A stretch of DNA of 64,000 nucleotides from Candidatus Rokuibacteriota bacterium (lineage in GTDB: Bacteria; Methylomirabilota; Methylomirabilia; Rokubacteriales; CSP1-6), in the NCBI GenBank assembly GCA_003221695.1, contig QHSX01000042.1, positions 1-64,000 of the forward strand, read 5' to 3'. Numbering within the stretch: position 1 is the stretch's first letter; each line of letters opens with the position of its first letter. Under the pieces are notes generated by a model, which was not told the origin of the DNA, made no database searches, and saw only the letters and a program-made list of their open reading frames with translations. Positions 1-64,000 of this stretch are shown piece after piece. The position numbers were made by a program, and so were the translations under genes.

Positions 1-1
1 C

Positions 2-139
2 CTCGAGGAGGCGATCGCCGCGGTGCGGGCCGCGGCGGCCGGCATCCGCGCGCGCGCCTTCGCGGCGACGCCGTCCTACAACGCGTGCCGGAGCTGCGCG
101 TACAACCAGATCTGCCCGTTCACGGCGACCCGCGAGTAG
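2..139 (+). CDS. C-terminal end of an Fe-S cluster PD-(D/E)XK nuclease-like protein (partial)
   Basis: Only the last 45 codons lie in the window; the frame is open from base 2 and stops with TAG at 137-139. The tail carries a CxxCx5C cysteine cluster followed by Pro-Phe (CRSCAYNQICPF). That cluster is the usual C-terminal iron-sulfur signature of RecB/AddB/Cas4-type PD-(D/E)XK nucleases and of UvrD-type helicase-nuclease fusions. The catalytic part is upstream and unseen, so the exact family is an inference from the cysteine spacing. A roughly 160-bp gap with AT-rich patches separates it from the next gene, so the two are probably not co-transcribed. Confidence 0.6.
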   Translation, partial: LEEAIAAVRAAAAGIRARAFAATPSYNACRSCAYNQICPFTATRE

Positions 140-182
140 CGAAGGGGGTCTGGAAGGGTCCCTACATTCCGAGCAGTGGTAT

Positions 183-205
183 TATCGAATTGTGGCCGTA
201 TCGAA
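183..205 (+). promoter_or_regulatory. Paired TATCGAA heptamers upstream of the Fic gene (candidate operator)
   Basis: The heptamer TATCGAA occurs at 183-189 and again at 199-205 in the same orientation, 16 bp start to start. They lie in an AT-rich patch that stands out in GC-rich surroundings, about 100 bp ahead of the Fic start. The Fic protein has a C-terminal winged helix, so self-regulation at these repeats is plausible. That link is inference. Confidence 0.35.
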
Positions 206-303
206 AATAACTCTCGTCGCCGTTAGCGCCCGCGCAAATGAGCAGATCCTCCCTGCCCGCGGTTAGACCACCGGGCCGCAAGGTGCGCTGCGCCGGAGGC
301 TAC

Positions 304-1407
304 ATGGCCTTCGTACCCGACCCACTGCCTCCGCCGCTCGGATGGGCGCCCGGGCTGGTACGTGCGCTGTCGGACGCTGATCGTCTCATCGGGCGCCTGG
401 CAGGAGAAGGGGGGCGTCTGCCGAACCCGCACCTCCTGATCCGACCCTTCGTCAGACGCGAGGCCGTGCTGTCGAGCCGGATCGAGGGGACGCGGGCGAC
501 CCTGGGAGAATTGCTGGCCGCGGAGGCGGGCGCGGCGGTGGATCGGAGCCCGGCCGACCTTCGTGAAGTGGCCAATTACGTCGTGGCGCTCGAGTACGGC
601 GTGAAGCGGCTCAAGACGCTCCCGCTGTCGCTTCGGCTGACTCGCGAGCTCCACGCCAAATTGATGACCGGCGTGCGAGGCGCGCACGCGACGCCCGGCG
701 TCTACCGGACGACGCAGAACTGGATTGGGCCACCGGGCTGCACGCTCACCAACGCGATCTATGTACCGCCGCCGCCGGACGCACTCGCGGATTGCCTGGG
801 GGCATGGGAGAAGTTCTTGCGCGATCGGTCGCTGCCGGTCCTCGTGCAGGCAGCGTTGATGCACGTTCAGTTCGAAGCCATCCACCCGTTCGTCGACGGC
901 AACGGACGTGTCGGTCGCTTGCTCATCACGCTCTTTCTGGTTGAGCGCGAAGTTCTGCCTGCGCCACTCCTGTATCTGAGCGCCTTCTTCGAGGCGACGC
1001 GCGCGGACTACTATGAGCGGCTGCAGGGGGTGCATGAGCGAAGCGAGTGGGAGGGGTGGCTCGAGTACTTCCTGAACGGTGTGGCCCGTCAGTCGGAGGA
1101 TGCCCTGAGTCGAGCCGAGCGCATCAATGCGCTGGTGGCTCGATGGAAGGACGAGTTGGCCGGCGCGCCCCAGGCGGCCCTGAAGCTGGTGGACCTGCTC
1201 GCCCAGAACCCCTACTCCACCGTCCGGCGCGTAGAGAAGCAGCTCAAGGTCGCGTTCACGACTGCCCAGCGAGCGATGGAACGGCTCCGGGCCGCGGGTA
1301 TCCTTCAGCAGGTGAACGAGGCCAAGCGCGACCGCGTGTACTGCGCGACGGCGTTGCTGAGGATCCTGGAAGAGCCGGCGCGCCTCGTCCCAACGGAAGC
1401 GGCGTGA
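304..1407 (+). CDS. Fic family AMP-transferase-like protein with winged-helix C-terminus
   Basis: This is a 367-residue class II Fic protein. The catalytic motif is complete (HPFVDGNGRVGR, around residues 210-222). The N-terminal inhibitory-helix motif (S/T)xxxE(G/N) is present as SSRIEG around residues 57-62, which predicts an auto-inhibited AMP- or NMP-transferase. The last 90 residues read as a winged helix-turn-helix (around STVRRVEKQL and TTAQRAMERLRAAG). An earlier in-frame ATG at 238 exists, but 304 is chosen because GGAGG sits at 295-299, four bases before it, and the protein then starts like family members. The stop overlaps the next start (TGATG). Targets are unknown; DNA binding and autoregulation are likely but not shown. 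Confidence 0.88.
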   Translation: MAFVPDPLPPPLGWAPGLVRALSDADRLIGRLAGEGGRLPNPHLLIRPFVRREAVLSSRIEGTRATLGELLAAEAGAAVDRSPADLREVANYVVALEYGVKRLKTLPLSLRLTRELHAKLMTGVRGAHATPGVYRTTQNWIGPPGCTLTNAIYVPPPPDALADCLGAWEKFLRDRSLPVLVQAALMHVQFEAIHPFVDGNGRVGRLLITLFLVEREVLPAPLLYLSAFFEATRADYYERLQGVHERSEWEGWLEYFLNGVARQSEDALSRAERINALVARWKDELAGAPQAALKLVDLLAQNPYSTVRRVEKQLKVAFTTAQRAMERLRAAGILQQVNEAKRDRVYCATALLRILEEPARLVPTEAA

Positions 1408-2219
1408 TGGGCAGCCGCCACGCCCCGCCCGCCGACACCCCGGGCTCGCCGCCCGTCCCAGAGCCGACCTACGCCGAGCGCGCGCGGACGCTGGCCCACG
1501 TCGGACGCGTCGGCACCCTCGCGACGCTCTCGCGCCGGCATCCCGGCCATCCGTTCGCGTCGGTGATGCCGTACGCGCTCGATGGCGCCGGGCGCCCGCT
1601 CTTCCTGATCAGCTCGATGGCGATGCACACCCAGAACCTCCAGGCCGATCCGCGCGCGAGCCTCCTGGTGACCCAGCCCGGCTCGGGCCCCCAGCGTGAG
1701 GAAGCGCGCGATCCGCTCGCCCGTGCGCGCCTCACGCTGATGGGTCAGGCGTGCGTCGTGCCTCCGGGGGAGGCGAGCGCGGCGCGCGCCGCCTACCTCG
1801 CGCGCCACTCGCGGGCCGCGTACTGGGCGGATTTCGACGACTTCGGGTTCTGGCGGCTCGAGCTCACGGACCTCTATTTCGTCGGTGGCTTCGCGGCGAT
1901 GGACTGGGTGTCCGCGGCGGACTACGTCGCGGCGGCCCCCGACCCGCTCGCCGCCGCCGCCGACGGGATCACGGAGCACATGAACCGCGACCACGCCGAC
2001 GCGCTGGTGGCCTACGCGCGCTTCTACGCGGGTGAGGAGGCCGACGCGGCGACGATGGTCGCCGTCGACCGCCTCGGCTTCAAGCTGCGGCTGCGCCGGG
2101 GCGAGCGCCTCGCGAGCGTGCGGATCGCCTTCCCGCGCGAGGTGCGGACGGCGGGCGAGACCCGCGAGGTGCTGATCGAGATGGGCCGCCGCGCGCGCGG
2201 CGAGGCGCCGGCGCGATGA
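1407..2219 (+). CDS. HugZ-like pyridoxamine-phosphate-oxidase-fold protein with DUF2470
   Basis: The 270-residue protein has an N-terminal split-barrel flavin/heme-binding domain (residues ~20-165; conserved stretches RVGTLATLS and HTQNLQADPRASLLV). It is followed by a DUF2470 domain around residues 185-262 (ITEHMNRDHADALVAYARF). This architecture is that of HugZ-type heme-degrading or heme-binding enzymes and related FMN proteins. The ATG at 1407 overlaps the Fic stop. A much earlier in-frame ATG at 1047 lies inside the Fic gene and is rejected. The next gene starts 4 bp before this stop, which suggests translational coupling to the YeeE/YedE transporter. Whether heme is really the substrate cannot be told. 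Confidence 0.85.
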   Translation: MGSRHAPPADTPGSPPVPEPTYAERARTLAHVGRVGTLATLSRRHPGHPFASVMPYALDGAGRPLFLISSMAMHTQNLQADPRASLLVTQPGSGPQREEARDPLARARLTLMGQACVVPPGEASAARAAYLARHSRAAYWADFDDFGFWRLELTDLYFVGGFAAMDWVSAADYVAAAPDPLAAAADGITEHMNRDHADALVAYARFYAGEEADAATMVAVDRLGFKLRLRRGERLASVRIAFPREVRTAGETREVLIEMGRRARGEAPAR

Positions 2220-3442
2220 GCCGCGTCGTCGCCCCACCCATCACGACCCGGCCGGCCGCGCTCACGGGCGGGCCCGTCCAGGCGTCGGTCGTGACGGGCG
2301 CCGCCAGCGTCCTCGCGGTCGGCGCTCTCTGGCTCGTGACGCACTATGGCCCGCGGCAGGGCGCGCTCCTCCTCGTCGGCGCCGCCCTCGGTCTCACCCT
2401 CCATCACGCCGTCTTCGGCTTCACCCGGGCGTACCGCGACCTCGTGACCGTGGGCGACGGCCGCGGCGTGCGGGCGCAGCTCCTGATGCTCGCGGTGGCG
2501 ACCGTGCTCTTCGCGCCCGTCCTCGCCGCCGGCGAGGTCTTCGGCGTCGCCGTGGGAGGCGCGGTCGCCCCGGCGAGCGTGTCCGTGCTCGTCGGCGCGT
2601 TCGTCTTCGCGGTCGGGATGCAGGTCGCCGGCGGGTGCGGCTCGGGAATGCTCTACCATCTCGGCGCGGGCGTCACGCCGATGCTGGCCACGCTCGTCGG
2701 CTTCGTCGCGGGCGCGGTGCTGGCGACCTTTCACATGCCGTTCTGGTGGGCGCTGCCGTCGCTGGGCGAGGTCTCCCTCGCCGAGCGCCTCGGCTGGAGC
2801 GGCGCCGTCGTCCTGCAGCTCGCCGTGTGCGCGCTGCTGGCCCTGGTCTCCTGGGTTTTCGAGCGCCGACGCGTCGGAGCGCGCCCGTCGCTCCGGGCGC
2901 CGGTGACCGGATGGCGGCGGGTCGTCCAGGGCCCGTGGCCGCTCGGCGTCGGCGCGGTCCTTCTCGCGCTCCTCAACCTCGTCACGCTCGTGGTCGCGGG
3001 CACGCCGTGGTCCATCACCTGGGCCTTCGCGCTCTGGGGCGCGAAGGGGCTCGTCGCGATGGGGTACGACCTCTCAGGCGTCGCGTTCTGGTCGGGCGAG
3101 TTCCAGCAGTCGGCGCTCGCGGCACCCGTGTTCGCCGACGTCACGTCGGTCATGGACCTCGGGCTGGTCCTGGGCGCGCTGCTCGGCGCGGGGCTGGCCG
3201 GCCGCTTCGCCCCGCGCCGCCGCGTCCCGGCGCGCCGCGTGGCGGCGGCGGTCCTGGGCGGGCTCCTCCTCGGGTACGGCTCGCGGATCGCGTACGGCTG
3301 CAACATCGGCGCGCTCTTCGGCGGCATCGCCTCGACGAGCCTGCACGGCTGGCTCTGGGCGGCGGCGGCGCTCGCCGGTACGCCGCTCGGCGTCCGGTTG
3401 CGGGGTCTCGTCGGAGTCGAGCGCGCCCACCCGCCGGCGTGA
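2216..3442 (+). CDS. YeeE/YedE family sulfur-compound transporter
   Basis: This 408-residue inner-membrane protein has about ten hydrophobic helices. It carries the two family signature loops with conserved cysteines: GGCGSGMLYHLGAG near residue 140 and YGSRIAYGCNIGALFGG near residue 355. These motifs are typical of TsuA/YeeE thiosulfate importers and related DUF395 proteins. The length matches the fused two-repeat form. No TusA/YeeD-type sulfur carrier gene lies next to it, so thiosulfate as substrate is a family-level inference. Confidence 0.9.
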   Translation: MSRVVAPPITTRPAALTGGPVQASVVTGAASVLAVGALWLVTHYGPRQGALLLVGAALGLTLHHAVFGFTRAYRDLVTVGDGRGVRAQLLMLAVATVLFAPVLAAGEVFGVAVGGAVAPASVSVLVGAFVFAVGMQVAGGCGSGMLYHLGAGVTPMLATLVGFVAGAVLATFHMPFWWALPSLGEVSLAERLGWSGAVVLQLAVCALLALVSWVFERRRVGARPSLRAPVTGWRRVVQGPWPLGVGAVLLALLNLVTLVVAGTPWSITWAFALWGAKGLVAMGYDLSGVAFWSGEFQQSALAAPVFADVTSVMDLGLVLGALLGAGLAGRFAPRRRVPARRVAAAVLGGLLLGYGSRIAYGCNIGALFGGIASTSLHGWLWAAAALAGTPLGVRLRGLVGVERAHPPA

Positions 3443-3505
3443 CCGCGCGGTTCCGTAGTACACTGCCGATCTCGAGACGCGACTTTCCCGACGAGGAGGG
3501 CTCCG

Positions 3506-3820
3506 ATGATCCGCGTCAGCGTCCTGTACCCCGCCAGTGAGGGCAAGAAGTTCGATGTGGACTACTACAAGAACAAGCACATGAAGCTCGCGACCGAGCG
3601 CCTCAAGCCCTTCGGCCTGATCCGGACCGAGGTGGACAAGGGAGTCGCGGGCGGCACACCCGGCGCGGCCGCGCCCTACGTCGCCGCCTGCCACTTCTAC
3701 TTCAACGCGATCGCCGACTTCCAGAAGGGGATGGGCACCCACGGCAAGGAGCTCATCGCCGACATCCCGAACTACACGAACATCCAGCCGCAGATCCAGA
3801 TCAGCGAGATCATCGGCTAG
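3506..3820 (+). CDS. EthD family protein
   Basis: This 104-residue protein matches the EthD dimeric alpha/beta-barrel family: VSVLYP at the N-terminus, then DVDYYKNKHMKLA, a central AACHFYF strand and a C-terminal QPQIQISEI strand. EthD-like proteins accompany oxidative degradation genes, but their catalytic role is mostly undefined. A strong ribosome-binding site (GAGGAGG) precedes the ATG. It is followed after 9 bp by a TcuA-like flavoprotein, so the two may work together. Confidence 0.85.
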   Translation: MIRVSVLYPASEGKKFDVDYYKNKHMKLATERLKPFGLIRTEVDKGVAGGTPGAAAPYVAACHFYFNAIADFQKGMGTHGKELIADIPNYTNIQPQIQISEIIG

Positions 3821-3829
3821 CGTCCGGCC

Positions 3830-5311
3830 GTGCCCGCCGCGTACGACGTCGTCGTGGTCGGGGGCGGCAACGCCGCCATGTGCGCCGCCCTTTCGGCGCG
3901 GGAGGGGCGCGCGCGCGTGCTCGTCGTGGAGAAGGCGCCGGAGGCGTGGCGCGGGGGCAACGGCTTCTTCACGGCAGGCGGCTTCCGGTTCGCGTTCAAG
4001 AGCTTCGAGGAGCTGTGCGACCTCGTCGGCGATCTCTCCGACGAGGAGAAGGCGTCCATGGAGGTCGATCCCTACACCGAGGAGATGTTCTACGACGACC
4101 TCATGCGCGTCACCGAGGACTGCGCCGACCCTGATCTGGCGATGCTGCTCGTGCGCCAGTCGCAGCCGACGGTGCGGTGGATGCGGGCCCGCGGCGTCCG
4201 CTGGATTCCGATGTTCGGCCGTCAGGCCTACAAGGTCGACGGGCGCTTCAGGTTCTGGGGCGGGCTGGTCCTCGAGGCCGTGGGCGGCGGCCCCGGACTC
4301 ATCGACATGGAGTACCAGGCGGCGGCCAAGGCCGGGATCGAGGTGCGCTTCGAGACGAAGGCGACACGCCTCCTGACGAACGACCGCGGGGCGGTGACCG
4401 GCGTCGTCGTGCGGACGCCGGCGGGCACGGAGACGATCGCGGCGCGCGCGGTCGTGCTCGCGGCGGGCGGCTTCGAGGCGAACCCCGAGATGCGCACGCG
4501 CTACCTCGGCCGCAACTGGGACCTCGCCCGCGTCCGCGGCACCCCGTACAACACGGGCGACGGCATCCGGATGGCGCTCGAGATCGGCGCGCTTCCGTGG
4601 GGCCACTGGAGCGGCTGCCACTCGGTCCAGTGGGACGCGAACGCCCCGTGGCACGGCGACCGCAAGGTCGGCGACAATTTTCAGAAGCATTCCTACCCGC
4701 TGGGGGTCATCGTGAATCTCCGCGGCGAGCGTTTCGTGGACGAGGGCGCCGATTTCCGCAACTACACCTACGTGAAGTACGGGCGCGCGGTCATCGAGCA
4801 GCCGCGGCGCGCCGCATTCCAGGTCTTCGACGCGAAGGTCCTGCACCTGTTGCGGGAGGAGTACCGGATCCGTGAGGTGACGAAGGCCGAGGACGCGACG
4901 CTCGAGGGCCTGGCGGCGAAGCTCGAGATCGACGTCGCGGGGTTCGCGCGCACGGTCGCGGCGTTCAACGCCGCCGTCGGGCCCGGTACCTTCAACCCGG
5001 CGATCAAGGACGGCAAGGGCACCCGCGGCATCGCGCCGCCCAAGTCGAACTGGGCGCTGCCCCTCGACACTCCGCCGTACGTCGGCTACGCGGTCACGAC
5101 CGGCATCACCTTCACGTTCGGCGGTCTCCGCATCACCGAGGCCGCGCAGGTCGTGGATACCGAGCAGCGGCCGATTCCAGGGCTCTTCGCGGCCGGCGAG
5201 CTCGTGGGCGGGCTCTTCTACCACAATTACCCGGGTGGCGCCGGCCTCATGGCGGGCGCCGTGTTCGGCCGGATCGCCGGGCGGTCGGCGGCCGCGGCGA
5301 CGCCCGCCTGA
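3830..5311 (+). CDS. FAD-dependent dehydrogenase, TcuA (tricarballylate dehydrogenase)-like
   Basis: The 493-residue protein begins at GTG 3830 and immediately shows a Rossmann FAD-binding motif (VVVVGGGNAAMCAALSA, residues 6-22). The C-terminal part has the flavoprotein family ending with GLFAAGELVGGLFYHNYPGGAGLMAGAVFGR. It belongs to the fumarate reductase/succinate dehydrogenase flavoprotein superfamily and most resembles TcuA of tricarballylate catabolism. No TcuB or TcuC partner is adjacent, so the electron acceptor and substrate are unknown. Related family members include 3-ketosteroid dehydrogenases. It directly follows the EthD gene. Confidence 0.82.
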   Translation: MPAAYDVVVVGGGNAAMCAALSAREGRARVLVVEKAPEAWRGGNGFFTAGGFRFAFKSFEELCDLVGDLSDEEKASMEVDPYTEEMFYDDLMRVTEDCADPDLAMLLVRQSQPTVRWMRARGVRWIPMFGRQAYKVDGRFRFWGGLVLEAVGGGPGLIDMEYQAAAKAGIEVRFETKATRLLTNDRGAVTGVVVRTPAGTETIAARAVVLAAGGFEANPEMRTRYLGRNWDLARVRGTPYNTGDGIRMALEIGALPWGHWSGCHSVQWDANAPWHGDRKVGDNFQKHSYPLGVIVNLRGERFVDEGADFRNYTYVKYGRAVIEQPRRAAFQVFDAKVLHLLREEYRIREVTKAEDATLEGLAAKLEIDVAGFARTVAAFNAAVGPGTFNPAIKDGKGTRGIAPPKSNWALPLDTPPYVGYAVTTGITFTFGGLRITEAAQVVDTEQRPIPGLFAAGELVGGLFYHNYPGGAGLMAGAVFGRIAGRSAAAATPA

Positions 5312-5334
5312 CCGCGCGCCGCGCGCAGCCCCGC

Positions 5335-6228
5335 CTAGCCGCTCGTCGCGTAGGAGACGAAGAACGAGCCGAACTCGATCGGCTCGAAGCAGTCCGGCAG
5401 CTCGCCGTGCTTCCAGGCCCCCGGGATCTTCACGAGGCGAAAGCCCGCCCGCCCGCCGAAGCGCGCGCGCAGCTCCGCCTCGGTGAAGACGCGACAGTGG
5501 TCGGCGTAGCCGTGGATCGGTGCGTAGTCGGGGATCGGGCCCCGGGCGCGGAGCTCGTGCATGGGGACGACGAACGCAAAGCGCCCGCCCGGGCGGAGCA
5601 CCGTCTCGATCGCGCGCACGGTCGCGTCCACGTCCCGCACGTGTTCGAGGACGGCGAACGAATACACCAAGTCGAACGACCCGGGCGGAAAGAGGTGGTG
5701 GACCTCCTCGGCGAGGCCCGGGCGGAACTCGACGTTCTTGAAGCGGTTGAGCTGCCGCGCGATCCTGACGTTCGTCGTCGAGACCTCAACACCCTCCACG
5801 CGCACGTCGGGGTGCCGGGCACCCAGCGCCAGCGCGACGCCTCCCTCGCCGCTTCCAGCGTCGAGCACGCGCCGCGGCCGCACGCTGGCGAGCTCGCGCA
5901 CGAGCTCCTGGAACTCGGGATCGCGCCCGCGTCGCCCGATCATCTTGCGCGTCTTTCGACCGAGGAGGATCCGGATCCGCCGCTCGAGGAGCTTCAGCCC
6001 GATCTTCCAGCGGAGCCGCTGGTACTGCGCCTCCTGGGCCGCGATGTAGGCCTCGCGGCTCTCGAGGTGCGTGAGCCACGATCGGATCCGCGCCGCCTGC
6101 TCGGCGTAGCGGGCATCGGGATGGACGGCGTGAGCGCGCTCGGCCAGCTCGAGGGCGCCGTACACGTTCTCCCGATAGAGCTCGAAGCGGACCGCCTGGA
6201 TGACCGCGTCGACGTCGCGCGCGTTCAC
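5335..6228 (-). CDS. Class I SAM-dependent methyltransferase
   Basis: This 297-residue protein has a helical N-terminal segment (~100 residues) and then a Rossmann methyltransferase domain. Motif I is RVLDAGSGEGGVALALG near residue 120. A motif II/IV-like stretch, FDLVYSFAVLEHV, lies near residue 185, followed by VLRPGGRFAFVVPMHE. The start is GTG at 6228, with an AGGCGG-like ribosome site. It lies 14 bp downstream of the helicase gene on the same strand, so the two probably share a transcript. The acceptor is unknown; the layout (EHV, LRPGG) fits small-molecule or lipid/glycan methyltransferases. Confidence 0.8.
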   Translation of the reverse strand: MNARDVDAVIQAVRFELYRENVYGALELAERAHAVHPDARYAEQAARIRSWLTHLESREAYIAAQEAQYQRLRWKIGLKLLERRIRILLGRKTRKMIGRRGRDPEFQELVRELASVRPRRVLDAGSGEGGVALALGARHPDVRVEGVEVSTTNVRIARQLNRFKNVEFRPGLAEEVHHLFPPGSFDLVYSFAVLEHVRDVDATVRAIETVLRPGGRFAFVVPMHELRARGPIPDYAPIHGYADHCRVFTEAELRARFGGRAGFRLVKIPGAWKHGELPDCFEPIEFGSFFVSYATSG

Positions 6229-6242
6229 GACCGCCTATGCTA

Positions 6243-7928
6243 TCACTCGGCGTCGTGCGTCGGGCACCGCGCGCGGAGCGCGGGCTCCGCGGCGTCCAGG
6301 AACCATTCCGGGAGGAGCGCGCGGTAGCGGGCCAGGAAGCGCTCGAACTGAGCGTCCAGGACGTAGCTGACGCCGTAGTCGCCGGCGTGGCGGCACGAGC
6401 GCCCGTACGCCTGCACCAGGGCCTTCGCGGTCTCGAGCGCGTACCAGCGCGGGTCACGCTCCCGACGTGCCGCCGTCCACGGATCGCCGAGGTCGGGGAA
6501 GGGCATCTTGGTCACGATCTGGAAGCGCAAGAAGTCGTCCGGCAGGTCCACGCCTTCGCGCAGCGACGGCGAGACGAGGACCGTCGGGGCCGGCGAGGCG
6601 CGGTGCCGGTCGAGGGCGCGCGCCTTCGCCTCGGTCGACTCCACCCAGATCAGACGGCGCGCGAGGGCCGGGGCGCGCGCCGCCAGGTCACGGACCAGCC
6701 GGGCGCCGGCGGCGTACGAGGGCGCGTGGATGAGCCCCTTCTCGGCCGGATGGTCGGCGAGGATCGCGGCGACCGCCGTGAAGAGTGCGGGCTCGAGGCC
6801 GGCCAGGCTCGCCCGCGAGAGCGCGCCCACCGGGCGGTACACGATGCGGCGCTGCTCGACGGGAAACGGGGACGGGCTCGCAAAGGCTCGCACGCCGCTC
6901 GCGTCGAGGCCGAAGCACTCCGCCAGCACGCTCTTCGGGCCGAGAACCGCGGAGGAGAGCACGACCAGCTCCGCGGCCTCGACGAAGAGCTCCCGCGCCA
7001 TCGCGGCGACGCTGAGGGGCACGAGCTCGAGCGTGGCGGCAGGATCGGGCGGGTACCGCACGATCCACTCCGTCTTCTCGGCGTCGAGGAAGAAGTGGAT
7101 GCGCGCGAGCGCCGCGTCCAGATCGTCGCGCTGCGCGATCAGCTCCTGCTCGGCGCGGGACGGCGGCGTGCGGAGGAAGACGTCGGGCGCGAGCTCGGAC
7201 GGACCGAGCGCCTCCAGCTCGCGCCCGATCGCCGCGCGCCGTTCCTCGAGGCGGTCGAGGTGCTTCGCGAGCAGCGGTCGGTAGTCGTCGGCGGAAGCCA
7301 GGCGCGGCAAGGGCGCGCCGAACCAGGCGCGCATCTGCTCCGGCAGAAAGCCGGCGGTGCAGACTCCGGCGAGTTGCGCCTCGAGGTTGTGCGCCTCGTC
7401 GACGATCAAGAGACGGCGCCGCCGGAGGTGCTCGCCGTGCCAGTGACGGAGCGTGGCGAAGTAGGCGGTGTTGGCGCAGAAGATCGGCCCCTCGAGGGCG
7501 GCCGTCTTGGCGCGCACGTACGGGCACTGGCAGACCGGCCCGCGTGGCCGGCGGCACGCACCGCGCGAGGTCGGGACGCCCGCGTCGGGGTAGTGGCTGC
7601 ACGCGTAGTTGTCGCGGCCCTTCACGATCTGGAGCGCGGCGCCGAACTCGCGCTCGTACTGGTCTTGGAGCAGCTTCTGCGAGGTCAGTAGATAGGCGTC
7701 GCCGCTCCACCGCGCGAGCGTCATCGCGATGTGGCTTTTGCCCACGCCCGGCGGCCCCTCGACGAGGAACACACGCGGGGCGGCCGGGTCGTCCAGGGCC
7801 TCCGCGATCGCGTCCGCGACGGCGGCGAGCAGGCGCGCCTGCTCGGGGCGCGGCGTCACGCCCGCCGGGAAGTGTGCGAGGAGGTCGAGCGCGTCCGTTC
7901 TCCCTTCGACCCGGATCTCGCGTCGCAT
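6243..7928 (-). CDS. XPD/DinG-like ATP-dependent DNA helicase
   Basis: This 561-residue superfamily 2 helicase has Walker A (VEGPPGVGKSHIA, around residue 55), a DEAH box (LIVDEAHNLE, near residue 180), motif V-like LVSPSLREGVDLPDD and motif VI QAYGRSCRHAGDYG. Four cysteines between motifs I and II (residues ~108-145) match an XPD/DinG-type 4Fe-4S cluster. Such enzymes unwind DNA 5' to 3' at damaged or structured sites. It is divergent from the Nudix gene, with only 14 bp between the two start codons, and its stop is 14 bp before the methyltransferase start. Confidence 0.9.
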   Translation of the reverse strand: MRREIRVEGRTDALDLLAHFPAGVTPRPEQARLLAAVADAIAEALDDPAAPRVFLVEGPPGVGKSHIAMTLARWSGDAYLLTSQKLLQDQYEREFGAALQIVKGRDNYACSHYPDAGVPTSRGACRRPRGPVCQCPYVRAKTAALEGPIFCANTAYFATLRHWHGEHLRRRRLLIVDEAHNLEAQLAGVCTAGFLPEQMRAWFGAPLPRLASADDYRPLLAKHLDRLEERRAAIGRELEALGPSELAPDVFLRTPPSRAEQELIAQRDDLDAALARIHFFLDAEKTEWIVRYPPDPAATLELVPLSVAAMARELFVEAAELVVLSSAVLGPKSVLAECFGLDASGVRAFASPSPFPVEQRRIVYRPVGALSRASLAGLEPALFTAVAAILADHPAEKGLIHAPSYAAGARLVRDLAARAPALARRLIWVESTEAKARALDRHRASPAPTVLVSPSLREGVDLPDDFLRFQIVTKMPFPDLGDPWTAARRERDPRWYALETAKALVQAYGRSCRHAGDYGVSYVLDAQFERFLARYRALLPEWFLDAAEPALRARCPTHDAE

Positions 7929-7942
7929 CGTATCATGGGCGT

Positions 7943-8362
7943 ATGGCGGAGAAGCAGACGCGCCCCCTGCTGCAGTTCTCGGCGGGCGGGCTGGTCGTCG
8001 ACGAGCGTGGTCGGGTGCTGCTGATTCGCGCGCGCGACCTGCGCAGCCAGCCCGTGTGGACGCTGCCGAAGGGGACGCTCGACCCCGGTGAGTCAGCCAC
8101 GGACGCGGCGCTGCGCGAGGTGCGCGAGGAGACCGGGTACCGCTGTGAAGTGGTGCGCGAGCTGGACGCGGCGACGTACTGGTTCCAGCATGACGGGCAG
8201 CGGATCCGGAAGACCGTGCGCTGGTTCCTCATGCGACCGCTCGAGAAGGCCGGTGAGCACGACCACGAGGTGGACGAGGTCCTCTGGCTCGAGCGCGACG
8301 CGGCGCTCGACCGGCTCCGGTATGACTCGGACCGCCGCCTCGTCGCGGCGCTGGGCGGCTAG
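7943..8362 (+). CDS. Nudix hydrolase
   Basis: This 139-residue protein carries a full Nudix box, Gx5Ex7REVREETGY, at about residues 45-67 (GTLDPGESATDAALREVREE). Nudix enzymes hydrolyse nucleoside diphosphates linked to another group. The overall length and the SAGGLVVDERGRVLLI start resemble diadenosine-polyphosphate/8-oxo-NTP-type members, but the substrate cannot be assigned. ATG 7943 is chosen; the in-frame extension upstream runs into the helicase gene. Its TAG shares bases with the stop of the convergent gene (CTAG). Confidence 0.92.
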   Translation: MAEKQTRPLLQFSAGGLVVDERGRVLLIRARDLRSQPVWTLPKGTLDPGESATDAALREVREETGYRCEVVRELDAATYWFQHDGQRIRKTVRWFLMRPLEKAGEHDHEVDEVLWLERDAALDRLRYDSDRRLVAALGG

Positions 8363-9183
8363 GGCGCCGGGAAGAGACGCGCGCCGTTCTTCCAGGCGAT
8401 CCGCTCGGCGACCTCCGCCGGAAGCTCGGCGAGCCACTGCTGGACGTCCCGCATGGAAGGCTCGACGGCCTCCCAGCGGGAGGTCACCCAGGTGTCGGTG
8501 CCAACCAGGAAGCGATCCGCGTGACGCAGGAAACGCGCGCGCCACGCGGGATCGAGCCGGCCGCCCGGCGCGACGTCACTACGTAGCGCCAGCTCGACCC
8601 AGAGCCTCGCGAAGCGGTCGAGCAGCCGGCCGACGGTCTCGGCGTCCGCCGACATGCCCGCGTGCGCCCAGAGGAAGCGGACCTTCGGGTAACGGGCCAG
8701 GAGCTTCTCGATCGTGTCGGCGTCCACATGGGCGTGCAGGAAGAGGTCGCGCTCCGCCGCCAGCTCGGCGATCCGCCGAACCACGGGCGCGTCCACGCCG
8801 GCGGCGCCGAGGTGGAACTCGCCGATACCGCGGTAGACGCCGCGCCGGAGTCGCTCCTCCACGTACGCGGCGACGCCCGCGTCCGCGTGCCAGCCAGCCA
8901 TGTCCTCGCGCGTGCGGTAGGGCCGGAGGAAGGGCACGACCACCGTCGGCGCGCGCTCGTAGAGCTTGAGCGTGCCGTCGTCGGGCGTGCTCGACACGAT
9001 CGCGCGACGCACGCCCGCGCGGGCGAGGAGGGCGAGTGCGCGCTCCGGCGGGTACGCGTCCCAGTCGGGGCGGCTGTAGTGGATGTGCGCGTCGAAGAGC
9101 GGGTACGGCGCGGCGGCGAGCCGTGGGTCGCCGACGAGCAGCAGCATGGTCGCGAGCGCCAGGAGCGAGCCGCGGGCCGTCAT
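8359..9183 (-). CDS. Exported amidohydrolase-fold (TIM-barrel metal hydrolase) protein
   Basis: The 274-residue form starting at ATG 9183 has an N-terminal signal peptide (MTARGSLLALATMLLLVG, cleavage near AAA-PY). Then comes a metal-dependent TIM-barrel hydrolase of the amidohydrolase_2/TatD type: FDAHIHY at the first strand, a Glu in GIGEFHLGAA, LHAHVD, LWAHAG and a late GTDTW. An upstream in-frame ATG at 9243 would bury the signal peptide, so 9183 is preferred. It lies 26 bp downstream of the methyltransferase/Ada-like gene and is likely the last gene of the sigma-factor operon. Substrate is unknown. Confidence 0.82.
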   Translation of the reverse strand: MTARGSLLALATMLLLVGDPRLAAAPYPLFDAHIHYSRPDWDAYPPERALALLARAGVRRAIVSSTPDDGTLKLYERAPTVVVPFLRPYRTREDMAGWHADAGVAAYVEERLRRGVYRGIGEFHLGAAGVDAPVVRRIAELAAERDLFLHAHVDADTIEKLLARYPKVRFLWAHAGMSADAETVGRLLDRFARLWVELALRSDVAPGGRLDPAWRARFLRHADRFLVGTDTWVTSRWEAVEPSMRDVQQWLAELPAEVAERIAWKNGARLFPAP

Positions 9184-9209
9184 CGCCGGTCTCCTCACCA
9201 CGCGGCCGA

Positions 9210-9917
9210 TCACGCGACGCGTGCCGGCCGGCAGACGCGGCACGGACGATAGCCGACGCTCCGCGCGTCAGGGACCGAGGCGAAGACCACGCGATTCGAG
9301 TCGGCGACACGCTGCTCGTGCGGGCAGCCGCGCCGGCAGACGATTCGGGTCGTCGTGGAGCCCACGAGGACCGGCGTCGCCCGCTCGAGCGTGAGCAAGA
9401 GCGTCTTCATCGCGTGGCCGAAGGCGTAGTGCCCCCAGCTCCCGTCCTCGCGGACAACCCGGTGGCAGGGGACGATCACCGGAACGGGGTTCCTGGCGAG
9501 GGCGTTACCGACGGCGCGCGCGGCGCGCGGGTGGCCGATGCGCTGCGCGAGCGTCGCGTACGAGACGACCTCGCCGAACGGGACGCGCGCGGCGTGCGCC
9601 AGCACCGCGGCCTGGAACTCGGGCAGCCCGTCGAGGTCGACGGGAACCGCGAAGAACGTCCGTCGGCCCGCGAGGTACTCGCGGAGCTCCTCACGCGCCC
9701 GCTCGGCGTGGCGGCGGGCGCGGTGCGACGGAGCGCCGACGCCCCGCCCCGGTTGGAGGCGCGTGACGCCGCGGTCGCTCGCCTCGATGCGGAATCGATC
9801 GGCGAGCGGTTCGAGCCGTCGAGGACGAGCGCCGAGCCCTCGGCGCAGGCGGGCGAGCGCGTCGCGCGGCGGAACCGCCGCCGTGAAGAACTCCCTGAGC
9901 ATCAGGTCGAGATCCAT
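9210..9917 (-). CDS. O6-methylguanine-DNA methyltransferase with C-terminal Ada-type zinc/methyl-acceptor domain
   Basis: The 235-residue protein has a reduced N-terminal region, then an Ogt/MGMT catalytic domain (residues ~92-180). The acceptor cysteine is in IVPCHRVVREDGS (C151), and FQAAVLAHAARVPFGEVVSYA is the helix-turn-helix DNA-binding part. Residues ~186-232 look like the Ada metal-binding domain: Cys194, Cys198, Cys226 and Cys229, plus VGYRPCRVCRP. The spacing (4, 28, 3) nearly equals that of E. coli Ada Cys38/42/69/72 (4, 27, 3). In Ada this domain is N-terminal and takes methyl groups from phosphotriesters; here it is at the C-terminus and there is no AraC domain. The gene begins 2 bp after the ECF sigma factor stop. 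Repair activity is likely; a sensing role is inference. Confidence 0.85.
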   Translation of the reverse strand: MDLDLMLREFFTAAVPPRDALARLRRGLGARPRRLEPLADRFRIEASDRGVTRLQPGRGVGAPSHRARRHAERAREELREYLAGRRTFFAVPVDLDGLPEFQAAVLAHAARVPFGEVVSYATLAQRIGHPRAARAVGNALARNPVPVIVPCHRVVREDGSWGHYAFGHAMKTLLLTLERATPVLVGSTTTRIVCRRGCPHEQRVADSNRVVFASVPDARSVGYRPCRVCRPARVA

Positions 9918-9919
9918 CG

Positions 9920-10381
9920 TCAGTTCTCCAGCGCCCGCCGGAGAATCGCCTTGCCCCGGGCGAGCTGGCTCTTGACCGTGTTGACCGAGATTCCGCGGAC
10001 CCGTGCGAGCTCCAGGTACGAGAGGCCGTCGACGTAGTGGAGCGCCAACAGGAGCCGCGCCTCCCGTGGCACCGCGTCCAGGGCGCGCGCCAGGTCCGCG
10101 CGCTCGACGCCGTCCGCCGCGCGGCCGCCGTGGCCGGGCGCCGGCTCGGGCGGGGGGCGACGCCGGCGTAGCTCGTCGATGCAGACGTTCGAGAGCACGC
10201 GGTAGAGCCACGTGGACACTGCCCAGCGCGGCGAGTACGAGGCGCGCGCCGCGAACGCCTTCATGAGGGCGCGCTGGACGGCGTCCTCGGCGTCTGCACG
10301 GTTCCGGAGGAGCCGATAGGCGACGGCGTAGAGCCGGCCGGCGTAGGTCTCGGCCACCCGGCTGAACGCCCGCTCGTCCAT
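9920..10381 (-). CDS. ECF-type RNA polymerase sigma factor
   Basis: This 153-residue protein has sigma region 2 (YAVAYRLLRNRADAEDAVQRALMKAF, then STWLYRVLSNVCIDELRRR) and region 4 (LLLALHYVDGLSYLELARVRGISVNTVKSQLARGKAIL). Nothing resembling region 1 or 3 is present, so it is a group 4 (ECF) factor. ATG 10381 is chosen over 10423 because family similarity begins there. No Shine-Dalgarno sequence is visible before it, and a TATACC box ends 7 bases upstream, so a leaderless transcript is possible. No classic zinc anti-sigma gene follows; the next gene, 2 bp on, is the Ada-like methyltransferase. Confidence 0.9.
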   Translation of the reverse strand: MDERAFSRVAETYAGRLYAVAYRLLRNRADAEDAVQRALMKAFAARASYSPRWAVSTWLYRVLSNVCIDELRRRRPPPEPAPGHGGRAADGVERADLARALDAVPREARLLLALHYVDGLSYLELARVRGISVNTVKSQLARGKAILRRALEN

Positions 10382-10458
10382 ACGTAAGGGTATACGCGCG
10401 CGAGAACCCGAGGGGTGGAACAATATCTGATACCATCACTCGGGCCGGGAGGCGAGCC

Positions 10459-11676
10459 ATGACGCGGAGCCATCGCAGGGACTTCCTGAGAGCAGTCGGC
10501 GGGCTTGGCACGTTCGCCGTTTCGGCGGGGCTCCTCTGGCGGGCGCCTCGGGCGTCAGCGCAGCAGGGGGACCCGATCCTCGCGGGGCGGCCGCTTGTCC
10601 GGTACCCGGAGAAGACGGATCTGATCCTGCTGACCGCGAGACCCACGCAGCTTGAGACCCCGATGTCGTACTTCGATGGGGCGATCACACCGAACGAGGC
10701 GTTCTTCGTCCGCTACCATACCTTCCCGGTGCCGACCAGCGTGGACCTCGGGACCTGGCGCTTGCGGGTCAGCGGGCTCGTGGACCGGCCGCTCGAGCTG
10801 TCCCTCGACGACCTCAAGAGCAAGTTCGCGAAGGCGGCGGTGACCGCGGTCACCCAATGCTCGGGCAATAGCCGCGGACGGTTCGCCCCGCGCGTCCTCG
10901 GCGGCGAGTGGGGCGACGGCGCCATGGGGAATGCCGAGTGGGTGGGCGCCAGACTCAGGGACATTCTCGCGACCGCCGGCGTCCGCCAGGGCGCCGTGCA
11001 AGCGACGTTCGAGGGCCTGGACAAGCCGGCCTTCCCAAGCGTTCCGCACTTCGTGAAGAGCCTCGACATTCGGCGCATCGTGGAGGACCCGGACGTCATC
11101 GTAGCCTACCAGATGAACGGGCGTGAGCTGCCCATGCTCAACGGCTTCCCGGCCCGCCTGGTGGTTCCGGGGTGGTACGCGACCTACTGGGTGAAGAACC
11201 TCTCGGAGATCTCGGTGATCGACCACGTCTTCGAGAAGTTCTGGATGAAGCCCGCGTATCGAATTCCCGACACGCCGTGCGGCTGCGTCGAGCCGGGCAC
11301 GGCGCCGAAAAGCACCGTGCCGATCACCCGCATGACGGTCCGCTCCTTCATCGGTGCACCCCCCGGCGGCGCGCGCGTCGTCGCCGGGCGGTCCGTGACG
11401 CTCAAGGGCATCGCGTTCGACGGCGGTTACGGCGTCCGCGAGGTCCAGGTGTCCGACGACGAGGGCGTCACCTGGCGGCGCGCGCAGCTCGGGCCGGACC
11501 TCGGCCGCTACTCGTTCCGCGAATGGAGTGCGGTGTGGACGCCGGCGGCGGGCGAACACACGCTGATGGTCCGGGCCCTCAACGCGATCGGCGAGTCGCA
11601 GGGGTACGAGCCCGTGTGGAACCCGGCCGGCTATCTGCGCAACATCGTCGAGCGCATCACCGTCCAGGCGGGCTAG
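10459..11676 (+). CDS. sorA: Tat-exported sulfite oxidase-family molybdenum enzyme (SorA-like)
   Basis: This 405-residue protein starts with a twin-arginine signal (HRRDFLRAVGGLGTF). The sulfite-oxidase Mo-cofactor domain carries the ligand cysteine in TQCSGNSRG (C134), with GGEWGDGAMGNAEWVGARL following. A C-terminal Mo-co dimerisation/Ig-like domain has VQVSDDEGVTWRRAQL. The family oxidises sulfite to sulfate in the periplasm. A cytochrome c gene follows 10 bp later, as in SorAB sulfite dehydrogenases. GGGAGG precedes the ATG. A distinct substrate within the family cannot be excluded. Confidence 0.88.
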   Translation: MTRSHRRDFLRAVGGLGTFAVSAGLLWRAPRASAQQGDPILAGRPLVRYPEKTDLILLTARPTQLETPMSYFDGAITPNEAFFVRYHTFPVPTSVDLGTWRLRVSGLVDRPLELSLDDLKSKFAKAAVTAVTQCSGNSRGRFAPRVLGGEWGDGAMGNAEWVGARLRDILATAGVRQGAVQATFEGLDKPAFPSVPHFVKSLDIRRIVEDPDVIVAYQMNGRELPMLNGFPARLVVPGWYATYWVKNLSEISVIDHVFEKFWMKPAYRIPDTPCGCVEPGTAPKSTVPITRMTVRSFIGAPPGGARVVAGRSVTLKGIAFDGGYGVREVQVSDDEGVTWRRAQLGPDLGRYSFREWSAVWTPAAGEHTLMVRALNAIGESQGYEPVWNPAGYLRNIVERITVQAG

Positions 11677-11686
11677 GAGGCGCGGC

Positions 11687-11995
11687 ATGCGACGCACCCT
11701 CGGCATCGCGGCGCTCGTGCTGGCGCTCCCGCTCGCCGCGGCGGCAGAGACCAAGACGATCACGCTCCCGCCCGACCACCCGTACGGGGACCTCAAGCCC
11801 GGACCCGGGGTCGAGGTCGCGCAGCGTGCGTGCCGCTCGTGCCACTCGACCGATTACATCGTGATGCAGCCGCGGGGCGACGCGAAGCAGTGGGAAGCGG
11901 TCGTCACGAAGATGATCAAGGTCTTCGGCGCCTCGATCAGCGACGAGGACGCGAAGGCGGTCGTCCGGTACCTGTCGACCGTCTACGGGAGATAG
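11687..11995 (+). CDS. sorB: Small periplasmic c-type cytochrome (SorB-like)
   Basis: This 102-residue protein has a signal peptide (residues 1-20, ending AAAA-ET) and a single heme c motif, CRSCH (C49, C52, H53). Methionines at 60 and 76 are candidates for the sixth heme ligand. It follows the Mo-enzyme gene directly with its own GGAGG site and is the likely electron acceptor of that dehydrogenase, as SorB is for SorA. The pairing is the main support for the name. Confidence 0.85.
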   Translation: MRRTLGIAALVLALPLAAAAETKTITLPPDHPYGDLKPGPGVEVAQRACRSCHSTDYIVMQPRGDAKQWEAVVTKMIKVFGASISDEDAKAVVRYLSTVYGR

Positions 11996-12008
11996 GCGCG
12001 GGTCCGGG

Positions 12009-15000
12009 CTAGCCGAGCTTCCCGAGCGCCGCGCGGCAGCGCTCGAGCAGGGGGCGCATCCCAAGTTCCTCGGCGATCTCCTGCGCTTCGTCGAAGCCGC
12101 GCTCGGCAGCGGCACGGTCACCGCGCCGCGCGGCAACGAGCCCGGCGGTGTAGCGCGCCCACGCCTCCCAGCCCCGCTCCCCGTGACGCTCGGCGAACTC
12201 GAGCGCGCGTGCCGCGTCGCGGGCGGCCTCGTCCAGTTCGTCCGCGGCGACGTGCCCGAGCGCCTTCGTCGCGTGCATCCACGCGCGGTCGGAGAAGGCG
12301 TGCGCTTTTTCCTGCCACTCGATCGCCTCGCCTGCCAGCTCGGCCGCTTCCCGCCCGCGGCCGAGTCCAGCGTAGCCGTGGGCCAACGCGCAGGCGCCCA
12401 GCATGAACTGACCGGCGAATTTCTTCTCCCGACAGGTGGCGACCACCGACTCGCCGACCCGAACGGCCTCCTCGAGACGGCCGGCCTGGGCGAGGATGTA
12501 CGTGTGGATGACGCCGATGGCGGCCGTGCTGTACTGATGCCCGGCCGCGTCGGCTGCCGCGCGGCCCCGCTCGATCATCGCCAGGGCGCCGGTGGTGTCG
12601 CCGAGCTCGGCGAGGGAGAACGCCGCGAGGGCGCAGGCGCCGGAGAAGGGCAGGCCCGAGAGCCCGAAGCGTTCGTCTTCCCGGCCGGCGAGCAGGGTCA
12701 GGAGCGCCTCCGCTTCCCGGACCGCATCACGGTGTCGCCCCACCGTCTGGTAGGCGCGGCTGAGGTAGTAGTGTCCGGTGGCGCCGAGCCCGGGATCGTC
12801 TCGCGTCGCCGCCCGCTCGAGGCAGCGCTGCCCGTAGGTCAGGGCCTCCTCGGGGTTGCCCTTGGCCCAGTGGTATTGCACGAGGTAGGCGTAGATGGTG
12901 TCCAGCACCTCCGTCACGCCGTGCCGGGCGGCGAGCTCTTCCGCCTCCCGGAACCGCTCGTACAGCGGATCGAGCCGCCCGGCCCGCCAGAGCGGCGCCC
13001 GCATGGCCAGGCGGATGTCGATGCCGGCTCGCGCCGTCTCCCGCGTCTCCTCCCCGTGCCGCAGCGCCGCCAGCGCAGTCTCGTAGAACTCCACGGCCTT
13101 GTCGTCCACGAAGAGGGCGGCGGCGCGCTCGCCGGCCTCGCGCGCGTAGTGCACGACCTTGTCCCACACCTCGCCGCGCGTAAAGTGGTAGGCGAGTTCC
13201 TCGGCGCGCTCCTCGAGACGGCCGGCGTACACCTCCTCGATGGCCGTACCGATCAGCGCGTGCAGACGACGCCGCTCGGACTGGAGCAGCGAGGCGTAGG
13301 CGACGTCCTGAGTCAGCGCGTGCTTGAAGACGTACTCGAGCTCGCCGAAACCGCCCTTCTGGTAGATCAGCTCGATTCGCTTGAGCTCGGTGAGATTCTG
13401 CTCGAGCTGCTCCTGGAGGTCGGACACGCGCCTGAGGAGCGCCAGCGCGAACTCGCGGCCGATGACGGACGCCGTCTGGACCGTCCGCTTCTGCGAGGCG
13501 CCGAGCCGGTCCAGGCGCGCGGCGATCACGTCCTGCACAGTCTCGGGCACGGTGATCGTCGACGCCGCCTGCGCCAGCACGAGCCGGCCATCCTCGGCCC
13601 GGACCGCGCCCGTCTCCTGGAGGGTGCGGCCGATTTCCTCGAGGAAGAATGGGTTGCCCTCGGCCTTGGCGGCGATGGTCACGGCCAGCTCGCGCGGCAG
13701 CTCCGCGACGCCGAGCGTCGCACGCACGATCTGGGCCGCGGCGTCCTCGTCGACCGGCTGAAGGCCGATCCGCCAGTAGTAGGTGCGATCGCCGAACGGC
13801 TGCGCGTAGACGGGGCGGTAGGTGACGATCAGGAGCACCGCCATGCCGGGCAGGCTCTCGGTCAGAGACTTCAGGAAGTCCTCGGAGGCGCTGTCGATCC
13901 AGTGCGCGTCCTCCACCACGAGCACGACCGGCCGGCGACGGCTGCCCGTCGCCGTCAACCCCTGGAGGGCGGCCAGGATCCGTGCGCGCCGCTGGAGGGG
14001 ATCCTGGCTGGCGATGCCGGGGTCGCCCGGATCTACCGACAGCAGATATCGAAGGTACGGCGCGATGGTGGCGGCTTCGTCGCCGACGAACGCGAGGCCG
14101 CGCAGGATCTTGGCGACGATCTGCGCCTCGGCGTCGTGATCGTCGATGCCGAAGTTCTGCTTGAGCATCTGGACGATAGGAAGGAACGGGATCGACTGGC
14201 CGAACGAGATGCAGTCTCCCTCGATCCAGGTCGCGAGGTCGGCGAGGCGCCGGCGGAACTCGAGCAGGAGCCGCGACTTGCCGAGCCCCGCGTCGCCGAC
14301 CACGAAGACCGCCTGGCCCCGCCCGCCCCTGGTCTGCGTCCACGCGCGCTCGAGCGTCGCGAGCGCGTCGTCGCGCCCCACGAACGGCGACAGACCATGG
14401 ACCGCGCGCGCGGCGAGACGCGTGACGACGCCGCTGGCGCTCAGCAGTTCCCAGGCGGCGACGGGCTGGCTCTTGCCCTTCACGGGGACCGCCCCGAGGG
14501 CCCGCGTCTCGAAGTACGGTGCGATGAGCTTGCGAGCCGCCTCGGCCACGACGATCGTGCCTGGCTCGGCGAGCTGCTGCATCCGTGCCGCCGTGTTCGT
14601 CGTGTCGCCGACCGCCGTGTAGTCCATGCGGAGGTTGTCGCCGATGGCGCCCACGACGACGAGACCGGTGTTGAGGCCCATGCGGACCCGGAAGGCGATC
14701 CCGCGTGTTCGCTCGAGCTCGTCGCGGTCGCGCGAGAGTGCCTGCTGCATCGCGAGCGCGGCGTGGGCGGCCCGCTGGGCATGGTCCTCGTGCGCGATCG
14801 GCGCGCCGAAGAGCGCCATGAGCCCGTCGCCCAGGAACTGGTTGACGGTGCCCTCGTAGCGGTGGACCTCGGCGAGCATCACCTCGAACGCGCGGTTGAT
14901 GAGCGCGTGGACCTCCTCCGGATCGAGGCGCTCGGAGATGGACGTGAAGCCGGAGACGTCGGCGAAGAGGACGGTGACCTGCTTGCGCTCGCCCGAGAGG

Positions 15001-15254
15001 GCGGCGCGGTCCTTCAGGATCCGCTCGGCGAGGTGCGCCGGGGTGTAGGCCCGCGGCGACTCGAACCGCGCGGTGGCCGCGGGGGAGGCCAGGGGGACGG
15101 GGGCGGCCAGCGCGGCGCCGCACGCGCCGCAGAATTTCTTCCCCGTGGGGACGCTGGCGCCGCACGCGGGACACACCACGTCGAGCGTCGCGCCGCACTC
15201 CTCGCAGTACTTCACGCCGGGACGGTTCTCGGTTCCACACGCAAGGCACCGCAT
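12009..15254 (-). CDS. Adenylate/guanylate cyclase with zinc ribbons, AAA-type ATPase and TPR repeats
   Basis: The 1081-residue protein is modular. Residues 1-48 form two CxxC-CxxC zinc ribbons (Cys 3, 6, 17, 20 and 28, 31, 42, 45). Residues ~95-270 form a class III nucleotide cyclase (VTVLFADVSGFTSISERLD; NQFLGDGLMALFG). An AAA/LuxR-MalT-like ATPase follows from ~290 (Walker A VVGDAGLGKSRLL; VLVVEDAHWID). The C-terminal ~450 residues are tetratricopeptide-type helices. This is a common soluble signalling architecture whose ligand is usually unknown. It stands alone between sorB and the propeller gene, transcribed away from the latter. Confidence 0.92.
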   Translation of the reverse strand: MRCLACGTENRPGVKYCEECGATLDVVCPACGASVPTGKKFCGACGAALAAPVPLASPAATARFESPRAYTPAHLAERILKDRAALSGERKQVTVLFADVSGFTSISERLDPEEVHALINRAFEVMLAEVHRYEGTVNQFLGDGLMALFGAPIAHEDHAQRAAHAALAMQQALSRDRDELERTRGIAFRVRMGLNTGLVVVGAIGDNLRMDYTAVGDTTNTAARMQQLAEPGTIVVAEAARKLIAPYFETRALGAVPVKGKSQPVAAWELLSASGVVTRLAARAVHGLSPFVGRDDALATLERAWTQTRGGRGQAVFVVGDAGLGKSRLLLEFRRRLADLATWIEGDCISFGQSIPFLPIVQMLKQNFGIDDHDAEAQIVAKILRGLAFVGDEAATIAPYLRYLLSVDPGDPGIASQDPLQRRARILAALQGLTATGSRRRPVVLVVEDAHWIDSASEDFLKSLTESLPGMAVLLIVTYRPVYAQPFGDRTYYWRIGLQPVDEDAAAQIVRATLGVAELPRELAVTIAAKAEGNPFFLEEIGRTLQETGAVRAEDGRLVLAQAASTITVPETVQDVIAARLDRLGASQKRTVQTASVIGREFALALLRRVSDLQEQLEQNLTELKRIELIYQKGGFGELEYVFKHALTQDVAYASLLQSERRRLHALIGTAIEEVYAGRLEERAEELAYHFTRGEVWDKVVHYAREAGERAAALFVDDKAVEFYETALAALRHGEETRETARAGIDIRLAMRAPLWRAGRLDPLYERFREAEELAARHGVTEVLDTIYAYLVQYHWAKGNPEEALTYGQRCLERAATRDDPGLGATGHYYLSRAYQTVGRHRDAVREAEALLTLLAGREDERFGLSGLPFSGACALAAFSLAELGDTTGALAMIERGRAAADAAGHQYSTAAIGVIHTYILAQAGRLEEAVRVGESVVATCREKKFAGQFMLGACALAHGYAGLGRGREAAELAGEAIEWQEKAHAFSDRAWMHATKALGHVAADELDEAARDAARALEFAERHGERGWEAWARYTAGLVAARRGDRAAAERGFDEAQEIAEELGMRPLLERCRAALGKLG

Positions 15255-15355
15255 CGCGGATATTCTACGCGAGCGGCCGTCACCGGGCGTCGTCCGCCGA
15301 TGGCCTGCGTGGTCCCGTTGTGGCAGTATGAGGCTCCGAGCGGGGGAGGTCGGCC

Positions 15356-16279
15356 ATGAACTACCGTCCGGTGGAGGGCTGGGGCAGGCTGCCGCAAGGG
15401 TGGTCCTACGTCGAGGCCACGAGCGTGGCCGTGGACCCGGCGGATAACGTCCACGTCTTCAACCGGGGCGCGCACCCGGTCATCGTCTTCGACCGGGACG
15501 GGAACTTTCTCCGCTCGTGGGGCGAGGGGGTCTTCCGGCGACCGCACGGGATCACGATCGGTCCGGACGGTACGCTCTGGCTGACGGACGACCTGCACCA
15601 CACGATCCGCCAGTTCACCGCGGCGGGGAAGCTCCTGCTGACGCTCGGTGATCCCGACACCCCGTCCACGCTTCACGGTGGCAAGCCGTTCAACCGACCG
15701 ACCCACGTAGCGCTCTGCCCGAAGACCGGGGACATCTACGTCTCCGACGGCTACGGCAACTCGCGCGTGCACAAGTACGACCCCAAGGGCCGGCACCTCC
15801 ACTCGTGGGGCGAGCCGGGCACCGACCCCGGCTGCTTCAACGTCCCGCACAACATCGTCACCGACGCCGATGGCCTGGTGTACGTGGCTGATCGCGAGAA
15901 TCACCGCGTGCAGGTCTTCGACGGGAAGGGGCGGTACCAGATGCAGCTCAACAACCTCCACCGTCCGTGCGGGCTCTTCGCGGAGCGGCGGAACGGGGGG
16001 CTGCTCTACGTCGGCGAGCTGCCGACGCACCTTGCCGTGAACGCCCAGGTGCCGAACCTCGGTTCGCGCGTGAGCGTCCTCACGCTCAAGGGCGATCTGG
16101 CCGCGCGGATCGGCGGCCCCTTCGCGGGCGAGAAGCCGGGCGAGTTCGTGGCGCCCCACGGCTGCGCCGTCGACTCGCGCGGCGCGCTCTACGTGGCCGA
16201 GGTGTCCTGGACGGCGCAGGGGAGCAAAGAGACGCCGCCGCGCGAGATCCGCTCGCTGCAGAAGTTCGCGCGCGTGTGA
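15356..16279 (+). CDS. NHL-repeat six-bladed beta-propeller protein (peptidyl-amidating lyase-like)
   Basis: The 307-residue protein has repeated NHL strands: SVAVDPADNVHVFNRG, GITIGPDGTLWLTDDLHHTIRQF, DIYVSDGYGNSRVHKY and GLVYVADRENHRVQVFD. It resembles bacterial propellers annotated as peptidylglycine alpha-amidating lyase-like. No signal peptide is visible, so it is probably cytoplasmic. GGGGGAGG lies just before the ATG. It overlaps or abuts the HD-domain gene, which suggests an operon of three (propeller, HD protein, carbinolamine dehydratase). Confidence 0.82.
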   Translation: MNYRPVEGWGRLPQGWSYVEATSVAVDPADNVHVFNRGAHPVIVFDRDGNFLRSWGEGVFRRPHGITIGPDGTLWLTDDLHHTIRQFTAAGKLLLTLGDPDTPSTLHGGKPFNRPTHVALCPKTGDIYVSDGYGNSRVHKYDPKGRHLHSWGEPGTDPGCFNVPHNIVTDADGLVYVADRENHRVQVFDGKGRYQMQLNNLHRPCGLFAERRNGGLLYVGELPTHLAVNAQVPNLGSRVSVLTLKGDLAARIGGPFAGEKPGEFVAPHGCAVDSRGALYVAEVSWTAQGSKETPPREIRSLQKFARV

Positions 16280-16284
16280 GCACG

Positions 16285-16842
16285 ATGGCCGAGCGGCTGC
16301 TCGACGCCATGGCGGGCGCGGCGGCGCGGCGCTACGGCGGCGAGGCCGTGTCGGAGCTGGAGCACGCGCTCCAGTGCGCCGAGCTCGCGCGTGGCGCGGG
16401 CGCCGACGAGGAGCTCCAGCTCGCCTGCCTTGTGCACGACGTCGGCCGCTACGCCGTGGATCAATCGCTCGTCTCCGACTCCACGGAGCCGATGCCCGCG
16501 GGACCGCGCGCCCGCGGGCACCACGAGGTCGGCGCCGAGCTGATCGCGCCGTGGGTGCCGGAGCGCGTCGCGTGGTGCGTGCGCATGCACGCCGACGCCA
16601 AACGCTACCTGTGCGCGACCGAGCCCGATTACTTCGGCTGGCTGTCCGCCGTCTCGCGCCACACGCTCCGGCTGCAGGGCGGTGTCATGACGGCCGCCGA
16701 GGTCGCGCGGCTCGCCGGGTATCCGTGGCTCGCCGACGCACTCGCTCTCAGACGCTGGGACGACGACGCGAAGGTGGTCGGCAAGGCAACCCGTCCCCTC
16801 GACGCCTGGGCGCCGCTGATCCATCGCTTCTTCGACCGATGA
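16285..16842 (+). CDS. HD-domain protein resembling PhnZ/TmpB-type diiron oxygenases
   Basis: The 185-residue protein has an HD-type metal motif series: ELEHALQCAELA, LVHDVGRY, HHEVGAELI and RMHADAKRYLC. The last motif (H-x-x-AKRYL) is typical of the phosphonate-cleaving PhnZ/TmpB group and of myo-inositol-oxygenase relatives rather than of plain phosphohydrolases. A GTG at 16276 is in frame and overlaps the propeller stop; either start is possible. The stop overlaps the next start as ATGA. No other phosphonate genes are near, so the substrate is open. Confidence 0.75.
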   Translation: MAERLLDAMAGAAARRYGGEAVSELEHALQCAELARGAGADEELQLACLVHDVGRYAVDQSLVSDSTEPMPAGPRARGHHEVGAELIAPWVPERVAWCVRMHADAKRYLCATEPDYFGWLSAVSRHTLRLQGGVMTAAEVARLAGYPWLADALALRRWDDDAKVVGKATRPLDAWAPLIHRFFDR

Positions 16843-17120
16843 CCCTGCTGAGTGACGCGGCGGTCGCGGCCGAGCTCGAGCGGATACCCGGCTGGACGCG
16901 GGTGGGCACGACGATCGATCGCACGTACCGGTTCCAGAGCTTCAAAGACGCGATGTTCTTCGTCAACGACGTCGCGGCGCTCGCGGAGAGCGCCGGACAC
17001 CACCCGGACATCGCGATCCACTACGACGCGGTCACGCTCTCCCTCTGGACACACTCGGCGGGCGGTCTCACCGCCAAAGACTTCGCGCTCGCGCGGAAGA
17101 TCGACGCGGTCCTGGCGTAG
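16839..17120 (+). CDS. phhB: Pterin-4a-carbinolamine dehydratase
   Basis: This 93-residue protein has the family hallmarks: a central FKDAMFFVNDVAALAESAGHHPDIAIHYDAVTL stretch holding the catalytic HHP motif, and a C-terminal LTAKDFALARKIDAV helix. The enzyme dehydrates 4a-hydroxytetrahydrobiopterin. No phenylalanine hydroxylase is near; instead it overlaps the HD-domain gene by 4 bp. The domain is also found in Moco-related or regulatory roles, so its partner here is unknown. Confidence 0.92.
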   Translation: MTLLSDAAVAAELERIPGWTRVGTTIDRTYRFQSFKDAMFFVNDVAALAESAGHHPDIAIHYDAVTLSLWTHSAGGLTAKDFALARKIDAVLA

Positions 17121-17122
17121 CC

Positions 17123-17545
17123 CTACTGCCAGCCGATGACCTCGTAGCCCCGTTCCCGCAGGCAGCGGTTCACGTACGCCTTGTAGACGGGGCTCGGCGC
17201 GGTCTGTTTGACGGCGCCGTGGACGGCGCCCGCGGTCGCGCCGGTCGCCGCCCCGACCGCCGCCCCGGCTCCCGCACCGCGGCCGCTCACTGCGCCACCG
17301 ACGGCGCCGATCGCCGCGCCCGCCACTCCGCCGACGGCCGCGCCCTTGGCGACGTCCTTGCCGGCGGTGCTCTGGACGTAGGCATCGGCGAGCTGACGGC
17401 ATTCCCCAATCGCGCGGTCGGCCTGCTCCGGGCCGGCCTGCTTCAGCTTCTCGTTGGGGTAGAGCACCGGCGCCTGGCTCGAGGCGCACCCGCCAATTGC
17501 CAGGAGACCGGCGAGCACGAGCGTCAGGGCCCACCGGGTTTGCAT
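17123..17545 (-). CDS. Glycine-zipper lipoprotein
   Basis: The 140-residue protein starts with a lipoprotein signal (MQTRWALTLVLAGLLAIGGC, lipobox IGGC with Cys20). Residues ~65-110 form a glycine-zipper region (alternating GAAxGG and GAAVGAATGA). The end is Cys-containing (YVNRCLRERGYEVIGWQ). Such proteins are small outer-membrane lipoproteins of the SlyB/YMGG type with envelope roles. ATG 17545 is set by GGGAGG four bases upstream. The reading frame is open further 5', but nothing convincing lies there. Confidence 0.85.
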   Translation of the reverse strand: MQTRWALTLVLAGLLAIGGCASSQAPVLYPNEKLKQAGPEQADRAIGECRQLADAYVQSTAGKDVAKGAAVGGVAGAAIGAVGGAVSGRGAGAGAAVGAATGATAGAVHGAVKQTAPSPVYKAYVNRCLRERGYEVIGWQ

Positions 17546-17908
17546 TCCGCCTCCCTCGCTCCCGAGGTCTTCCGCGAGCGGCTCGCGGGTCTCGAGGAGC
17601 AGCGCCTTCACCGCGCGCCCCGCCGACCTCCTATTATTATCACTGCGTGGGCTGCGCGCCGGGCCATCCTGTCGGCCCGCGTGTCCGGAGCTTCCAAGGA
17701 CGAGACGCCGCTCCTGGGCCGCGCCCGGCTTGTCACCGATCACGGTCGCTACGCGGACGTCCAGGGACGGATCGAGGAGTTCGCGGGCGGGTCGGGTGCT
17801 CGCGACCGGCCGCTTCGTGTTCGTGGCGGGCGCGAGCGCCACGTAGACGGCGGGGCGAGAGCGCGCCGCGATCACGCGCGTCGCGGCGCGCGACCGCCGC
17901 GGCGGTCG
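17546..17908. other. 363-bp intergenic stretch without a recognisable gene
   Basis: The stretch lies upstream of the lipoprotein gene and downstream of the lytic transglycosylase gene, both on the reverse strand. It contains an AT-rich run around 17632-17642 (TATTATTATCA on the + strand) inside GC-rich sequence, which could be the -10 region for the lipoprotein gene. Frames are open on both strands, but none gives a recognisable protein or a ribosome-binding site. Confidence 0.4.
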
Positions 17909-18556
17909 TCAGACGCGTGTCAGGAACGCGAGGACCGGGAGCCGTTTCGGCGCGGGCTGAAGGCGGCAGCGCAGCTCGCTCCGCTCCAGGACCTCGACGT
18001 ACGCGCCCATGACCATCCGATAGTAGTACGGGTGACGGCCCGCGGGACCGCCGTTGTACTCGGTGAGTGCGTCCTTGATGCTCGGCTTACGGCTCATAAT
18101 GTCACGGAGGTACGCCAACGCGAAGCGCGCGCTGACGCGGGGATCGGCCAGGTCGCCGAGATCGCGCTGGCCCTTGAGCACGGGGCGCCGGAAGGGGCCG
18201 ACGGTCGATTCGAAAAGCGTCGCCGTCGATGGCAGCATCTGGAATAGCCCGATCTCCCCGGCCCGGCCGACCGCGTCGTGACGGAACTCGGACTCGACCT
18301 CTGCTTGCGCGAGCACCAGGCAGTGGTCGATGTTCGCGCGCTGGGCTTCCGCGATGAGCACTTCGGGGAACTTTTGGAACGCCCTGATCGGCGCGCGTGG
18401 ATTCTTCTCGGCGATGTATTCGAGAATCGCGCGGCTGAGCCGCTCGGCGTCGGCTTCGCCTGCGACGGCGATAACTTGGCGCGTGAGGATGAGCCCACCC
18501 ACGGCGACCGCCAACGCGAACGCCAGAACGAGAACCGCCTTGCCGTATCGACTCAT
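17909..18556 (-). CDS. Lytic transglycosylase (SLT domain)
   Basis: This 215-residue protein has one N-terminal membrane anchor or signal (AVLVLAFALAVAVGGLIL) and an SLT-type lysozyme-like domain. The catalytic glutamate is in LAQAEVESEFRHDAVGRAGEIGLFQM, and the family motifs FALAYLRDIM and ALTEYNGGP follow. Such enzymes cleave peptidoglycan non-hydrolytically. ATG 18556 is fixed by an AAGGAGG site. It sits alone between unusually AT-rich intergenic DNA and the lipoprotein gene. Confidence 0.88.
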   Translation of the reverse strand: MSRYGKAVLVLAFALAVAVGGLILTRQVIAVAGEADAERLSRAILEYIAEKNPRAPIRAFQKFPEVLIAEAQRANIDHCLVLAQAEVESEFRHDAVGRAGEIGLFQMLPSTATLFESTVGPFRRPVLKGQRDLGDLADPRVSARFALAYLRDIMSRKPSIKDALTEYNGGPAGRHPYYYRMVMGAYVEVLERSELRCRLQPAPKRLPVLAFLTRV

Positions 18557-18771
18557 ACGGTGCCTCCTTCTTACTCTTTTCAACCTCGGAATCCGCCGTC
18601 CGATGAACGCTGGAAGGAAAAACGATGAGATAAAGTTGAGAGAGTATGCCAAGGCGCGTCGTGTTATGCAACCAGATGTTGAGATGAGGGTGATGACCAC
18701 AACCGGCGGTGTCAGCGGGCTGACGCCTGAGGCCTGCGCGACTGATCTGGCGCGGAGTTAGGAGTTAGCGG
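18557..18771. other. Lower-GC intergenic island upstream of the transglycosylase gene
   Basis: The 215-bp gap is clearly less GC-rich than its surroundings, especially 18615-18710. On the reverse strand it must hold the promoter of the transglycosylase gene; a weak TTGCAT, 17-bp spacer, CATACT pair can be read there. A + strand frame from ATG 18603 to 18761 is open, but it has no homology that I recognise, so I do not call it a gene. Confidence 0.4.
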
Positions 18772-18999
18772 TTACCGGAAATCGCGCGGCGACGCAGGAG
18801 GGATCGTCGTGTGAAACGCGCGCGCGTCGTTGTCCGTCTTGCCGCCGACCGTTGCGCCGCACTCGGTGCAGACGTAGTCGTACTTGTTGCCGCTCGGGAG
18901 GACGAGAAGCAGCTTCTTGCGCGCCGGCGTCGCGCGCCGGCAGCGCGGACAGAAGAGGCTCGTCGCCTCGAACTCCTCGAAGGCGTCGGCGTGCGCCAT
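18772..18999 (-). CDS. Small zinc-ribbon protein
   Basis: The 75-residue protein has two CxxC pairs, FCPRC and VCTEC, separated by about 25 residues (LLLVLPSGNKYDY between them). This makes a compact zinc ribbon. I recall similar small proteins as hypothetical cytoplasmic proteins in related genomes, with no known function. It is transcribed away from the TPR gene. A nucleic-acid or protein-adaptor role is possible but not supported further. Confidence 0.7.
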   Translation of the reverse strand: MAHADAFEEFEATSLFCPRCRRATPARKKLLLVLPSGNKYDYVCTECGATVGGKTDNDARAFHTTIPPASPRDFR

Positions 19000-19085
19000 C
19001 GGAGACGAATTCTAGCAGACCGTACGACAGGACGCGCTGGCGCGTGCCGGCCGTGGCCGGAGCCGGCTTCATGGTAGGATCGGCC

Positions 19086-19544
19086 ATGCGTCTCGCCCTC
19101 GTGGCGGCCGTCCTGCTTCTGGCGACCGGGGCCGCGGCGAACCCCGACGACGACGCGTCCGCGCCCGCGCCCGGGCAACCCGCCGCGGTCACCGCCGAGT
19201 CACGCTTCAACCAAGGCCAGGCCCTGGCGCGCCAGAACGACTGGGCGGGCGCCGAGCAGGCCTATCGCGAGGCGACCGAGCTCCGGTCCGCGTTCCCCGA
19301 GGCGTGGAACGGGCTCGGCCACGCGCTGCGGAAGCGGGGCAAATTCGAGGAGTCCGTGAAGGCCTACCAGGAGGCGCTACGGCTCCGCCCGCTGTACCCG
19401 CAGGCGCTCGAGTACCTCGGCGAGGCGTACGTCCAGCTGGGCAGGCTCGCGGAGGCCAGGGAGGTGCTCGCGCGCCTCAAGCCGCTCGATCCGAAAGAGG
19501 CGGACGAGCTCGCGCAGGCGATCGCGCAGGCCGCGCGGCGCTGA
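19086..19544 (+). CDS. Secreted TPR-repeat protein
   Basis: This 152-residue protein has a signal peptide (MRLALVAAVLLLATGAAA) and then about three tetratricopeptide repeats. They show the pattern alanine-tyrosine-proline at repeat ends (EQAYREATELRSAFPEAWNGLG, VKAYQEALRLRPLYPQALEYLG). It likely acts as a periplasmic protein-protein adaptor. An ATG at 19071 is an alternative start. The cyclase gene starts 10 bp downstream, so the pair may be co-expressed. Confidence 0.8.
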   Translation: MRLALVAAVLLLATGAAANPDDDASAPAPGQPAAVTAESRFNQGQALARQNDWAGAEQAYREATELRSAFPEAWNGLGHALRKRGKFEESVKAYQEALRLRPLYPQALEYLGEAYVQLGRLAEAREVLARLKPLDPKEADELAQAIAQAARR

Positions 19545-19554
19545 CCGCTCGGCG

Positions 19555-21135
19555 ATGGTCCGCTCCCGACTCGCGATCAAGATCGGGCTGCTCATCGTGG
19601 TCGTGCTCATTATCGGCTTCGGTGCCTCGACCGTCGTCACGATCCGGCGCGAGTCGGACGCCCTGGTCGACCAGAACAAGATGGCGGCCCGCCGGCTGAC
19701 CACGGCCGTGGTCGCGTCGATCGAGGGCGCCATGCTGCAGGAGCGCCCCGACGTCACGCGTACGATGATCCAGGAGCTCAAGTCCTCGTCGCTGGTCGAA
19801 GGGTTCACCATCTACCGCCGCAACGGCGTCGAGGCGTTCACCGACCTCGCCACCGCCACCGAGGTGGCACGGACGGCGAGCCTCGCGCCCGAGGTCCTCG
19901 CGAACATTTCGAAGATGCAACGCGCGCCCGGCGCGCCGATGAGCGGGCCGTTCTTCACACAGGCGCTCGAGACGCTCCGGACGCAGGAGTCGATCGAAGC
20001 CCACAACGGGGTCGCATTCTTCACGCTGCACTACCCGATCCCGAACAAGGAGGCGTGTCAGGGCTGCCACGGAAGCGACCACAGGGTGCGTGCGGTGGTC
20101 CGCGTGGAGACGTCGATGGAGCCGGTCTTCGCGGAGGTTCGGCGGCTCCGCAACCGTCAGATCCTGATCGGTGTCCTCACGATCCTCTCGGCGGGCGTCG
20201 TGCTGACGGTCGCGATGCGGTCGGTCGTCGTCCGCCCGATCGAGGCGCTCGCCGCCGCCGCGCGTCGGGTGGGCGAGGGCGACTTCGCGGCCCGCGCATC
20301 CGCCAGCGCACGCGACGAGATCGGCGAGCTGGGCGCCGCCTTCAACGAGATGACCGGGCGGCTGGCGCAGGCCCACGAGGCGCTCGCCGCGAAGAACACG
20401 GAGCTCGAGTCGGCGCTCCATCACCTCCAGGAGTCGCGGGTACGCCTCGAGCTGCTCGAGCAGCTGAAGGGCGAGCTCTCGAAGTTCGTGCCCGACGCCG
20501 TCAAACGGCTCCTGGAGCAGAATCCGAACGCGACCGAGCTGGAGAAGAAGAGGGTCGAGGTGTCCGTGCTCTTCCTCGACATCGCGGGCTACACGAAGCT
20601 CTCCGAACAGCTCGACCCCAAGCGTCTCAACCAGCTCGTCCAGACCTACTTCTCGAGCTTTCTGGAGATCGTCCAGAGCCACCACGGCGACGTGAACGAG
20701 ACCGCCGGGGACGGTCTCATGGTCATCTTTCAGTCCGACCGCGGCGGGACCGACCACGCGCTCAACGCGACGCGCGCGGCGTTCGCGATCCACCAGCGGA
20801 CGGCGCGCCTCAACGAGGAGTACGGCGGCGTCTTTCCGCCCATCCAGCTCCACATGGGCATCAACACCGGCGAGGCGCTCGTGGGTGCCACCAAGCTCGG
20901 CGCCGGCGCGGCACAGCGGTGGACCTTCACGGCGACGGGCCCCACGACGAACCTCGCCGCGCGCTTCGCCGGGTCGGCGCAGGGCGGGGAGATCGTCATC
21001 GGCCCCACGACGACCGAGCGCATCCGCCAGCACTTCGTGCTCGAGAGCCTCGGCGAGAAGACCTTCAAGAACGTCTCGCAGCCGATCCACGTCTACCGCG
21101 TCATCCCACCCGGCATCTACGAAAAGATCGCCTAG
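19555..21135 (+). CDS. Membrane adenylate/guanylate cyclase with heme-c-motif sensor and HAMP domain
   Basis: The order of parts in this 526-residue protein is: transmembrane helix 1 (residues ~9-30), a periplasmic sensor (~31-200), helix 2 (~202-222), HAMP (~222-275), coiled coil (~283-325) and a class III cyclase (~345-510; LFLDIAGYTKLSEQLDP and ETAGDGLMVIF). The sensor fits the DUF3365/Tll0287-like fold and contains CQGCH (C168, C171, H172), a covalent heme c attachment motif. This suggests redox or gas sensing coupled to cyclic nucleotide synthesis. The heme function is inference from the motif. Confidence 0.88.
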   Translation: MVRSRLAIKIGLLIVVVLIIGFGASTVVTIRRESDALVDQNKMAARRLTTAVVASIEGAMLQERPDVTRTMIQELKSSSLVEGFTIYRRNGVEAFTDLATATEVARTASLAPEVLANISKMQRAPGAPMSGPFFTQALETLRTQESIEAHNGVAFFTLHYPIPNKEACQGCHGSDHRVRAVVRVETSMEPVFAEVRRLRNRQILIGVLTILSAGVVLTVAMRSVVVRPIEALAAAARRVGEGDFAARASASARDEIGELGAAFNEMTGRLAQAHEALAAKNTELESALHHLQESRVRLELLEQLKGELSKFVPDAVKRLLEQNPNATELEKKRVEVSVLFLDIAGYTKLSEQLDPKRLNQLVQTYFSSFLEIVQSHHGDVNETAGDGLMVIFQSDRGGTDHALNATRAAFAIHQRTARLNEEYGGVFPPIQLHMGINTGEALVGATKLGAGAAQRWTFTATGPTTNLAARFAGSAQGGEIVIGPTTTERIRQHFVLESLGEKTFKNVSQPIHVYRVIPPGIYEKIA

Positions 21136-21148
21136 CCTCACCGAGCGC

Positions 21149-22093
21149 GTGCGAGTCGGGATCTGCTCCTGGGCGGACCCTGCGCTCATCGAGAGCGGCG
21201 GCTTCTACCCGAAGCGGTCCATGTCCGCGGAGGCGCGCCTGCGCTATTACGCGAGCGTCTTCGACACCGTGGAGGTGAACAGCTCCTACTACGCCATTCC
21301 CGACGTCCGGAACACCGCCCGCTGGGTCGAGCGCACGCCCCCCGGGTTCGTCTTCCACGTCAAGGCGTACGCGCTGCTGACGGGGCACCACCCGAAGCCC
21401 GAGAGCCTCCCGGCGGAGCTCGCGACCCTCCTGCCGCGGCAGCCCCGGCGGACGCGACGCGGGGAGATCGAGGCGACGAGCTTTCCGCCCGAGGCGGTGG
21501 ACGCCGCGGTGCGGCTCTTCCGTGCGGCCATGGCGCCGCTGGCCGAGGCGGGTAAGCTCGGCTACGTCCTCTTCCAGCTGGCGCCGTGGGTTCACTTCGA
21601 CGCCGCGCGGCTCGACTACCTCGCGTCCCTCGCGGAGCGCCTGCCGGGCTTCACGATCGCGGTCGAGTTTCGCCACCGCTCGTGGTTCCCCGGGCACGCC
21701 GCCGAGACGCTGGCGGCCCTCGGTGGCGCGGGGCTCGCCCACGTGATCGTCGACGCCCCGGTCGTCGCGGGCGCCGTGCCGCGCGTGACGGCTGCGACCG
21801 CGCCGATCGCCGTATTCCGCCTGCACGGGCGGAACGCCGAGGGATGGCTGCGCCAGCTCCGCGGGGAGGAGCCCGCCGTGCGGGAGAAGTACGACTACCT
21901 CTATAGTGAGGCGGAGCTCCGGGAGTTCCTCCCCGAGATCGGGCGGATCAGAGCGGAGGCCGACGAGGTCTTCATCTCCTTCAACAACAACAACCGCGAC
22001 TATCCGGTCCGGAACGCCCTCATGCTGAAGCGACTCCTCGGGCAGCCGATCCGCACGCCCGCCGATGCCCGGCCTCCTGACTTGTTCGCCTGA
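21149..22093 (+). CDS. DUF72 family protein
   Basis: The 314-residue protein begins at GTG 21149 with VGICSW and continues with YYASVFDTVEVNSSYYAIP, VFHVKAYALLTGHH, YVLFQLAPW and AVEFRHRSWF. These are the typical TIM-barrel motifs of DUF72 (YecE-like). The C-terminus has FISFNNNNRDYPVRNA. The function of the family is not established; members have been linked loosely to Fe-S or nucleic-acid processes. It lies 13 bp after the cyclase gene. Confidence 0.88.
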   Translation: MRVGICSWADPALIESGGFYPKRSMSAEARLRYYASVFDTVEVNSSYYAIPDVRNTARWVERTPPGFVFHVKAYALLTGHHPKPESLPAELATLLPRQPRRTRRGEIEATSFPPEAVDAAVRLFRAAMAPLAEAGKLGYVLFQLAPWVHFDAARLDYLASLAERLPGFTIAVEFRHRSWFPGHAAETLAALGGAGLAHVIVDAPVVAGAVPRVTAATAPIAVFRLHGRNAEGWLRQLRGEEPAVREKYDYLYSEAELREFLPEIGRIRAEADEVFISFNNNNRDYPVRNALMLKRLLGQPIRTPADARPPDLFA

Positions 22094-22156
22094 GCTCGCG
22101 ACGCCACGGCCTGAGGCGGATGCTCGGCGGAGGCGGTCTGGTAAAATCGTGGTCTC

Positions 22157-23008
22157 ATGCCAGAACTCCGGCTTCGGGGCGGCGAAGTCGACGGGCTCGA
22201 TCTCCACTACCTCGTCGACGGACGTGGCCCCGTCGTCGTCCTGGTGCACGGCCTCGGCGGGTTCGCCGAGTCCTGGCGCCACACCCTCCGGGGGCTCGCC
22301 GGGCGGACGACGGTCTACGCGCTCGACCTCCCGGGCTTCGGCGCCTCCGCGAAACCCCGCGCGCGCTACCGTCTGCCCTACTTCGCCGGTGCGCTCCACG
22401 GTTTCATGGAAGCGCTCGGGATCCGGGAGGCCTCGCTCGTGGGCCACTCGCTCGGCGCGGCCGTCGCCGTCACGTACGCGCTGACCCATCCGGCGCGGGT
22501 CGAGCGACTCGCGCTCGTGGGCGGCGTCGTCCCCGGCTTCGGCTATCGCCCGTCGTGGGTCTATCGGCTGGTCGCCCTGCCGCTGCTCGGCGAGGCGCTC
22601 GCGCGCTGCGGCTCGGCGGCGCTCTACAAGGCGGCGCTCGCGCGCTGCTTCCACCGCGCGGTCCGCGAGGAGGTCGACTTCTTTGTCGACTTCGGATTCG
22701 CGGCGCGGACCACCGCCGAGGCGCGCGCGGCGTACCTCGCCACGCTCCGCCACGTGCGGACGGACTTCGAAGGTCACGCCGAGGATTACCGCCGCGCGAT
22801 CGCGACCCTGGACCTCCCCGTCCTGCTGATCCACGGCCGCCAGGATCGCGTCGTGCCGCCGGCGCACTGCACGCTGGTCGCCGACGGGTTCGCGCGCGCG
22901 ACGGTCCGCTGGGTGGAGGAGTGCGGGCACTTCCCCCAGATCGAGCAGGCCGAGACCGTGAACCGCTGGCTCGTGGACTTCCTGGTCGGGCGGCCCGCGC
23001 CCCGCTGA
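22157..23008 (+). CDS. Alpha/beta-fold hydrolase
   Basis: This 283-residue protein has an oxyanion motif (LVHGLGGFAESW), a nucleophile elbow GHSLGAA (Ser near residue 97), a catalytic Asp in GRQDRVVPP and a catalytic His in EECGHFPQIEQ. It is a soluble esterase/C-C hydrolase-type enzyme. The closest feel is to MhpC/epoxide-hydrolase-like members, but the substrate is unknown. The rhodanese gene follows after 12 bp. Confidence 0.88.
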   Translation: MPELRLRGGEVDGLDLHYLVDGRGPVVVLVHGLGGFAESWRHTLRGLAGRTTVYALDLPGFGASAKPRARYRLPYFAGALHGFMEALGIREASLVGHSLGAAVAVTYALTHPARVERLALVGGVVPGFGYRPSWVYRLVALPLLGEALARCGSAALYKAALARCFHRAVREEVDFFVDFGFAARTTAEARAAYLATLRHVRTDFEGHAEDYRRAIATLDLPVLLIHGRQDRVVPPAHCTLVADGFARATVRWVEECGHFPQIEQAETVNRWLVDFLVGRPAPR

Positions 23009-23020
23009 GCGGAGGTCGTC

Positions 23021-23338
23021 ATGGACGGGATCACCCCGCAAGAGTTGAAGGCGCGGCTGGGGCGGAACGACCGGCCCCTGCTGCTCGACGTGCGCCAGGA
23101 CTGGGAGACGCGGCTCTGCCGCCTCGACAACGCGGTGCATATCCCGATCGAGGAGATCGAGCTCCGGACGGCTGAGCTCAATGCCGACGACGAGATCGTC
23201 GTGTACTGCCATCAGGGCGTGCGGAGCGCGGCGGTCGCCGACTACCTGCGTCAGCTCGGCTTCAAGAACGTGAAGAACCTGGTCGGCGGCCTCGATCACT
23301 GGGCGCGGACGGTCGATCCGACCATGCGCCGGTACTGA
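23021..23338 (+). CDS. Single-domain rhodanese
   Basis: The 105-residue protein is one rhodanese domain: LLLDVRQDWETRLC, AVHIPIEEIELR and the active loop VYCHQGVRSA with the persulfide-carrying cysteine, ending VKNLVGGLDHWA. It would move sulfane sulfur (thiosulfate to cyanide or a thiol carrier). Its last base is the first base of the following ATG, so it is translationally coupled to the crotonase gene. Confidence 0.92.
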   Translation: MDGITPQELKARLGRNDRPLLLDVRQDWETRLCRLDNAVHIPIEEIELRTAELNADDEIVVYCHQGVRSAAVADYLRQLGFKNVKNLVGGLDHWARTVDPTMRRY

Positions 23339-24114
23339 TGGCGGACGCGCCCCTCCGCGTCGAGCGGGCCGGCGACGCCGTCTGGTGCACGCTGGACCGT
23401 CCCCCGCTCAACCTCCTCGAACCCGGCCTGATCCGCGCCGTGCGCGCGGCCTTCGACGGATTCGCCGCCGATCGCGCCACGCGCGTGGTGGTCCTGACCG
23501 GCGGCGGGCGCGCGTTCACGGCGGGCATGGACGTGCGGGTCTTGCGCGATCTCGACACGGCAGGGGCGAAGGAGCTGATCACCCTGTTACACGACACGAT
23601 CGACGCCGTGCACCGCGCGCCGTGCCCCGTGATCGCCGCAGTGAACGGCGCGTGCCTCGGCGCCGGCTTCGAGCTGGCGCTCGCCTGCGACCTGCGCGTG
23701 GCGAGCGCGGGGGCGCCCCTCGGCCTGCCGGAGGTCCGCGTGGGCGTGCCGTCGGTGATCCAGGCGGCGCTCCTGCCGCCTCTGGTCGGTCCCGGCCGCG
23801 CCGCGCAGCTGCTCCTGACCGGCGAGCCGATCACGGCCGAACGGGCGCACGAGTGGGGGCTCGTCAACGACGTCGTGCCGGCCGAGCGACTGCGCGCGAC
23901 CGTGCAGGCGCGCGTGGACACGATCCTCGCGTGCGGCCCCGAGGCGGTCCGCCTGCAGAAGGAGCTGATCGTCGGCTGGCGCGCGACCGACCTGAGGACG
24001 GCCGTGCGCTCGGGGATCGACGCGTTCACCGCGGCGTACGCGACCGACGAGCCCTTCCGTGGCATGAGCGCGTTCCTCGAGAAGCGGCCGCCGAAGTTCA
24101 GGAGCCGACGCTGA
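23338..24114 (+). CDS. Enoyl-CoA hydratase/isomerase (crotonase) family protein
   Basis: The 258-residue protein shows crotonase motifs: GGGRAFTAGMDV (first oxyanion-hole region), AVNGACLGAGFELALACDLRVAS, and GLPEVRVGVPS with a conserved glutamate. The C-terminal helical domain is complete (FLEKRPPKF). The first catalytic Glu position of true hydratases is not obvious, so isomerase, hydrolase or dienoyl-CoA hydratase activity is possible. It sits between the rhodanese and the HAD phosphatase genes in a tight operon. Confidence 0.85.
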   Translation: MADAPLRVERAGDAVWCTLDRPPLNLLEPGLIRAVRAAFDGFAADRATRVVVLTGGGRAFTAGMDVRVLRDLDTAGAKELITLLHDTIDAVHRAPCPVIAAVNGACLGAGFELALACDLRVASAGAPLGLPEVRVGVPSVIQAALLPPLVGPGRAAQLLLTGEPITAERAHEWGLVNDVVPAERLRATVQARVDTILACGPEAVRLQKELIVGWRATDLRTAVRSGIDAFTAAYATDEPFRGMSAFLEKRPPKFRSRR

Positions 24115-24857
24115 AGATCACGACGATCACGCTCGACTTCTGGGGCACGCTGCTCTACGACCCGCCGTCGAGCGACAACCGCTACAAGAAGCGCCGCATG
24201 ACCGATTTCGAGACGATCCTCGGCGCGGCGGGCCTGCGCGTCCGCGCCACGGCGCTCGAGCGCGGCTACGAGGAGTCGGGCGTGTTCCTCTCGAGAGTCT
24301 GGAGCCGGAACCGCGACGTGCCGGTGACGGAACACGTCCGGGCGATCCTCGCCGCGGTGGATGCCGGACTTCCCCGCCGGGTGAGCGGGGAAACGATGGC
24401 GATGCTCGTCGAGGCCTACGCGCGCCCCGCGCTCCTCGTGCCGCCGGCGGTGGACGAGTCCGCGCGCGGGGCGCTCGAGGCGCTCGCCGCGCGCGGGTAC
24501 ACGCTCGCCATCGTCTCGAACATCATGCGGACGCCCGGCGTCACGCTGCGCAAGCTCCTGGAGCGCTTCGGGCTGCTCGGCTACTTCCGGCACACGACCT
24601 TCTCGGACGAGGTGGGCGTGCGCAAGCCGGACCCCGAGATCTTCGCCCTCACGCTGCGCGCCGTCGGCGCCGGGCCGGAGAGCGCGGTGCACGTCGGCGA
24701 CGACGAGGTGCTCGACATTCAGGGCGCGCGCTCCGCCGGCATGCGGGTCATCCACGTCACGAGCGACCCGCCGCGCGCGCTTGGCCCGTGGCGTCCCGAC
24801 GGCGCGATCCCGCAGCTCGGGGGCCTGCCCGACGCGATCACACAGCTCGAGTCATGA
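24111..24857 (+). CDS. HAD-superfamily hydrolase, apparent CTG start
   Basis: The protein (248 residues if begun at CTG 24111) has HAD motif I as TLDFWGTLL (residues ~7-15), motif II IVSNIMRTPG, motif III K in VRKPDPEIF and motif IV VHVGDDEVLDIQGA. Motif I lies only a few codons after base 24111, and the first in-frame ATG (24198) would delete it. No ATG, GTG or TTG lies between the upstream gene body and motif I in this frame. An AGGAG at 24100-24104, six bases before CTG, makes CTG the best start; it overlaps the crotonase TGA. The substrate is unknown. Confidence 0.8.
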   Translation: MKITTITLDFWGTLLYDPPSSDNRYKKRRMTDFETILGAAGLRVRATALERGYEESGVFLSRVWSRNRDVPVTEHVRAILAAVDAGLPRRVSGETMAMLVEAYARPALLVPPAVDESARGALEALAARGYTLAIVSNIMRTPGVTLRKLLERFGLLGYFRHTTFSDEVGVRKPDPEIFALTLRAVGAGPESAVHVGDDEVLDIQGARSAGMRVIHVTSDPPRALGPWRPDGAIPQLGGLPDAITQLES

Positions 24858-24907
24858 GCGTGCGGTTGGGCGAAGGAGACGTCGGCGCGCGCGCCGGGGC
24901 GCGCGTG

Positions 24908-25276
24908 TTACGCGTGCTTGAGGCCCGAGCCCGTCGACGGCTTCTGGAACCGCGCCTCCAGCGGGGCGCCGACGCCGATCTCCTCGAAGTAGCGCCGGAT
25001 CGGGTCCGTGATCCGGTCGGCGTACGCCTCGAGGACGCGATACGAGATGCCGCGGTGGTAGCTGGCGTGGGGGGACTCGCCCGTTCGCCGGCCGAGGACC
25101 TTGGTGGCGCCGGTCGCCCGGTTGTGGAGGACGAGCCCGAATGTCCCGAGACCGGACGCCCAGTGCTCCGCCTTGTGCAGGCTCAACTCCGTGCAAGCGC
25201 CGCTGATCTCCCAGTCGGGCGCGAACTCGACCAGGGCGAGTTGAAACAGCCGCTGGACTTGCTCCGGAAGCAGCAT
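24908..25276 (-). CDS. Hypothetical protein
   Basis: The frame encodes 122 residues from ATG 25276 (MLLPEQVQRLFQLALVEF). Longer forms from ATG 25327 or GTG 25336 are open. It contains a mixed alpha/beta pattern (FGLVLHNRATGATKVLGR, then YHRGISYRVLEAYADRI) and no motif that I recognise. No strong ribosome-binding site is visible. It is convergent with the HAD gene and divergent from apt. The residue composition looks like real coding sequence. Confidence 0.5.
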   Translation of the reverse strand: MLLPEQVQRLFQLALVEFAPDWEISGACTELSLHKAEHWASGLGTFGLVLHNRATGATKVLGRRTGESPHASYHRGISYRVLEAYADRITDPIRRYFEEIGVGAPLEARFQKPSTGSGLKHA

Positions 25277-25455
25277 GGGTATCTCGTGTCGAGTCCTGCT
25301 GTACCTGCAAAGCAAGTTGAGTGCCATGCTGAGCACCGAACTCGATGGGCATTGGAAAATTCGTGGGTTGAGCGACGGCGCGAGCCGGGGATCCCCGGCG
25401 GTGGTTCTCGCGCGAGCGTCCGTCGAGTGTCACGCGGGCACAGCGGCGCCGCGTC

Positions 25456-25485
25456 TTGCGCGCCGCGGCATTCAGCGCGTAATAA
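25456..25485 (+). promoter_or_regulatory. Candidate promoter of apt
   Basis: TTGCGC at 25456-25461 and TAATAA at 25480-25485 are separated by 18 bp, and the AT-rich box stands out in GC-rich DNA. The distance to the apt ATG (25498) leaves a very short leader. The -35 match is weak. Confidence 0.4.
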
Positions 25486-25497
25486 TATAGGCGCGCG

Positions 25498-26022
25498 ATG
25501 AACATCGCCGACCTCAGGGCGAAGATCCGCGACATCAAGGACTTCCCGACCGAGGGGATTCTCTTCAAGGACATCACCACCCTCCTGAAGGATGGTCCGG
25601 CGTTCCGCTACGTGATCGACCTGCTGGCGGGCCGTTATCAGAAGGAGCGCGTGGACATCGTGGTCGCCGTCGAGTCGCGTGGGTTCATCTTCGGCGGGGC
25701 GCTCGCCCACGAGCTCAGCGCAGGCTTCGTCCCCGTGCGGAAGCTCGGCAAGCTCCCAGGCAAGACCATCGAGGTCGAGTACGAGCTCGAGTACGGACGC
25801 GACGCGCTCGCCATCCACGAGGACGCGATCAGGCCGGGCCAGCGCGTGCTCGCCGTCGACGACCTGCTCGCCACGGGCGGCACGATGGCCGCGACGCTCC
25901 GGCTGATCGAGCAGCTCGGGGGCCACGTCGTCGGCGTGGCGTTCCTGATCGAGCTCGCGTTCCTCCATGGTCGCGGCAAGCTGAAGAACTACCCGTTCCA
26001 TTCCCTCATCGTCTACGACTAA
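25498..26022 (+). CDS. apt: Adenine phosphoribosyltransferase
   Basis: The 174-residue protein matches Apt along its whole length: LRAKIRDIKDFPTEGILFKDITTLL at the N-terminus, VAVESRGFIFGGALAHEL and the PRPP-binding loop RVLAVDDLLATGGTMAA. It converts adenine and PRPP to AMP in purine salvage. The length is normal. A small exported protein gene follows 12 bp later with a ribosome-binding site formed over the apt stop. Confidence 0.95.
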   Translation: MNIADLRAKIRDIKDFPTEGILFKDITTLLKDGPAFRYVIDLLAGRYQKERVDIVVAVESRGFIFGGALAHELSAGFVPVRKLGKLPGKTIEVEYELEYGRDALAIHEDAIRPGQRVLAVDDLLATGGTMAATLRLIEQLGGHVVGVAFLIELAFLHGRGKLKNYPFHSLIVYD

Positions 26023-26034
26023 GGAGGCGTCACG

Positions 26035-26400
26035 GTGCGGATCGCCACACAGCAGGTCGTCCGCGTGTGCGGTGGCGCCACGGTCTTGACCGGCGCCCTC
26101 CTGGCGCTCGGCGTGTGCGCGCCCGGCGCCTCGGCCGAGGAGGCGAAGACGCCGGTCAGCGCGTCGATGATCCTGCGCATCTTCGCCGAGCCCGTCGAGC
26201 CCCGTGTGTCGGCGTTCGATCAGGGGCTCAGAGAGGACGGCCCGCCACGTCGCTCCGCCGAGTGCGAGGCGCAGCCCGACGGCAGCGCCCGGTGCGGCGC
26301 CGGGGCCGGCACCGTCACAATCACCGTCCGGAATCCATGCCCGCCGGGAACGGCCCACTACGAGCCGCCGCCCCTGCCGGGTCGTCGCGCGCGCAACTAG
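26035..26400 (+). CDS. Small exported protein of unknown function
   Basis: The 121-residue protein starts at GTG 26035 with AGGAGG seven bases upstream. It has a hydrophobic signal region (GATVLTGALLALGVCAPGASA). The mature part is short, proline- and glycine-rich and contains two cysteines near CEAQPDGSARCGAG. I recognise no domain. Close spacing to apt suggests co-transcription, but no functional link is evident. Confidence 0.55.
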   Translation: MRIATQQVVRVCGGATVLTGALLALGVCAPGASAEEAKTPVSASMILRIFAEPVEPRVSAFDQGLREDGPPRRSAECEAQPDGSARCGAGAGTVTITVRNPCPPGTAHYEPPPLPGRRARN

Positions 26401-26428
26401 CCTCCGCCGGCCCCGGGGGGAGACGCTC

Positions 26429-27283
26429 ATGACCATCCAGAACGTCGGCGTCATCGGCTGCGGTCTCATGGGCTCGGGCATCGTTCAGGTCGCGGCCCAG
26501 GCGGGGTTCCGCGTGCTCTTCGTCGAGGCGAATGGAGCGCTGGTCGAGCGCGGCCTCGGCCGGCTCCGCGAGACCTTCGAGGGGCTCGTCGCGAAGGGCA
26601 AGCTCGACGCCGCCGCGAAGGACGCGGTGCTCGCGCGCATCGGCGGCACGGCGCGCCTCGAGGACCTGAAGGGATGCGACCTCGTCGTCGAGGCCATGAC
26701 GGAGAACCAGCAGCTCAAGAACGAGACGTTTGCGCAGCTCGATCGGATCTGCCCACCCCACGCGATCCTGGCGACCAACACCTCGTCGTGCAACGTCACG
26801 GCCCTGGCCGCCGCGACCACGCGCCCCCGCCAGGTCCTCGGACTCCACTTCTTCAACCCCGTGCCGCTGATGAAGCTCGTCGAGGTGGCGCGCACGATCC
26901 TGACCGACGAGGCCGTCGTGGCGACGGCGACCGAGTGGGTCCGCACGGTCGGCAAGACCCCCGTCCAGACCAAGGACTCGACGGCCTTCATCGTGAACCG
27001 ACTGCTCGTGCCATACCTGCTCGACGCGGTCCGGCTCTACGAGGGCGGTCTCGCCTCGCTCGAGGACATCGACACGGCGATGAAGCTCGGCTGCGGCTAC
27101 CCCATGGGACCGTTCACGCTCCTGGACCTCGTCGGGCTCGACACCGCCATGTACGTCGCCGAGGTGATGTTCGAGGAGTTCCGCGAGCCTCGCTATGCGC
27201 CGCCGCCGCTCCTCAAGCGCATGGTGCTGGCGGGCCGCCTCGGGCGGAAGACCGGCCGCGGCTTCTACGCCTACACGGGCTAG
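26429..27283 (+). CDS. 3-hydroxyacyl-CoA (3-hydroxybutyryl-CoA) dehydrogenase
   Basis: This 284-residue protein has the NAD-binding motif VGVIGCGLMGSGIVQVAAQAG at the N-terminus, the catalytic-site stretches NTSSCNVTALA and LHFFNPVPLMKLVEV, and the C-terminal domain with GYPMGPFTLLDLVGLD and KTGRGFYAY. Its length fits single-function PaaH/Hbd enzymes that oxidise 3-hydroxyacyl-CoA. Its TAG shares bases with the stop of the convergent ABC permease gene (CTAG). Confidence 0.92.
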   Translation: MTIQNVGVIGCGLMGSGIVQVAAQAGFRVLFVEANGALVERGLGRLRETFEGLVAKGKLDAAAKDAVLARIGGTARLEDLKGCDLVVEAMTENQQLKNETFAQLDRICPPHAILATNTSSCNVTALAAATTRPRQVLGLHFFNPVPLMKLVEVARTILTDEAVVATATEWVRTVGKTPVQTKDSTAFIVNRLLVPYLLDAVRLYEGGLASLEDIDTAMKLGCGYPMGPFTLLDLVGLDTAMYVAEVMFEEFREPRYAPPPLLKRMVLAGRLGRKTGRGFYAYTG

Positions 27284-28557
27284 CCGCAGCGGCCGCGCGC
27301 GAGGGCGAGGGCGCCGGCGGTGCCGGCGACGAGCAGCGGGACGCCGATCCAGTAGCGCTGGCGCTCGCGGGCTCGCGTCCGGAGCGTGCGCAGCACCATC
27401 CGGTCGCCAGCCGCAAGCTCGCTCTGGCCCGCCACGAACTGCCGGAGCCGCTCCGTCGCCTCCTCGTGCATCGCTCGGGCGCCCCAGCGGACCTCCTGCT
27501 GCAGCGCGCGCAGGCGCGCGAGCTCGGCGGTGGCTCGCGCGATCGCGTCACGGCTCTCGCGAGACGTCTCGCGCTCGCGCGGCGTGAGGAACCCGAGCTC
27601 GACGGCGGGCAGGGGCGCCTCGATCCAGTCGAGCCAGACATGGTCCATGCGCGGGAAGAGCGCCAGGAGGAGCCCGGCGAGTCCAACGAGGGCCGAGGCG
27701 CCGACACCGAGCGAGCGGAGCGGTGCGGTGCCGCGCGTGCGGACCGCGCGGCCGAGCCCCCGTGCCGCGAGCGCCAGCGCGACCCCGGCGAGCGCCACGC
27801 CGAAGGTCACGACCACCGTGGCGCCGGTCGGGAGGTCCCAGGCGTAGGAGGCGAAGAGCCCCCCGGCGCTCACCCCGACGCCCACCGCCCAGCCGACGAG
27901 AAGGCGGCCCCGCACGGAGTCGGTGAGCAGCGCGGCGACCGTCGCGGGCACGACGAGATACGAGAAGACGAGGAGCACGCCCGTGACCCGCACCGAGCTC
28001 GTGACCACCAGCCCGAACGAGGCGTAGAAGACGAAGTCCCACGCGCGGACCGCGTGGCGCTGGGCGGCGCCGTCCGGGTCGAACGAGATGAGGAGGAGCG
28101 GGCGGCGCACGGCCCACAGAAGGGCACCGAGCACGGCGTAGAGCAGGGTGAGGGCGCGCACCTCGTCCCCCGTGACGGTCAGGATGCTTCCCACCAGGAG
28201 CTGCTTGATGTGCTCGCTCCCCTGCGGGGCCCGATCCACGACGAGCACGGCCGCCGCGGCCGACACCGCGTAGACGATGCCGATGAGGGCCTCCTGCGGG
28301 ACGCGCGCGCGGCGTGTCCGGCTCCCGGCGAAGAGGCCGGCGCCCGCCAGCGTGAAGACGAGCGCGTACCAGTACGCCGCGTCGCTCTGGATCGCGTGAC
28401 CCGCGAGGAAGGCGACGGTGATCCCCAGGGCCGCCGTCTGGGCGAGCGCCAGGTCCGCGAAGATGACGCCGCGGGCGAGCACGTGGAGCCCGAGGTAGAC
28501 GTGGATCGCGGTGAGGACGAGGCAGGCGACGAAGGGGAGCGCGAGGAACTCGATCAC
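27280..28557 (-). CDS. ZnuB/MntB-type metal ABC transporter permease with unusual C-terminal extension
   Basis: The first ~265 residues of this 425-residue protein are a typical ABC-3 permease with about eight membrane helices (GVIFADLALAQTAALGI near the start, SYLVVPATVAALL). The remaining ~150 residues are not part of that family. They comprise one extra hydrophobic segment, a short acidic linker, a charged helical/coiled-coil stretch (residues ~315-390) and a final membrane segment (IGVPLLVAGTAGALALA). The start is GTG 28557, overlapping the upstream gene stop (GTGA). No ATPase gene is adjacent. Confidence 0.82.
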   Translation of the reverse strand: MIEFLALPFVACLVLTAIHVYLGLHVLARGVIFADLALAQTAALGITVAFLAGHAIQSDAAYWYALVFTLAGAGLFAGSRTRRARVPQEALIGIVYAVSAAAAVLVVDRAPQGSEHIKQLLVGSILTVTGDEVRALTLLYAVLGALLWAVRRPLLLISFDPDGAAQRHAVRAWDFVFYASFGLVVTSSVRVTGVLLVFSYLVVPATVAALLTDSVRGRLLVGWAVGVGVSAGGLFASYAWDLPTGATVVVTFGVALAGVALALAARGLGRAVRTRGTAPLRSLGVGASALVGLAGLLLALFPRMDHVWLDWIEAPLPAVELGFLTPRERETSRESRDAIARATAELARLRALQQEVRWGARAMHEEATERLRQFVAGQSELAAGDRMVLRTLRTRARERQRYWIGVPLLVAGTAGALALARGRCG

Positions 28558-29492
28558 GGTCCGAGCGCCTTGACGAGGCGCCGGACATCGAGCTCGAAGA
28601 GCGACACGTAGTCGCCCGCCTCGGGGTCGGCGCCGACCGAGGAGACGAGCACGACCGCCCGGGCGCCGCCGCGTGCCGCCACCTGGCTCACGAGGGACGC
28701 GTTCGACGACGGCTCCGCGATCAGGAGCCGGACGCGTGCCTCGCGCATCTTCGCCGTGAGCGTGGCGAGCCATGCCGCCGACGGCGGCACGCCGGGCGCG
28801 GGCTCGACGGCGGCGACGACGACGAGCCCGAAGCGCCGGGCGAAGTACGGCCAGCTGTCGTGGACGACGACGGCGCGCGTGCCGCGATAGGGCGCCAGCG
28901 CCAGCGTCCAGCGGGCGAGCGCGGCGTCGAGCCGGACGAGGAAGCGCGCGCGGTTCCGGGCGAAGACGTCACGGTCGTCCGGCGCCAGCCGGACGAGCGC
29001 CTCGAGGATGGCCGCGGTGATCGGCCGCGCGTTCGCGGGATCGAGCCAGTAGTGCGGGTTGCCGAAGCCGTGGACGTGGGCGGCCCCCTCGCGCCTCACG
29101 CGCGGGGTGTCCGTCTGGAGCAGCTCGACCGACTTCGAAACGTCCAGGTCGTGCGGGCTCCCCGGCGCGAAGCGAAGATCGCTCACGACGCGAAGGACGC
29201 GGGCGAGCCAGGGCTCGTGGTCGAGCCCGATCCGCACGAGGAGCGCGGCGGCCTTGAGCTTCGCGAACTGCCCGGGCGTCACCTCGACCGCGTGCGGCTC
29301 GTGCACGGCGGCCGCCAGGCTCTCGACCCGCACGCGCTCGCCGCCGACGGCCTCGGCGAGGGCCCGGAGGTCGGTGGAGGTCGTCACGACGGGGAGCGCG
29401 CCGCCGGCCTGGTGGAAGAGGGGCGCCGCGCCCGCCTCTCGACTCGCCCAGGCCGGGACGGCGGCGAGCAGGGCCAGGAGGGCGGCCCGCAC
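28554..29492 (-). CDS. ZnuA/TroA-type metal-binding ABC transporter substrate-binding protein
   Basis: The 312-residue protein has a signal peptide and the cluster A-I binding protein fold. Candidate metal ligands are His in HEPHAVEVTP and in HVHGFGNPHYWLDP, His in VVVHDSWPYFARRFG and a late Asp near SSVGADPEAGDY. It binds Zn or Mn in this family. It is translated just before the permease gene (4-bp overlap) and starts 1 bp after the stop of the acetamidase-like gene, so the three form one reverse-strand unit. Confidence 0.85.
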   Translation of the reverse strand: MRAALLALLAAVPAWASREAGAAPLFHQAGGALPVVTTSTDLRALAEAVGGERVRVESLAAAVHEPHAVEVTPGQFAKLKAAALLVRIGLDHEPWLARVLRVVSDLRFAPGSPHDLDVSKSVELLQTDTPRVRREGAAHVHGFGNPHYWLDPANARPITAAILEALVRLAPDDRDVFARNRARFLVRLDAALARWTLALAPYRGTRAVVVHDSWPYFARRFGLVVVAAVEPAPGVPPSAAWLATLTAKMREARVRLLIAEPSSNASLVSQVAARGGARAVVLVSSVGADPEAGDYVSLFELDVRRLVKALGP

Positions 29493-29493
29493 G

Positions 29494-30621
29494 CTACGAC
29501 TGCTTGACGAAGACGGACTTCGGGATCATGCAGTGAACGCCCTTCCGCACATCCACCACCTGCGTCACACGACAGTCGCCCACCATCGAGACGAGCGCGT
29601 AGGCCTCGTAGCGGGTCAGCGCCACCATCTTCTGGCTCGCGAGGAAGTCCACGGCCTCGCGGACGGCGTTCACCATCGCACGGTTGAGGTCCTCGTCGAA
29701 GCCCAGCATGATCCAGTGCGTGCTCGTCTCCACGCGCGGCCAGTCGAGCTTTATGTCCTTGCGCACGATGAGCTGCATCACGATCTCCCGGTAGGCGCAC
29801 TCGAGCGCGGTGAGGTTGACCTCGCCGTTGCCCTGGCGGCAGTGGGAGTCGCCCGTCCAGACGAGGCCGCCCTTGAGGAAGATCGGGATGTAGATCCGCG
29901 AGCCTTCCTGGAGCTCGTTGATGTCCATATTCGAGCCGTTCTTCCAGGGTCGGAGCGTCGATACCGGCGCCATCGGATCGGTCGCGCCGCCCTTGCGCGG
30001 CGAGGGGTCCTTCGGGTCGATGCCGACGGCCAGCGTCCCCGGGAACGGCTGCAGGTCGACGACGATGCCGGGCTTGAACTCCGCCTGACGCTTGTCCCAG
30101 TCGAGGTAGAAGTACCTCAGGAAGCCGTCGGGCATCTCGGAGGCGAGGGCGCCGATCGTCGGGAACTCCTTCCCGGGGAGATTGAAGTTCACCCCGAACG
30201 CCTTGGGCGTGATCTTGAGGATCCGGATCTCCATCACGTCGCCAGGCTCGGCGCCGTTCACGTAGATCGGCCCGGTCAGGGAGTGGGGCCCGCCACCCGG
30301 GTTCGCCTTGCGCAGGGCGACGATCTCCTCCATCGTCGTCCCAGGCTGGATCTTGTTGTGCGAGTGCATCATGGTCTCGACCGCGACCGTGTCGCCGGAG
30401 TTGACGACGAGCTTCGGCGGCTCCTTGGGGTCGAGCCAGCCCCACTGCGTCGTCTCGAGCGTCGCCGGCAGCACGTGGTACTTCCCGCCGGAGACGGGGA
30501 CGGTGCGGTCGCGCTTCGATTCGTCCATCTGCTGGGCGGCCGCGTAGAGGCCGGCCGTGAGGACGAGGACGAGGATCGCGAGCGTCGTGACCAGACGCCT
30601 CTTCGCCGTGAGCTCCGCCAT
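29494..30621 (-). CDS. Membrane-anchored or exported acetamidase/formamidase family protein
   Basis: This 375-residue protein has an N-terminal hydrophobic anchor/signal (LVTTLAILVLVLTAGLYAAA). The FmdA/AmdA fold follows: VVNSGDTVAVETMMHSHN, GPIYVNGAEPGDVMEIRIL and GLVWTGDSHCRQGNGEVNLTALE. Family members are metal-dependent amidases for formamide or acetamide. ATG 30621 is set by a GGAAGGAGAGG site rather than the upstream ATG at 30651. An exported form is unusual. It heads an operon with the metal-binding protein and permease. Confidence 0.85.
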   Translation of the reverse strand: MAELTAKRRLVTTLAILVLVLTAGLYAAAQQMDESKRDRTVPVSGGKYHVLPATLETTQWGWLDPKEPPKLVVNSGDTVAVETMMHSHNKIQPGTTMEEIVALRKANPGGGPHSLTGPIYVNGAEPGDVMEIRILKITPKAFGVNFNLPGKEFPTIGALASEMPDGFLRYFYLDWDKRQAEFKPGIVVDLQPFPGTLAVGIDPKDPSPRKGGATDPMAPVSTLRPWKNGSNMDINELQEGSRIYIPIFLKGGLVWTGDSHCRQGNGEVNLTALECAYREIVMQLIVRKDIKLDWPRVETSTHWIMLGFDEDLNRAMVNAVREAVDFLASQKMVALTRYEAYALVSMVGDCRVTQVVDVRKGVHCMIPKSVFVKQS

Positions 30622-30702
30622 GGCGCCTCTCCTTCCATTTCGCCCTGCCACTCGGGTGGACGACCGGACGAGGCCCGATGATCGGCTAGCGACGGGGGAT
30701 CG

Positions 30703-31503
30703 TCAAGAGCGCGCGCGTGCCGACGCGCGTTCCGCCGGCACGAGGCGTGTGTAACGGCCGCGGAGGCTGTCGAAGCGGCGGGCCCGCAGCAGACTCCGGC
30801 GGTGAAGCAGGTAGCGCGCGAGGAGGACGAGGATGGAGAGCCCGTAGGCGGTCGACGCCCAGAAGCTCGCCGACGACGCCTCGGGGAAGTAGCGCGTCGG
30901 CACCGCGATCTCGCCGATCTGGAACCGCGCGGCCACGGCCTGGGCGATGATCTCCTGATCGAAGACGAACCCGTCGGAGTTCAGGGCGAAGTTCACGCGC
31001 TCGAGCACCTCGCGGCGAAACGCGCGGTAGCCGGTGTGATACTCCGAGAGCCGGAGGCCGAAGACCCGGTTCTCGAGCGCGGTGAGGAAGCGGTTCGCGA
31101 CGTACTTCCACCACGGCATCCCCTGCCGGAGCGCCGAGCCCGTCTTGAGCCGCGAGCCCAGCACCACGTCGGCCTCGCCGCGGAGGATCGGCTCGACGAT
31201 CTGGGGGACGAGCCGCGGATCGTACTGGTAGTCGGGGTGGACCATGACGACCACGTCGGCTCCGGCGCGGAGGGCCTCCGCGTAGCAGGTCTTCTGGTTG
31301 GCGCCGTAGCCGTAGTTCCGGTTGTGGACGAAGATCTCGAGCCCGAGCTGCCGGGCGATCTCGAGCGTCGCGTCGGTCGAGCCGTCGTCCACGAGGATCA
31401 CCATGCTGACGGTGTCCTTGGGCAACTCCTCGTACGTCATCCGGAGCGTGCGGCCCGCGTTGTACGCGGGCATCACCACGATGACCTTCGCGTTTGAACT
31501 CAC
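30703..31503 (-). CDS. Family 2 glycosyltransferase (polyprenyl-phosphate mannosyltransferase-like)
   Basis: The 266-residue protein begins at GTG 31503 and enters the GT-A fold at once: VIVVMPAYNAGRTL, ILVDDGSTDAT, and a DxD-like motif in MVHPDYQYDP. After YHTGYRAFRREVL and SDGFVFDQEI, it ends with one hydrophobic segment (FWASTAYGLSILVLLARYLL). This order fits DPM1/dolichol- or undecaprenyl-phosphate glycosyltransferases. It appears monocistronic. Confidence 0.87.
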   Translation of the reverse strand: MSSNAKVIVVMPAYNAGRTLRMTYEELPKDTVSMVILVDDGSTDATLEIARQLGLEIFVHNRNYGYGANQKTCYAEALRAGADVVVMVHPDYQYDPRLVPQIVEPILRGEADVVLGSRLKTGSALRQGMPWWKYVANRFLTALENRVFGLRLSEYHTGYRAFRREVLERVNFALNSDGFVFDQEIIAQAVAARFQIGEIAVPTRYFPEASSASFWASTAYGLSILVLLARYLLHRRSLLRARRFDSLRGRYTRLVPAERASARARS

Positions 31504-31627
31504 GGCGGCGAGTGCGTGCACGGCCGGTGCCAACGAGCGGAGGTGCAGAAACTCAAGGCCTTGTCCGCGGGCGCCGGCCCCGCCGCGTGGCGCCTGACCC
31601 AAAGTTGCACGCCCGGCGTGACGAGAA

Positions 31628-31656
31628 TTGTCAGCGAGCCTGGGGTGGCCGATAAT
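31628..31656 (+). promoter_or_regulatory. Strong sigma-70-type promoter for the acyl-CoA dehydrogenase gene
   Basis: TTGTCA at 31628-31633 (5 of 6 to consensus) and GATAAT at 31651-31656 (5 of 6) are exactly 17 bp apart. Transcription would start near 31663, only a few bases before ATG 31667. This excludes the in-frame ATGs at 31628 and 31655 as starts for that transcript. Confidence 0.65.
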
Positions 31657-31666
31657 GCTTCCGAGA

Positions 31667-32815
31667 ATGCGCGACGTCTTCTCTTTGACCGATGAGCAGC
31701 GCCAGGTGCGCGACCTCGTCCGGGCTCTGGCCCGCGGACGGATCGCGCCGCTCGCCGCGCAGGTGGACGAGACGGAGACGTATCCGACGGACCAGCTCGC
31801 GTGGCTCGGCGCGCAGGGGCTCATGGGGCTCCACATTCCGGAGACCTACGGCGGTGCCGGGCTCGGCGCGCTCGCCTTCTGCCTCGCGGTCGAGGAGATC
31901 GCGTGGGCGTGCGCGTCGACCGCCGTCATCTATCTCGTCCAGTATGCCGGCGGGTTCCCGATCGTCACCGTGGGGAGCGAGGCGCAGAAACGGCGCTACC
32001 TGCCGCGGCTCGCGGCGGGCGAGATCACCGCGGCGTTCTCGCTCTCGGAGCCCGGCGCCGGGTCCGACGCCGGCGCGCTCGCGACGACCGCCGTGCGCCG
32101 GGGCGACCGCTACCTGCTCAACGGGACCAAGCTGTGGGTCACGAACGGCAGTCACGCCGGCGTCATCACCCTGTTCGCCACGGTGGACGGCGGGAGGGGC
32201 AGCCGCGGGGTCACCGCGTTCCTCGTCGAGCCCACGTTCCCCGGCTTCACCCTCGGCAAGCTCGAGCGCAAGCTCGGGATTCGCGGGTCCCCGACCGTCG
32301 CGCTCCACCTGAGCGACTGCGAGGTGCCCGTCGAGAACCGTCTCGGCGACGAGGGCGAGGGGTTCAAGATCGCGCTGCACGCACTCGACGGCTCGCGCCC
32401 GGCCGTGGGCGCCCAGGCCGTCGGCATCGCCCAGGCCGCGCTCGATGCCGCCGTCGGCTACGCCAAAGAGCGGCAGCAGTTCGGCCAGCCGATCGCGACC
32501 TTCCAGGGGATTCAGTTCATGCTCGCGGACATGGCGATGCAGGTGCACGCGGCGCGCCTCATGGTCCACCACGCCGCGGCGCTCCTGGACCGCGGCGCCC
32601 CCCGGACGGCGCTCGAGTCGTCGATGGCCAAGTGCTTCGCGGGCGACGCCGCGATGCGGGTCACGACGGACGCCGTCCAGATCTTCGGCGGCTACGGCTA
32701 CACGCGCGAGTATCCCGTCGAGCGCTTCATGCGCGACGCCAAGATCACGCAGATCTACGAGGGCACGAATCAGATCCAGCGGGTCGTGATCGCGCGCGAG
32801 CTGGTGGGCGCGTAG
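31667..32815 (+). CDS. Acyl-CoA dehydrogenase
   Basis: The 382-residue protein is a complete FAD acyl-CoA dehydrogenase: [33 protein letters not shown], the [19 protein letters not shown] region, and the catalytic base Glu in [10 protein letters not shown] near the end. It would oxidise an acyl-CoA to the enoyl-CoA and pass electrons to ETF. ATG 31667 is preferred because a strong promoter ends just upstream. It closely resembles the protein at 60792-61952, suggesting paralogues. Chain-length specificity is unknown. Confidence 0.93.
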
Positions 32816-32822
32816 CCCGCCC

Positions 32823-33491
32823 GTGACGGGCCCTACGGCCGCCATGACCTTCCGTGACCGCACCGACGCGGGGCGGTTGCTCGCCGACGCGCTGGTACCG
32901 GCCCCGGCGCCGCCGTTCGTCGTCGGCGCGATCCCGCGGGGAGGCGTGACGGTCGCGCTGCCCCTCGTCGAGCGGTTCCGCGCGCCGCTCACGCTCGTTT
33001 ACGCGGGCAAGCTGACCGCGGCGGTCGCCCCCGAGTTCGCCTTCGGCGCGCTCGACGCGGACGGCGAGGCGCACGTCGAGGCCGAGTCGGTCGCGATGCT
33101 CGGGCTCTCGCCGGCGGACGTGGAGGAGGCGAAGGCGCGGGTGCGTGGCGAGATCGAGCGCCGGATGGCGGCGTACGGCGCGCCGTCCCTCGGCGCCCAG
33201 CTCCCGGGCCCCGGCGTCGTGCTGGTCGACGACGGCCTCGCCACGGGTCTCACGATGCGCGTCGCGCTCGCGTACGCGCGCCGCCACGGGGCGCGCGAGG
33301 TCACCGTGGCCGTCCCGTGCGCCTCGGCGCAGGCCGCGCGGGAGTTCGAGCGCGCCGCCGATCGCTTCGTGGGCCTCGTCGTCGATCCGGCGTTCCAGGC
33401 CGTCGGCCAGTACTACCTCGACTTCTCGCCCGTGCCGGACGATGAGGTGCGAGCGATGCTCGCCCGCGCGGGAACGGCGTCCGCCCCGTAG
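32823..33491 (+). CDS. Phosphoribosyltransferase-domain protein
   Basis: The 222-residue protein (GTG 32823; ATG 32844 is an alternative) has a type I phosphoribosyltransferase fold: VVGAIPRGGVTVALPL and the PRPP loop VVLVDDGLATGLTM, with EVTVAVPCAS after it. It matches the COG1926 group of predicted phosphoribosyltransferases, whose substrate is not known. It follows the acyl-CoA dehydrogenase by 7 bp. Confidence 0.85.
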   Translation: MTGPTAAMTFRDRTDAGRLLADALVPAPAPPFVVGAIPRGGVTVALPLVERFRAPLTLVYAGKLTAAVAPEFAFGALDADGEAHVEAESVAMLGLSPADVEEAKARVRGEIERRMAAYGAPSLGAQLPGPGVVLVDDGLATGLTMRVALAYARRHGAREVTVAVPCASAQAAREFERAADRFVGLVVDPAFQAVGQYYLDFSPVPDDEVRAMLARAGTASAP

Positions 33492-33536
33492 GCTCACGGC
33501 CATCTGCGTCGTTGACGCCGTGGGGGCGGGGTGTTA

Positions 33537-33550
33537 GATGTCTAGACATC
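33537..33550. promoter_or_regulatory. Palindromic GntR-type operator GATGTCTAGACATC
   Basis: The 14 bases are a perfect inverted repeat. The core TGTCTAGACA fits HutC-subfamily GntR operators (the general GTxTAGACxx form). It lies directly upstream of the ribosome-binding site and GTG start (33571) of a HutC-type regulator, so autoregulation is likely. Confidence 0.7.
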
Positions 33551-33570
33551 CTGACAGCGGGGGGGTCGGC

Positions 33571-34296
33571 GTGAACTACCGTCCGGGGATTCCGCGGTAC
33601 CTCCAGATCGCCGACGCGATCCGTCAGGATCTGCGCGGTGAGGGCGAGCGCATCCCCTCCGAGCACGCGCTCTGCAAGCGGTTCAAGGTCAGCCGGCCGA
33701 CCATCCGCCAGGCGCTCGACGTCCTCGTGGAGGAGGGGCTCCTCTATCGCCACGCGGGGCGCGGCACGTTCTCGACGCCGTCGGCGGGAGCCGACCCGAA
33801 GCTCCGCGTGATCGGCTCGGTCGGCGACATGATGGCGCTCGGCGACGAGTCGTGGTTCAAGCTGGTGGCGCGCGAGATCGTCCCGGTCCCGGCGAACATC
33901 GCCCAGGCGCTGCGTCTGCCGCCGCGCTCGTCGGTCTACCAGATCAGCGGCGTCCGCCACGCGGACAACGGGCCCTTCCAGCACGTGACCGCGTACGTGC
34001 CGCTCACGATCGGCACGGCGCTCTCCGACGAGGACCTCTCGAAGACCTCGCTCATCGGCGCGATCGAACGTGTGCTCGGCGTACCGATCAAGCTCATGGA
34101 GCAGGTGGTCGACGCCGCGCTCGCGCCGCGGCAGATCGCCGAGCTCCTCCAGGTGCGGTCCCGCTCGCCGCTGCTCCTCTTCGAGCGCACGTACTTCGCC
34201 GCCAGCGGTGAGCCGGTCGAGTACGCGATCACCTACCAGACGCCCCGGCGCTACCCCTATCGTCTGGTCCTCTCTCGGGCCGAACGCCGGAGCTGA
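33571..34296 (+). CDS. GntR family regulator with UTRA ligand-binding domain (HutC subfamily)
   Basis: The 241-residue protein has a winged helix at the N-terminus (RYLQIADAIRQDL, PSEHALCKRFKVSRPTIRQALDVLVEEGLLYRHAGRGTF). A UTRA domain follows (residues ~75-235; SSVYQISGVRHADNGPF, PLLLFERTYFAASGEPVEYAITYQ). GTG 33571 is preferred over ATG 33538, because the latter lies inside the palindromic operator while GGGGGGG precedes the GTG. hyuA starts 2 bp downstream, so it probably controls hydantoinase-type catabolism, with a pathway intermediate as inducer. Confidence 0.88.
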   Translation: MNYRPGIPRYLQIADAIRQDLRGEGERIPSEHALCKRFKVSRPTIRQALDVLVEEGLLYRHAGRGTFSTPSAGADPKLRVIGSVGDMMALGDESWFKLVAREIVPVPANIAQALRLPPRSSVYQISGVRHADNGPFQHVTAYVPLTIGTALSDEDLSKTSLIGAIERVLGVPIKLMEQVVDAALAPRQIAELLQVRSRSPLLLFERTYFAASGEPVEYAITYQTPRRYPYRLVLSRAERRS

Positions 34297-34298
34297 TC

Positions 34299-36416
34299 TT
34301 GGCCTACCGCATCGGCTTCGACGTCGGGGGGACGTTCACCGACTTCGTGCTGCAGGCGCCGTCGGGGGAGCTCCTCACCGCGAAGCGCCTGACGACCTAC
34401 CCGGACCCGTCCGAGGCGTGCCTCGCGGGGCTCGACGAGCTCTGCGCCCGGAGCGGCGTCGTGTGGCGCGACGTGGCTCAGGCGGTCCACGGGACGACGC
34501 TCGGCTCCAATGTCGTCATCGAGCGCAAGGCGCGGGGCGTCGGGCTCCTCACCACGCGGGGGTTCCGCGACGTGCTGCTCATCGGGCGCGAGAAGCGCTA
34601 CCAGGTCTACGACCTCCAGATCGAGAAGCCCGCGCCGTTGATCCCACGCCGATGGATCGGGGAGGTGACCGAGCGCGTCCTCGCGGACGGCTCGGTGCGG
34701 AGCCCGCTCGACGAGGCGGACGCGCGTCGGGTCGTCCGCGAGCTCGTCGCGCGCGGGGTCACGACCCTCGCGATCTGCCTCCTGCACGCGTATCTGAACC
34801 CGCTCCACGAACGGCGCCTCGCGGAGATCGTCGGGGAGGAGGCCCCGGAGGTGAGGGTGACGATGTCGCACGAGGTGTCGCCGACCTTCCGCGAATACGA
34901 GCGGACCTCGACGACCGTGGTGAACGCCTACGTGATGACGGCCGTGCGCGCGTACCTGCGCGGGCTCGCCGCCGCCCTGGCCGAGCGGGGCTCCCGCGGC
35001 CGGCTCTTCGTCATGCAGTCCTCGGGCGGCGTCGCGACGGCGGAGGCGATGCAGCGCTACCCCGTGCGCATGATCGAGTCGGGCCCCGCGGCGGGTGCCC
35101 TGATGGCGGCGGTGTACGGCGAGCTCACGGGCTACCGCGACCTGATCGCGTTCGACATGGGCGGCACGACCGCCAAGCTCGCGCTGATCGAGGGCGGGCG
35201 GCCCTCCACGACGACGGCGTTCGAGCTCCATCGCGTCAACAACGCTCCGGGCAGCGGCCTGCCGATGAACATCCAGGCGATCGACCTCGTCGAGATCGGC
35301 GCGGGAGGCGGCTCGATCGCACGCGCGCGGCTCGGCGTGATCGCCGTGGGCCCGGAGAGCGCTGGGTCGACGCCGGGGCCCGTCTGCTACGGGCGCGGCG
35401 GTACCGTGCCCACGGTCACCGACGCGAACGTGGTGCTCGGCTACATCAACCCCGAGTACTTCGCGGGCGGCTCGATCAGGCTGGAGCCGGCGGCGGCGGC
35501 GCGGGCGGTCGAGACGAAGGTCGCGCGGCCGCTCGGCCTGGCCCTCGAGGACGCGGCGTGGGGGATCCACGCGATCGTCAACACCAACATGGAGCTGGCG
35601 ACGCGCGTGGTCTCGATCGAGCGCGGCCGCGACCCGCGCGATCTCACGCTCGTCGCCTTCGGCGGGTCGGGCCCCGTGCACGGCTGCCGCCTCGCCCAGG
35701 CGCTCTCCATCCCGCGCGTGATTCTCCCCGCGGCCGCCGGGGTCACCGCCGCGATCGGCCTGCTGGCCGCGGAGGTCCGGTTCGACGTGGCGCGCACCTA
35801 CGTCCGCCGGCTCGATGCCGTGGAGCCCGCACAGCTCGGCCGGATGTACGCGGAGATGACGCGGCAGGCGACGGAAGTCGTCCGCGAGTCCGCCGTCGTG
35901 GGTGAGATCGCCGTGGCGCGCTCGGCCGACGCGCGCTACGTAGGCCAGGGGTATGAGCTGACCGTGCCCGTGCCGTCGGGCGAGCTCGATGTCGCGGCGC
36001 TCGGACGGGTGCGCGCGGCGTTCGACGAGATCTACGCCGCCCGCTACGGCTACGCGAACCCCGACGAGCCCGTCGAGGTCGTCACCTGGAAGCTCTCGGC
36101 GGTCGGCGGCTCGCCCCGCATCGCGCTCGCGAAGGCCGAGACGCAGGACGGCGCGCGCGCGGTCAAGGGGAGTCGCCGCGCCTACTTCCCCGAGGCGCGC
36201 GGCTACGTGGACACGCCGGTCTACGACCGCTACGCGCTCGCACCGGGGGCGCATCTCACGGGGCCGGCGATCGTGGAGGAGCGCGAATCCACGACCGTCC
36301 TGCCGCCCGGCGCCACGGCGTCCGTCGACGAGTACGCGAACCTGATCGTGGAGGTCGTAGGAACGGCGGGCGGCGCGGGCTCGGGCGTCAGGCGCGCCGC
36401 CGGTCTTCCGGCATGA
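34299..36416 (+). CDS. hyuA: Hydantoinase/oxoprolinase A subunit
   Basis: This 705-residue protein starts at TTG 34299 with YRIGFDVGGTFTDFVLQ, the ATP-binding start of the HyuA/OplA family. It also has LGSNVVIERKARGVGLLTTRGFRDVL, FDMGGTTAKLALIEGG and GGSGPVHGCRLAQ. The family hydrolyses 5-membered cyclic amides or carboxylates acetone/acetophenone with ATP, together with a HyuB subunit. The last ~20 residues (after LIVEVVG) look non-native: this 3' end overlaps the antisense VapC gene by 29 bp. hyuB lies 717 bp further on, separated by the toxin-antitoxin cassette. Confidence 0.9.
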   Translation: MAYRIGFDVGGTFTDFVLQAPSGELLTAKRLTTYPDPSEACLAGLDELCARSGVVWRDVAQAVHGTTLGSNVVIERKARGVGLLTTRGFRDVLLIGREKRYQVYDLQIEKPAPLIPRRWIGEVTERVLADGSVRSPLDEADARRVVRELVARGVTTLAICLLHAYLNPLHERRLAEIVGEEAPEVRVTMSHEVSPTFREYERTSTTVVNAYVMTAVRAYLRGLAAALAERGSRGRLFVMQSSGGVATAEAMQRYPVRMIESGPAAGALMAAVYGELTGYRDLIAFDMGGTTAKLALIEGGRPSTTTAFELHRVNNAPGSGLPMNIQAIDLVEIGAGGGSIARARLGVIAVGPESAGSTPGPVCYGRGGTVPTVTDANVVLGYINPEYFAGGSIRLEPAAAARAVETKVARPLGLALEDAAWGIHAIVNTNMELATRVVSIERGRDPRDLTLVAFGGSGPVHGCRLAQALSIPRVILPAAAGVTAAIGLLAAEVRFDVARTYVRRLDAVEPAQLGRMYAEMTRQATEVVRESAVVGEIAVARSADARYVGQGYELTVPVPSGELDVAALGRVRAAFDEIYAARYGYANPDEPVEVVTWKLSAVGGSPRIALAKAETQDGARAVKGSRRAYFPEARGYVDTPVYDRYALAPGAHLTGPAIVEERESTTVLPPGATASVDEYANLIVEVVGTAGGAGSGVRRAAGLPA

Positions 36417-36816
36417 TCGCGGGAATGGCGTGACGGCCGTGCTTGCGATACAGCCGGAAGTCCCGGTCGAGGGTGAGAACGCGGCTGTCCGTGTGCGCTT
36501 CGGCCATGCGGACGAGGCAGGCGTCGGCGAGCGACATCGGCACGCGGGCGTAACGGGCCATCAGCCTGACCGCGCTCACGTTGTCCTCGAGTTGGAAGGC
36601 GATCCGCAGGGCGCCGCGGCTGAGGAGCTCGAGCACGGCGCTCGGACCACCCCGGGCGTGTCGAACGAGAAAGCAGGTCTCGGACACGACCGCCTCGCAG
36701 GTCAGGAGCGGCACGGGCAGCTCGGCCAGCCGCGCCGCTGCCCACCGGTGATGGCGATCGCGCCGGTTGAGGAAGGCGACGAGCGGGCCCGTGTCGACGA
36801 GGGTCGGCGGCGTCAG
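36388..36816 (-). CDS. vapC: PIN-domain toxin (VapC-like), apparent CTG start
   Basis: The 142-residue protein has the four acidic PIN residues in context: VDTGPLVAFLNRRD, VVSETCFLVR, SLADACLVRMAE and VLTLDRDF. VapC toxins are magnesium-dependent RNases. No ATG, GTG or TTG lies close before LVDTGP in frame; CTG at 36816-36814 overlaps the antitoxin TGA (CTGA) and gives the expected N-terminus. An initiation further upstream is the alternative. It lies antisense within the hyuA-hyuB interval. Confidence 0.85.
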   Translation of the reverse strand: MTPPTLVDTGPLVAFLNRRDRHHRWAAARLAELPVPLLTCEAVVSETCFLVRHARGGPSAVLELLSRGALRIAFQLEDNVSAVRLMARYARVPMSLADACLVRMAEAHTDSRVLTLDRDFRLYRKHGRHAIPAIMPEDRRRA

Positions 36817-37070
36817 CGCCCGTACGCGTGGAGGTGGCGAGGGTGGTGCGAGAGGTCGATCGGGCCCGACACACAGCCGGTGAGGTCGTGCGCGAGGCTG
36901 GCGAAGGAACGCGCCCGGGGCTTCCGGTCTCTGGTGAGCGCTGCCTCGAGGGCCTTCCGCACGACACTCGACTTGCTCTGGCCGCGTTCGGCTGCCGTCG
37001 CAGCAAGCTGCGCCTCGAGCCCGGCTGGGAGCTTCACGGTGAGCGTGCGGGTCGCGCGTATGGCAGTCAT
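36813..37070 (-). CDS. vapB: Ribbon-helix-helix antitoxin (VapB-like)
   Basis: This 85-residue protein starts with a ribbon-helix-helix DNA-binding fold (RTLTVKLPAGLEAQLAATAAERGQSKSSVVRKALEAAL) and has a C-terminal toxin-binding tail. It overlaps the PIN toxin start by 4 bp, the usual antitoxin-then-toxin order. ATG 37070 sits in the first arm of an inverted repeat, which fits autoregulation of the pair. Confidence 0.87.
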   Translation of the reverse strand: MTAIRATRTLTVKLPAGLEAQLAATAAERGQSKSSVVRKALEAALTRDRKPRARSFASLAHDLTGCVSGPIDLSHHPRHLHAYGR

Positions 37071-37090
37071 ACCAGTATGCCAGCATGGTA
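37070..37090. promoter_or_regulatory. Inverted repeat at the antitoxin start (candidate operator)
   Basis: TACCA at 37070-37074 and TGGTA at 37086-37090 form an inverted repeat with an imperfectly symmetric centre. It abuts the antitoxin start codon on the reverse strand and lies about 45 bp ahead of hyuB on the forward strand, so antitoxin binding here could also affect hyuB. Confidence 0.45.
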
Positions 37091-37133
37091 ATGCGCAAGC
37101 GCAACTGCCCGGCCTCGCCGACAAGGTCGACTG

Positions 37134-38873
37134 GTGAGGAGCGTCAGCGTCGTGGATCCGATCACCCTCGGCGTCATCTGGGGCGCGCTCCAGTCGATCG
37201 CGGTCGAGATCGGCACGACGGTCCACAAGACCGCCTACTCCGAGCAGGCGCGCGAGGGCCAGGACTTCTCCGTGGCGGTGTTCGACCGGCAGGGGCGCAT
37301 GGTCGCTCAGGGGCCCTACTCGCCGGGCCATATGGGCGCGATGTCCTTCGCCGTCAAGAACGCGCTCGCCGCTCACCCGGTCGAGACGCTCCGCCCGGGC
37401 GACGCGATCCTCCTCAACGATCCGCTGCTCGGCTCGGGGCATCTCCCCGACTTCTTCGTCACCCAGCCGGCGTTCCACGAGGGCGAGCTGGTCGGCTTCG
37501 CGGTGAACATCCTCCACCACACCGACGTCGGCGGCCAGCGCCCCGGGAGCCAAGGCGTCGAAGGGATCTTCGACTACTTCCAGGAAGGCCTCCGCGTCCC
37601 ACCGACCAAGGTCTGGCGCGAGTACCGGGAGGACGCGGGCATCGTCGGGATCATCGCCGCGAACACGCGCACGCCCGACAAGGTCCTCGGCGACTTGCGT
37701 GCCCAGCGGAGCGCGCTGCGGGTCGGTGAGCTGCGGCTTCAGGAGCTCGCCGCGCGCTACGGCCGGGACGTGCTCTTCCGCGCGATGGACGAGATCATCG
37801 AGCGGACCGAGGCGAGCATGCGCGCCGCGATCCGGGCCGTCCCCGACGGCGTTTACACGTTCGAGGACTTCATGGACGACTACGGGCCCGGGACCGAGCC
37901 GCTGCGCGTGGCCGTCACGGTGACCGTGGCGGGCGATACCATGGTGATCGACTACGAGGGCTCGAGCCCGCAGACCGCGTCGGGCATGAACTCCTACATC
38001 AACTACACGCGCTCCTACGCGTACGCCGCGGTCAAGTGCCTGACCGACCCGTTCGGCCCGATGAACGAGGGCGCGCTGCGCCCGATCACCGTGACGGCGC
38101 CCGAGGGGTCGTTCCTCAACCCGCGGCCGCCGGCGGGCGGTGGGCCGCGCGCGATCATCTGCTATCGCACCTTCGAGTCGGTCATCGGCGCGCTCGCCCG
38201 GGCGGTGCCCGAGCGGGTGGCCGCGGCCGCGTCGCACATGGCGAACCCGACGTTCGGCGGCCGGGACCGCGCGCGGCGACGCCGCTTCGTCGCGTACGAG
38301 CTGGTGCTCTCGGGGACCGGCGGTCGCGCGACGCGGGACGGGTGCGAGGCGATGGCGTGGGCGTTCAACGCCTCGAACATCCCCGTCGAGGCGCAGGAGG
38401 CGAACCAGCCGATCATCGTCGAGCGCTTCGAGCTGATCCGCGACTCCGCCGGCCCGGGGAAGTTCCGCGGCGGCTCGGGCATCCGCCGCGACCTGCGCTT
38501 TCTTGCCGACGACGGCAAGCTCACGAATCTGGCCGACCGGCAGACGGTCGCGCCATACGGGCTGTTCGGCGGCCGCCCGGGAACCCTCGGCCGGACGGTG
38601 ATCAATCCCGGGCCGAATGAAGAGGTCGTGCACGGGAAGGCGTCGCGGGGGTTCGCCTACGGTGACGTCGTCTCCTTCCAGCAGCCGGGCGCCGGGGGCT
38701 ACGGTGACCCGCTCGAGCGCGACCCACGGCGCGTGCTCGAGGACGTCCTGGACGACTATGTCTCGATCGCGGCGGCACGCGCGGACTACGGCGTGGTGAT
38801 CAGGGGGACGGGGATCGATCTCGCCGTCGACGAACAAGCGACACGCGAGCTCCGGGCGACGATGCGGCGATGA
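37134..38873 (+). CDS. hyuB: Hydantoinase/oxoprolinase B subunit
   Basis: The 579-residue protein is a full HyuB: ITLGVIWGALQSIAVEIGTTVHKTAYSEQAREGQDFS, GDAILLNDPLLGSGHLPDF and DYEGSSPQTASGMNSYINYT. It ends with FRGGSGIRRDLRF and PGAGGYGDPLERDP. It pairs with HyuA to hydrolyse or carboxylate cyclic amide or ketone substrates. GTG 37134 is taken; GTG 37152 with an AGGAG upstream is an equal alternative. The stop overlaps the acyl-CoA dehydrogenase start (ATGATC context), so the downstream genes are coupled to it. Confidence 0.9.
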   Translation: MRSVSVVDPITLGVIWGALQSIAVEIGTTVHKTAYSEQAREGQDFSVAVFDRQGRMVAQGPYSPGHMGAMSFAVKNALAAHPVETLRPGDAILLNDPLLGSGHLPDFFVTQPAFHEGELVGFAVNILHHTDVGGQRPGSQGVEGIFDYFQEGLRVPPTKVWREYREDAGIVGIIAANTRTPDKVLGDLRAQRSALRVGELRLQELAARYGRDVLFRAMDEIIERTEASMRAAIRAVPDGVYTFEDFMDDYGPGTEPLRVAVTVTVAGDTMVIDYEGSSPQTASGMNSYINYTRSYAYAAVKCLTDPFGPMNEGALRPITVTAPEGSFLNPRPPAGGGPRAIICYRTFESVIGALARAVPERVAAAASHMANPTFGGRDRARRRRFVAYELVLSGTGGRATRDGCEAMAWAFNASNIPVEAQEANQPIIVERFELIRDSAGPGKFRGGSGIRRDLRFLADDGKLTNLADRQTVAPYGLFGGRPGTLGRTVINPGPNEEVVHGKASRGFAYGDVVSFQQPGAGGYGDPLERDPRRVLEDVLDDYVSIAAARADYGVVIRGTGIDLAVDEQATRELRATMRR

Positions 38874-40030
38874 TCACGTTCGCGCCGGAGCAGGAAGCGT
38901 TTCGCCGCGCCGTCGCGCGGTTCGTCGACGCCGAGGTGGTGCCGGCGGCGGAGGGGATCGACGAGCGCGCCGAGTTCCCGTGGACGCTCTTCAAGCGCCT
39001 CGGCGAGCTCGGCTACCTCGGCCTCCGCTACCCGGAGGTGTACGGCGGCGCCGACGCCGACATGGTCACCTACTGCCTGTTCGCGGAGGAGCTCGCCCGC
39101 GGCTCACTCTCGGTGGCCGCCGCGGCGGCGATGCAGTCGCTGATGGGGACCGACTTCATTTACAAGTACGGCAGCGACGCGCTCCGGCGGAAGTACCTCG
39201 TGCCCGCGCTCCGGGGCGACCTGGTCGCGACCTTCGCGCTCACCGAGCCCGGCGCCGGCTCCGACGTCGCCAACATCACCACGCGCGCCGAGCGGCGCGG
39301 CGACCGGTGGGTGCTCCGCGGCGGGAAGACCTGGGTGACCAACGCGCCGGTGGCCGACGTGCTGACGGTCGCCGCGAAGACCTCTACCGAGCGCGGCATG
39401 AAGAACATCGCGCTCTTCCTCCTGGACCGCTCGACGATGCGCGGGATCACGCTCGGGAAGTCGATCGACAAGATGGCGGTGCGCGCCTCCGTGACCGGGG
39501 AGATTCTGCTCGAAGACGTGGAGGTTCCCGTCGAGCATCTCCTGGGTGGTGAGACGGGTGGCGTCGAGAAGATCGGGTCGATCCTCTCCGAGATCCGGGT
39601 GATGACGGCGGCGATCTCCCTCGGGGTGGCGCGCGCCGCGTACGCGGCCGCGCTCGCCTACGCCCGAGAGCGGGTCGCGTTCGGGAAGCCGATCGTCGAG
39701 CACCAGGCGATCGGGTTCAAGCTCGCCGACATGCTCACGCAGCTCCACGCCGCGACGCTCATGACCTACCAGGCCGCGGCCCGGCTCGACGCCGGGCGCG
39801 CCATCACCCGGGAGGCGGCGATGGTGAAGCTGTTCGCGTCGGAGATGGCGGTGAAGCTCACCGACGAGGCCGCGCGCATCTTCGCGTCGTACGGGCTCGC
39901 GATGGAGTACCCCGTCCAGCGCTACTTCCGCGACGCGCGCTTCCTCCTGCCCGGCGGCGGGACCTCGGAGATCTTGCGCGTCGTGATCGATCGCGACCTC
40001 GACTGGGACCGGAGCCAGGCGTTCGCGTGA
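38870..40030 (+). CDS. Acyl-CoA dehydrogenase
   Basis: This 386-residue flavoenzyme starts 4 bp before the hyuB stop. It has TFALTEPGAGSDVANI, KTWVTNAPVADVLTVAA, the ARERVAFGKPIVEHQAIGFKLADM region and a C-terminal GGGTSEILRVVI. In the last motif the usual YEGT is replaced by LPGGGTSEI. The catalytic glutamate seen in short-chain enzymes at that position is therefore absent, and the base may come from another position, as in isovaleryl-type enzymes. It likely works on an acyl-CoA made from the hydantoinase-pathway product. Confidence 0.9.
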   Translation: MITFAPEQEAFRRAVARFVDAEVVPAAEGIDERAEFPWTLFKRLGELGYLGLRYPEVYGGADADMVTYCLFAEELARGSLSVAAAAAMQSLMGTDFIYKYGSDALRRKYLVPALRGDLVATFALTEPGAGSDVANITTRAERRGDRWVLRGGKTWVTNAPVADVLTVAAKTSTERGMKNIALFLLDRSTMRGITLGKSIDKMAVRASVTGEILLEDVEVPVEHLLGGETGGVEKIGSILSEIRVMTAAISLGVARAAYAAALAYARERVAFGKPIVEHQAIGFKLADMLTQLHAATLMTYQAAARLDAGRAITREAAMVKLFASEMAVKLTDEAARIFASYGLAMEYPVQRYFRDARFLLPGGGTSEILRVVIDRDLDWDRSQAFA

Positions 40031-40053
40031 TGGCCCCGACGCGGGGAGGGACG

Positions 40054-40506
40054 ATGCAGCCGCGGGGACGCTACTGGGACGACTTCAAGGTCGGCGACGT
40101 GCTCGTGACCCCGCGACGCACGGTGGACGGCGGCGACGTCTCGCGCTTCGCGGGGCTCACGGGCGACTTCAACGCGCTCCACACGGACGAAGAGTACGCG
40201 AAGACGACGCCCTTCGGCGCCCGCGTCGCTCACGGGATCCTCACGCTCGGGGTCTCCAACGGCGCGCAGAACCTCGCGGGCTGGTTCGACGGGACGGCGC
40301 TTGCTCTCCTCGGACTCGACCGGGTCCGCTTCACCGCCCCCGTCAAGTTCGGCGACACCGTCCAGACCGAGATGACCGTCACGGCGTGCCGCCCGACCTC
40401 CAAGCCCGACCGTGGCGTCGTCGTCTTCGACGCGACCGTGAAGAACCAGCGGGGCGAGACGGTGCTGAGCTACGAGGAGAGCGTCCTCATGCGGAGACGC
40501 TCGTGA
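40054..40506 (+). CDS. MaoC-family (R)-specific enoyl-CoA hydratase
   Basis: The 150-residue protein is a single hot-dog domain: RYWDDFKVGDVLVTPRRTV, then RFAGLTGDFNALHTDEEYAKTTPFGARVAHGILTL, with the catalytic Asp and His in the D-x(4)-H hydratase motif. It would hydrate an enoyl-CoA made by the upstream acyl-CoA dehydrogenase. ATG 40054 is preferred over GTG 40027 and ATG 40030, because GGGAGGG precedes it and the family starts there. Confidence 0.9.
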   Translation: MQPRGRYWDDFKVGDVLVTPRRTVDGGDVSRFAGLTGDFNALHTDEEYAKTTPFGARVAHGILTLGVSNGAQNLAGWFDGTALALLGLDRVRFTAPVKFGDTVQTEMTVTACRPTSKPDRGVVVFDATVKNQRGETVLSYEESVLMRRRS

Positions 40507-40525
40507 ACCTCCCACGGAGGCGGCC

Positions 40526-41695
40526 ATGAGACGAGTCGCGCTGGTCGGCGCGGGGGTCTCGAAGTTCGGTGTGCGCAAGGCGAGTTACCGCGACCTCATC
40601 TGGGAAGCGGGCAAGGCGTGCTTCGATTCGATCCCCGCGGTGATGCCGAAAGACGTTGAAGGTCTCGTCGTCGGGTCTGTGATGCCGGAGCGCACGGCCT
40701 TCCAGTCCCATATCGCCTCGCTCGCCGCCGAGGCGCTCGGGATCAAGCCGAGCGCGCTCAGCGCGCGGACCGAGCACATGTGCGCCTCGGGCACCGTCGG
40801 GATTCGCTACGCGTACGCCTTCATCGCGGCGGGGCTCGCTGACCTCGTCATGGTGCTCGGCGTCGAAAAGCTCACCGCGCCGACGGGCGAGGAGGCGATC
40901 CTCAACATGGGCGCCGGTGTGGACCGCGAGTGGGAGGCCGCGTTTGGGCTCACCGCGCCGCCCTGCTTCGCGCTCGCGGCCCAGCGCCACATGGCCGCGT
41001 ACGGGACGACCGAGGAGCAGCTCGCGCTGGTCGGCGTGAAGAATCACAACCACGCCGCCAAGAACCCGAACGCCCACTTCAACAAGGGCGCCACGCTCGA
41101 CCAGGTGCTCTGCTCGCGGATGATCGCGACGCCCCTGCGTCTGTACATGTGCTCGCCGATCACCGACGGCGCCGCGGCGGTGATCCTCGCGAGCGAGGAG
41201 CGGGCGCGCGCGCTGACCGGCAAGCCGGTCTGGATCCGGGGGACGGGCCAGGCGCTCGACGGCTTCCAGCTCACCTCGCTCCCCGACGACTACGCCCGCT
41301 GGCCCGCGCTCGAGCGCGCGGCACGGGCCGCGTACCGGATGGCCGGCACCGCCCCGCACGAGGTGGACCTCGCCGAGGTGCACGACTGCTTCGCGATCGC
41401 CGAGTTGATCGCGTGCGAGGAGCTCGGCTTCTGCGGGAAGGGCGAGGCGGGCGCGTTCGTCGCCTCGGGGCGCAGCGACTACGGCGGCGACGTGGTGGTG
41501 AACCCGCGAGGCGGGCTCATCGGGTGCGGTCACCCGCTCGGGGCCACCGGCGTCGCCCAGGCGGCGGAGGTCTTCGTCCAGCTCCGCGACGAGGCCGGCG
41601 CCCGCCAGGTGCCCGACGCGGCGATCGGGCTCACGCACAACAACAGCGGGATGGGCGAGCACGTCGTGATGATCTACGGGAAGGAGCCCGTGTGA
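40526..41695 (+). CDS. Thiolase-family (SCP-x-like) acyltransferase
   Basis: This 389-residue protein follows the SCP2/archaeal-type thiolase pattern: VALVGAGVSKFG at the start, RTEHMCASGTVGIRYAYAFI with the nucleophilic Cys, EVHDCFAIAELIACEELG, and NPRGGLIGCGHPLGATG with the second Cys and His. These thiolases usually need a DUF35 OB-fold partner, which is present at 44009-44437. It would cleave or form a 3-ketoacyl-CoA. The next gene overlaps its stop. Confidence 0.9.
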   Translation: MRRVALVGAGVSKFGVRKASYRDLIWEAGKACFDSIPAVMPKDVEGLVVGSVMPERTAFQSHIASLAAEALGIKPSALSARTEHMCASGTVGIRYAYAFIAAGLADLVMVLGVEKLTAPTGEEAILNMGAGVDREWEAAFGLTAPPCFALAAQRHMAAYGTTEEQLALVGVKNHNHAAKNPNAHFNKGATLDQVLCSRMIATPLRLYMCSPITDGAAAVILASEERARALTGKPVWIRGTGQALDGFQLTSLPDDYARWPALERAARAAYRMAGTAPHEVDLAEVHDCFAIAELIACEELGFCGKGEAGAFVASGRSDYGGDVVVNPRGGLIGCGHPLGATGVAQAAEVFVQLRDEAGARQVPDAAIGLTHNNSGMGEHVVMIYGKEPV

Positions 41696-42651
41696 TCGTC
41701 GCGGTGCTCGGCCCCGGGAGGATCGGGCGTCAGATCGCGCTCGCCTTCGCCCTGGGCGGGCGCCGCGTCCTCCTCGTCGACGCCAAGACACGCGCGCCCG
41801 AGGAGCGCCGCGCGGTCTTCGCCGACGCGCGGCGCGAGATCGCCCGCGACCTTCGGCTGATGACCGAGGAAGGGGTGATCGCGGGCGGCGACGCCGCGTC
41901 GGTGCTCGACCGGATCGCGGAGGGCGCGGGGCTCGACGGGCTCGACGGCTGCGGTTTCGTCCAGGAGGCGCTGCCGGAGCTGCTCGACCTCAAGCGTGAG
42001 GTGCTCGGGCGTCTCTCGACCCGCGTCGACGCCGGGGCGATCATCGCCTCAGCGAGCTCGACGATCTCGCCCCAGCACCTCGCCGATGCGGTGCAGCGTC
42101 CGGAGCGTTTCCTCGTGGCGCACTGGCTGAACCCCGCCCACATCATCCCGCTCGTGGAGGTCGTCCCCGGTCAGGCGACCGCCGCCGCCGTCGTCGACCG
42201 CACCGTCGAGATCCTCGAGGCGCTCGGTAAAGTCCCCGTGCGCTGCGCCGACTCGCCCGGCTTCATCGGCCCGCGGATGCAGGCGCTGCTCATGAACGAG
42301 GCGGTCCGCCTCGTCGAGGAGGGCGTCGCGACGCCCGAGGACGTCGACCGGGCGTTCAGGGCGGGGATGGGCTTCCGGTACGCGCAGGTCGGGATCTTCG
42401 AGTTCATCGACTGGGGCGGCGTGGACATCCTCCACCGTGCGAGCCGCTTCCTCGCCGAGGCGCTCGGCGACGACCGGTTCAAGCCAGCGCGCCTGGTCGA
42501 GGAGAAGATCGCGCGGCGGGAACTTGGCCCCAAGACCGGGCGCGGGTTCTTCGACTACACGGGCGACCGGCGCGAGGCGTTCGAGACCGCGAAGGTCCGC
42601 GCGCTGCTCCGGCAGCTGAAGCGAGCGCGCGAGGACGCACCCCATCCATGA
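41692..42651 (+). CDS. 3-hydroxyacyl-CoA dehydrogenase
   Basis: The 319-residue protein starts at GTG 41692 (AAGGAG ahead; stop-start overlap with the thiolase). It has VAVLGPGRIGRQIALAFALGG, SASSTISPQHLADAV, FLVAHWLNPAHIIPLVEVV and a C-terminal domain ending KTGRGFFDYTGDR. The usual HFFNPV is replaced by HWLNPA, as in relatives acting on hydroxy-glutaryl, carnitine or other polar substrates. It provides the NAD-dependent oxidation step before the thiolase. Confidence 0.88.
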   Translation: MIVAVLGPGRIGRQIALAFALGGRRVLLVDAKTRAPEERRAVFADARREIARDLRLMTEEGVIAGGDAASVLDRIAEGAGLDGLDGCGFVQEALPELLDLKREVLGRLSTRVDAGAIIASASSTISPQHLADAVQRPERFLVAHWLNPAHIIPLVEVVPGQATAAAVVDRTVEILEALGKVPVRCADSPGFIGPRMQALLMNEAVRLVEEGVATPEDVDRAFRAGMGFRYAQVGIFEFIDWGGVDILHRASRFLAEALGDDRFKPARLVEEKIARRELGPKTGRGFFDYTGDRREAFETAKVRALLRQLKRAREDAPHP

Positions 42652-44012
42652 TCCTCATCGAGCACGCGACCGTCGTCACCGTGGACCGTGAGCGGCGCAT
42701 CCTCCGCGACGGCGCCGTTCTGGTCGACGGCCGGGACATCGTCGACGTGGGCGCCACCGCCGACGTGCGGCCACCGCGCGTGCCCGACCGCGTGGTCGAC
42801 GGTCGCCGGCGCCTCGTGCTCCCCGGCTTCGTCGACACGCACGTCCACCTGTCGGAGCACCTGAACCGCGGCCTCCTCCTCGACGACATCCCGGTGGACC
42901 GCTACCTCCCCGACTGGCTCATCCCGCTCTACGCGGTCATGACGCCCGAGGAGGAGCAGGTCTCCGCGCAGCTCGCGTGCGTTGAGATGATCCGCACGGG
43001 GACGACGACCTTCTGCGAGGCGGGCACGCTCTTCGACGTCGCGGCGGTCGCCGACGTGGTCGAGGCGATCGGGATGCGCGCCATTCTCGGGCGCTGGTCG
43101 TGGGACAGGGCGGGTGGGCCCGGACGGATGCGCCAGACGACGGCCGACGCGCTCCGCGCGAACGAGGAGATGCTCGCCGCGGTGCACGGCCGGGCGAAGG
43201 GGCGGATCGGCGCCTGGCCGCTCCTGCTGGGCTTCGGGACGTGCTCCGCGGAGTTGATGCGGGGCGCGAAGGCGCTGGCGGACCTTCACCGCGTGGGGTG
43301 GGGGATGATGCACTTCGCCACGCACCCGTCGCGGAAGACGGCGGACCGGATCCCGCTCGCCGAGCTGGACGCGCTCGGCGTCCTCGGGCCGAACACGAAG
43401 CTCGCTCACATGGTCTACGTGGACGACGCCGACATCCGGCTCCTCGCCCGGCGCAACGTGAAGGTCTCCCACTGTCCGTCGGCGGCGCTCAAGCACACGA
43501 AGGGGCTCGCGGTCCACGGCCGGTTCCCCGAGATGCTCGCCGCCGGCGTCTCGGTCTCGCTCGGAGGCGACAGCGGGAACGGCTCGAACCATGTCGACAT
43601 GCTGCGGCTCATGTACCTTGCCGCCACCGTCTCGAAGGACGCGCGCCTCGACGTCGGCGTGATGGGCCCCGAGCGCGTCCTCGAGATGGGGACGATCCAC
43701 GGCGCCGAAGCGCTCCTGCTGGAGCGCGAGATCGGCTCGATCGAGCGCGGCAAGCGCGCTGACCTGGTGCTCTATGATCTGGACACTCCCGAGTGGCGCC
43801 CGCTCCTGAATCCGCTCAACAACCTGGTCTACGCGGCGACGGGCGCGAGCGTGCGGACCGTGCTGATCGACGGGCGGATCGTCCTCGACGAGGGGCGACT
43901 CACGACGCTCGACGAGCCGGCGCTCTACGCGCGCGTGGAGGATCTGGCCCGACGTCAGATCGCGCGCGCGGGACTCCCCATCGAGTCGAAGTGGCCGGTG
44001 GTCGGCGCATGA
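42648..44012 (+). CDS. Amidohydrolase family protein (SsnA/chlorohydrolase-like)
   Basis: This 454-residue metal-dependent hydrolase has GFVDTHVHLSEHLNRG (metal ligands), HFATHPSRKTADRI, LAHMVYVDDADI, VSHCPSAALKHTKGLA and SLGGDSGNGSNHVDM. The C-terminal composite-sandwich part (GKRADLVLYDL) is complete. It belongs to the cytosine/guanine/s-triazine deaminase branch, so it likely removes an amino or similar group from a heterocycle. It overlaps both neighbours by 4 bp inside the operon. Confidence 0.88.
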   Translation: MILIEHATVVTVDRERRILRDGAVLVDGRDIVDVGATADVRPPRVPDRVVDGRRRLVLPGFVDTHVHLSEHLNRGLLLDDIPVDRYLPDWLIPLYAVMTPEEEQVSAQLACVEMIRTGTTTFCEAGTLFDVAAVADVVEAIGMRAILGRWSWDRAGGPGRMRQTTADALRANEEMLAAVHGRAKGRIGAWPLLLGFGTCSAELMRGAKALADLHRVGWGMMHFATHPSRKTADRIPLAELDALGVLGPNTKLAHMVYVDDADIRLLARRNVKVSHCPSAALKHTKGLAVHGRFPEMLAAGVSVSLGGDSGNGSNHVDMLRLMYLAATVSKDARLDVGVMGPERVLEMGTIHGAEALLLEREIGSIERGKRADLVLYDLDTPEWRPLLNPLNNLVYAATGASVRTVLIDGRIVLDEGRLTTLDEPALYARVEDLARRQIARAGLPIESKWPVVGA

Positions 44013-44437
44013 CCTACTTCCGTGCGGTCGACCCGTTCCCGCTCGAGTCGGCGGAGCACACGAAGCTCCACGAGGTCTACACGCGCCTGGCGTCGGGGCG
44101 GCTGGCGACCACCCGCTGCTTGGAGTGCCGCACCTCGGCGTGGCCGCCGCGCGGCTTCTGCGGCGAGTGCGCGTCGGACCGGTTCGAGTGGGTGGACCTC
44201 CCGGGCGAGGGGACGCTCCACGCGTTCACGGTGCAGGAGACGGGCTTGCCGGCCGGGTTCCAGGGTCCGCGGGTCTTCGCGATCGTCGAGGTCGGGGAGC
44301 ATCGCGTCTTCTCTGTCATCGTGGACGCGGACCCGGCGCGGCTGGCGATTGGCCAGCGTGTACGCCTCACGCCGATACGCGTCGCCGACGACCCGAGGGG
44401 CAACGCACGATGGCTGCCCGCGTTCACCCCGCCATGA
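44009..44437 (+). CDS. DUF35 zinc-ribbon/OB-fold protein (thiolase partner)
   Basis: The 142-residue protein has the DUF35 layout: an N-terminal helix (HTKLHEVYTRLASGRLATTRC), a rubredoxin-like zinc ribbon with TTRCLECRTSAWPPRGFCGEC, and an OB fold (GEGTLHAFTVQE). In known systems such proteins bind SCP2-type thiolases and channel acyl-CoA. Its location with a thiolase in the same operon supports that role. It overlaps its neighbours as ATGA. Confidence 0.9.
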   Translation: MTYFRAVDPFPLESAEHTKLHEVYTRLASGRLATTRCLECRTSAWPPRGFCGECASDRFEWVDLPGEGTLHAFTVQETGLPAGFQGPRVFAIVEVGEHRVFSVIVDADPARLAIGQRVRLTPIRVADDPRGNARWLPAFTPP

Positions 44438-44919
44438 CCGGCTCGCGCGCGAGGGCCCTTGGCGTCATCGCCGACACCCACGGGCTCCTGAGGCCCGAAG
44501 CGGTGGTGGCGCTCCAAGGCGTCGACGCGATCGTCCACGCCGGGGACATCGGTGCGTCGGACGTGCTGGACCGGCTGGGCGAGATCGCGCCGGTGACGGC
44601 CGTCCGCGGCAACAACGATCGCGGCGCGTGGGCGGAGAGGCTCCCGTCCACCGAGGTGCTCGAGATCGGTGGCGTGCGCCTGTACGTGCTGCACAATGCA
44701 CGTGAGCTCGACCTCGACCCCCGCGCGGCGGGGTTCGGCGCGGTCATCTCCGGTCACAGTCACCAGCCGCTTCGGGAGGAGCGCGACGGCGTGCTGTTTT
44801 TCAATCCGGGAAGCGCCGGCCCCCGCCGGTTCAAGCTGCCGGTGGCGGTGGGACGACTCACCGTCGAAGACGGACGCGTGCGGGGCCGCATCCTCGAGCT
44901 CTCGTGCCGAGTGCAATGA
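44434..44919 (+). CDS. YfcE/MJ0936-type metallophosphoesterase
   Basis: The 161-residue protein has the calcineurin-like motif set: GVIADTHGLL, VHAGDIGAS, VRGNNDRG, and SGHSHQPL near the end, with NPGSAGPRR. It is a small phosphodiesterase of the YfcE family. Its place in the CoA-degradation operon is by translation coupling (4-bp overlap with the DUF35 gene). A functional link is unclear. It is the last gene before an intergenic repeat region. Confidence 0.9.
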   Translation: MTGSRARALGVIADTHGLLRPEAVVALQGVDAIVHAGDIGASDVLDRLGEIAPVTAVRGNNDRGAWAERLPSTEVLEIGGVRLYVLHNARELDLDPRAAGFGAVISGHSHQPLREERDGVLFFNPGSAGPRRFKLPVAVGRLTVEDGRVRGRILELSCRVQ

Positions 44920-44934
44920 GGAGCGACATGGGGA

Positions 44935-44974
44935 ACGGAGCCGGATCGCGCCTCGTCTCAGGCCACCTACCGAT
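44935..44974. repeat. 40-bp direct repeat, copy 1 (member of a dispersed family)
   Basis: Bases 44935-44974 recur identically at 45022-45061, 87 bp apart start to start. The core (GAACGGAGCCGG at 44933-44944, then GTCTCAGGCC at 44955-44964) recurs with few changes near 54783-54814. It lies between the phosphoesterase and mutase small-subunit genes. Confidence 0.85.
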
Positions 44975-45021
44975 GATGCCGGCCTCGCGGACCTCGTCTG
45001 GAATGGGAAGGGACCCGCGGG

Positions 45022-45061
45022 ACGGAGCCGGATCGCGCCTCGTCTCAGGCCACCTACCGAT
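45022..45061. repeat. 40-bp direct repeat, copy 2
   Basis: It is identical to 44935-44974. The 27 bases that follow end with CCCCGCTACA just before the GTG start at 45089; a very similar end (CCCCGCTACA at 54887-54896) precedes the binding-protein gene at 54909. Confidence 0.85.
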
Positions 45062-45088
45062 CGCACCGGCCCCGGGGGCCCCGCTACA

Positions 45089-45475
45089 GTGAGGGTCTTG
45101 ATCGCGAAGCCCGGGCTCGACGGCCACGACCGCGGCGCGAAGGTCGTGGCACAAGCGCTCCGCGACGCGGGGGTCGAGGTCGTCTACTCGGGGCTCAAGC
45201 GGACACCGGACGAGATCGTGCACGAGGCGATTCAGGAGGACGTGGACGTCGTCGGGCTCTCGGTGCTGTCGGGCGCCCACCTGCTCCTCTCGCGCCGCGT
45301 GCTCGAGGGGCTGCGGGCGTACGGCGCCGATGAGATCGAGGTCGTCGTGGGCGGCATCATCCCTCCGCGTGACGTGGAGGAGCTCCAGAAGCTCGGCGTC
45401 GCGCGCGTCTTCCCGATGGGCACGCCGCTGCCGGACATCGTCGCCGCGTTCACGAAGGAGGCGAGCCAGAGATGA
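45089..45475 (+). CDS. B12-binding small subunit of an acyl-CoA mutase
   Basis: This 128-residue protein is a stand-alone cobalamin domain. It has VLIAKPGLDGHDRGAKVVA with the base-off DxHxxG histidine, then GLSVLSGAHLLLSRRV and VVGGIIPPRDVEELQ. It matches the C-terminal part of methylmalonyl-CoA mutase made as a separate chain. GTG 45089 follows the end of the dispersed repeat with no clear Shine-Dalgarno site. The catalytic subunit starts 4 bp before its stop. Confidence 0.92.
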   Translation: MRVLIAKPGLDGHDRGAKVVAQALRDAGVEVVYSGLKRTPDEIVHEAIQEDVDVVGLSVLSGAHLLLSRRVLEGLRAYGADEIEVVVGGIIPPRDVEELQKLGVARVFPMGTPLPDIVAAFTKEASQR

Positions 45476-47067
45476 AGGAGCTACGAGCGCACGCCGGCTT
45501 CCCGATCAAGCCGCTCTACGGGCCCGAGGACACGACCGACGTCGACTGCGAGCGCGACGTCGGCCGCCCCGGCGAGTTCCCGTTCACGCGCGGCATCCAT
45601 CCGACGATGTACCGCGAGCGGCTCTGGACGATGCGCCAGTACGTCGGCTTCGGCACACCGAGCGAGACGAACAGCCGGTTCAAATACCTGATGGCGCACG
45701 GACAAGATGCCTTGAACGTCGCCTTCGACCTGCCAACGCAGTTAGGCCTCGACTCCGACGACCCGCGCGCCGAGGGTGAGGTGGGCCGGGTCGGGATGGC
45801 GATCGACACGCTCGCCGATATGGAGGACGCGTTCGCCGGCATCCCGCTCGACCGCGTCAGCGTCTCGCTCACGATCAACGGCATGGCGGCGCCGATCACG
45901 GCCATGTACTACGTGGTCGCCGAGAAGCAGGGCGCGGCGGCCGACCGCGTCGTCACGACGCCCCAGAACGACATCCTCAAGGAGTTCGTCGCGCGGGGCA
46001 CGTGGGTCTACCCGGTCGAGCCGTCCCTGCGACTCGTGGCGGACCTCATCGAGTTCTCGGCGAAGCGTTATCCGCGCTCGAACCCGGTCTCGGTGTGCGG
46101 GTACCACATCCGCGAGGCGGGCTGCACGACCGCGCAGGAGATGGCGTACGGGCTTCTGATCGCGGCCGCGTACGTCGAGCGCGTGCGCGCGCGCGGGATC
46201 CCCGTCGACGACTTCGCGCCGCGGATCTCGTTCAATTTCACCGCGTGGGGGAAGATCTTCGAGGAGGTCGCAAAGTTTCGCGCGGGTCGGCGCCTGTACG
46301 CGCGCATGCTCCGTGAGCGGTTCGGCGCGACGAATCCGAGGTCGTGGATGCTCCGGACGCTGATCGGAGGCGGCGGGTCGGCGTTCGTCTTCCAGGAGCC
46401 CGAGAACAACATCGTCCGGGGCGCCTACATCGCTCTCGCCGCCGCGCTGGCCGGCGCGCAGACGATGGCTCTGCCGACCTACGACGAGGCGTACACGATC
46501 CCGTCGGCGAAGGCGCAGCTCATCGCGCTCCGTACCATGCAGATCTGCGCCGAGGAGTCGGGCGCCGCGGACACCGTAGACCCGCTCGGGGGCTCGTATT
46601 ACGTCGAGGCGCTGACGAACGCGATGGAGAAGCAGATTCTCGAGGAGATGGCCCGGGTCGAGGGGATGGGCGGCATCGTCGAGGCCGTGAAGAGCGGCGC
46701 GCTCCAGGCCGAGGTCGCGCGTCAGGCGTACCGCTTCGAGCAGAAGCTCGTCTCCGGCGAGATCCCGAAGGTCGGCGCCAACTGCTACGTGGGCGACACG
46801 CCCGCGGCGGCCGACCGCGAGGTCGAGCTGTACGCCTTCGACCCGAAGGTCGCCGCCGCCCAGCTCGCGCGGCTCGAGCGGATCCGGCGCGACCGGGACG
46901 GGGGCGCCGTGACGCGGGCGCTCGCGCGCCTCCGTGACGCGGCGCGTACCACGTCCAATCTCATGGACCCGATCGTGGAGGCGGTGAAGGCGTACGCGAC
47001 GCTCGGCGAGATCGCGCGCGCCATGAAGGACGTCTTCGGAGAGTACAAGGAGCCCGTGACGTTCTGA
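45472..47067 (+). CDS. B12-dependent acyl-CoA mutase catalytic subunit, substrate uncertain
   Basis: The 531-residue TIM-barrel subunit has FTRGIHPTMYRERLWTMRQYVGF, FDLPTQLGLDSDDP, TPQNDILKEFVARGTWVYP and CGYHIREAG. By my recalled alignment with Propionibacterium methylmalonyl-CoA mutase, Tyr89, Arg207 and His244 are kept. Tyr75 becomes His, the HSQTSG loop becomes LIGGGG (losing His328 and Gln330), and SLHTN becomes MALPT. That argues for a different carboxyl-acyl-CoA substrate. It pairs with the B12 subunit just upstream. Confidence 0.9.
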   Translation: MKELRAHAGFPIKPLYGPEDTTDVDCERDVGRPGEFPFTRGIHPTMYRERLWTMRQYVGFGTPSETNSRFKYLMAHGQDALNVAFDLPTQLGLDSDDPRAEGEVGRVGMAIDTLADMEDAFAGIPLDRVSVSLTINGMAAPITAMYYVVAEKQGAAADRVVTTPQNDILKEFVARGTWVYPVEPSLRLVADLIEFSAKRYPRSNPVSVCGYHIREAGCTTAQEMAYGLLIAAAYVERVRARGIPVDDFAPRISFNFTAWGKIFEEVAKFRAGRRLYARMLRERFGATNPRSWMLRTLIGGGGSAFVFQEPENNIVRGAYIALAAALAGAQTMALPTYDEAYTIPSAKAQLIALRTMQICAEESGAADTVDPLGGSYYVEALTNAMEKQILEEMARVEGMGGIVEAVKSGALQAEVARQAYRFEQKLVSGEIPKVGANCYVGDTPAAADREVELYAFDPKVAAAQLARLERIRRDRDGGAVTRALARLRDAARTTSNLMDPIVEAVKAYATLGEIARAMKDVFGEYKEPVTF

Positions 47068-47074
47068 CGCGAGC

Positions 47075-49360
47075 ATGACCCGGCCCTTCGACGTTATCGG
47101 CACGACGGTCCCGAAGCGGGACGGCGCGGAGAAGGTCACCGGCCGGACGCGCTACCTCCACGACCTCGTCCTGCCGCGCCTGGCCCACGGCAAGATCCTG
47201 CGATCGCGGTACCCGCACGCGCGCCTCGTCCGGGTCGACGCGCGCCGGGCGCGCGCGCTCCCCGGGGTGCTGGCGGTGCTGACCGGCGACGACGTGGAGC
47301 CGCGCCCCTTCGGTTTCGCAAAAGACCAGACCGCCCTCAAGCGCGGTAAGGTGCGCTCCGTCCGCGACGAGGTAGCCGCGGTCGCCGCCGAGACGCCCGA
47401 GATCGCCGAGGCGGCGCTCGCGCTCATCGACGTCGAGTACGCGGAGCTCCCGGCGGTCTTCGATCCGCACGCGGCGCTCGCTCCGGGTGCGCCGCTCGTG
47501 CACGAGGAGCTGGGGGGGAACGCGCACCCCCTGCGCTACCAGTTCAGCTGCGGCGACGTGGACCGCGCGTTCGCCCAGGCGGCGGGGGTCGTCGAGGACA
47601 GCTACCGGCTCACCTTCGTGACGCAGGCGTGCCTGGGCACAATGGTCGCGATCGCCGACTGGGATCTCGCCGGGAATCTCACGATGTGGACGACGACCCA
47701 GGTGCCGTTCCTCTACCAGCGCGACCTGGGCGAGGGGCTCGGCATCGGCGGCGACCGCGTGCGGGTGCTGCAGCCGCCCAACGGCGGCAACTTCGGCCGC
47801 GGCCTCGACCTGTATCCGATCGACGTCATCGCCGCACTGCTGGCACGCTCCTGCCGTCGACCGGTGAAGGTCGAGTTCGACCGCGTGGAGGAGTTCATCG
47901 CGTGTCCCGGGCGCGAGCCCTGCACGATCCGCCTGCGTACCGCGGCCGACGGGGACGGCCGGCTGCTCGCGCGCGACGCGCACGTGACGATCGACAACGG
48001 GGCCTATACCTCCTGGGGCTCGACGACGCCGTACGTGATGCTCGCGACCGTCGCGGGGCTCTACCGCGTCCCGAACGTCCGCTTCGACACGACAATCGTG
48101 TACACCAACAACCCGTACTCGGGCTCGATGCGCGGCTACGGCAACCCCGAGTCCACGTTCGCCGTGGAATCGCAGATGGACGATCTCGCCGATCGTCTCG
48201 GGCTGGACCGGCTCGAGCTGCGCCGCCGGAACGCGTCGAAGCCGGGCGACGTGAACCCGCAGGGGTTCGTGCTGACCTCGTTCGCGATGACGGAGTGCAT
48301 CGACGCGGCGGCCGAGGAGATCCGACGTGACCCGCCGCCGCTCAGGCCCGGCTGGAAGCGCGGGGTCGGGTACGCGGGCATGTTCCACGTCGCCGGCGGC
48401 GCTCGGATCTACCGCTCCGACGGCTGCGGCGCGATCGTCAAGCTCGACGACTTCGGCAAGGTCTCGCTACTCACCGGCGCCAGCGAGGTCGGCCAGGGGT
48501 CGGAGACCGTCCTCGCGATGATCGTGGCCGAGACGCTCGGCGTGCCGCTCGAGCGCGTCGACGTGGTCAACTCCGACACGAGCGTGCGGCCGTGGGACGT
48601 GGGGACTCACGCGAGCCGGACGACGTTCATCGCCGGCAACGCCGCGCGCCTCGCCGCCGAGAAGCTGAAGGCCCAGCTCCTGGAGTTCGCCGCCGTGGAG
48701 CTCGAGGAGCCGGCGGCGCGGCTCGACGTCAAGAACGGCGTCGTGTTCGTGCGGAGTGAGCCACAGCGCCGGCTCCCGTACGAGCGGGTGGTGCGGGCGG
48801 GGCACCTCCGGCGCGGGGGACGCGTGCTCGTCGCCGAGGCCTTCTACGACCCGCCGACGACGATGCTCGACAAGGACTTCCAGGGGAACGTCTCCGCGGC
48901 GTATACCTCGGCGTGTCAGGCGGCGCTCGTGGACGTCGAGCCCGAGACCGGCAAGGTCGAGGTTTGCCGGATCGTCTCCGCGCACGACGTCGGCCGCGCC
49001 CTCAACCCCGGCGCCGCGGAGGGTCAGGTGCACGGCGGCATCCACATGGGGCTCGGCTACGCGCTGAGCGAGAAGCTGGTCGTCGAAGAGGGGCAGATCC
49101 TGACGCAGAGCTTCATGGACTACGCGGTCCTCAAGGCGGCCGACATGCCCGAGATCGTCGTGCGCCTCATCGAGACGGTGGACGCGGAAGGCCCGTTCGG
49201 CGCCAAAGGGCTCGGCGAGTCCGGGGTCATCCCCGTCGCCGCGGCGGTCGCGAACGCCCTGAAGGACGCCCTCGGCGTCCGCTTCACCGAGCTACCGATC
49301 ACGCCCGCCCGCGTGCGCGCCGCGCTCGCCGGCCGCGGCGCCTCGAAGGACGGTCGGTGA
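47075..49360 (+). CDS. Molybdopterin-binding large subunit of a xanthine dehydrogenase-family hydroxylase
   Basis: This 761-residue protein is a full Mo-hydroxylase large subunit. The N-terminal a/b-hammerhead domain has VPKRDGAEKVTGRTRYLHDLVLP; the Mo-cofactor domains have GGNFGRGLDLYP, GASEVGQGSETV, and GAKGLGESG with the catalytic Glu. It most resembles 4-hydroxybenzoyl-CoA reductase alpha-type members. The 2Fe-2S and FAD subunits that normally accompany it are not in the window. It starts 7 bp after the mutase stop and probably belongs to the same transcript. Confidence 0.9.
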   Translation: MTRPFDVIGTTVPKRDGAEKVTGRTRYLHDLVLPRLAHGKILRSRYPHARLVRVDARRARALPGVLAVLTGDDVEPRPFGFAKDQTALKRGKVRSVRDEVAAVAAETPEIAEAALALIDVEYAELPAVFDPHAALAPGAPLVHEELGGNAHPLRYQFSCGDVDRAFAQAAGVVEDSYRLTFVTQACLGTMVAIADWDLAGNLTMWTTTQVPFLYQRDLGEGLGIGGDRVRVLQPPNGGNFGRGLDLYPIDVIAALLARSCRRPVKVEFDRVEEFIACPGREPCTIRLRTAADGDGRLLARDAHVTIDNGAYTSWGSTTPYVMLATVAGLYRVPNVRFDTTIVYTNNPYSGSMRGYGNPESTFAVESQMDDLADRLGLDRLELRRRNASKPGDVNPQGFVLTSFAMTECIDAAAEEIRRDPPPLRPGWKRGVGYAGMFHVAGGARIYRSDGCGAIVKLDDFGKVSLLTGASEVGQGSETVLAMIVAETLGVPLERVDVVNSDTSVRPWDVGTHASRTTFIAGNAARLAAEKLKAQLLEFAAVELEEPAARLDVKNGVVFVRSEPQRRLPYERVVRAGHLRRGGRVLVAEAFYDPPTTMLDKDFQGNVSAAYTSACQAALVDVEPETGKVEVCRIVSAHDVGRALNPGAAEGQVHGGIHMGLGYALSEKLVVEEGQILTQSFMDYAVLKAADMPEIVVRLIETVDAEGPFGAKGLGESGVIPVAAAVANALKDALGVRFTELPITPARVRAALAGRGASKDGR

Positions 49361-49376
49361 TGGGTGCGCGGCGCGG

Positions 49377-49766
49377 TCAGACGACCCGGGCCCGGCGGCG
49401 CAGGCGGGGCCACGACCGATCGCAAGTGAGCGCGGTGGCCTCGAGTGCGTCCGCGGTCGCGAGGACGAGCGCGTCCGGGAGCCGGAGGGCGCGGTGGTGT
49501 GCCCGGAGCCGGGCGGCCAGCTCGGCGACCTGCTCGGTCAGCGGCGCGATGCGGATGCCCAGGTCCGTCACGAATCGCTTGACGACCGCGACCGCGTCGG
49601 GTCCGCGGCGCCACGGATCGACGAGGACCTCGGCGTACGCGCTCGAGGGCAGGACCAACTCCTCCCGCCGCGCGTGCCCGACGGCCTCGACCGCCGCCGC
49701 GTGGTGCGGGTCGCCTGCGTCGAGGAGCGCGATGACGACACTCGCGTCGAGGACGACTATCGCCAC
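49377..49766 (-). CDS. vapC: PIN-domain toxin (VapC-like)
   Basis: The 129-residue protein has the PIN acidic residues in VLDASVVIALLDAGD, SSAYAEVLVDP, LRLPDALVLATAD and LTCDRSW. GTG 49766 is the start, overlapping the end of the antitoxin gene by 10 bp. It should be a toxin RNase held in check by the AbrB-type protein encoded upstream. It is transcribed against the molybdenum-enzyme gene, 16 bp from its stop. Confidence 0.87.
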   Translation of the reverse strand: MAIVVLDASVVIALLDAGDPHHAAAVEAVGHARREELVLPSSAYAEVLVDPWRRGPDAVAVVKRFVTDLGIRIAPLTEQVAELAARLRAHHRALRLPDALVLATADALEATALTCDRSWPRLRRRARVV

Positions 49767-50005
49767 TCTCGGCGTAGTCTCTGCAGGGATCCCTTCGGAT
49801 AGACTCCCGTCAGGCGGCCGGCGTAGCCAGCCAGCGTCTCCTCGACGCGGGTGAGAACGATGCGGCCGGCTCCGGCGGCCTCCACGCGCAGCTCGTCCCC
49901 GGGCTTGAGCCCGGCGCGCCTGAGCGCGGCGACGGGTATCGTCGCCTGGTTCTTCACGCTGAGCCGTGTGCGACCACGCCGACGGCGATGCTTTACAAGA
50001 CTCAT
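49757..50005 (-). CDS. vapB: AbrB/MazE-type antitoxin
   Basis: This 82-residue protein carries a SpoVT/AbrB swapped-hairpin DNA-binding fold: TRLSVKNQATIPVAALRRAGLKPGDELRVEAAGAGRIVL. The C-terminal tail (YPKGSLQRLRREW) likely binds the toxin. An inverted repeat with arms CTTTAC/GTAAAG spans its start codon, which suggests autoregulation. It is divergent from the CoA-transferase gene. Confidence 0.87.
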   Translation of the reverse strand: MSLVKHRRRRGRTRLSVKNQATIPVAALRRAGLKPGDELRVEAAGAGRIVLTRVEETLAGYAGRLTGVYPKGSLQRLRREWR

Positions 50006-50016
50006 GGAAAGTAAAG
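49991..50016. promoter_or_regulatory. CTTTAC...GTAAAG inverted repeat over the antitoxin start
   Basis: Arms at 49991-49996 and 50011-50016 are perfect complements separated by 14 bp; the antitoxin ATG (50003-50005, reverse) lies between them. The low-GC sequence stands out. It also lies ~40 bp upstream of the divergent CoA-transferase gene. Confidence 0.5.
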
Positions 50017-50053
50017 GTATCGGGTGGCGCCGCCGGTGTCAAGAAGAGGCAAC

Positions 50054-51247
50054 GTGAAGCTCTTCGAGGGCGTCCGCGTGCTCGACCTCTCCCGCATGCT
50101 CGCGGGGCCGTACGGGTCGATGCTGCTCGCCGATATGGGCGCCGAGGTGATCAAGATCGAGGACCCCGACGGCGGCGACCCGATGCGGGTCATGGGGCCG
50201 CCGTTCCTCGCCGACGGCGAGTCGGCCTACTTCCTCGCGATCAACCGTAACAAGAAATCCGTCGCGCTCGACCTGGCCCGGGACGCCGGCCGCGCGGTCT
50301 TCTACGACCTCGTCCGCAGAGCCGACATCGTCTGGGAGAACTTCCGTCCCGGCGTGATGGAGCGTCTGGGCTGCGCGTACTCCAAGCTCTGGTCCCTCAA
50401 CCAGCGCGTGATCCTCTGCTCGATCTCCGCCTACGGCCAGGAGGGGCCGTACCGCGACTGGCCGGCCTTCGACCTGGCGCTCCAGGCGATGGGCGGAGCG
50501 ATGTCCATCACCGGCGAGCCGGGGAGGTTACCGGTCCGGATGGGCCTCCCGATGGGCGACCTCACGGGCGGAATCTTCGGCGCGTTCGCGGTGGCCGGAG
50601 CGCTCTTCCGGCGCGAGCGGACGGGCGAGGGCGCGCACATCGACCTGTCGCTGCTCGACTGCCAGGTCTCGCTCCTCACGTACGTCGCGCAGTACTTCTG
50701 GACGAACGGTCGCGTCCCCGGACCGCTCGGCTCGGGCCACGCCTCCGTCGTCCCGTATCAGGCCCTGGCGACGCGTGACGGTCACCTGATCGTCGCCGTC
50801 TTCGCCGAGAAGTTCTGGTCGGGGTTCTGCCGCGTGGTCGAGCATCCGGAGTGGGAGCGCGACCTGCGCTTCACGACCAATCGCGATCGCGTTGCGAACC
50901 GTGACGTGCTGGTCCCCCTCGTCGAGGCCGCCTTCCGCCGTCGGACGACCGACGACTGGCTCGGGCGCCTGCAGGCGGAGGGGGTGCCCTGCGCGCCCAT
51001 CCGCTCCGTCGATCGCGTCCTCGCGGATCCCCAGGTGCGGCAGCGCGGGATGGTCGCCGAGATGGCGCATCCGGTCCACGGCAAGCTCCCGGCGCTCGGC
51101 ACGCCGGTCAAGGTGGACGGCGCGATGGGGCTCGAGGCGGCGCCGCCGCCGAGGCTCGGAGAGCACACCGACCTGGTGCTCGGCAAGCTGCTCGACTACG
51201 GGGTCGCGCGCATCGCCGAGCTCCGAGCGACCGGAGTCGTCCTGTGA
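50054..51247 (+). CDS. CaiB/BaiF family (class III) CoA-transferase
   Basis: The 397-residue protein has FEGVRVLDLSRMLAGPYGSMLLADMGAEVIKIEDP, LDLARDAGRAVFYDLV, VIWENFRPGVM-like ENFRPGVMERLG and a C-terminal RLGEHTDLVLG. These define family III CoA-transferases, which move CoA between carboxylic acids. The aspartate nucleophile region (GLPMGDLTGGIFGAFAV) is present. GTG 50054 is chosen over GTG 50024 because AAGAGG precedes it. It heads the transport/catabolic block. Confidence 0.9.
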   Translation: MKLFEGVRVLDLSRMLAGPYGSMLLADMGAEVIKIEDPDGGDPMRVMGPPFLADGESAYFLAINRNKKSVALDLARDAGRAVFYDLVRRADIVWENFRPGVMERLGCAYSKLWSLNQRVILCSISAYGQEGPYRDWPAFDLALQAMGGAMSITGEPGRLPVRMGLPMGDLTGGIFGAFAVAGALFRRERTGEGAHIDLSLLDCQVSLLTYVAQYFWTNGRVPGPLGSGHASVVPYQALATRDGHLIVAVFAEKFWSGFCRVVEHPEWERDLRFTTNRDRVANRDVLVPLVEAAFRRRTTDDWLGRLQAEGVPCAPIRSVDRVLADPQVRQRGMVAEMAHPVHGKLPALGTPVKVDGAMGLEAAPPPRLGEHTDLVLGKLLDYGVARIAELRATGVVL

Positions 51248-51250
51248 GAG

Positions 51251-51336
51251 TGGCCGTGCGAGCCGCAGCCGAAGGCGAGGCGAGTCTATGAACCTGGCCG
51301 TGCGAGCCGCAGCCGAAGGCGAGGCGAGTCTATGAA
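51251..51336. repeat. Tandem 44-bp duplication containing ribosome-binding site and start codon
   Basis: Bases 51251-51292 and 51295-51336 are identical 42-base units, 44 bp apart start to start. Each ends with GAGGCGAGTCTATGAA, that is, a ribosome-binding-like purine run and an ATG. The second ATG (51332) starts the opine-dehydrogenase-like gene; the first (51288) starts a short frame that stops on it. Confidence 0.9.
51288..51335 (+). CDS. Possible 15-residue leader peptide
   Basis: ATG 51288 opens a short frame, MNLAVRAAAEGEASL, that ends with a TGA overlapping ATG 51332 of the next gene (ATGA). It arises from the tandem duplication of the start region. It could couple translation, or it may be a passive by-product; nothing but position supports expression. 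Confidence 0.25.
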   Translation: MNLAVRAAAEGEASL

Positions 51337-52441
51337 GGTTGCCATCCTGGGCGCGGGCAACGGCGGCTTTGCGACGGCGGCCGACCTCGCGCTCGCCCGC
51401 CACAGCGTGAGGCTCTGGAGCCGTTCGCGCGAGGCGCTCGGCCCACTCGCGGAGCGCGCGGCGCTCACGCTCGAAGCCGATGGGCGGCACGGGACGGCGC
51501 GGCTCGAGCGCGCCACGACCGACCTCGGCGAGGCGGTCGAGGGCGCGGAGATCCTGATCGCACCGCTGCCCGCGACGGGCCACGAGGACCTCGCCAAGCG
51601 CCTGGCGCCGTGTCTCACCGACCGGCAGATCGTGCTCCTCACGCCGGGAACCCTCGGCAGCTACGCGGTCGCGCGGGGGATCGTGCGCGCAGGCGGGACC
51701 TTGCCGCTGGCGGTCGCCGAGACCGGGACACTGCCGTATCTCGCGCGGAAGACCGCGCCGGCGGCCGTCAAGGCACCCGTGCGCGCCACCAACCTGCCGG
51801 TCGGCGTGTTCCCCGCGTCGCGGAGCGCGCGCGTCCTGCCGCGGCTCGCCGAGCTCTTCCCGGCCGTCCGCCCGTGTGCGGACGCCCTCGACGTCGCGCT
51901 CACCAACGCCGGACCCGTCATCCACCCCCCGCTCGTTCTCCTCAACACCGGTGCGATCGACGGCGGCAGCTTCGACATCCACGCGACCGGCACGACGCCG
52001 AGCGTGCGCCGGCTCATCGACGCCGTGGACGCCGAGCGCGTCGCGACGCGCCGGGGCTGGGGCTACGCGGCGCCCCACTACGAGCTCGCGACGTACTACG
52101 ACGAGGCGCGGGCGGCCGAAGGGCTCTACGGCGCCGGGGCGAAGACGAAGCTCGTGGCGAGCGGGCTCTGGAGCGAGGTCGTCACCTTCGAGCACCGGTA
52201 CGTCACCGAGGACGCGGCCCTGGGGCTGGCGCTCCTCGAGTCGGCCGCGCGCGCGGCGGGCGTGGTGACGCCCGCCATCACGGGGCTCCTCCTGGTGTTC
52301 GGCGCGTTGCTCGGGCGCGAGCTCTCGGGCCGCGGCCGCGCGCTCGAGCACCTGGGGCTCGGCGACCTGAGCCGGCGCGAGATCCGCGCGTTCCTCCAGG
52401 ACGGGTGGACCTCGGCGGTATGGCGGAAGGCGATCCAGTGA
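51332..52441 (+). CDS. NAD/NADP octopine/nopaline dehydrogenase family protein
   Basis: This 369-residue protein starts with KVAILGAGNGGFATAADLALARHSVRLWSR (dinucleotide-binding). It also has LLTPGTLGSYAV, ETGTLPYLAR, and the C-terminal opine dehydrogenase signature NAGPVIHPPLVLLNTGAID with its catalytic His. Opine dehydrogenases join an amino acid to a 2-oxo acid reductively or run in reverse. Next to a branched-chain-type transporter, catabolism of an imported opine-like compound is plausible. The next gene overlaps its stop. Confidence 0.88.
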   Translation: MKVAILGAGNGGFATAADLALARHSVRLWSRSREALGPLAERAALTLEADGRHGTARLERATTDLGEAVEGAEILIAPLPATGHEDLAKRLAPCLTDRQIVLLTPGTLGSYAVARGIVRAGGTLPLAVAETGTLPYLARKTAPAAVKAPVRATNLPVGVFPASRSARVLPRLAELFPAVRPCADALDVALTNAGPVIHPPLVLLNTGAIDGGSFDIHATGTTPSVRRLIDAVDAERVATRRGWGYAAPHYELATYYDEARAAEGLYGAGAKTKLVASGLWSEVVTFEHRYVTEDAALGLALLESAARAAGVVTPAITGLLLVFGALLGRELSGRGRALEHLGLGDLSRREIRAFLQDGWTSAVWRKAIQ

Positions 52442-52926
52442 CCGCCGACCGCGTGCCGTCGAGGGTCGACGCCGACGGCAGGGGCGGCCTCACCTATCGG
52501 GGGTCGCGCTATCTCCTCGTGCGCCCCGAGACGCTCGTCGCGCTGCAGAAGGCGGTCGAGGCGGCGCTGGGCGAGCGCGCCCCGGCGTGCCTCGTCGCGG
52601 GCGGCCGGGCGGGCGGCGGCGCGGCGCTCCAGACCCTCGCGGGCTCCCCGGAGGAGACCGTCGCGCGGCTGCTGGCGATGGGCGGCGAGATCGGCTGGGG
52701 CGCGTTCGCTCTCGAGCGCCTCGGCCCGGACGAGCTGGTGGTCACCGTGCGGAACTCGCCGTTCGCCCGGGCGTACGGCGTCGCCGTGACACCCGTGTGT
52801 CACCTCACGCGCGGCGTCCTCGAGCGGCTCGCCGAGCTGGCACTCGGCGCGTCCGCCGTCGCGACCGAGACGGCCTGCGCGGCGACCGGCGCGCCGGCCT
52901 GCCGCTTCGTCGCTCGCCTCCGGTGA
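52438..52926 (+). CDS. V4R (4-vinyl reductase) domain protein
   Basis: The 162-residue protein (GTG 52438, GGAAGG ahead; ATG 52420 is an alternative) has a V4R domain. LVVTVRNSPFARAYG is followed by TPVCHLTRGVLERLAELALG and a Cys pair in TACAATGAPACRF. V4R domains are predicted small-molecule or hydrocarbon-binding regions, known from BchJ and XylR/DmpR regulators. It overlaps the dehydrogenase and LivH genes by 4 bp each, so it may be a ligand-binding adaptor for this transport system. Confidence 0.78.
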   Translation: MTADRVPSRVDADGRGGLTYRGSRYLLVRPETLVALQKAVEAALGERAPACLVAGGRAGGGAALQTLAGSPEETVARLLAMGGEIGWGAFALERLGPDELVVTVRNSPFARAYGVAVTPVCHLTRGVLERLAELALGASAVATETACAATGAPACRFVARLR

Positions 52927-53801
52927 CGACCGCGGCGCTCGTCCACGTCGTCGTGAGCGGGCTGGCGACCGGCTCGATCTATGCGCTGATGGCGCTGAGC
53001 CTCGTGATCGTCTACAACGCGACGCGTACGCTGAACTTCGCCCAGGGCGAGATGCTGATGGTCTCGACCTTCGCGGGCTGGACGGTCTATGCGCACGTGA
53101 AGCTGCCACTGGTGGTCGTCATGCTGATCGCGGTCGCCGCGGCGGCGCTCCTTGGATGGCTGATCGAGCGGGTGATCATCCGCCACGCGATCGCGGCGAC
53201 GCACTTCGACCTGCTCATCATCACGCTCGGCCTGTCGCTCGTGCTTCGCGCGGCGGCCGGCCTCGCCTGGACGCACGACGAGTTCCCGTTCCCCTCGTTC
53301 TTCGGGACCCGCCCCATCGCCCTCGGCCCCGTGCGCCTGGCGCCCGTGTCGCTCGGAATCGTCGGCGCCTCGCTCACGCTCATGCTCGGCCTCTGGGCGC
53401 TCTTCACCCGCACGCGGCTCGGCCGCGCGATGCGGGCGGTCGCCCAGAACCAGCGCGCGGCGCGGCTCGTGGGGATCAGCGTCGAGCGCGTCTACGCGGC
53501 GTCGTGGGTCCTGGCGTCGGTCGTCGGCGCGATCGCCGGTGTCCTGATCGCGCCGGTGATCTTCTTGTCCTCGCAGATGGGCTTCGTCACGATCAACGGC
53601 TTCATCGCGGCGGTCCTGGGCGGCTTCGGTTCGATGCCCGGCGCGGTCGTGGGAGGCATGCTGCTCGGCGTGATCGAGAATCTCGCCCCCCTCTACCTCC
53701 CGTCGTCGATCAAACACTCGGTGCCCTTCCTCATGCTGATCGCGATCCTCCTGATCCGCCCGGCCGGCGTGCTCGGACGGGTGACGCGGCCGAAGGTCTG
53801 A
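52923..53801 (+). CDS. livH: Branched-chain amino acid-type ABC transporter permease LivH
   Basis: The 292-residue membrane protein starts at GTG 52923 and has the LivH layout: SGLATGSIYALMALSLVIVYNATRTLNFAQGEMLM, GRAMRAVAQNQRAARLVGIS and AVLGGFGSMPGAVVGGMLLGVIENL. It forms the channel with LivM. The substrate of such systems ranges from amino acids to amides, urea and aromatic acids. Genes are coupled by overlap on both sides. Confidence 0.93.
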   Translation: MTTAALVHVVVSGLATGSIYALMALSLVIVYNATRTLNFAQGEMLMVSTFAGWTVYAHVKLPLVVVMLIAVAAAALLGWLIERVIIRHAIAATHFDLLIITLGLSLVLRAAAGLAWTHDEFPFPSFFGTRPIALGPVRLAPVSLGIVGASLTLMLGLWALFTRTRLGRAMRAVAQNQRAARLVGISVERVYAASWVLASVVGAIAGVLIAPVIFLSSQMGFVTINGFIAAVLGGFGSMPGAVVGGMLLGVIENLAPLYLPSSIKHSVPFLMLIAILLIRPAGVLGRVTRPKV

Positions 53802-54766
53802 TGCGGTCCCTGACGCTGGCGATGGGCGCGGCGGGGCTGCTCCTCTGGCCGTGGGCCGCGCCGCGCTACTTCGTCTTCCTCGCGAGCCTCATCGTCGTCA
53901 ACGCGATCGTGGCGATCGGGCTCAACCTCCTCTCCGGGTACACGAACCAGCTCTCCTTCGGCCACGCGGGGTTCCTCGCGGTGGGCGCGTACACCGCCGC
54001 GATCGTCGCCACCCGCGCGCCCGGTGCCCCGGTCGTCGTGGCGCTCCTCGCCGCGGCGCTCGTCACGGCGCTCGTCGGACTCCTGCTCGGGGTGCCGTGC
54101 CTCAGGCTCGAGGGCCTCTACCTCGCGATGGCGACGCTCGCCTTCGGGTTTGTCGTCGTCGAGGCGATCCTGAACCTCGACGGGCTCACGCGCGGCAACG
54201 ACGGGCTCCGCGTGCCGGCCGCGCGCCTCGGGCCGTGGGCGCTCGCGACCGACGGGGCCCGCTACTACCTGGTGCTCGTGGTGGGCGCGGCGATGGTGTG
54301 GGCCGCCCTCAACCTGGTTCGGACACGGACCGGGCGCGCGCTCCTCGCGATCCGCGAGAGTGAGGTCGCGGCGCAGGCGAGCGGGATCCACGTGGCGCGG
54401 TACAAGACGCTCGCGTTCGTGATCTCGGCGCTCTACACGGGCGTGGCCGGGGGGCTCTTCGCCTTCGTCGTCGGCTTCCTCTCGCCCGACGCCTTCGACG
54501 TGTTCCTGTCGGTAGACTTCATCGCGATGATCATCCTCGGCGGCCTTGGATCGGTCCCGGGCTCGATGGCCGGCGCCGCGGTGCTCACGGTTCTGAACGA
54601 CTCTCTCGCGGGCTTCCAGAACTACCGCCCGCTGGTCTTCGGCGCGATCCTGATCGCGTCGATGCTGTTCATGCCGGGCGGCATCGCGAGCGCAGCGCGG
54701 CGGCTCCGCGCCCCTTTGGCTGGCCACCCACGGGTCGCGCCGGGCTCGCGGCCGGGCCCGGAATGA
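53801..54766 (+). CDS. livM: Branched-chain amino acid-type ABC transporter permease LivM
   Basis: This 321-residue permease has GLNLLSGYTNQLSFGHAGFLAVGAYTAA, RTGRALLAIRESEVAAQASG and MIILGGLGSVPGSMAGAAVLTVL, all LivM signatures. Its last ~16 codons (LAGHPRVAPGSRPGPE) lie in repeat DNA (54727-54753), which recurs at 54861-54887. The native end was probably near RRLRAP, and the reading frame now runs into the repeat. It is the second channel subunit with LivH. Confidence 0.92.
   Translation: MRSLTLAMGAAGLLLWPWAAPRYFVFLASLIVVNAIVAIGLNLLSGYTNQLSFGHAGFLAVGAYTAAIVATRAPGAPVVVALLAAALVTALVGLLLGVPCLRLEGLYLAMATLAFGFVVVEAILNLDGLTRGNDGLRVPAARLGPWALATDGARYYLVLVVGAAMVWAALNLVRTRTGRALLAIRESEVAAQASGIHVARYKTLAFVISALYTGVAGGLFAFVVGFLSPDAFDVFLSVDFIAMIILGGLGSVPGSMAGAAVLTVLNDSLAGFQNYRPLVFGAILIASMLFMPGGIASAARRLRAPLAGHPRVAPGSRPGPE
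54727..54753. repeat. 27-bp repeat at the end of livM, copy 1
   Basis: Bases 54727-54753 match 54861-54887 at 26 of 27 positions. Together they flank the 54754-54860 segment that carries the dispersed-repeat core seen also at 44933-44974. Confidence 0.8.
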
Positions 54767-54896
54767 GAAGCGGCTGGGGGAACGGAGCCGGGGCGCGCCT
54801 GGTCTCAGGCCGACTCACACAGGCTCGCCTCGCGCGTCGGACGCGCTGCGGCTTCGCACCCCCACGGATCGCGCCGGGCTCGCGGCCCCCGCTACA
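54754..54896. repeat. Dispersed intergenic repeat, second locus
   Basis: From AATGAGAAGC (54762-54771), through the GGAACGGAGCCGG and GTCTCAGGCC cores, to the CCCCGCTACA end (54887-54896), the order matches the 44914-45088 locus. Both ends fall just before the start of a gene (45089 and 54909). The 134-bp gap holds nothing else recognisable apart from the ribosome site AAGGAG of the next gene. Confidence 0.75.
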
Positions 54897-54908
54897 AGGA
54901 GAACGACC

Positions 54909-56069
54909 ATGAGATCCCGATGGCGCCTCCCGCTCCTCGCCCTCGTCGTGCTGGTCGCGGCGCCGGCGCGCGCGGAGCAAGGCGTGACCGACACGGAGAT
55001 CCTGCTCGGCGGCTCGAACTCGTTCTCGGGCCCCCTCGCCTTCAGCGGCGAACAGGCGACGAAGTTCGGGGTGGACCTCTACTTCAAGGCCGTCAACGAC
55101 CGCGGGGGCATCCACGGCCGGAAGGTGCGGACGACCTACTATGACGACGGCTACAAGCCGCAGGAGGCGGTCGCCAACACCCGGAAGCTCGTCGAGCAGG
55201 ACGGAGTCTTTGCGATCATCGCCCCCCAGGGCACGCCGCCGGTGGTCGCGACGCTCGAGTACCTCGAGTCGAACACCGTTCCGCTGCTCTTCCCGTTCCA
55301 GGGCTCGCCGATCACGCGCGGGCGGAAGTGGGTCTTCAGCGGGATGACGCTCTACGATCGACAGTCGCGAATGATGATCGACTACCTCGTGGGCCGGCGG
55401 AAGGTCCGGACGTTCGCCGCGCTTTACCAGGACGACGAGTACGGCAAGGCGTTCCTGACCGCCTTCGAGAAGGATCTCCGGCGCCACGGGCTCACGCTGG
55501 TGGCGGCGGAGTCCGTCAAGCGCGGCACCACCGACGTGAGCGCCCAGATGGCCAAGCTCCATGCCGCGAAGCCCGAGGTCCTCTTCCTCGTCCTCACGCC
55601 CGGCCCGGGCGCCCAGGCGCTCCGTGAGCGGCAGAAGATCGACTGGACCGAGGTCATCATGGTCTCCTCCGGCCCGCTCACCGACGAGCGGTATCTCTCG
55701 CTCGCCGGCTCCGCCGCCGAGGGGGTCGAGGGGCTGTCGCTCTGGCCCGACCCGCTCACCTCGGATCGGCCGGGCGTCAAGCAGTATCGCGAGCACATGC
55801 AGACGTACTTCCCGGGGAACCAGCCCAACCGTTACTCGCTCTCGGGCTACTTCGCCGCGATGCTGTTCACGGAAGGCGCAACGCGCGCGGGCAAGCGGCT
55901 GACGCGCGAGGGGCTGGTCGCAGCGCTCGAGGGGATCCGTCGATTCGAGAGCGGTATCCTGCCGCCCGTGACGATCGGTCCGGACCACGAGACCCAGCGG
56001 CAGGGGTTCTGGGTGCGCGTCGAGCGGGGCCGCTTCGAGCCGCTCACCGACTGGCTCAGTGCCGAGTAG
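54909..56069 (+). CDS. ABC transporter substrate-binding protein (LivK-like)
   Basis: The 386-residue protein has a signal peptide (WRLPLLALVVLVAAPARA) and a type I periplasmic binding fold: ILLGGSNSFSGPLAFSGEQATKFGVDLYFKAVND, RTTYYDDGYKPQEAVANTRKL, and AQMAKLHAAKPEVLFLVL. It would deliver the ligand to LivHM. An AAGGAG lies nine bases before ATG. Gene order (livH, livM, binding protein, livG, livF) supports one system. Confidence 0.92.
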   Translation: MRSRWRLPLLALVVLVAAPARAEQGVTDTEILLGGSNSFSGPLAFSGEQATKFGVDLYFKAVNDRGGIHGRKVRTTYYDDGYKPQEAVANTRKLVEQDGVFAIIAPQGTPPVVATLEYLESNTVPLLFPFQGSPITRGRKWVFSGMTLYDRQSRMMIDYLVGRRKVRTFAALYQDDEYGKAFLTAFEKDLRRHGLTLVAAESVKRGTTDVSAQMAKLHAAKPEVLFLVLTPGPGAQALRERQKIDWTEVIMVSSGPLTDERYLSLAGSAAEGVEGLSLWPDPLTSDRPGVKQYREHMQTYFPGNQPNRYSLSGYFAAMLFTEGATRAGKRLTREGLVAALEGIRRFESGILPPVTIGPDHETQRQGFWVRVERGRFEPLTDWLSAE

Positions 56070-56075
56070 CGCGCG

Positions 56076-56837
56076 GTGCTCAGCGTCGAGAACCTCGCGA
56101 TCAGCTTCGGCGGCCTCGCCGCGCTGCGGGGCTTCTCCGTCGAGGTCGCCGAGCGGGAGATCGTGGCGTTGATCGGCCCGAACGGGGCGGGGAAGTCAAC
56201 GGTCTTCAACATCGTGACTGGCCTCGAACGCCCCGCGTCCGGTCGAGTGACCTTCCTCGGCAAGGACCTCCTGGCGATGGTACCGCACGCGATCGCACGG
56301 TGCGGGATCGCGCGCACCTTCCAGAACACCGAGGTCTTTCGCCAGCTCACCGTGCTCGACAACGTGTTGATCGGCTGCCACGCCCACCTCTCCGCGGGCG
56401 CGCTTCGCGGCGCGCTCGGGCTCCCCGCGGTCGGGCGCGAGGAGGCCGCGGCGCGCGAGACCGCCCACGCGCTGCTGGCGCGACTCGGGCTCGATGACCA
56501 CGCCGGCGTCGAGGCGCGGGCGCTGCCGCTCGGGCTCCAGAAGCGCGTCGAGCTCGCGCGCGCGCTCGCCGCCGAGCCCAGGCTCCTGCTGCTCGACGAG
56601 CCCGCGGGCGGCCTCAATCCGACCGAGACGCGGGCGCTCATGGGGTTGATCGTGCGGCTGCGGGACGAGCGCGGGCTCGCGATCCTCCTCGTCGAGCACG
56701 ACATGGAGTTCGTGATGTCCATCTCCGACCGCGTCGCCGTGCTGAACGACGGGCGGAAGATCGCCGACGGCAAGCCGGGCGCGATCGCCGCCGACCCGGG
56801 CGTGATCGAGGCCTATCTCGGCAGGGAGGACGACTGA
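56076..56837 (+). CDS. livG: Branched-chain amino acid-type ABC transporter ATPase LivG
   Basis: This 253-residue ATPase starts at GTG 56076 and has Walker A LIGPNGAGKSTVFN, a Q-loop in RTFQNTEVF, Walker B RLLLLDEPAGGLNP and the H-loop LVEHDMEFVMS. The signature region reads LPLGLQKRVELARALA, slightly changed from LSGGQ, as often in LivG. It powers transport with LivF. It begins 6 bp after the binding-protein gene. Confidence 0.93.
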   Translation: MLSVENLAISFGGLAALRGFSVEVAEREIVALIGPNGAGKSTVFNIVTGLERPASGRVTFLGKDLLAMVPHAIARCGIARTFQNTEVFRQLTVLDNVLIGCHAHLSAGALRGALGLPAVGREEAAARETAHALLARLGLDDHAGVEARALPLGLQKRVELARALAAEPRLLLLDEPAGGLNPTETRALMGLIVRLRDERGLAILLVEHDMEFVMSISDRVAVLNDGRKIADGKPGAIAADPGVIEAYLGREDD

Positions 56838-56839
56838 GG

Positions 56840-57580
56840 ATGCCGGCGACGCTGACGGTCGAGGACCTCGCGGTCGACTACGGCGGGCGGCGCGCGGTGG
56901 AGGGCGTCTCGCTCACGGTGGGCCGCGGCGAGATCGTCACCCTCCTCGGTGCCAACGGCAGCGGCAAGTCCACCACGCTCAGAACGATTTCGGGACTGGT
57001 GAAGCCCGCGCGCGGCCGGGTCCTCTATGAGGGGCGCGACATCACGCGCGCGCCCGCGGACCAGATCGTCGCGGCCGGCGTCGGGCACGTGCCGGAGGGA
57101 CGCGACGTCTTCGTCGAGTTCACCGTGCTCGAGAACCTGCTCGTGGGTGGCCACACGGTTTCCCGGCGCGATCTGGCGGCGCGGCTCGAGGGCGCGTTCG
57201 AGCTCTTCCCCGTGCTCTACGCGCGGCGGCGCCAGCTCGCGGGCACGCTCTCCGGCGGCGAGCAGCAGATGCTCGCGATCGCACGGGCGCTCATCGCACG
57301 GCCGCGCCTGCTGCTGCTCGACGAGCCCTCGCTCGGACTGGCGCCGATGCTCGCGCGCGAGATCTTCCGGACGATCCAGCGGATCAACGCGACGGGTGTG
57401 GCCGTCCTGCTCGTCGAGCAGAACGCGCGCCGGGCGCTTCGGCTCGCGGGCCGCGGTTACGTGCTCGAGACGGGCCGCGTCGTCGTCGCGGGCACGAGCC
57501 GCGAGCTCGGCGCGGACCCGAGCGTCCGCTCCGCGTACCTCGGGTTCGGGCGTACGCCGGCGCCCGCCGAGGGCGGCTGA
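56840..57580 (+). CDS. livF: Branched-chain amino acid-type ABC transporter ATPase LivF
   Basis: The 246-residue ATPase has Walker A LLGANGSGKSTTLR, the LivF-typical GVGHVPEGRDVFVEFTVLENL, signature LSGGEQQMLAIARAL, Walker B LLLLDEPSLGLAP and a final SVRSAYLGFG. It pairs with LivG. It starts 2 bp after livG. A decayed relative is found at 63327-63486. Confidence 0.93.
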   Translation: MPATLTVEDLAVDYGGRRAVEGVSLTVGRGEIVTLLGANGSGKSTTLRTISGLVKPARGRVLYEGRDITRAPADQIVAAGVGHVPEGRDVFVEFTVLENLLVGGHTVSRRDLAARLEGAFELFPVLYARRRQLAGTLSGGEQQMLAIARALIARPRLLLLDEPSLGLAPMLAREIFRTIQRINATGVAVLLVEQNARRALRLAGRGYVLETGRVVVAGTSRELGADPSVRSAYLGFGRTPAPAEGG

Positions 57581-57600
57581 CGGTGTAGGATGGAGGCGGC

Positions 57601-58326
57601 ATGGCGGTCCAGCGCGGGCTCCTCCTCATCGCCGACATCGCAGGCTATACCCGCTTCATGGAGTTCCACCGGGCGGACCTGGCGCACGCGCAGGACGTCG
57701 TGGCGCGTCTGCTCGAGGCGATGATCGACGCGTCCTCGGCCCTCGACCTCGTCGAGGTGGAGGGCGACGCCGCGTTCATGTACCGCCCGTGGCCGGGTGG
57801 CACGGGCCCGGACCTCGTGGAGTCGGCGCTTCGCCAAGCGGTGGCCATGCACACCGCCTTTCACGCGCTCCAGCAAAAGATCGCGTGCCTCAACAACTGC
57901 CCGTGCCAGGGGTGCGTCCAGGTCGCCAACCTCAAGGTCAAGTTCGTCGCCCATCTGGGCGACGTGGCCCCGCAGCGGGTCAAGCGGCTCACGAAGCTCG
58001 CGGGGTTCGACGTCATCTTCGTCCACCGGATGCTGAAGAACTCCGTCCCCGTGCGCGAGTATCTCCTGATGTCCGAGCCCTTGTGGGAGCGCGCCGACGA
58101 GCGCGTGCGCACGGGCGCCCGGCTCCTCGAGGAGGAGCTCGAGGGGGTGGGCCGCGCCCGCACCTGGTACCTCGACCTCGCCGCACTCGCGGTGCCGCTC
58201 CCGCCCCGTCCCAAGGTGACGTGGCTCGCGCAGCAGCGCGAGACGCTGGGCGTGGTGCTCCGGGCCCTCCCCTATGCGCTGGGTCTGCGGAAGCTGGGCG
58301 GGCTTCGCAACCTCACGCCCGTGTAG
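57601..58326 (+). CDS. DUF2652 cyclase-fold protein
   Basis: The 241-residue protein begins GLLLIADIAGYTRFMEFHRADLAHAQDVVARLLEAMI and has LVEVEGDAAFMY, which align with the metal-binding segments of class III nucleotide cyclases. The family is DUF2652. A cysteine-rich segment (CLNNCPCQGCVQ) sits at residues ~99-110. Catalytic competence is uncertain, because the substrate-specifying residues are not clear. It lies between the liv genes and a CoA ligase and may act as a signalling or regulatory unit. Confidence 0.8.
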   Translation: MAVQRGLLLIADIAGYTRFMEFHRADLAHAQDVVARLLEAMIDASSALDLVEVEGDAAFMYRPWPGGTGPDLVESALRQAVAMHTAFHALQQKIACLNNCPCQGCVQVANLKVKFVAHLGDVAPQRVKRLTKLAGFDVIFVHRMLKNSVPVREYLLMSEPLWERADERVRTGARLLEEELEGVGRARTWYLDLAALAVPLPPRPKVTWLAQQRETLGVVLRALPYALGLRKLGGLRNLTPV

Positions 58327-58348
58327 ACAAGCGGTCTCCCGCGAGCGG

Positions 58349-59620
58349 ATGTTCCAGCCCGAGCTCGAAGCCCTCGACCGCGAGCGCCTGGAGCACCTGG
58401 TCCTCGAGCGGATGCGTGCCACGCTCGCTCGCCTCCGCGGCGACCCGGCGCACGCGCGACGGCTCGGCGGGGCGCGGCCGGAAGACCTGCGGCGGCTCGA
58501 GGACTGGCGCCGGCTGCCGTTCCTCACCAAAGCCGAGCTTCGCGACGCCTACCCGTTCGGCCTCGCGTGCGGGCGGGAGCAGGGCTATCGCCGGGTCCAC
58601 ATGTCGAGCGGCACGACGGGGAACCCCATCCTCAACCCGTACACCGCCGAGGACGTCGCGCAGTGGGGCGAGGTCATGGCGCGCTGCTACGTCGCGGCGG
58701 GCGTCGGCCGCGGCGACGTCATCCAGGTCACGCCGTCGTTCGGCCTCTTCACGGGCGGCTTCGGCTTCCACTACGGCGCCGAGCGCATCGGCGCGATGGT
58801 GATCCCCACGGGCGCCGGGCGCACCGCCCTCCAGTTGCGGCTCATGCGGGACCTCAAGGCCACCGTCGTGGCCGCGATCGCGACCTACCCGCTGCGGCTC
58901 GTCGAGGTGGCGCGTGAGGAGAAGCTCGATCTCGCCTCGCTCTCGCTCCGCGTCGGCATCTTCGGCTCCGAGGTGTGGTCCGACGAGCTACGCCGCCGCA
59001 TCGAGCGCGAGCTCGCGATCCGGAGCTTCGACATCATCGGCATGACCGAGACCGGCGGTCCCGGCATGGGGATCGACTGCGCGGCGCGCGCGGGGATCCA
59101 CGTCTGGGAGGACCACTACCATCCCGAAATCGTGGACCCCGCGACCGGCGCCGTCGTCCCGGACGGCACCGAGGGCGAGCTGGTCGTCTCGACGCTCACG
59201 CGCGTCGGGCTGCCCCTCGTCCGCTACCGCACCCACGACCTCACGCGCGTGCTCTCGCGCGCCAAGTGCGACTGCGGGCGGACGGCGCTCCGGCTCGACC
59301 GGCTGCGCGGGCGGACCGACGACATGGTGATCTTCAAGGGTGTCAACTTCTACCCGTGCCAGGTCGAGACCGTCCTGCTGCGCCAGCCCGGCGTGAGCCA
59401 CGAGTACCAGATCGTGCTCGACGGGGAGGGCGGGGGCGAGCGCCTGACGATCCACGTCGAAGCCGAGCCCGGCTGCGATCCCGCCGTCGGCGCGCGGATC
59501 CGTCGCGAGCTCTCCGACCTCCTGGCGCTCTCCCCGGAGGTCCGCCTTGCGAAGCTCGGCGAGCTCGAGCGCTCGCAAGGCAAGGCGGTCCGGGTCGTGG
59601 ATCGCCGCACGGTCCGGTGA
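58349..59620 (+). CDS. Phenylacetate-CoA ligase-like AMP-forming acyl-CoA synthetase
   Basis: This 423-residue protein has the PaaK pattern: [21 protein letters not shown], the ATP-binding loop [43 protein letters not shown] and the C-terminal [19 protein letters not shown]. It activates an aryl- or related acid with ATP and CoA. The downstream CoA-transferase overlaps by 4 bp. Substrate is likely aromatic or heteroaromatic but unproven. Confidence 0.92.
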
Positions 59621-60792
59621 CGCCGACCCTCGAGGGCGTCACGGTCCTCTCGCTCGAGCAGGCGACGGTCCTGCCGTTCCTCACCTATCGCCTCGCGTGC
59701 GATGGCGCGCGGGTGATCCGCGTCGAGAACGCCGAGCGTCCGGATCCGAACCGATTCGTCGGCAAGGACGTGCTGGGCGAGCACGACATGCGGAGCTATT
59801 TCCTGCCGAACAACTGCGGCAAGGAAGCGGTCACGCTGAACCTCGCCGAGGCCGAGGGGCGCGATATCCTCAGGGAGCTCGTCCGACGGCTCCGCGTGGA
59901 CATCTTCGCCACGAACCAGCGCCCGAGGAGCTACGCCAAGCTCGGCATCGACGACGCCACGCTCCGGGCCGTCAAGCCCGACCTGATCTGGCTCGGCGTC
60001 ACCGGCTTCGGGCCCGACCACGACGAGGCCGCCTACGACCCGATCCTCCAGGCGCGCGCGGGGTTCATGGAGCTGACGGGCGCGCCCGACGGCCCCCCCA
60101 CGGTGTTCGGGCTGCCAATGGTGGATCTCGGCGCCGCGGAGCACGGCTATGGCGCGATCATGAAGGCGCTCTATCGACGAGCGATGACGGGCGCCGGGGC
60201 ACGGCTCGACCTCTCGATGCTGCGAAGCGCGGTCTCGTGGATGGTCGCGCCGATCTTCTTCTCGGCGAGCCTGGGCGAGCGGATCACGCGGACCGGAACC
60301 ACCCACCAATTCTTCGCGCCCGTGTCGGTGCTCAGGACCCGCGACGGCTATGTCTACCTGGCCGTCGGAAACGACGCGCAGTGGGCCGCGCTGGCGAACC
60401 TCCCCGCGTTCGCCGGACTCGACCGGCCCGAGTGGGTCGCCAACGCGGGGCGCATCGTCGACGCGGAGCGGCTCCACCGAGAGCTCGGCGAGCGCGTCGG
60501 GCGGCTCCAGACCGCGGAGGCGCAGGCCCTCCTGCGCGAAGCGGGCGTCCCGGTCTCGCGGGTCAACACGCTGGCGGACGTGGTCGGCGACCCGCTGGTG
60601 GCGCCGCGGCTCGTCCACGTCCGGGACCCGCGCACCGGCCTCACCGTCGCGCTGCCCCCGCCTCCGGTCGGCGACCCGCCGCCGCTCACCTTCCCGCCGC
60701 GGCTCGGCGAGCACAACGCGAAGATCTACGGCGAGACGCTCGGGTACCCGCCGGAGCGGCTCGCCGATCTCCGGGGCCGACGGATCATCTGA
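59617..60792 (+). CDS. CaiB/BaiF family (class III) CoA-transferase
   Basis: The 391-residue protein has [77 protein letters not shown] with the aspartate nucleophile position, and a C-terminal [18 protein letters not shown]. It is a second class III CoA-transferase in the block and may pass CoA from the ligase product to another acid. It is coupled by overlap to its neighbours (GTGA and a 1-bp overlap). Confidence 0.9.
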
Positions 60793-61952
60793 TGGGGATC
60801 GCCATGAACGATCGGTTCGACCTGACCGAGGACCAGCGGCTGATCCGCGAGCTCGCGCGTACGATCGCACGCGAGCGCGTGGCGCCGCACGCGGCCCATT
60901 ACGACGCGACCGAGGCGTACCCCGAAGCATCGATTCGCGCCATCAGCGACGCCGGCTTCTACGGCATCTGGCTGCCCGAGCAGTACGGCGGGACCAACCT
61001 GGGGTGCCTCGCCCTCGCGCTCGTGTGTGAGGAGATCGCCTGGGCGTGCGCGGCGACCGCGACGCAGTATCTCGACCAGCCGCTCGGCGGCCTGCCGATC
61101 CTCCTGGCCGGCACCGAGGCGCAGAAGACGAAGTACCTGCCGCGCCTGGCGACGGGCGAGCTGCTCGCCGCCTACTCGCTCTCGGAGCCCGGCGCCGGCT
61201 CCGACGCCGCCGGCCTCCGGACCGCCGCGACGCGGAAGGGCGATCGCTATGTCCTGAACGGCACCAAGCAGTGGTGCACCAACGGCGACCACGCCGACGT
61301 CATCACCGTCTTTGCGACCGTGGACCCGAAGAAGCGCGCCAAGGGCGTCACCGCCTTCCTTGTCGAGAGGGGCATGTCCGGCTTCGTCGTCGGCAAGAAG
61401 GAGAAGAAGATGGGCATCCGCGCCTCGCCCACGGTGGCGCTCCACTTCACCGACTGCGCGGTGCCCGTCGCGAACCGTCTCGGCGAGGAGGGTGAGGGAT
61501 TCACGATCGCGATGCAGACGCTCGACATCACGCGCCCCGCGACCGGCGCGATGGCGGTCGGCATCGGCCAGGCGGCGCTCGACGCCGCGGTCGCCTACGC
61601 GCGCGAGCGGCAGCAGTTCGGGCAGGCGATCGCAGCCTTCCAGGGCGTGCAGTTCATGCTCGCCGACATGGCCATGCAGGTCCACGCGGCGCGGCTCATG
61701 GTCTACCACGCCGCCCGTCAGGTCGACACGGGGATCCGGTCCAACACGTACGAGGCGTCGATGGCGAAGTGCTGGGCCGGCGACGCCGCGATGAAGGTCG
61801 CGACCGACGCGGTCCAGGTCTTCGGCGGCTACGGCTACACGCGCGAGTATCCTGTCGAGCGCTTCATGCGGGACGCGAAGATCATGCAGATCTACGAAGG
61901 GACAAACCAGATCCAGCGGCTGATCATCGCCAAGGAGCTGCTGGGCGGCTGA
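60792..61952 (+). CDS. Acyl-CoA dehydrogenase
   Basis: This 386-residue enzyme has [39 protein letters not shown]-type [18 protein letters not shown] and the catalytic Glu in [10 protein letters not shown]. It closely parallels the protein at 31667-32815 segment by segment, so they are paralogues. ATG 60804 is an alternative start. It provides the oxidation step for the CoA ester made by the ligase/transferase pair just upstream. Confidence 0.93.
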
Positions 61953-61970
61953 GCGACCTGGGCCCGCCAG

Positions 61971-61980
61971 ATTATAATCC
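61971..61980 (+). promoter_or_regulatory. Consensus -10 box within a palindrome ahead of the second binding protein
   Basis: The sequence ATTATAATCC contains TATAAT at 61973-61978, a perfect -10. Including the base before it, GATTATAATC is a 10-bp palindrome. No good -35 is seen 16-18 bp upstream. The downstream ATG is at 62007 with GGGAGG ahead. Confidence 0.5.
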
Positions 61981-62006
61981 TCGAGACGTCACGCGGGAGG
62001 ACGTGC

Positions 62007-63293
62007 ATGGCAACGATCCGACTCAGCCGTCGGATGTTTCTCAGAACCGCCGCGGCGGGCGCGGCCGTCGGCGGGGCGCCGCGCGCGCTCCGCGCCCGGC
62101 CGACCACCTTCAAGGTCGGCGTCATCCATCCCGTGACGGGCCCGCTCGCCGAGCCGGGGCAGGCGTGCCGCCTCGGCGCTCAGCTGGCCACCGACGCGAT
62201 CAACGCGGCGGGCGGCATCAAGTCGCTCGGCGGGATGAAGCTGGAGCTACTGTTGGGCGACACGCAGACGAAGCCCGACCTCGGACGCCTCGAAGCGGAG
62301 CGCGTCGTCAACCAGGGCGCGCGGATGCTCATGGGCTCGTTCGACTCCGGCTCGACCGCGGCAATGGTGTCGGTCGCCCAGCAAAAGCGCGTGCCGTTCC
62401 TCGTGGACATCGCGGCGGCCGACCCGATCACGGCCAACGTCGCGAAGGCGGTGAAGGAGGGAACGCAGAAGGTCCAGTACGTCTACCGGAACTTCCCGAC
62501 CGGCTCGAGCTTTGGCCGCCTGGCCGTCCGGTACTTCGACGAGATCTTCGCGGCGGCGGGCGTCGCGCCGAAGCGGGTCGTGCTGATGTACACGAACGAC
62601 CTCTTCGGCCAGAACCAGTCGAAGGGGTTCCTCGCCGCGCACAAGGCGGCGAGCCCGTCATGGCGGATCGTCGAGGTCATCCCCTGGCCGGAGCCGCCCT
62701 CCAACCTCTCGACGGAGGTCTCGCGGGCGAAGGCGGCGAAGCCCGACGTCATCGCGCCGATCACCCGCCCGGCGAGTGCGCAGCTCCTGCTGCCCGAGCT
62801 CCGAAAGCAGCGCGTCGAGGTCATGGGCATCGTCGGCCCCGGCAGCCCCGGGCTCTACGAGGCGGGCCAGCTCGCGGCGCTCCGGGAGGATCTCGAGTAC
62901 GTGATGGACAACCTGCCGTCGTGGCCCAATTTTAGGAAATCGCGGACGCCGCAGGTGGCGGAGGAGTACCGCAAGCGATCCGGCGGCAAGACCTTCGACA
63001 CGAACGCCGTCGCGTCGTACGACGGGATCCGCATCATCGCCGATGTCCTCGAGCGGACGGGGCGCGAGGCGCTGCTGGACACGGACGGTCCGGAGGCGAT
63101 CGTGGAGGCGATGAAGAAGACCACCTTCAAGGACGTCCTCGCCGTGGCGGCGGGTCCGGTCGTCTTCGACGAGCTCGGCGATAACCCCAACGCTTCGACG
63201 GCGATGATCCAGATCCTCGGCCGCAAGCCGGTCGTCGTCTGGCCCAAAGACGCCGCGGTGCAGAAGTTCGTGTTCCCGCGGCCCAAGGCCTAG
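62007..63293 (+). CDS. Tat-type ABC transporter substrate-binding protein (LivK-like)
   Basis: The 428-residue protein starts with a twin-arginine-like signal (LSRRMFLRTAAAGAAVGG). A type I periplasmic fold follows: KVGVIHPVTGPLAEPGQACRLGAQLATDAINAAGG, LELLLGDTQTKPDLG, VLMYTNDLFGQNQSKGFL. It is a second branched-chain-type binding protein. No intact permease or ATPase is next to it; only a livF remnant follows, so it may use LivHMGF encoded upstream or be an orphan. Confidence 0.92.
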   Translation: MATIRLSRRMFLRTAAAGAAVGGAPRALRARPTTFKVGVIHPVTGPLAEPGQACRLGAQLATDAINAAGGIKSLGGMKLELLLGDTQTKPDLGRLEAERVVNQGARMLMGSFDSGSTAAMVSVAQQKRVPFLVDIAAADPITANVAKAVKEGTQKVQYVYRNFPTGSSFGRLAVRYFDEIFAAAGVAPKRVVLMYTNDLFGQNQSKGFLAAHKAASPSWRIVEVIPWPEPPSNLSTEVSRAKAAKPDVIAPITRPASAQLLLPELRKQRVEVMGIVGPGSPGLYEAGQLAALREDLEYVMDNLPSWPNFRKSRTPQVAEEYRKRSGGKTFDTNAVASYDGIRIIADVLERTGREALLDTDGPEAIVEAMKKTTFKDVLAVAAGPVVFDELGDNPNASTAMIQILGRKPVVVWPKDAAVQKFVFPRPKA

Positions 63294-63326
63294 GCCGGAC
63301 CTCACATTCCTGCTCGGGACGGCGAC

Positions 63327-63486
63327 ATGCTCGCCGTGCGCGGCGTCTCGCTCGGGGTGCGCGCGAGCGAGATCGTCGTGCGAGATCGCCCGCGTGCCGG
63401 AGGGGTGCCACCTCGGTCCCCGCTGACCGTGCAGCGCGCGCCCGCTGGCCGATGCGCGGATCAAGCGCGCGCACGTCGGCCGCTGA
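63327..63486 (+). pseudogene. Remnant of a livF-type ABC ATPase gene
   Basis: ATG 63327 opens with LAVRGVSLGVRASEIVV, the usual first strand and loop of LivF proteins, and then loses the Walker A region. After about 20 codons a neighbouring frame reads RVPEGCHLGP, matching the LivF motif VPEGRHLFP, then LTV in a shifted frame. The last part reads PLADARIKRAHVGR then TGA (63484-63486), matching the LivF C-terminus (DARIRRAYLG). Start, middle and end are kept in order with large deletions between them. It is a decayed gene, not a functional one. Confidence 0.7.
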
Positions 63487-63514
63487 CTGACGGCCTGGAC
63501 CCCACGGACGGGGG

Positions 63515-63547
63515 TTGACCGGCACAGATTCTGGTCATATTCTGGTC
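63515..63547 (+). promoter_or_regulatory. Promoter region and ATTCTGGTC direct repeats ahead of a toxin-antitoxin module
   Basis: TTGACC at 63515-63520 resembles a -35 box, and an AT-rich CATATT (63536-63541) could be the -10. ATTCTGGTC occurs twice, at 63528-63536 and 63539-63547, exactly 11 bp apart (about one helical turn). Paired sites in this position fit binding of the Phd-type antitoxin encoded downstream. Confidence 0.5.
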
Positions 63548-63565
63548 TGAATCGAGGAGGCGCCG

Positions 63566-63805
63566 ATGACACGCGTCGGGGTGTACGAGGCGAAGACCAA
63601 CCTTCCCAGACTGCTCAACCGGGTGGCGAAGGGGGCCCGCATCACGATCGTTCGGCACGGCGTCCCGGTGGCGGTCCTCGTGCCGGCAGACGACGGACGG
63701 ACCCGCCCGCTCGCTGACGTGATCGCGGACGTCCGCGCCTTCGGGAAGGGGCGTCGCCTCAGGGGGATCTCGGTGCGCGACGCCGTCGCCCACGGGCGCC
63801 GGTGA
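63566..63805 (+). CDS. Phd/YefM-type antitoxin
   Basis: The 79-residue protein has the Phd/YefM N-terminal DNA-binding fold: MTRVGVYEAKTNLPRLLNRVAKGARITIVRHGVPVAVLVP. The C-terminal tail (LRGISVRDAVAHGRR) would bind the toxin. GAGGAGG precedes the ATG. The next gene, a PIN-domain protein, overlaps its stop (GTGA), the typical antitoxin-toxin layout. Confidence 0.9.
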   Translation: MTRVGVYEAKTNLPRLLNRVAKGARITIVRHGVPVAVLVPADDGRTRPLADVIADVRAFGKGRRLRGISVRDAVAHGRR

Positions 63806-64000
63806 GCCGGTTCGTCCTGGATTGCTCGATCGCCATCGCCTGGTGCTTCGAGAACCAGCGGGACCGCTACACCGACGCGGTCCTGGTGGCGCTGAAGGCG
63901 GACGAAGCCCTGGTGCCTGCCCTCTGGCCCCTTGAGATCGTGAACGTCCTCCTCGTCGCCGAACGACGGCGCCAGCTCCGGCATGCCGATGCGACGCGCT
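63802..64000 (+). CDS. PIN-domain toxin (VapC-like), cut by the window end
   Basis: The visible 66 residues start at GTG 63802 with FVLDCSIAIAWCFENQRD (first catalytic Asp) and include VPALWPLEIVNVLLVAERR (catalytic Glu). This is the first half of a VapC-like RNase toxin. The rest lies beyond base 64000. It forms a module with the Phd-type antitoxin. Confidence 0.87.
   Translation, partial: MSRFVLDCSIAIAWCFENQRDRYTDAVLVALKADEALVPALWPLEIVNVLLVAERRRQLRHADATR

Follow-up and report, generated by a model that had tools for sequence, protein, structure and literature searches.

An ECF sigma factor gene coupled to an MGMT-Ada zinc-domain gene in Rokubacteria: a candidate self-activating alkylation switch

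The gene pair and the domains of its products

The window, a 64,000-nucleotide stretch of the genome of a soil bacterium of the Candidatus Rokuibacteriota, encodes an ECF sigma factor and, 2 bp downstream and likewise on the minus strand, an MGMT protein with a C-terminal Ada-type zinc domain (MGMT-Ada_Zn; Table 1). The original prediction described this locus as an ECF gene followed after 2 bp by an Ogt-type methyltransferase; the coordinates agree, and all of its checkable details proved correct. Pfam recognises Sigma70_r2 (6.6e-17) and Sigma70_r4_2 (4.2e-13) in the 153-aa sigma factor, which also matches the sigma superfamily model TIGR02937 (4.6e-25); sigma2 and sigma4 are its only domains by Pfam, as is characteristic of ECF sigma factors. 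Divergent from the sigma gene lie genes for a sulfite-oxidase-like molybdoenzyme and a small cytochrome c (10459-11995), a stretch that starts approximately 40 bp from the -35 element of the sigma promoter.

Table 1. Coordinates of the genes, protein domains and promoter elements of the ECF-MGMT locus in the window
Feature	Position	Strand	Remarks
ECF sigma factor, 153 aa	9920..10381	-	sigma2 and sigma4; ATG at 10381, stop at 9920
MGMT-Ada_Zn protein, 235 aa	9210..9917	-	ATG at 9917
N-terminal segment, residues 1-33	9819..9917	-	two predicted helices (3-12, 18-28)
MGMT domain, residues 40-180	9378..9800	-	PF01035, 8e-29
MGMT active-site PCHR, residues 150-153	9459-9470	-	intact
Ada zinc-binding (methylphosphotriester-acceptor-like) domain, Cys194/198/226/229	9225..9368	-	PF02805
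ECF-type -35 element TTCCACCC	10413..10420	-	conserved before orthologous ECF genes
ECF-type -10 element CGTATA	10391..10396	-	9 bp before the sigma ATG

The window protein combines a PF01035 match with the PCHR motif, as MGMT/Ogt proteins do, and the catalytic set of MGMT (P150, C151, H152 and R153 together with N143, Y120, R134 and E178) is invariant in 47 of 47 relatives. The fold agrees as well: an AlphaFold model computed from an alignment of 47 sequences (mean pLDDT 85.7) matches solved MGMT structures (1.9e-11). Model confidence is high in the MGMT core (pLDDT ~95) and low in the N-terminal segment (~53). In the model, the helices of residues 1-33, the MGMT domain and the zinc domain take up the protein, leaving no space where a regulatory DNA-binding domain could fit.

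The C-terminal domain was identified by three approaches. PF02805 matches residues 184-231 above its curated cut-off (1.4e-8), a profile built from 16 relatives finds known structures of N-Ada (1adn, 1.3e-4; also 1u8b, 1zgw and 1wpk), and the AlphaFold model superposes on the N-Ada/DNA complex 1zgw at 2.0 Å over 51 columns. A chance match to a four-cysteine zinc domain is ruled out by this agreement of Pfam, PDB profile and fold. The predicted cysteines 194, 198, 226 and 229 are indeed spaced almost exactly as in E. coli Ada (x3/x27/x2 versus x3/x26/x2). The same prediction held that no AraC domain accompanies the sensor, and this was borne out: Pfam finds no AraC-type DNA-binding domain in the window protein, and the genome contains only two PF02805 matches, neither of them in an AraC protein. 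This search also found no classical Ada elsewhere in the genome.

To compare individual residues, we aligned 31 distinct window-type proteins with the Ada sequence encoded in the E. coli genome. All four Ada cysteines, including the equivalent of Cys38, are kept in 31/31 proteins. For methyl transfer in Ada, T34, R39 and R67 are important residues, and their equivalents are present in 30, 30 and 31 of the 31 proteins, respectively. In E. coli Ada the A box is read by R71 together with R45 (PMC4437013). The R71 equivalent is V, A, T or L in all 31 window-type proteins and never Arg, while the R45 equivalent is variable and mostly Q; the A-box contact pair R45 plus R71 is thus missing from this set. 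Since T34, R39 and R67 are kept and R71 and R45 are not, the methyl-acceptor sensor site appears to have been retained and DNA reading in the style of EcAda lost.

Conservation of the linkage and the promoter of the operon

A contig scan identified window-type proteins at 19 Candidatus Rokubacteria loci (18 near full length) and in one Acidobacterium, with an ECF gene directly upstream wherever a contig end does not intervene. In a genome collection, which overlaps with the contig scan and whose counts are therefore kept separate rather than summed with it, the ECF gene is directly upstream in 29/30 loci and then in 15/17 further loci; with one more orthologue that has no ECF gene (G013), the total is 44 of 48 orthologues from Rokubacteria and nearby families. 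The arrangement is found in 6/6 cases in Acidobacteriota, so that the search for the MGMT-then-Ada-zinc order beside ECF genes in other genomes, which had been suggested as a check, revealed conservation in two phyla. By comparison, only 1 of 57 MGMTs without an Ada domain has a same-strand ECF gene upstream in the same contig scan. Chance adjacency is ruled out by these counts (44/48 and 6/6 versus 1/57), and the invariance of the four cysteines in the 31 orthologues, taken with the almost constant ECF neighbour, likewise indicates that the pair is not accidental.

The two genes overlap or nearly touch in relatives (mostly -16 to +5 bp), which is typical of sigma/anti-sigma gene pairs. The neighbouring amidohydrolase, helicase and sulfite-oxidase-like genes are kept in close relatives only; the sigma and MGMT genes stay linked to the edge of the sample while the remaining neighbours scramble, and the neighbours compared include no further regulator that is conserved. 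In Chloroflexota, an ECF gene lies directly upstream of an MGMT without Ada or ZAS (the zinc anti-sigma-like domain described below) at about 22 of the top 30 loci; the ECF-MGMT pairs of this phylum lack the Ada domain, and three carry ZAS.

Seven MGMT-Ada genes have no ECF neighbour (G012, G013, G042, G094 and three from family f5 of the same class), and the first N-terminal helix is absent from all seven products. No close orthologue of the sigma factor was found elsewhere in the genomes of G012 or G013. For G094 and G013, a single deletion could have removed the sigma gene and the N-terminal segment together. Since one deletion across adjoining sequence could explain part of the pattern, the co-loss supports a functional connection between segment and sigma factor but does not prove it. 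We propose that residues 1-33, predicted at low confidence as two short helices, may form a sigma-contacting element. Family f5 also shows that MGMT-Ada_Zn proteins occur with neither an ECF neighbour nor the N-terminal segment.

Upstream of the sigma gene, the relatives share the motif TTCCACCC-N16/17-CGTATA, which ends about 9 bp from the ATG; given this short distance, the transcript is likely to be leaderless. The strict motif matches 39 times in the 57 genomes, against zero matches once it is reversed as a control. Conserved ahead of the sigma gene with a control of zero, it fits the self-directed bipartite promoter characteristic of ECF systems, and this position directly before the sigma gene makes it very probable that the module is self-activating, the promoter presumably being recognised by its own sigma factor. 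The window's genome has a single strict match, at the operon itself, and relaxed matches (two mismatches) do not exceed background; the regulon may thus consist of the operon alone. Elsewhere, additional window-type motifs lie before one PF09859 oxygenase gene and, in other Rokubacteria, before genes for EamA and MFS exporters and for a luciferase-like monooxygenase. With exporters and the monooxygenase among these genes, the wider regulon would not be purely one of DNA repair, hinting that the natural signal is a xenobiotic or antibiotic alkylator.

Related pairs that carry a zinc anti-sigma-like domain

The same genome contains a second pair, on contig C101, in which the ECF gene overlaps (ATGA) the gene for a 321-aa protein composed of an N-terminal zinc anti-sigma-like domain (ZAS), an MGMT domain and a four-Cys Ada domain. 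Such ZAS-MGMT-Ada_Zn fusions follow ECF genes in Acidobacteriota, too. A set of 22 of these proteins from Rokubacteria and Acidobacteriota shows no variation (22/22) at the ZAS residues C8, H34, C38 and C41, at the MGMT cysteine or at the four cysteines of the Ada domain; Pfam assigns PF02805 to all 22 and zf-HC2 to 20. The ZAS profile matches the solved anti-sigma factors DdvA (1.3e-7), 3hug_B (5.9e-5) and RsiW (1.2e-4), and matches RsrA and ChrR weakly; we take the spacing of its zinc ligands to be the same as in RsrA. The Hx3Cx2C zinc motif, and with it ZAS, is invariant in these paralogous systems and absent from the window protein. The prediction that no zinc anti-sigma gene is present therefore stands for the locus itself but not for the genome, where such a domain exists fused to the MGMT of a paralogue.

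The two systems have diverged in other respects. In the Rokubacterial ZAS paralogues, all four Ada cysteines persist but the equivalents of T34, R39 and R67 have been lost, and the sigma factors of the window and ZAS systems are distant from one another (~20-30 bits). The paralogous operons have a motif of their own, TTTCACA-N12-CGGTGTCT, with 34 matches and none in the control; in the window's genome its strict form occurs once, at the paralogous operon. Two further kinds of gene have this motif in front of them and would belong to a ready regulon: one for a DUF2652 protein, in many Rokubacteria, and one for a small membrane protein, located immediately after the ZAS-MGMT-Ada gene (C101:20500-25500).

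A third pair in the window's genome, on contig C1 (16000-23000), consists of an ECF sigma gene and an MGMT gene, the MGMT having a short N-terminal extension. It lies in what looks like an operon for alkylation repair, whose other genes encode two oxygenases, one of PF09859 and one of AlkB type, and a DinB-type protein. Because this pair directly follows the AlkB and PF09859 genes, it ties ECF-MGMT pairs to alkylation repair.

In class I anti-sigma factors, sigma2 is bound by helix 4, which hangs on a flexible linker (PMC7406223). The N-terminal segment of the window protein occupies the place that comes after ZAS in the paralogues, and by analogy its helices could be the counterpart of this helix 4.

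Proposed mechanism and comparison with known systems

We propose, with a probability of roughly 0.6, that the gene pair is a self-contained, self-activating alkylation switch in which MGMT-Ada_Zn senses alkylation and regulates its sigma factor in the manner of an anti-sigma. MGMT-Ada_Zn would keep the ECF sigma inactive, partly by means of its N-terminal helical segment, and would itself be the sensor: Cys151 would irreversibly accept alkyl groups from O6-alkylguanine and, in the window subfamily, the zinc-bound Cys194 would probably take them from phosphotriesters. Alkylated MGMT usually loses stability; with or without such a loss, alkylation would free the sigma, which would then transcribe its own operon from TTCCACCC-N16/17-CGTATA and so yield more sigma and more repair protein. 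The build-up of unmethylated MGMT-Ada would finally shut the system off. In this scheme, we infer that the protein binds the sigma and accepts methyl groups, and also in which direction the switch works.

The strongest mechanistic evidence, which comes from sequence comparison, is the pairing of ECF genes with ZAS-MGMT-Ada_Zn genes in the same genome and in Acidobacteriota. Since these sister repair proteins are fused to a known sigma-blocking domain, an alkylation alarm has probably been assembled in these bacteria from a set of parts that differs from that of textbook Ada; since the window protein is without the ZAS motif, its own anti-sigma action is carried over from the paralogues. Cada2 provides a precedent for a transcription switch that is thrown by methylation of an MGMT-domain cysteine (PMC10957082). 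The original prediction that the methyltransferase itself senses alkylation and controls the sigma factor is thus supported in part, by the conserved gene order, the ECF promoter, the ZAS paralogues and the N-terminal co-loss, all of them features that would fit such a role. For the family as a whole, with or without ZAS, the odds seem about even that these suicide repair enzymes are also anti-sigma factors, whose two self-inactivating cysteines would bring about the release of a dedicated ECF sigma.

The sigma factor might instead be controlled otherwise, with MGMT-Ada being the repair enzyme that is switched on and its zinc domain repairing phosphotriesters. Both genes lie behind one sigma-type promoter, ECF operons often include effector genes, and the catalytic residues of MGMT and Ada are all intact, as one would expect of an effector; however, this is unlikely given that the locus has no other conserved regulator, that paralogues fuse ZAS to the same type of protein and that the start of the N-terminal segment is missing where the sigma gene is missing. 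The fused ZAS, being an inhibitor fold, also speaks against a co-activator, in which methylated MGMT-Ada would bind DNA or RNA polymerase and help the sigma with no inhibition involved. Methylated EcAda and Cada2 do act positively on promoters (PMC4437013, PMC10957082) and the E. coli Ada domain binds DNA, but the window-type proteins lack the A-box reader R71 and vary at R45, and reading of the upstream sequences, without statistics, brought no further conserved box beyond -35 and -10 to our notice. We consider co-activation improbable, the least probable of the possibilities weighed here.

The MGMT cysteine could also be the sole sensor, with the C-terminal zinc domain playing a structural part or making non-specific DNA contact. 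This would suit both the Rokubacterial ZAS paralogues, with their four cysteines and no T34, R39 or R67, and the Chloroflexota pairs that have no zinc domain at all. We consider it unlikely: in the window subfamily, the equivalents of T34, C38, R39 and R67 are 97-100% conserved. A non-sensing zinc domain is in any case compatible with the main idea, that of an anti-sigma-like repair protein.

To our knowledge, the adaptive response, a textbook case of a self-reporting repair protein, is so far known through proteins that bind promoters themselves, and the known cytoplasmic signals in ECF signalling are mainly redox signals. If our reading is correct, DNA-damage sensing would be linked to ECF signalling through a repair enzyme that keeps hold of a sigma factor. 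The window system resembles the soluble zinc anti-sigma factors with a class I ASD (RsrA, ChrR and RsiW type) in gene order and translational coupling; the sequence match to this type belongs to the ZAS domain of the paralogues and not to the window protein, which lacks Hx3Cx2C and whose proposed signal is alkylation rather than redox.

A review records that ECF122 sigmas have conserved MGMT neighbours, the mechanism being uncharacterised (PMC8999054). The likeness to the window pair, a conserved MGMT beside a sigma that has no separate anti-sigma, is one of neighbourhood only as far as that passage goes; its account of ECF122 mentions neither an Ada zinc domain nor a ZAS fusion nor a promoter. 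The suggestion that this domain order with an ECF partner was undescribed accordingly needs qualification: ECF122-MGMT neighbourhoods are on record (PMC8999054), and it is the Ada zinc domain that goes unmentioned in the passage. In the open-access literature searched, we found no description of an Ada zinc domain or a ZAS fusion in ECF-linked MGMTs. If true, our model would explain an ECF sigma class whose MGMT neighbours stand as uncharacterised, and the analysis supplies a promoter motif and named residues that are open to direct testing.

Like E. coli Ada (Ada_Zn-AraC-MGMT), the window protein unites both methyl-accepting domains and would be a self-inducing repair protein; unlike E. coli Ada, it has its zinc domain at the C-terminus rather than the N-terminus, no AraC domain and no A-box readers, and its partner is an ECF sigma factor. 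The Caulobacter Cada2 class (PMC10957082) similarly employs a methyltransferase as a methylation-dependent transcription switch and dispenses with EcAda A-box reading, but Cada2 is itself a DNA-binding activator and is without the four-Cys domain; the term 'sigma factor' is absent from the survey of adaptive-response regulators in the same paper. If our reading holds, Rokubacteria and Acidobacteriota would use these pairs to run the adaptive response through a third kind of transcription device, in addition to EcAda/AdaA and Cada2.
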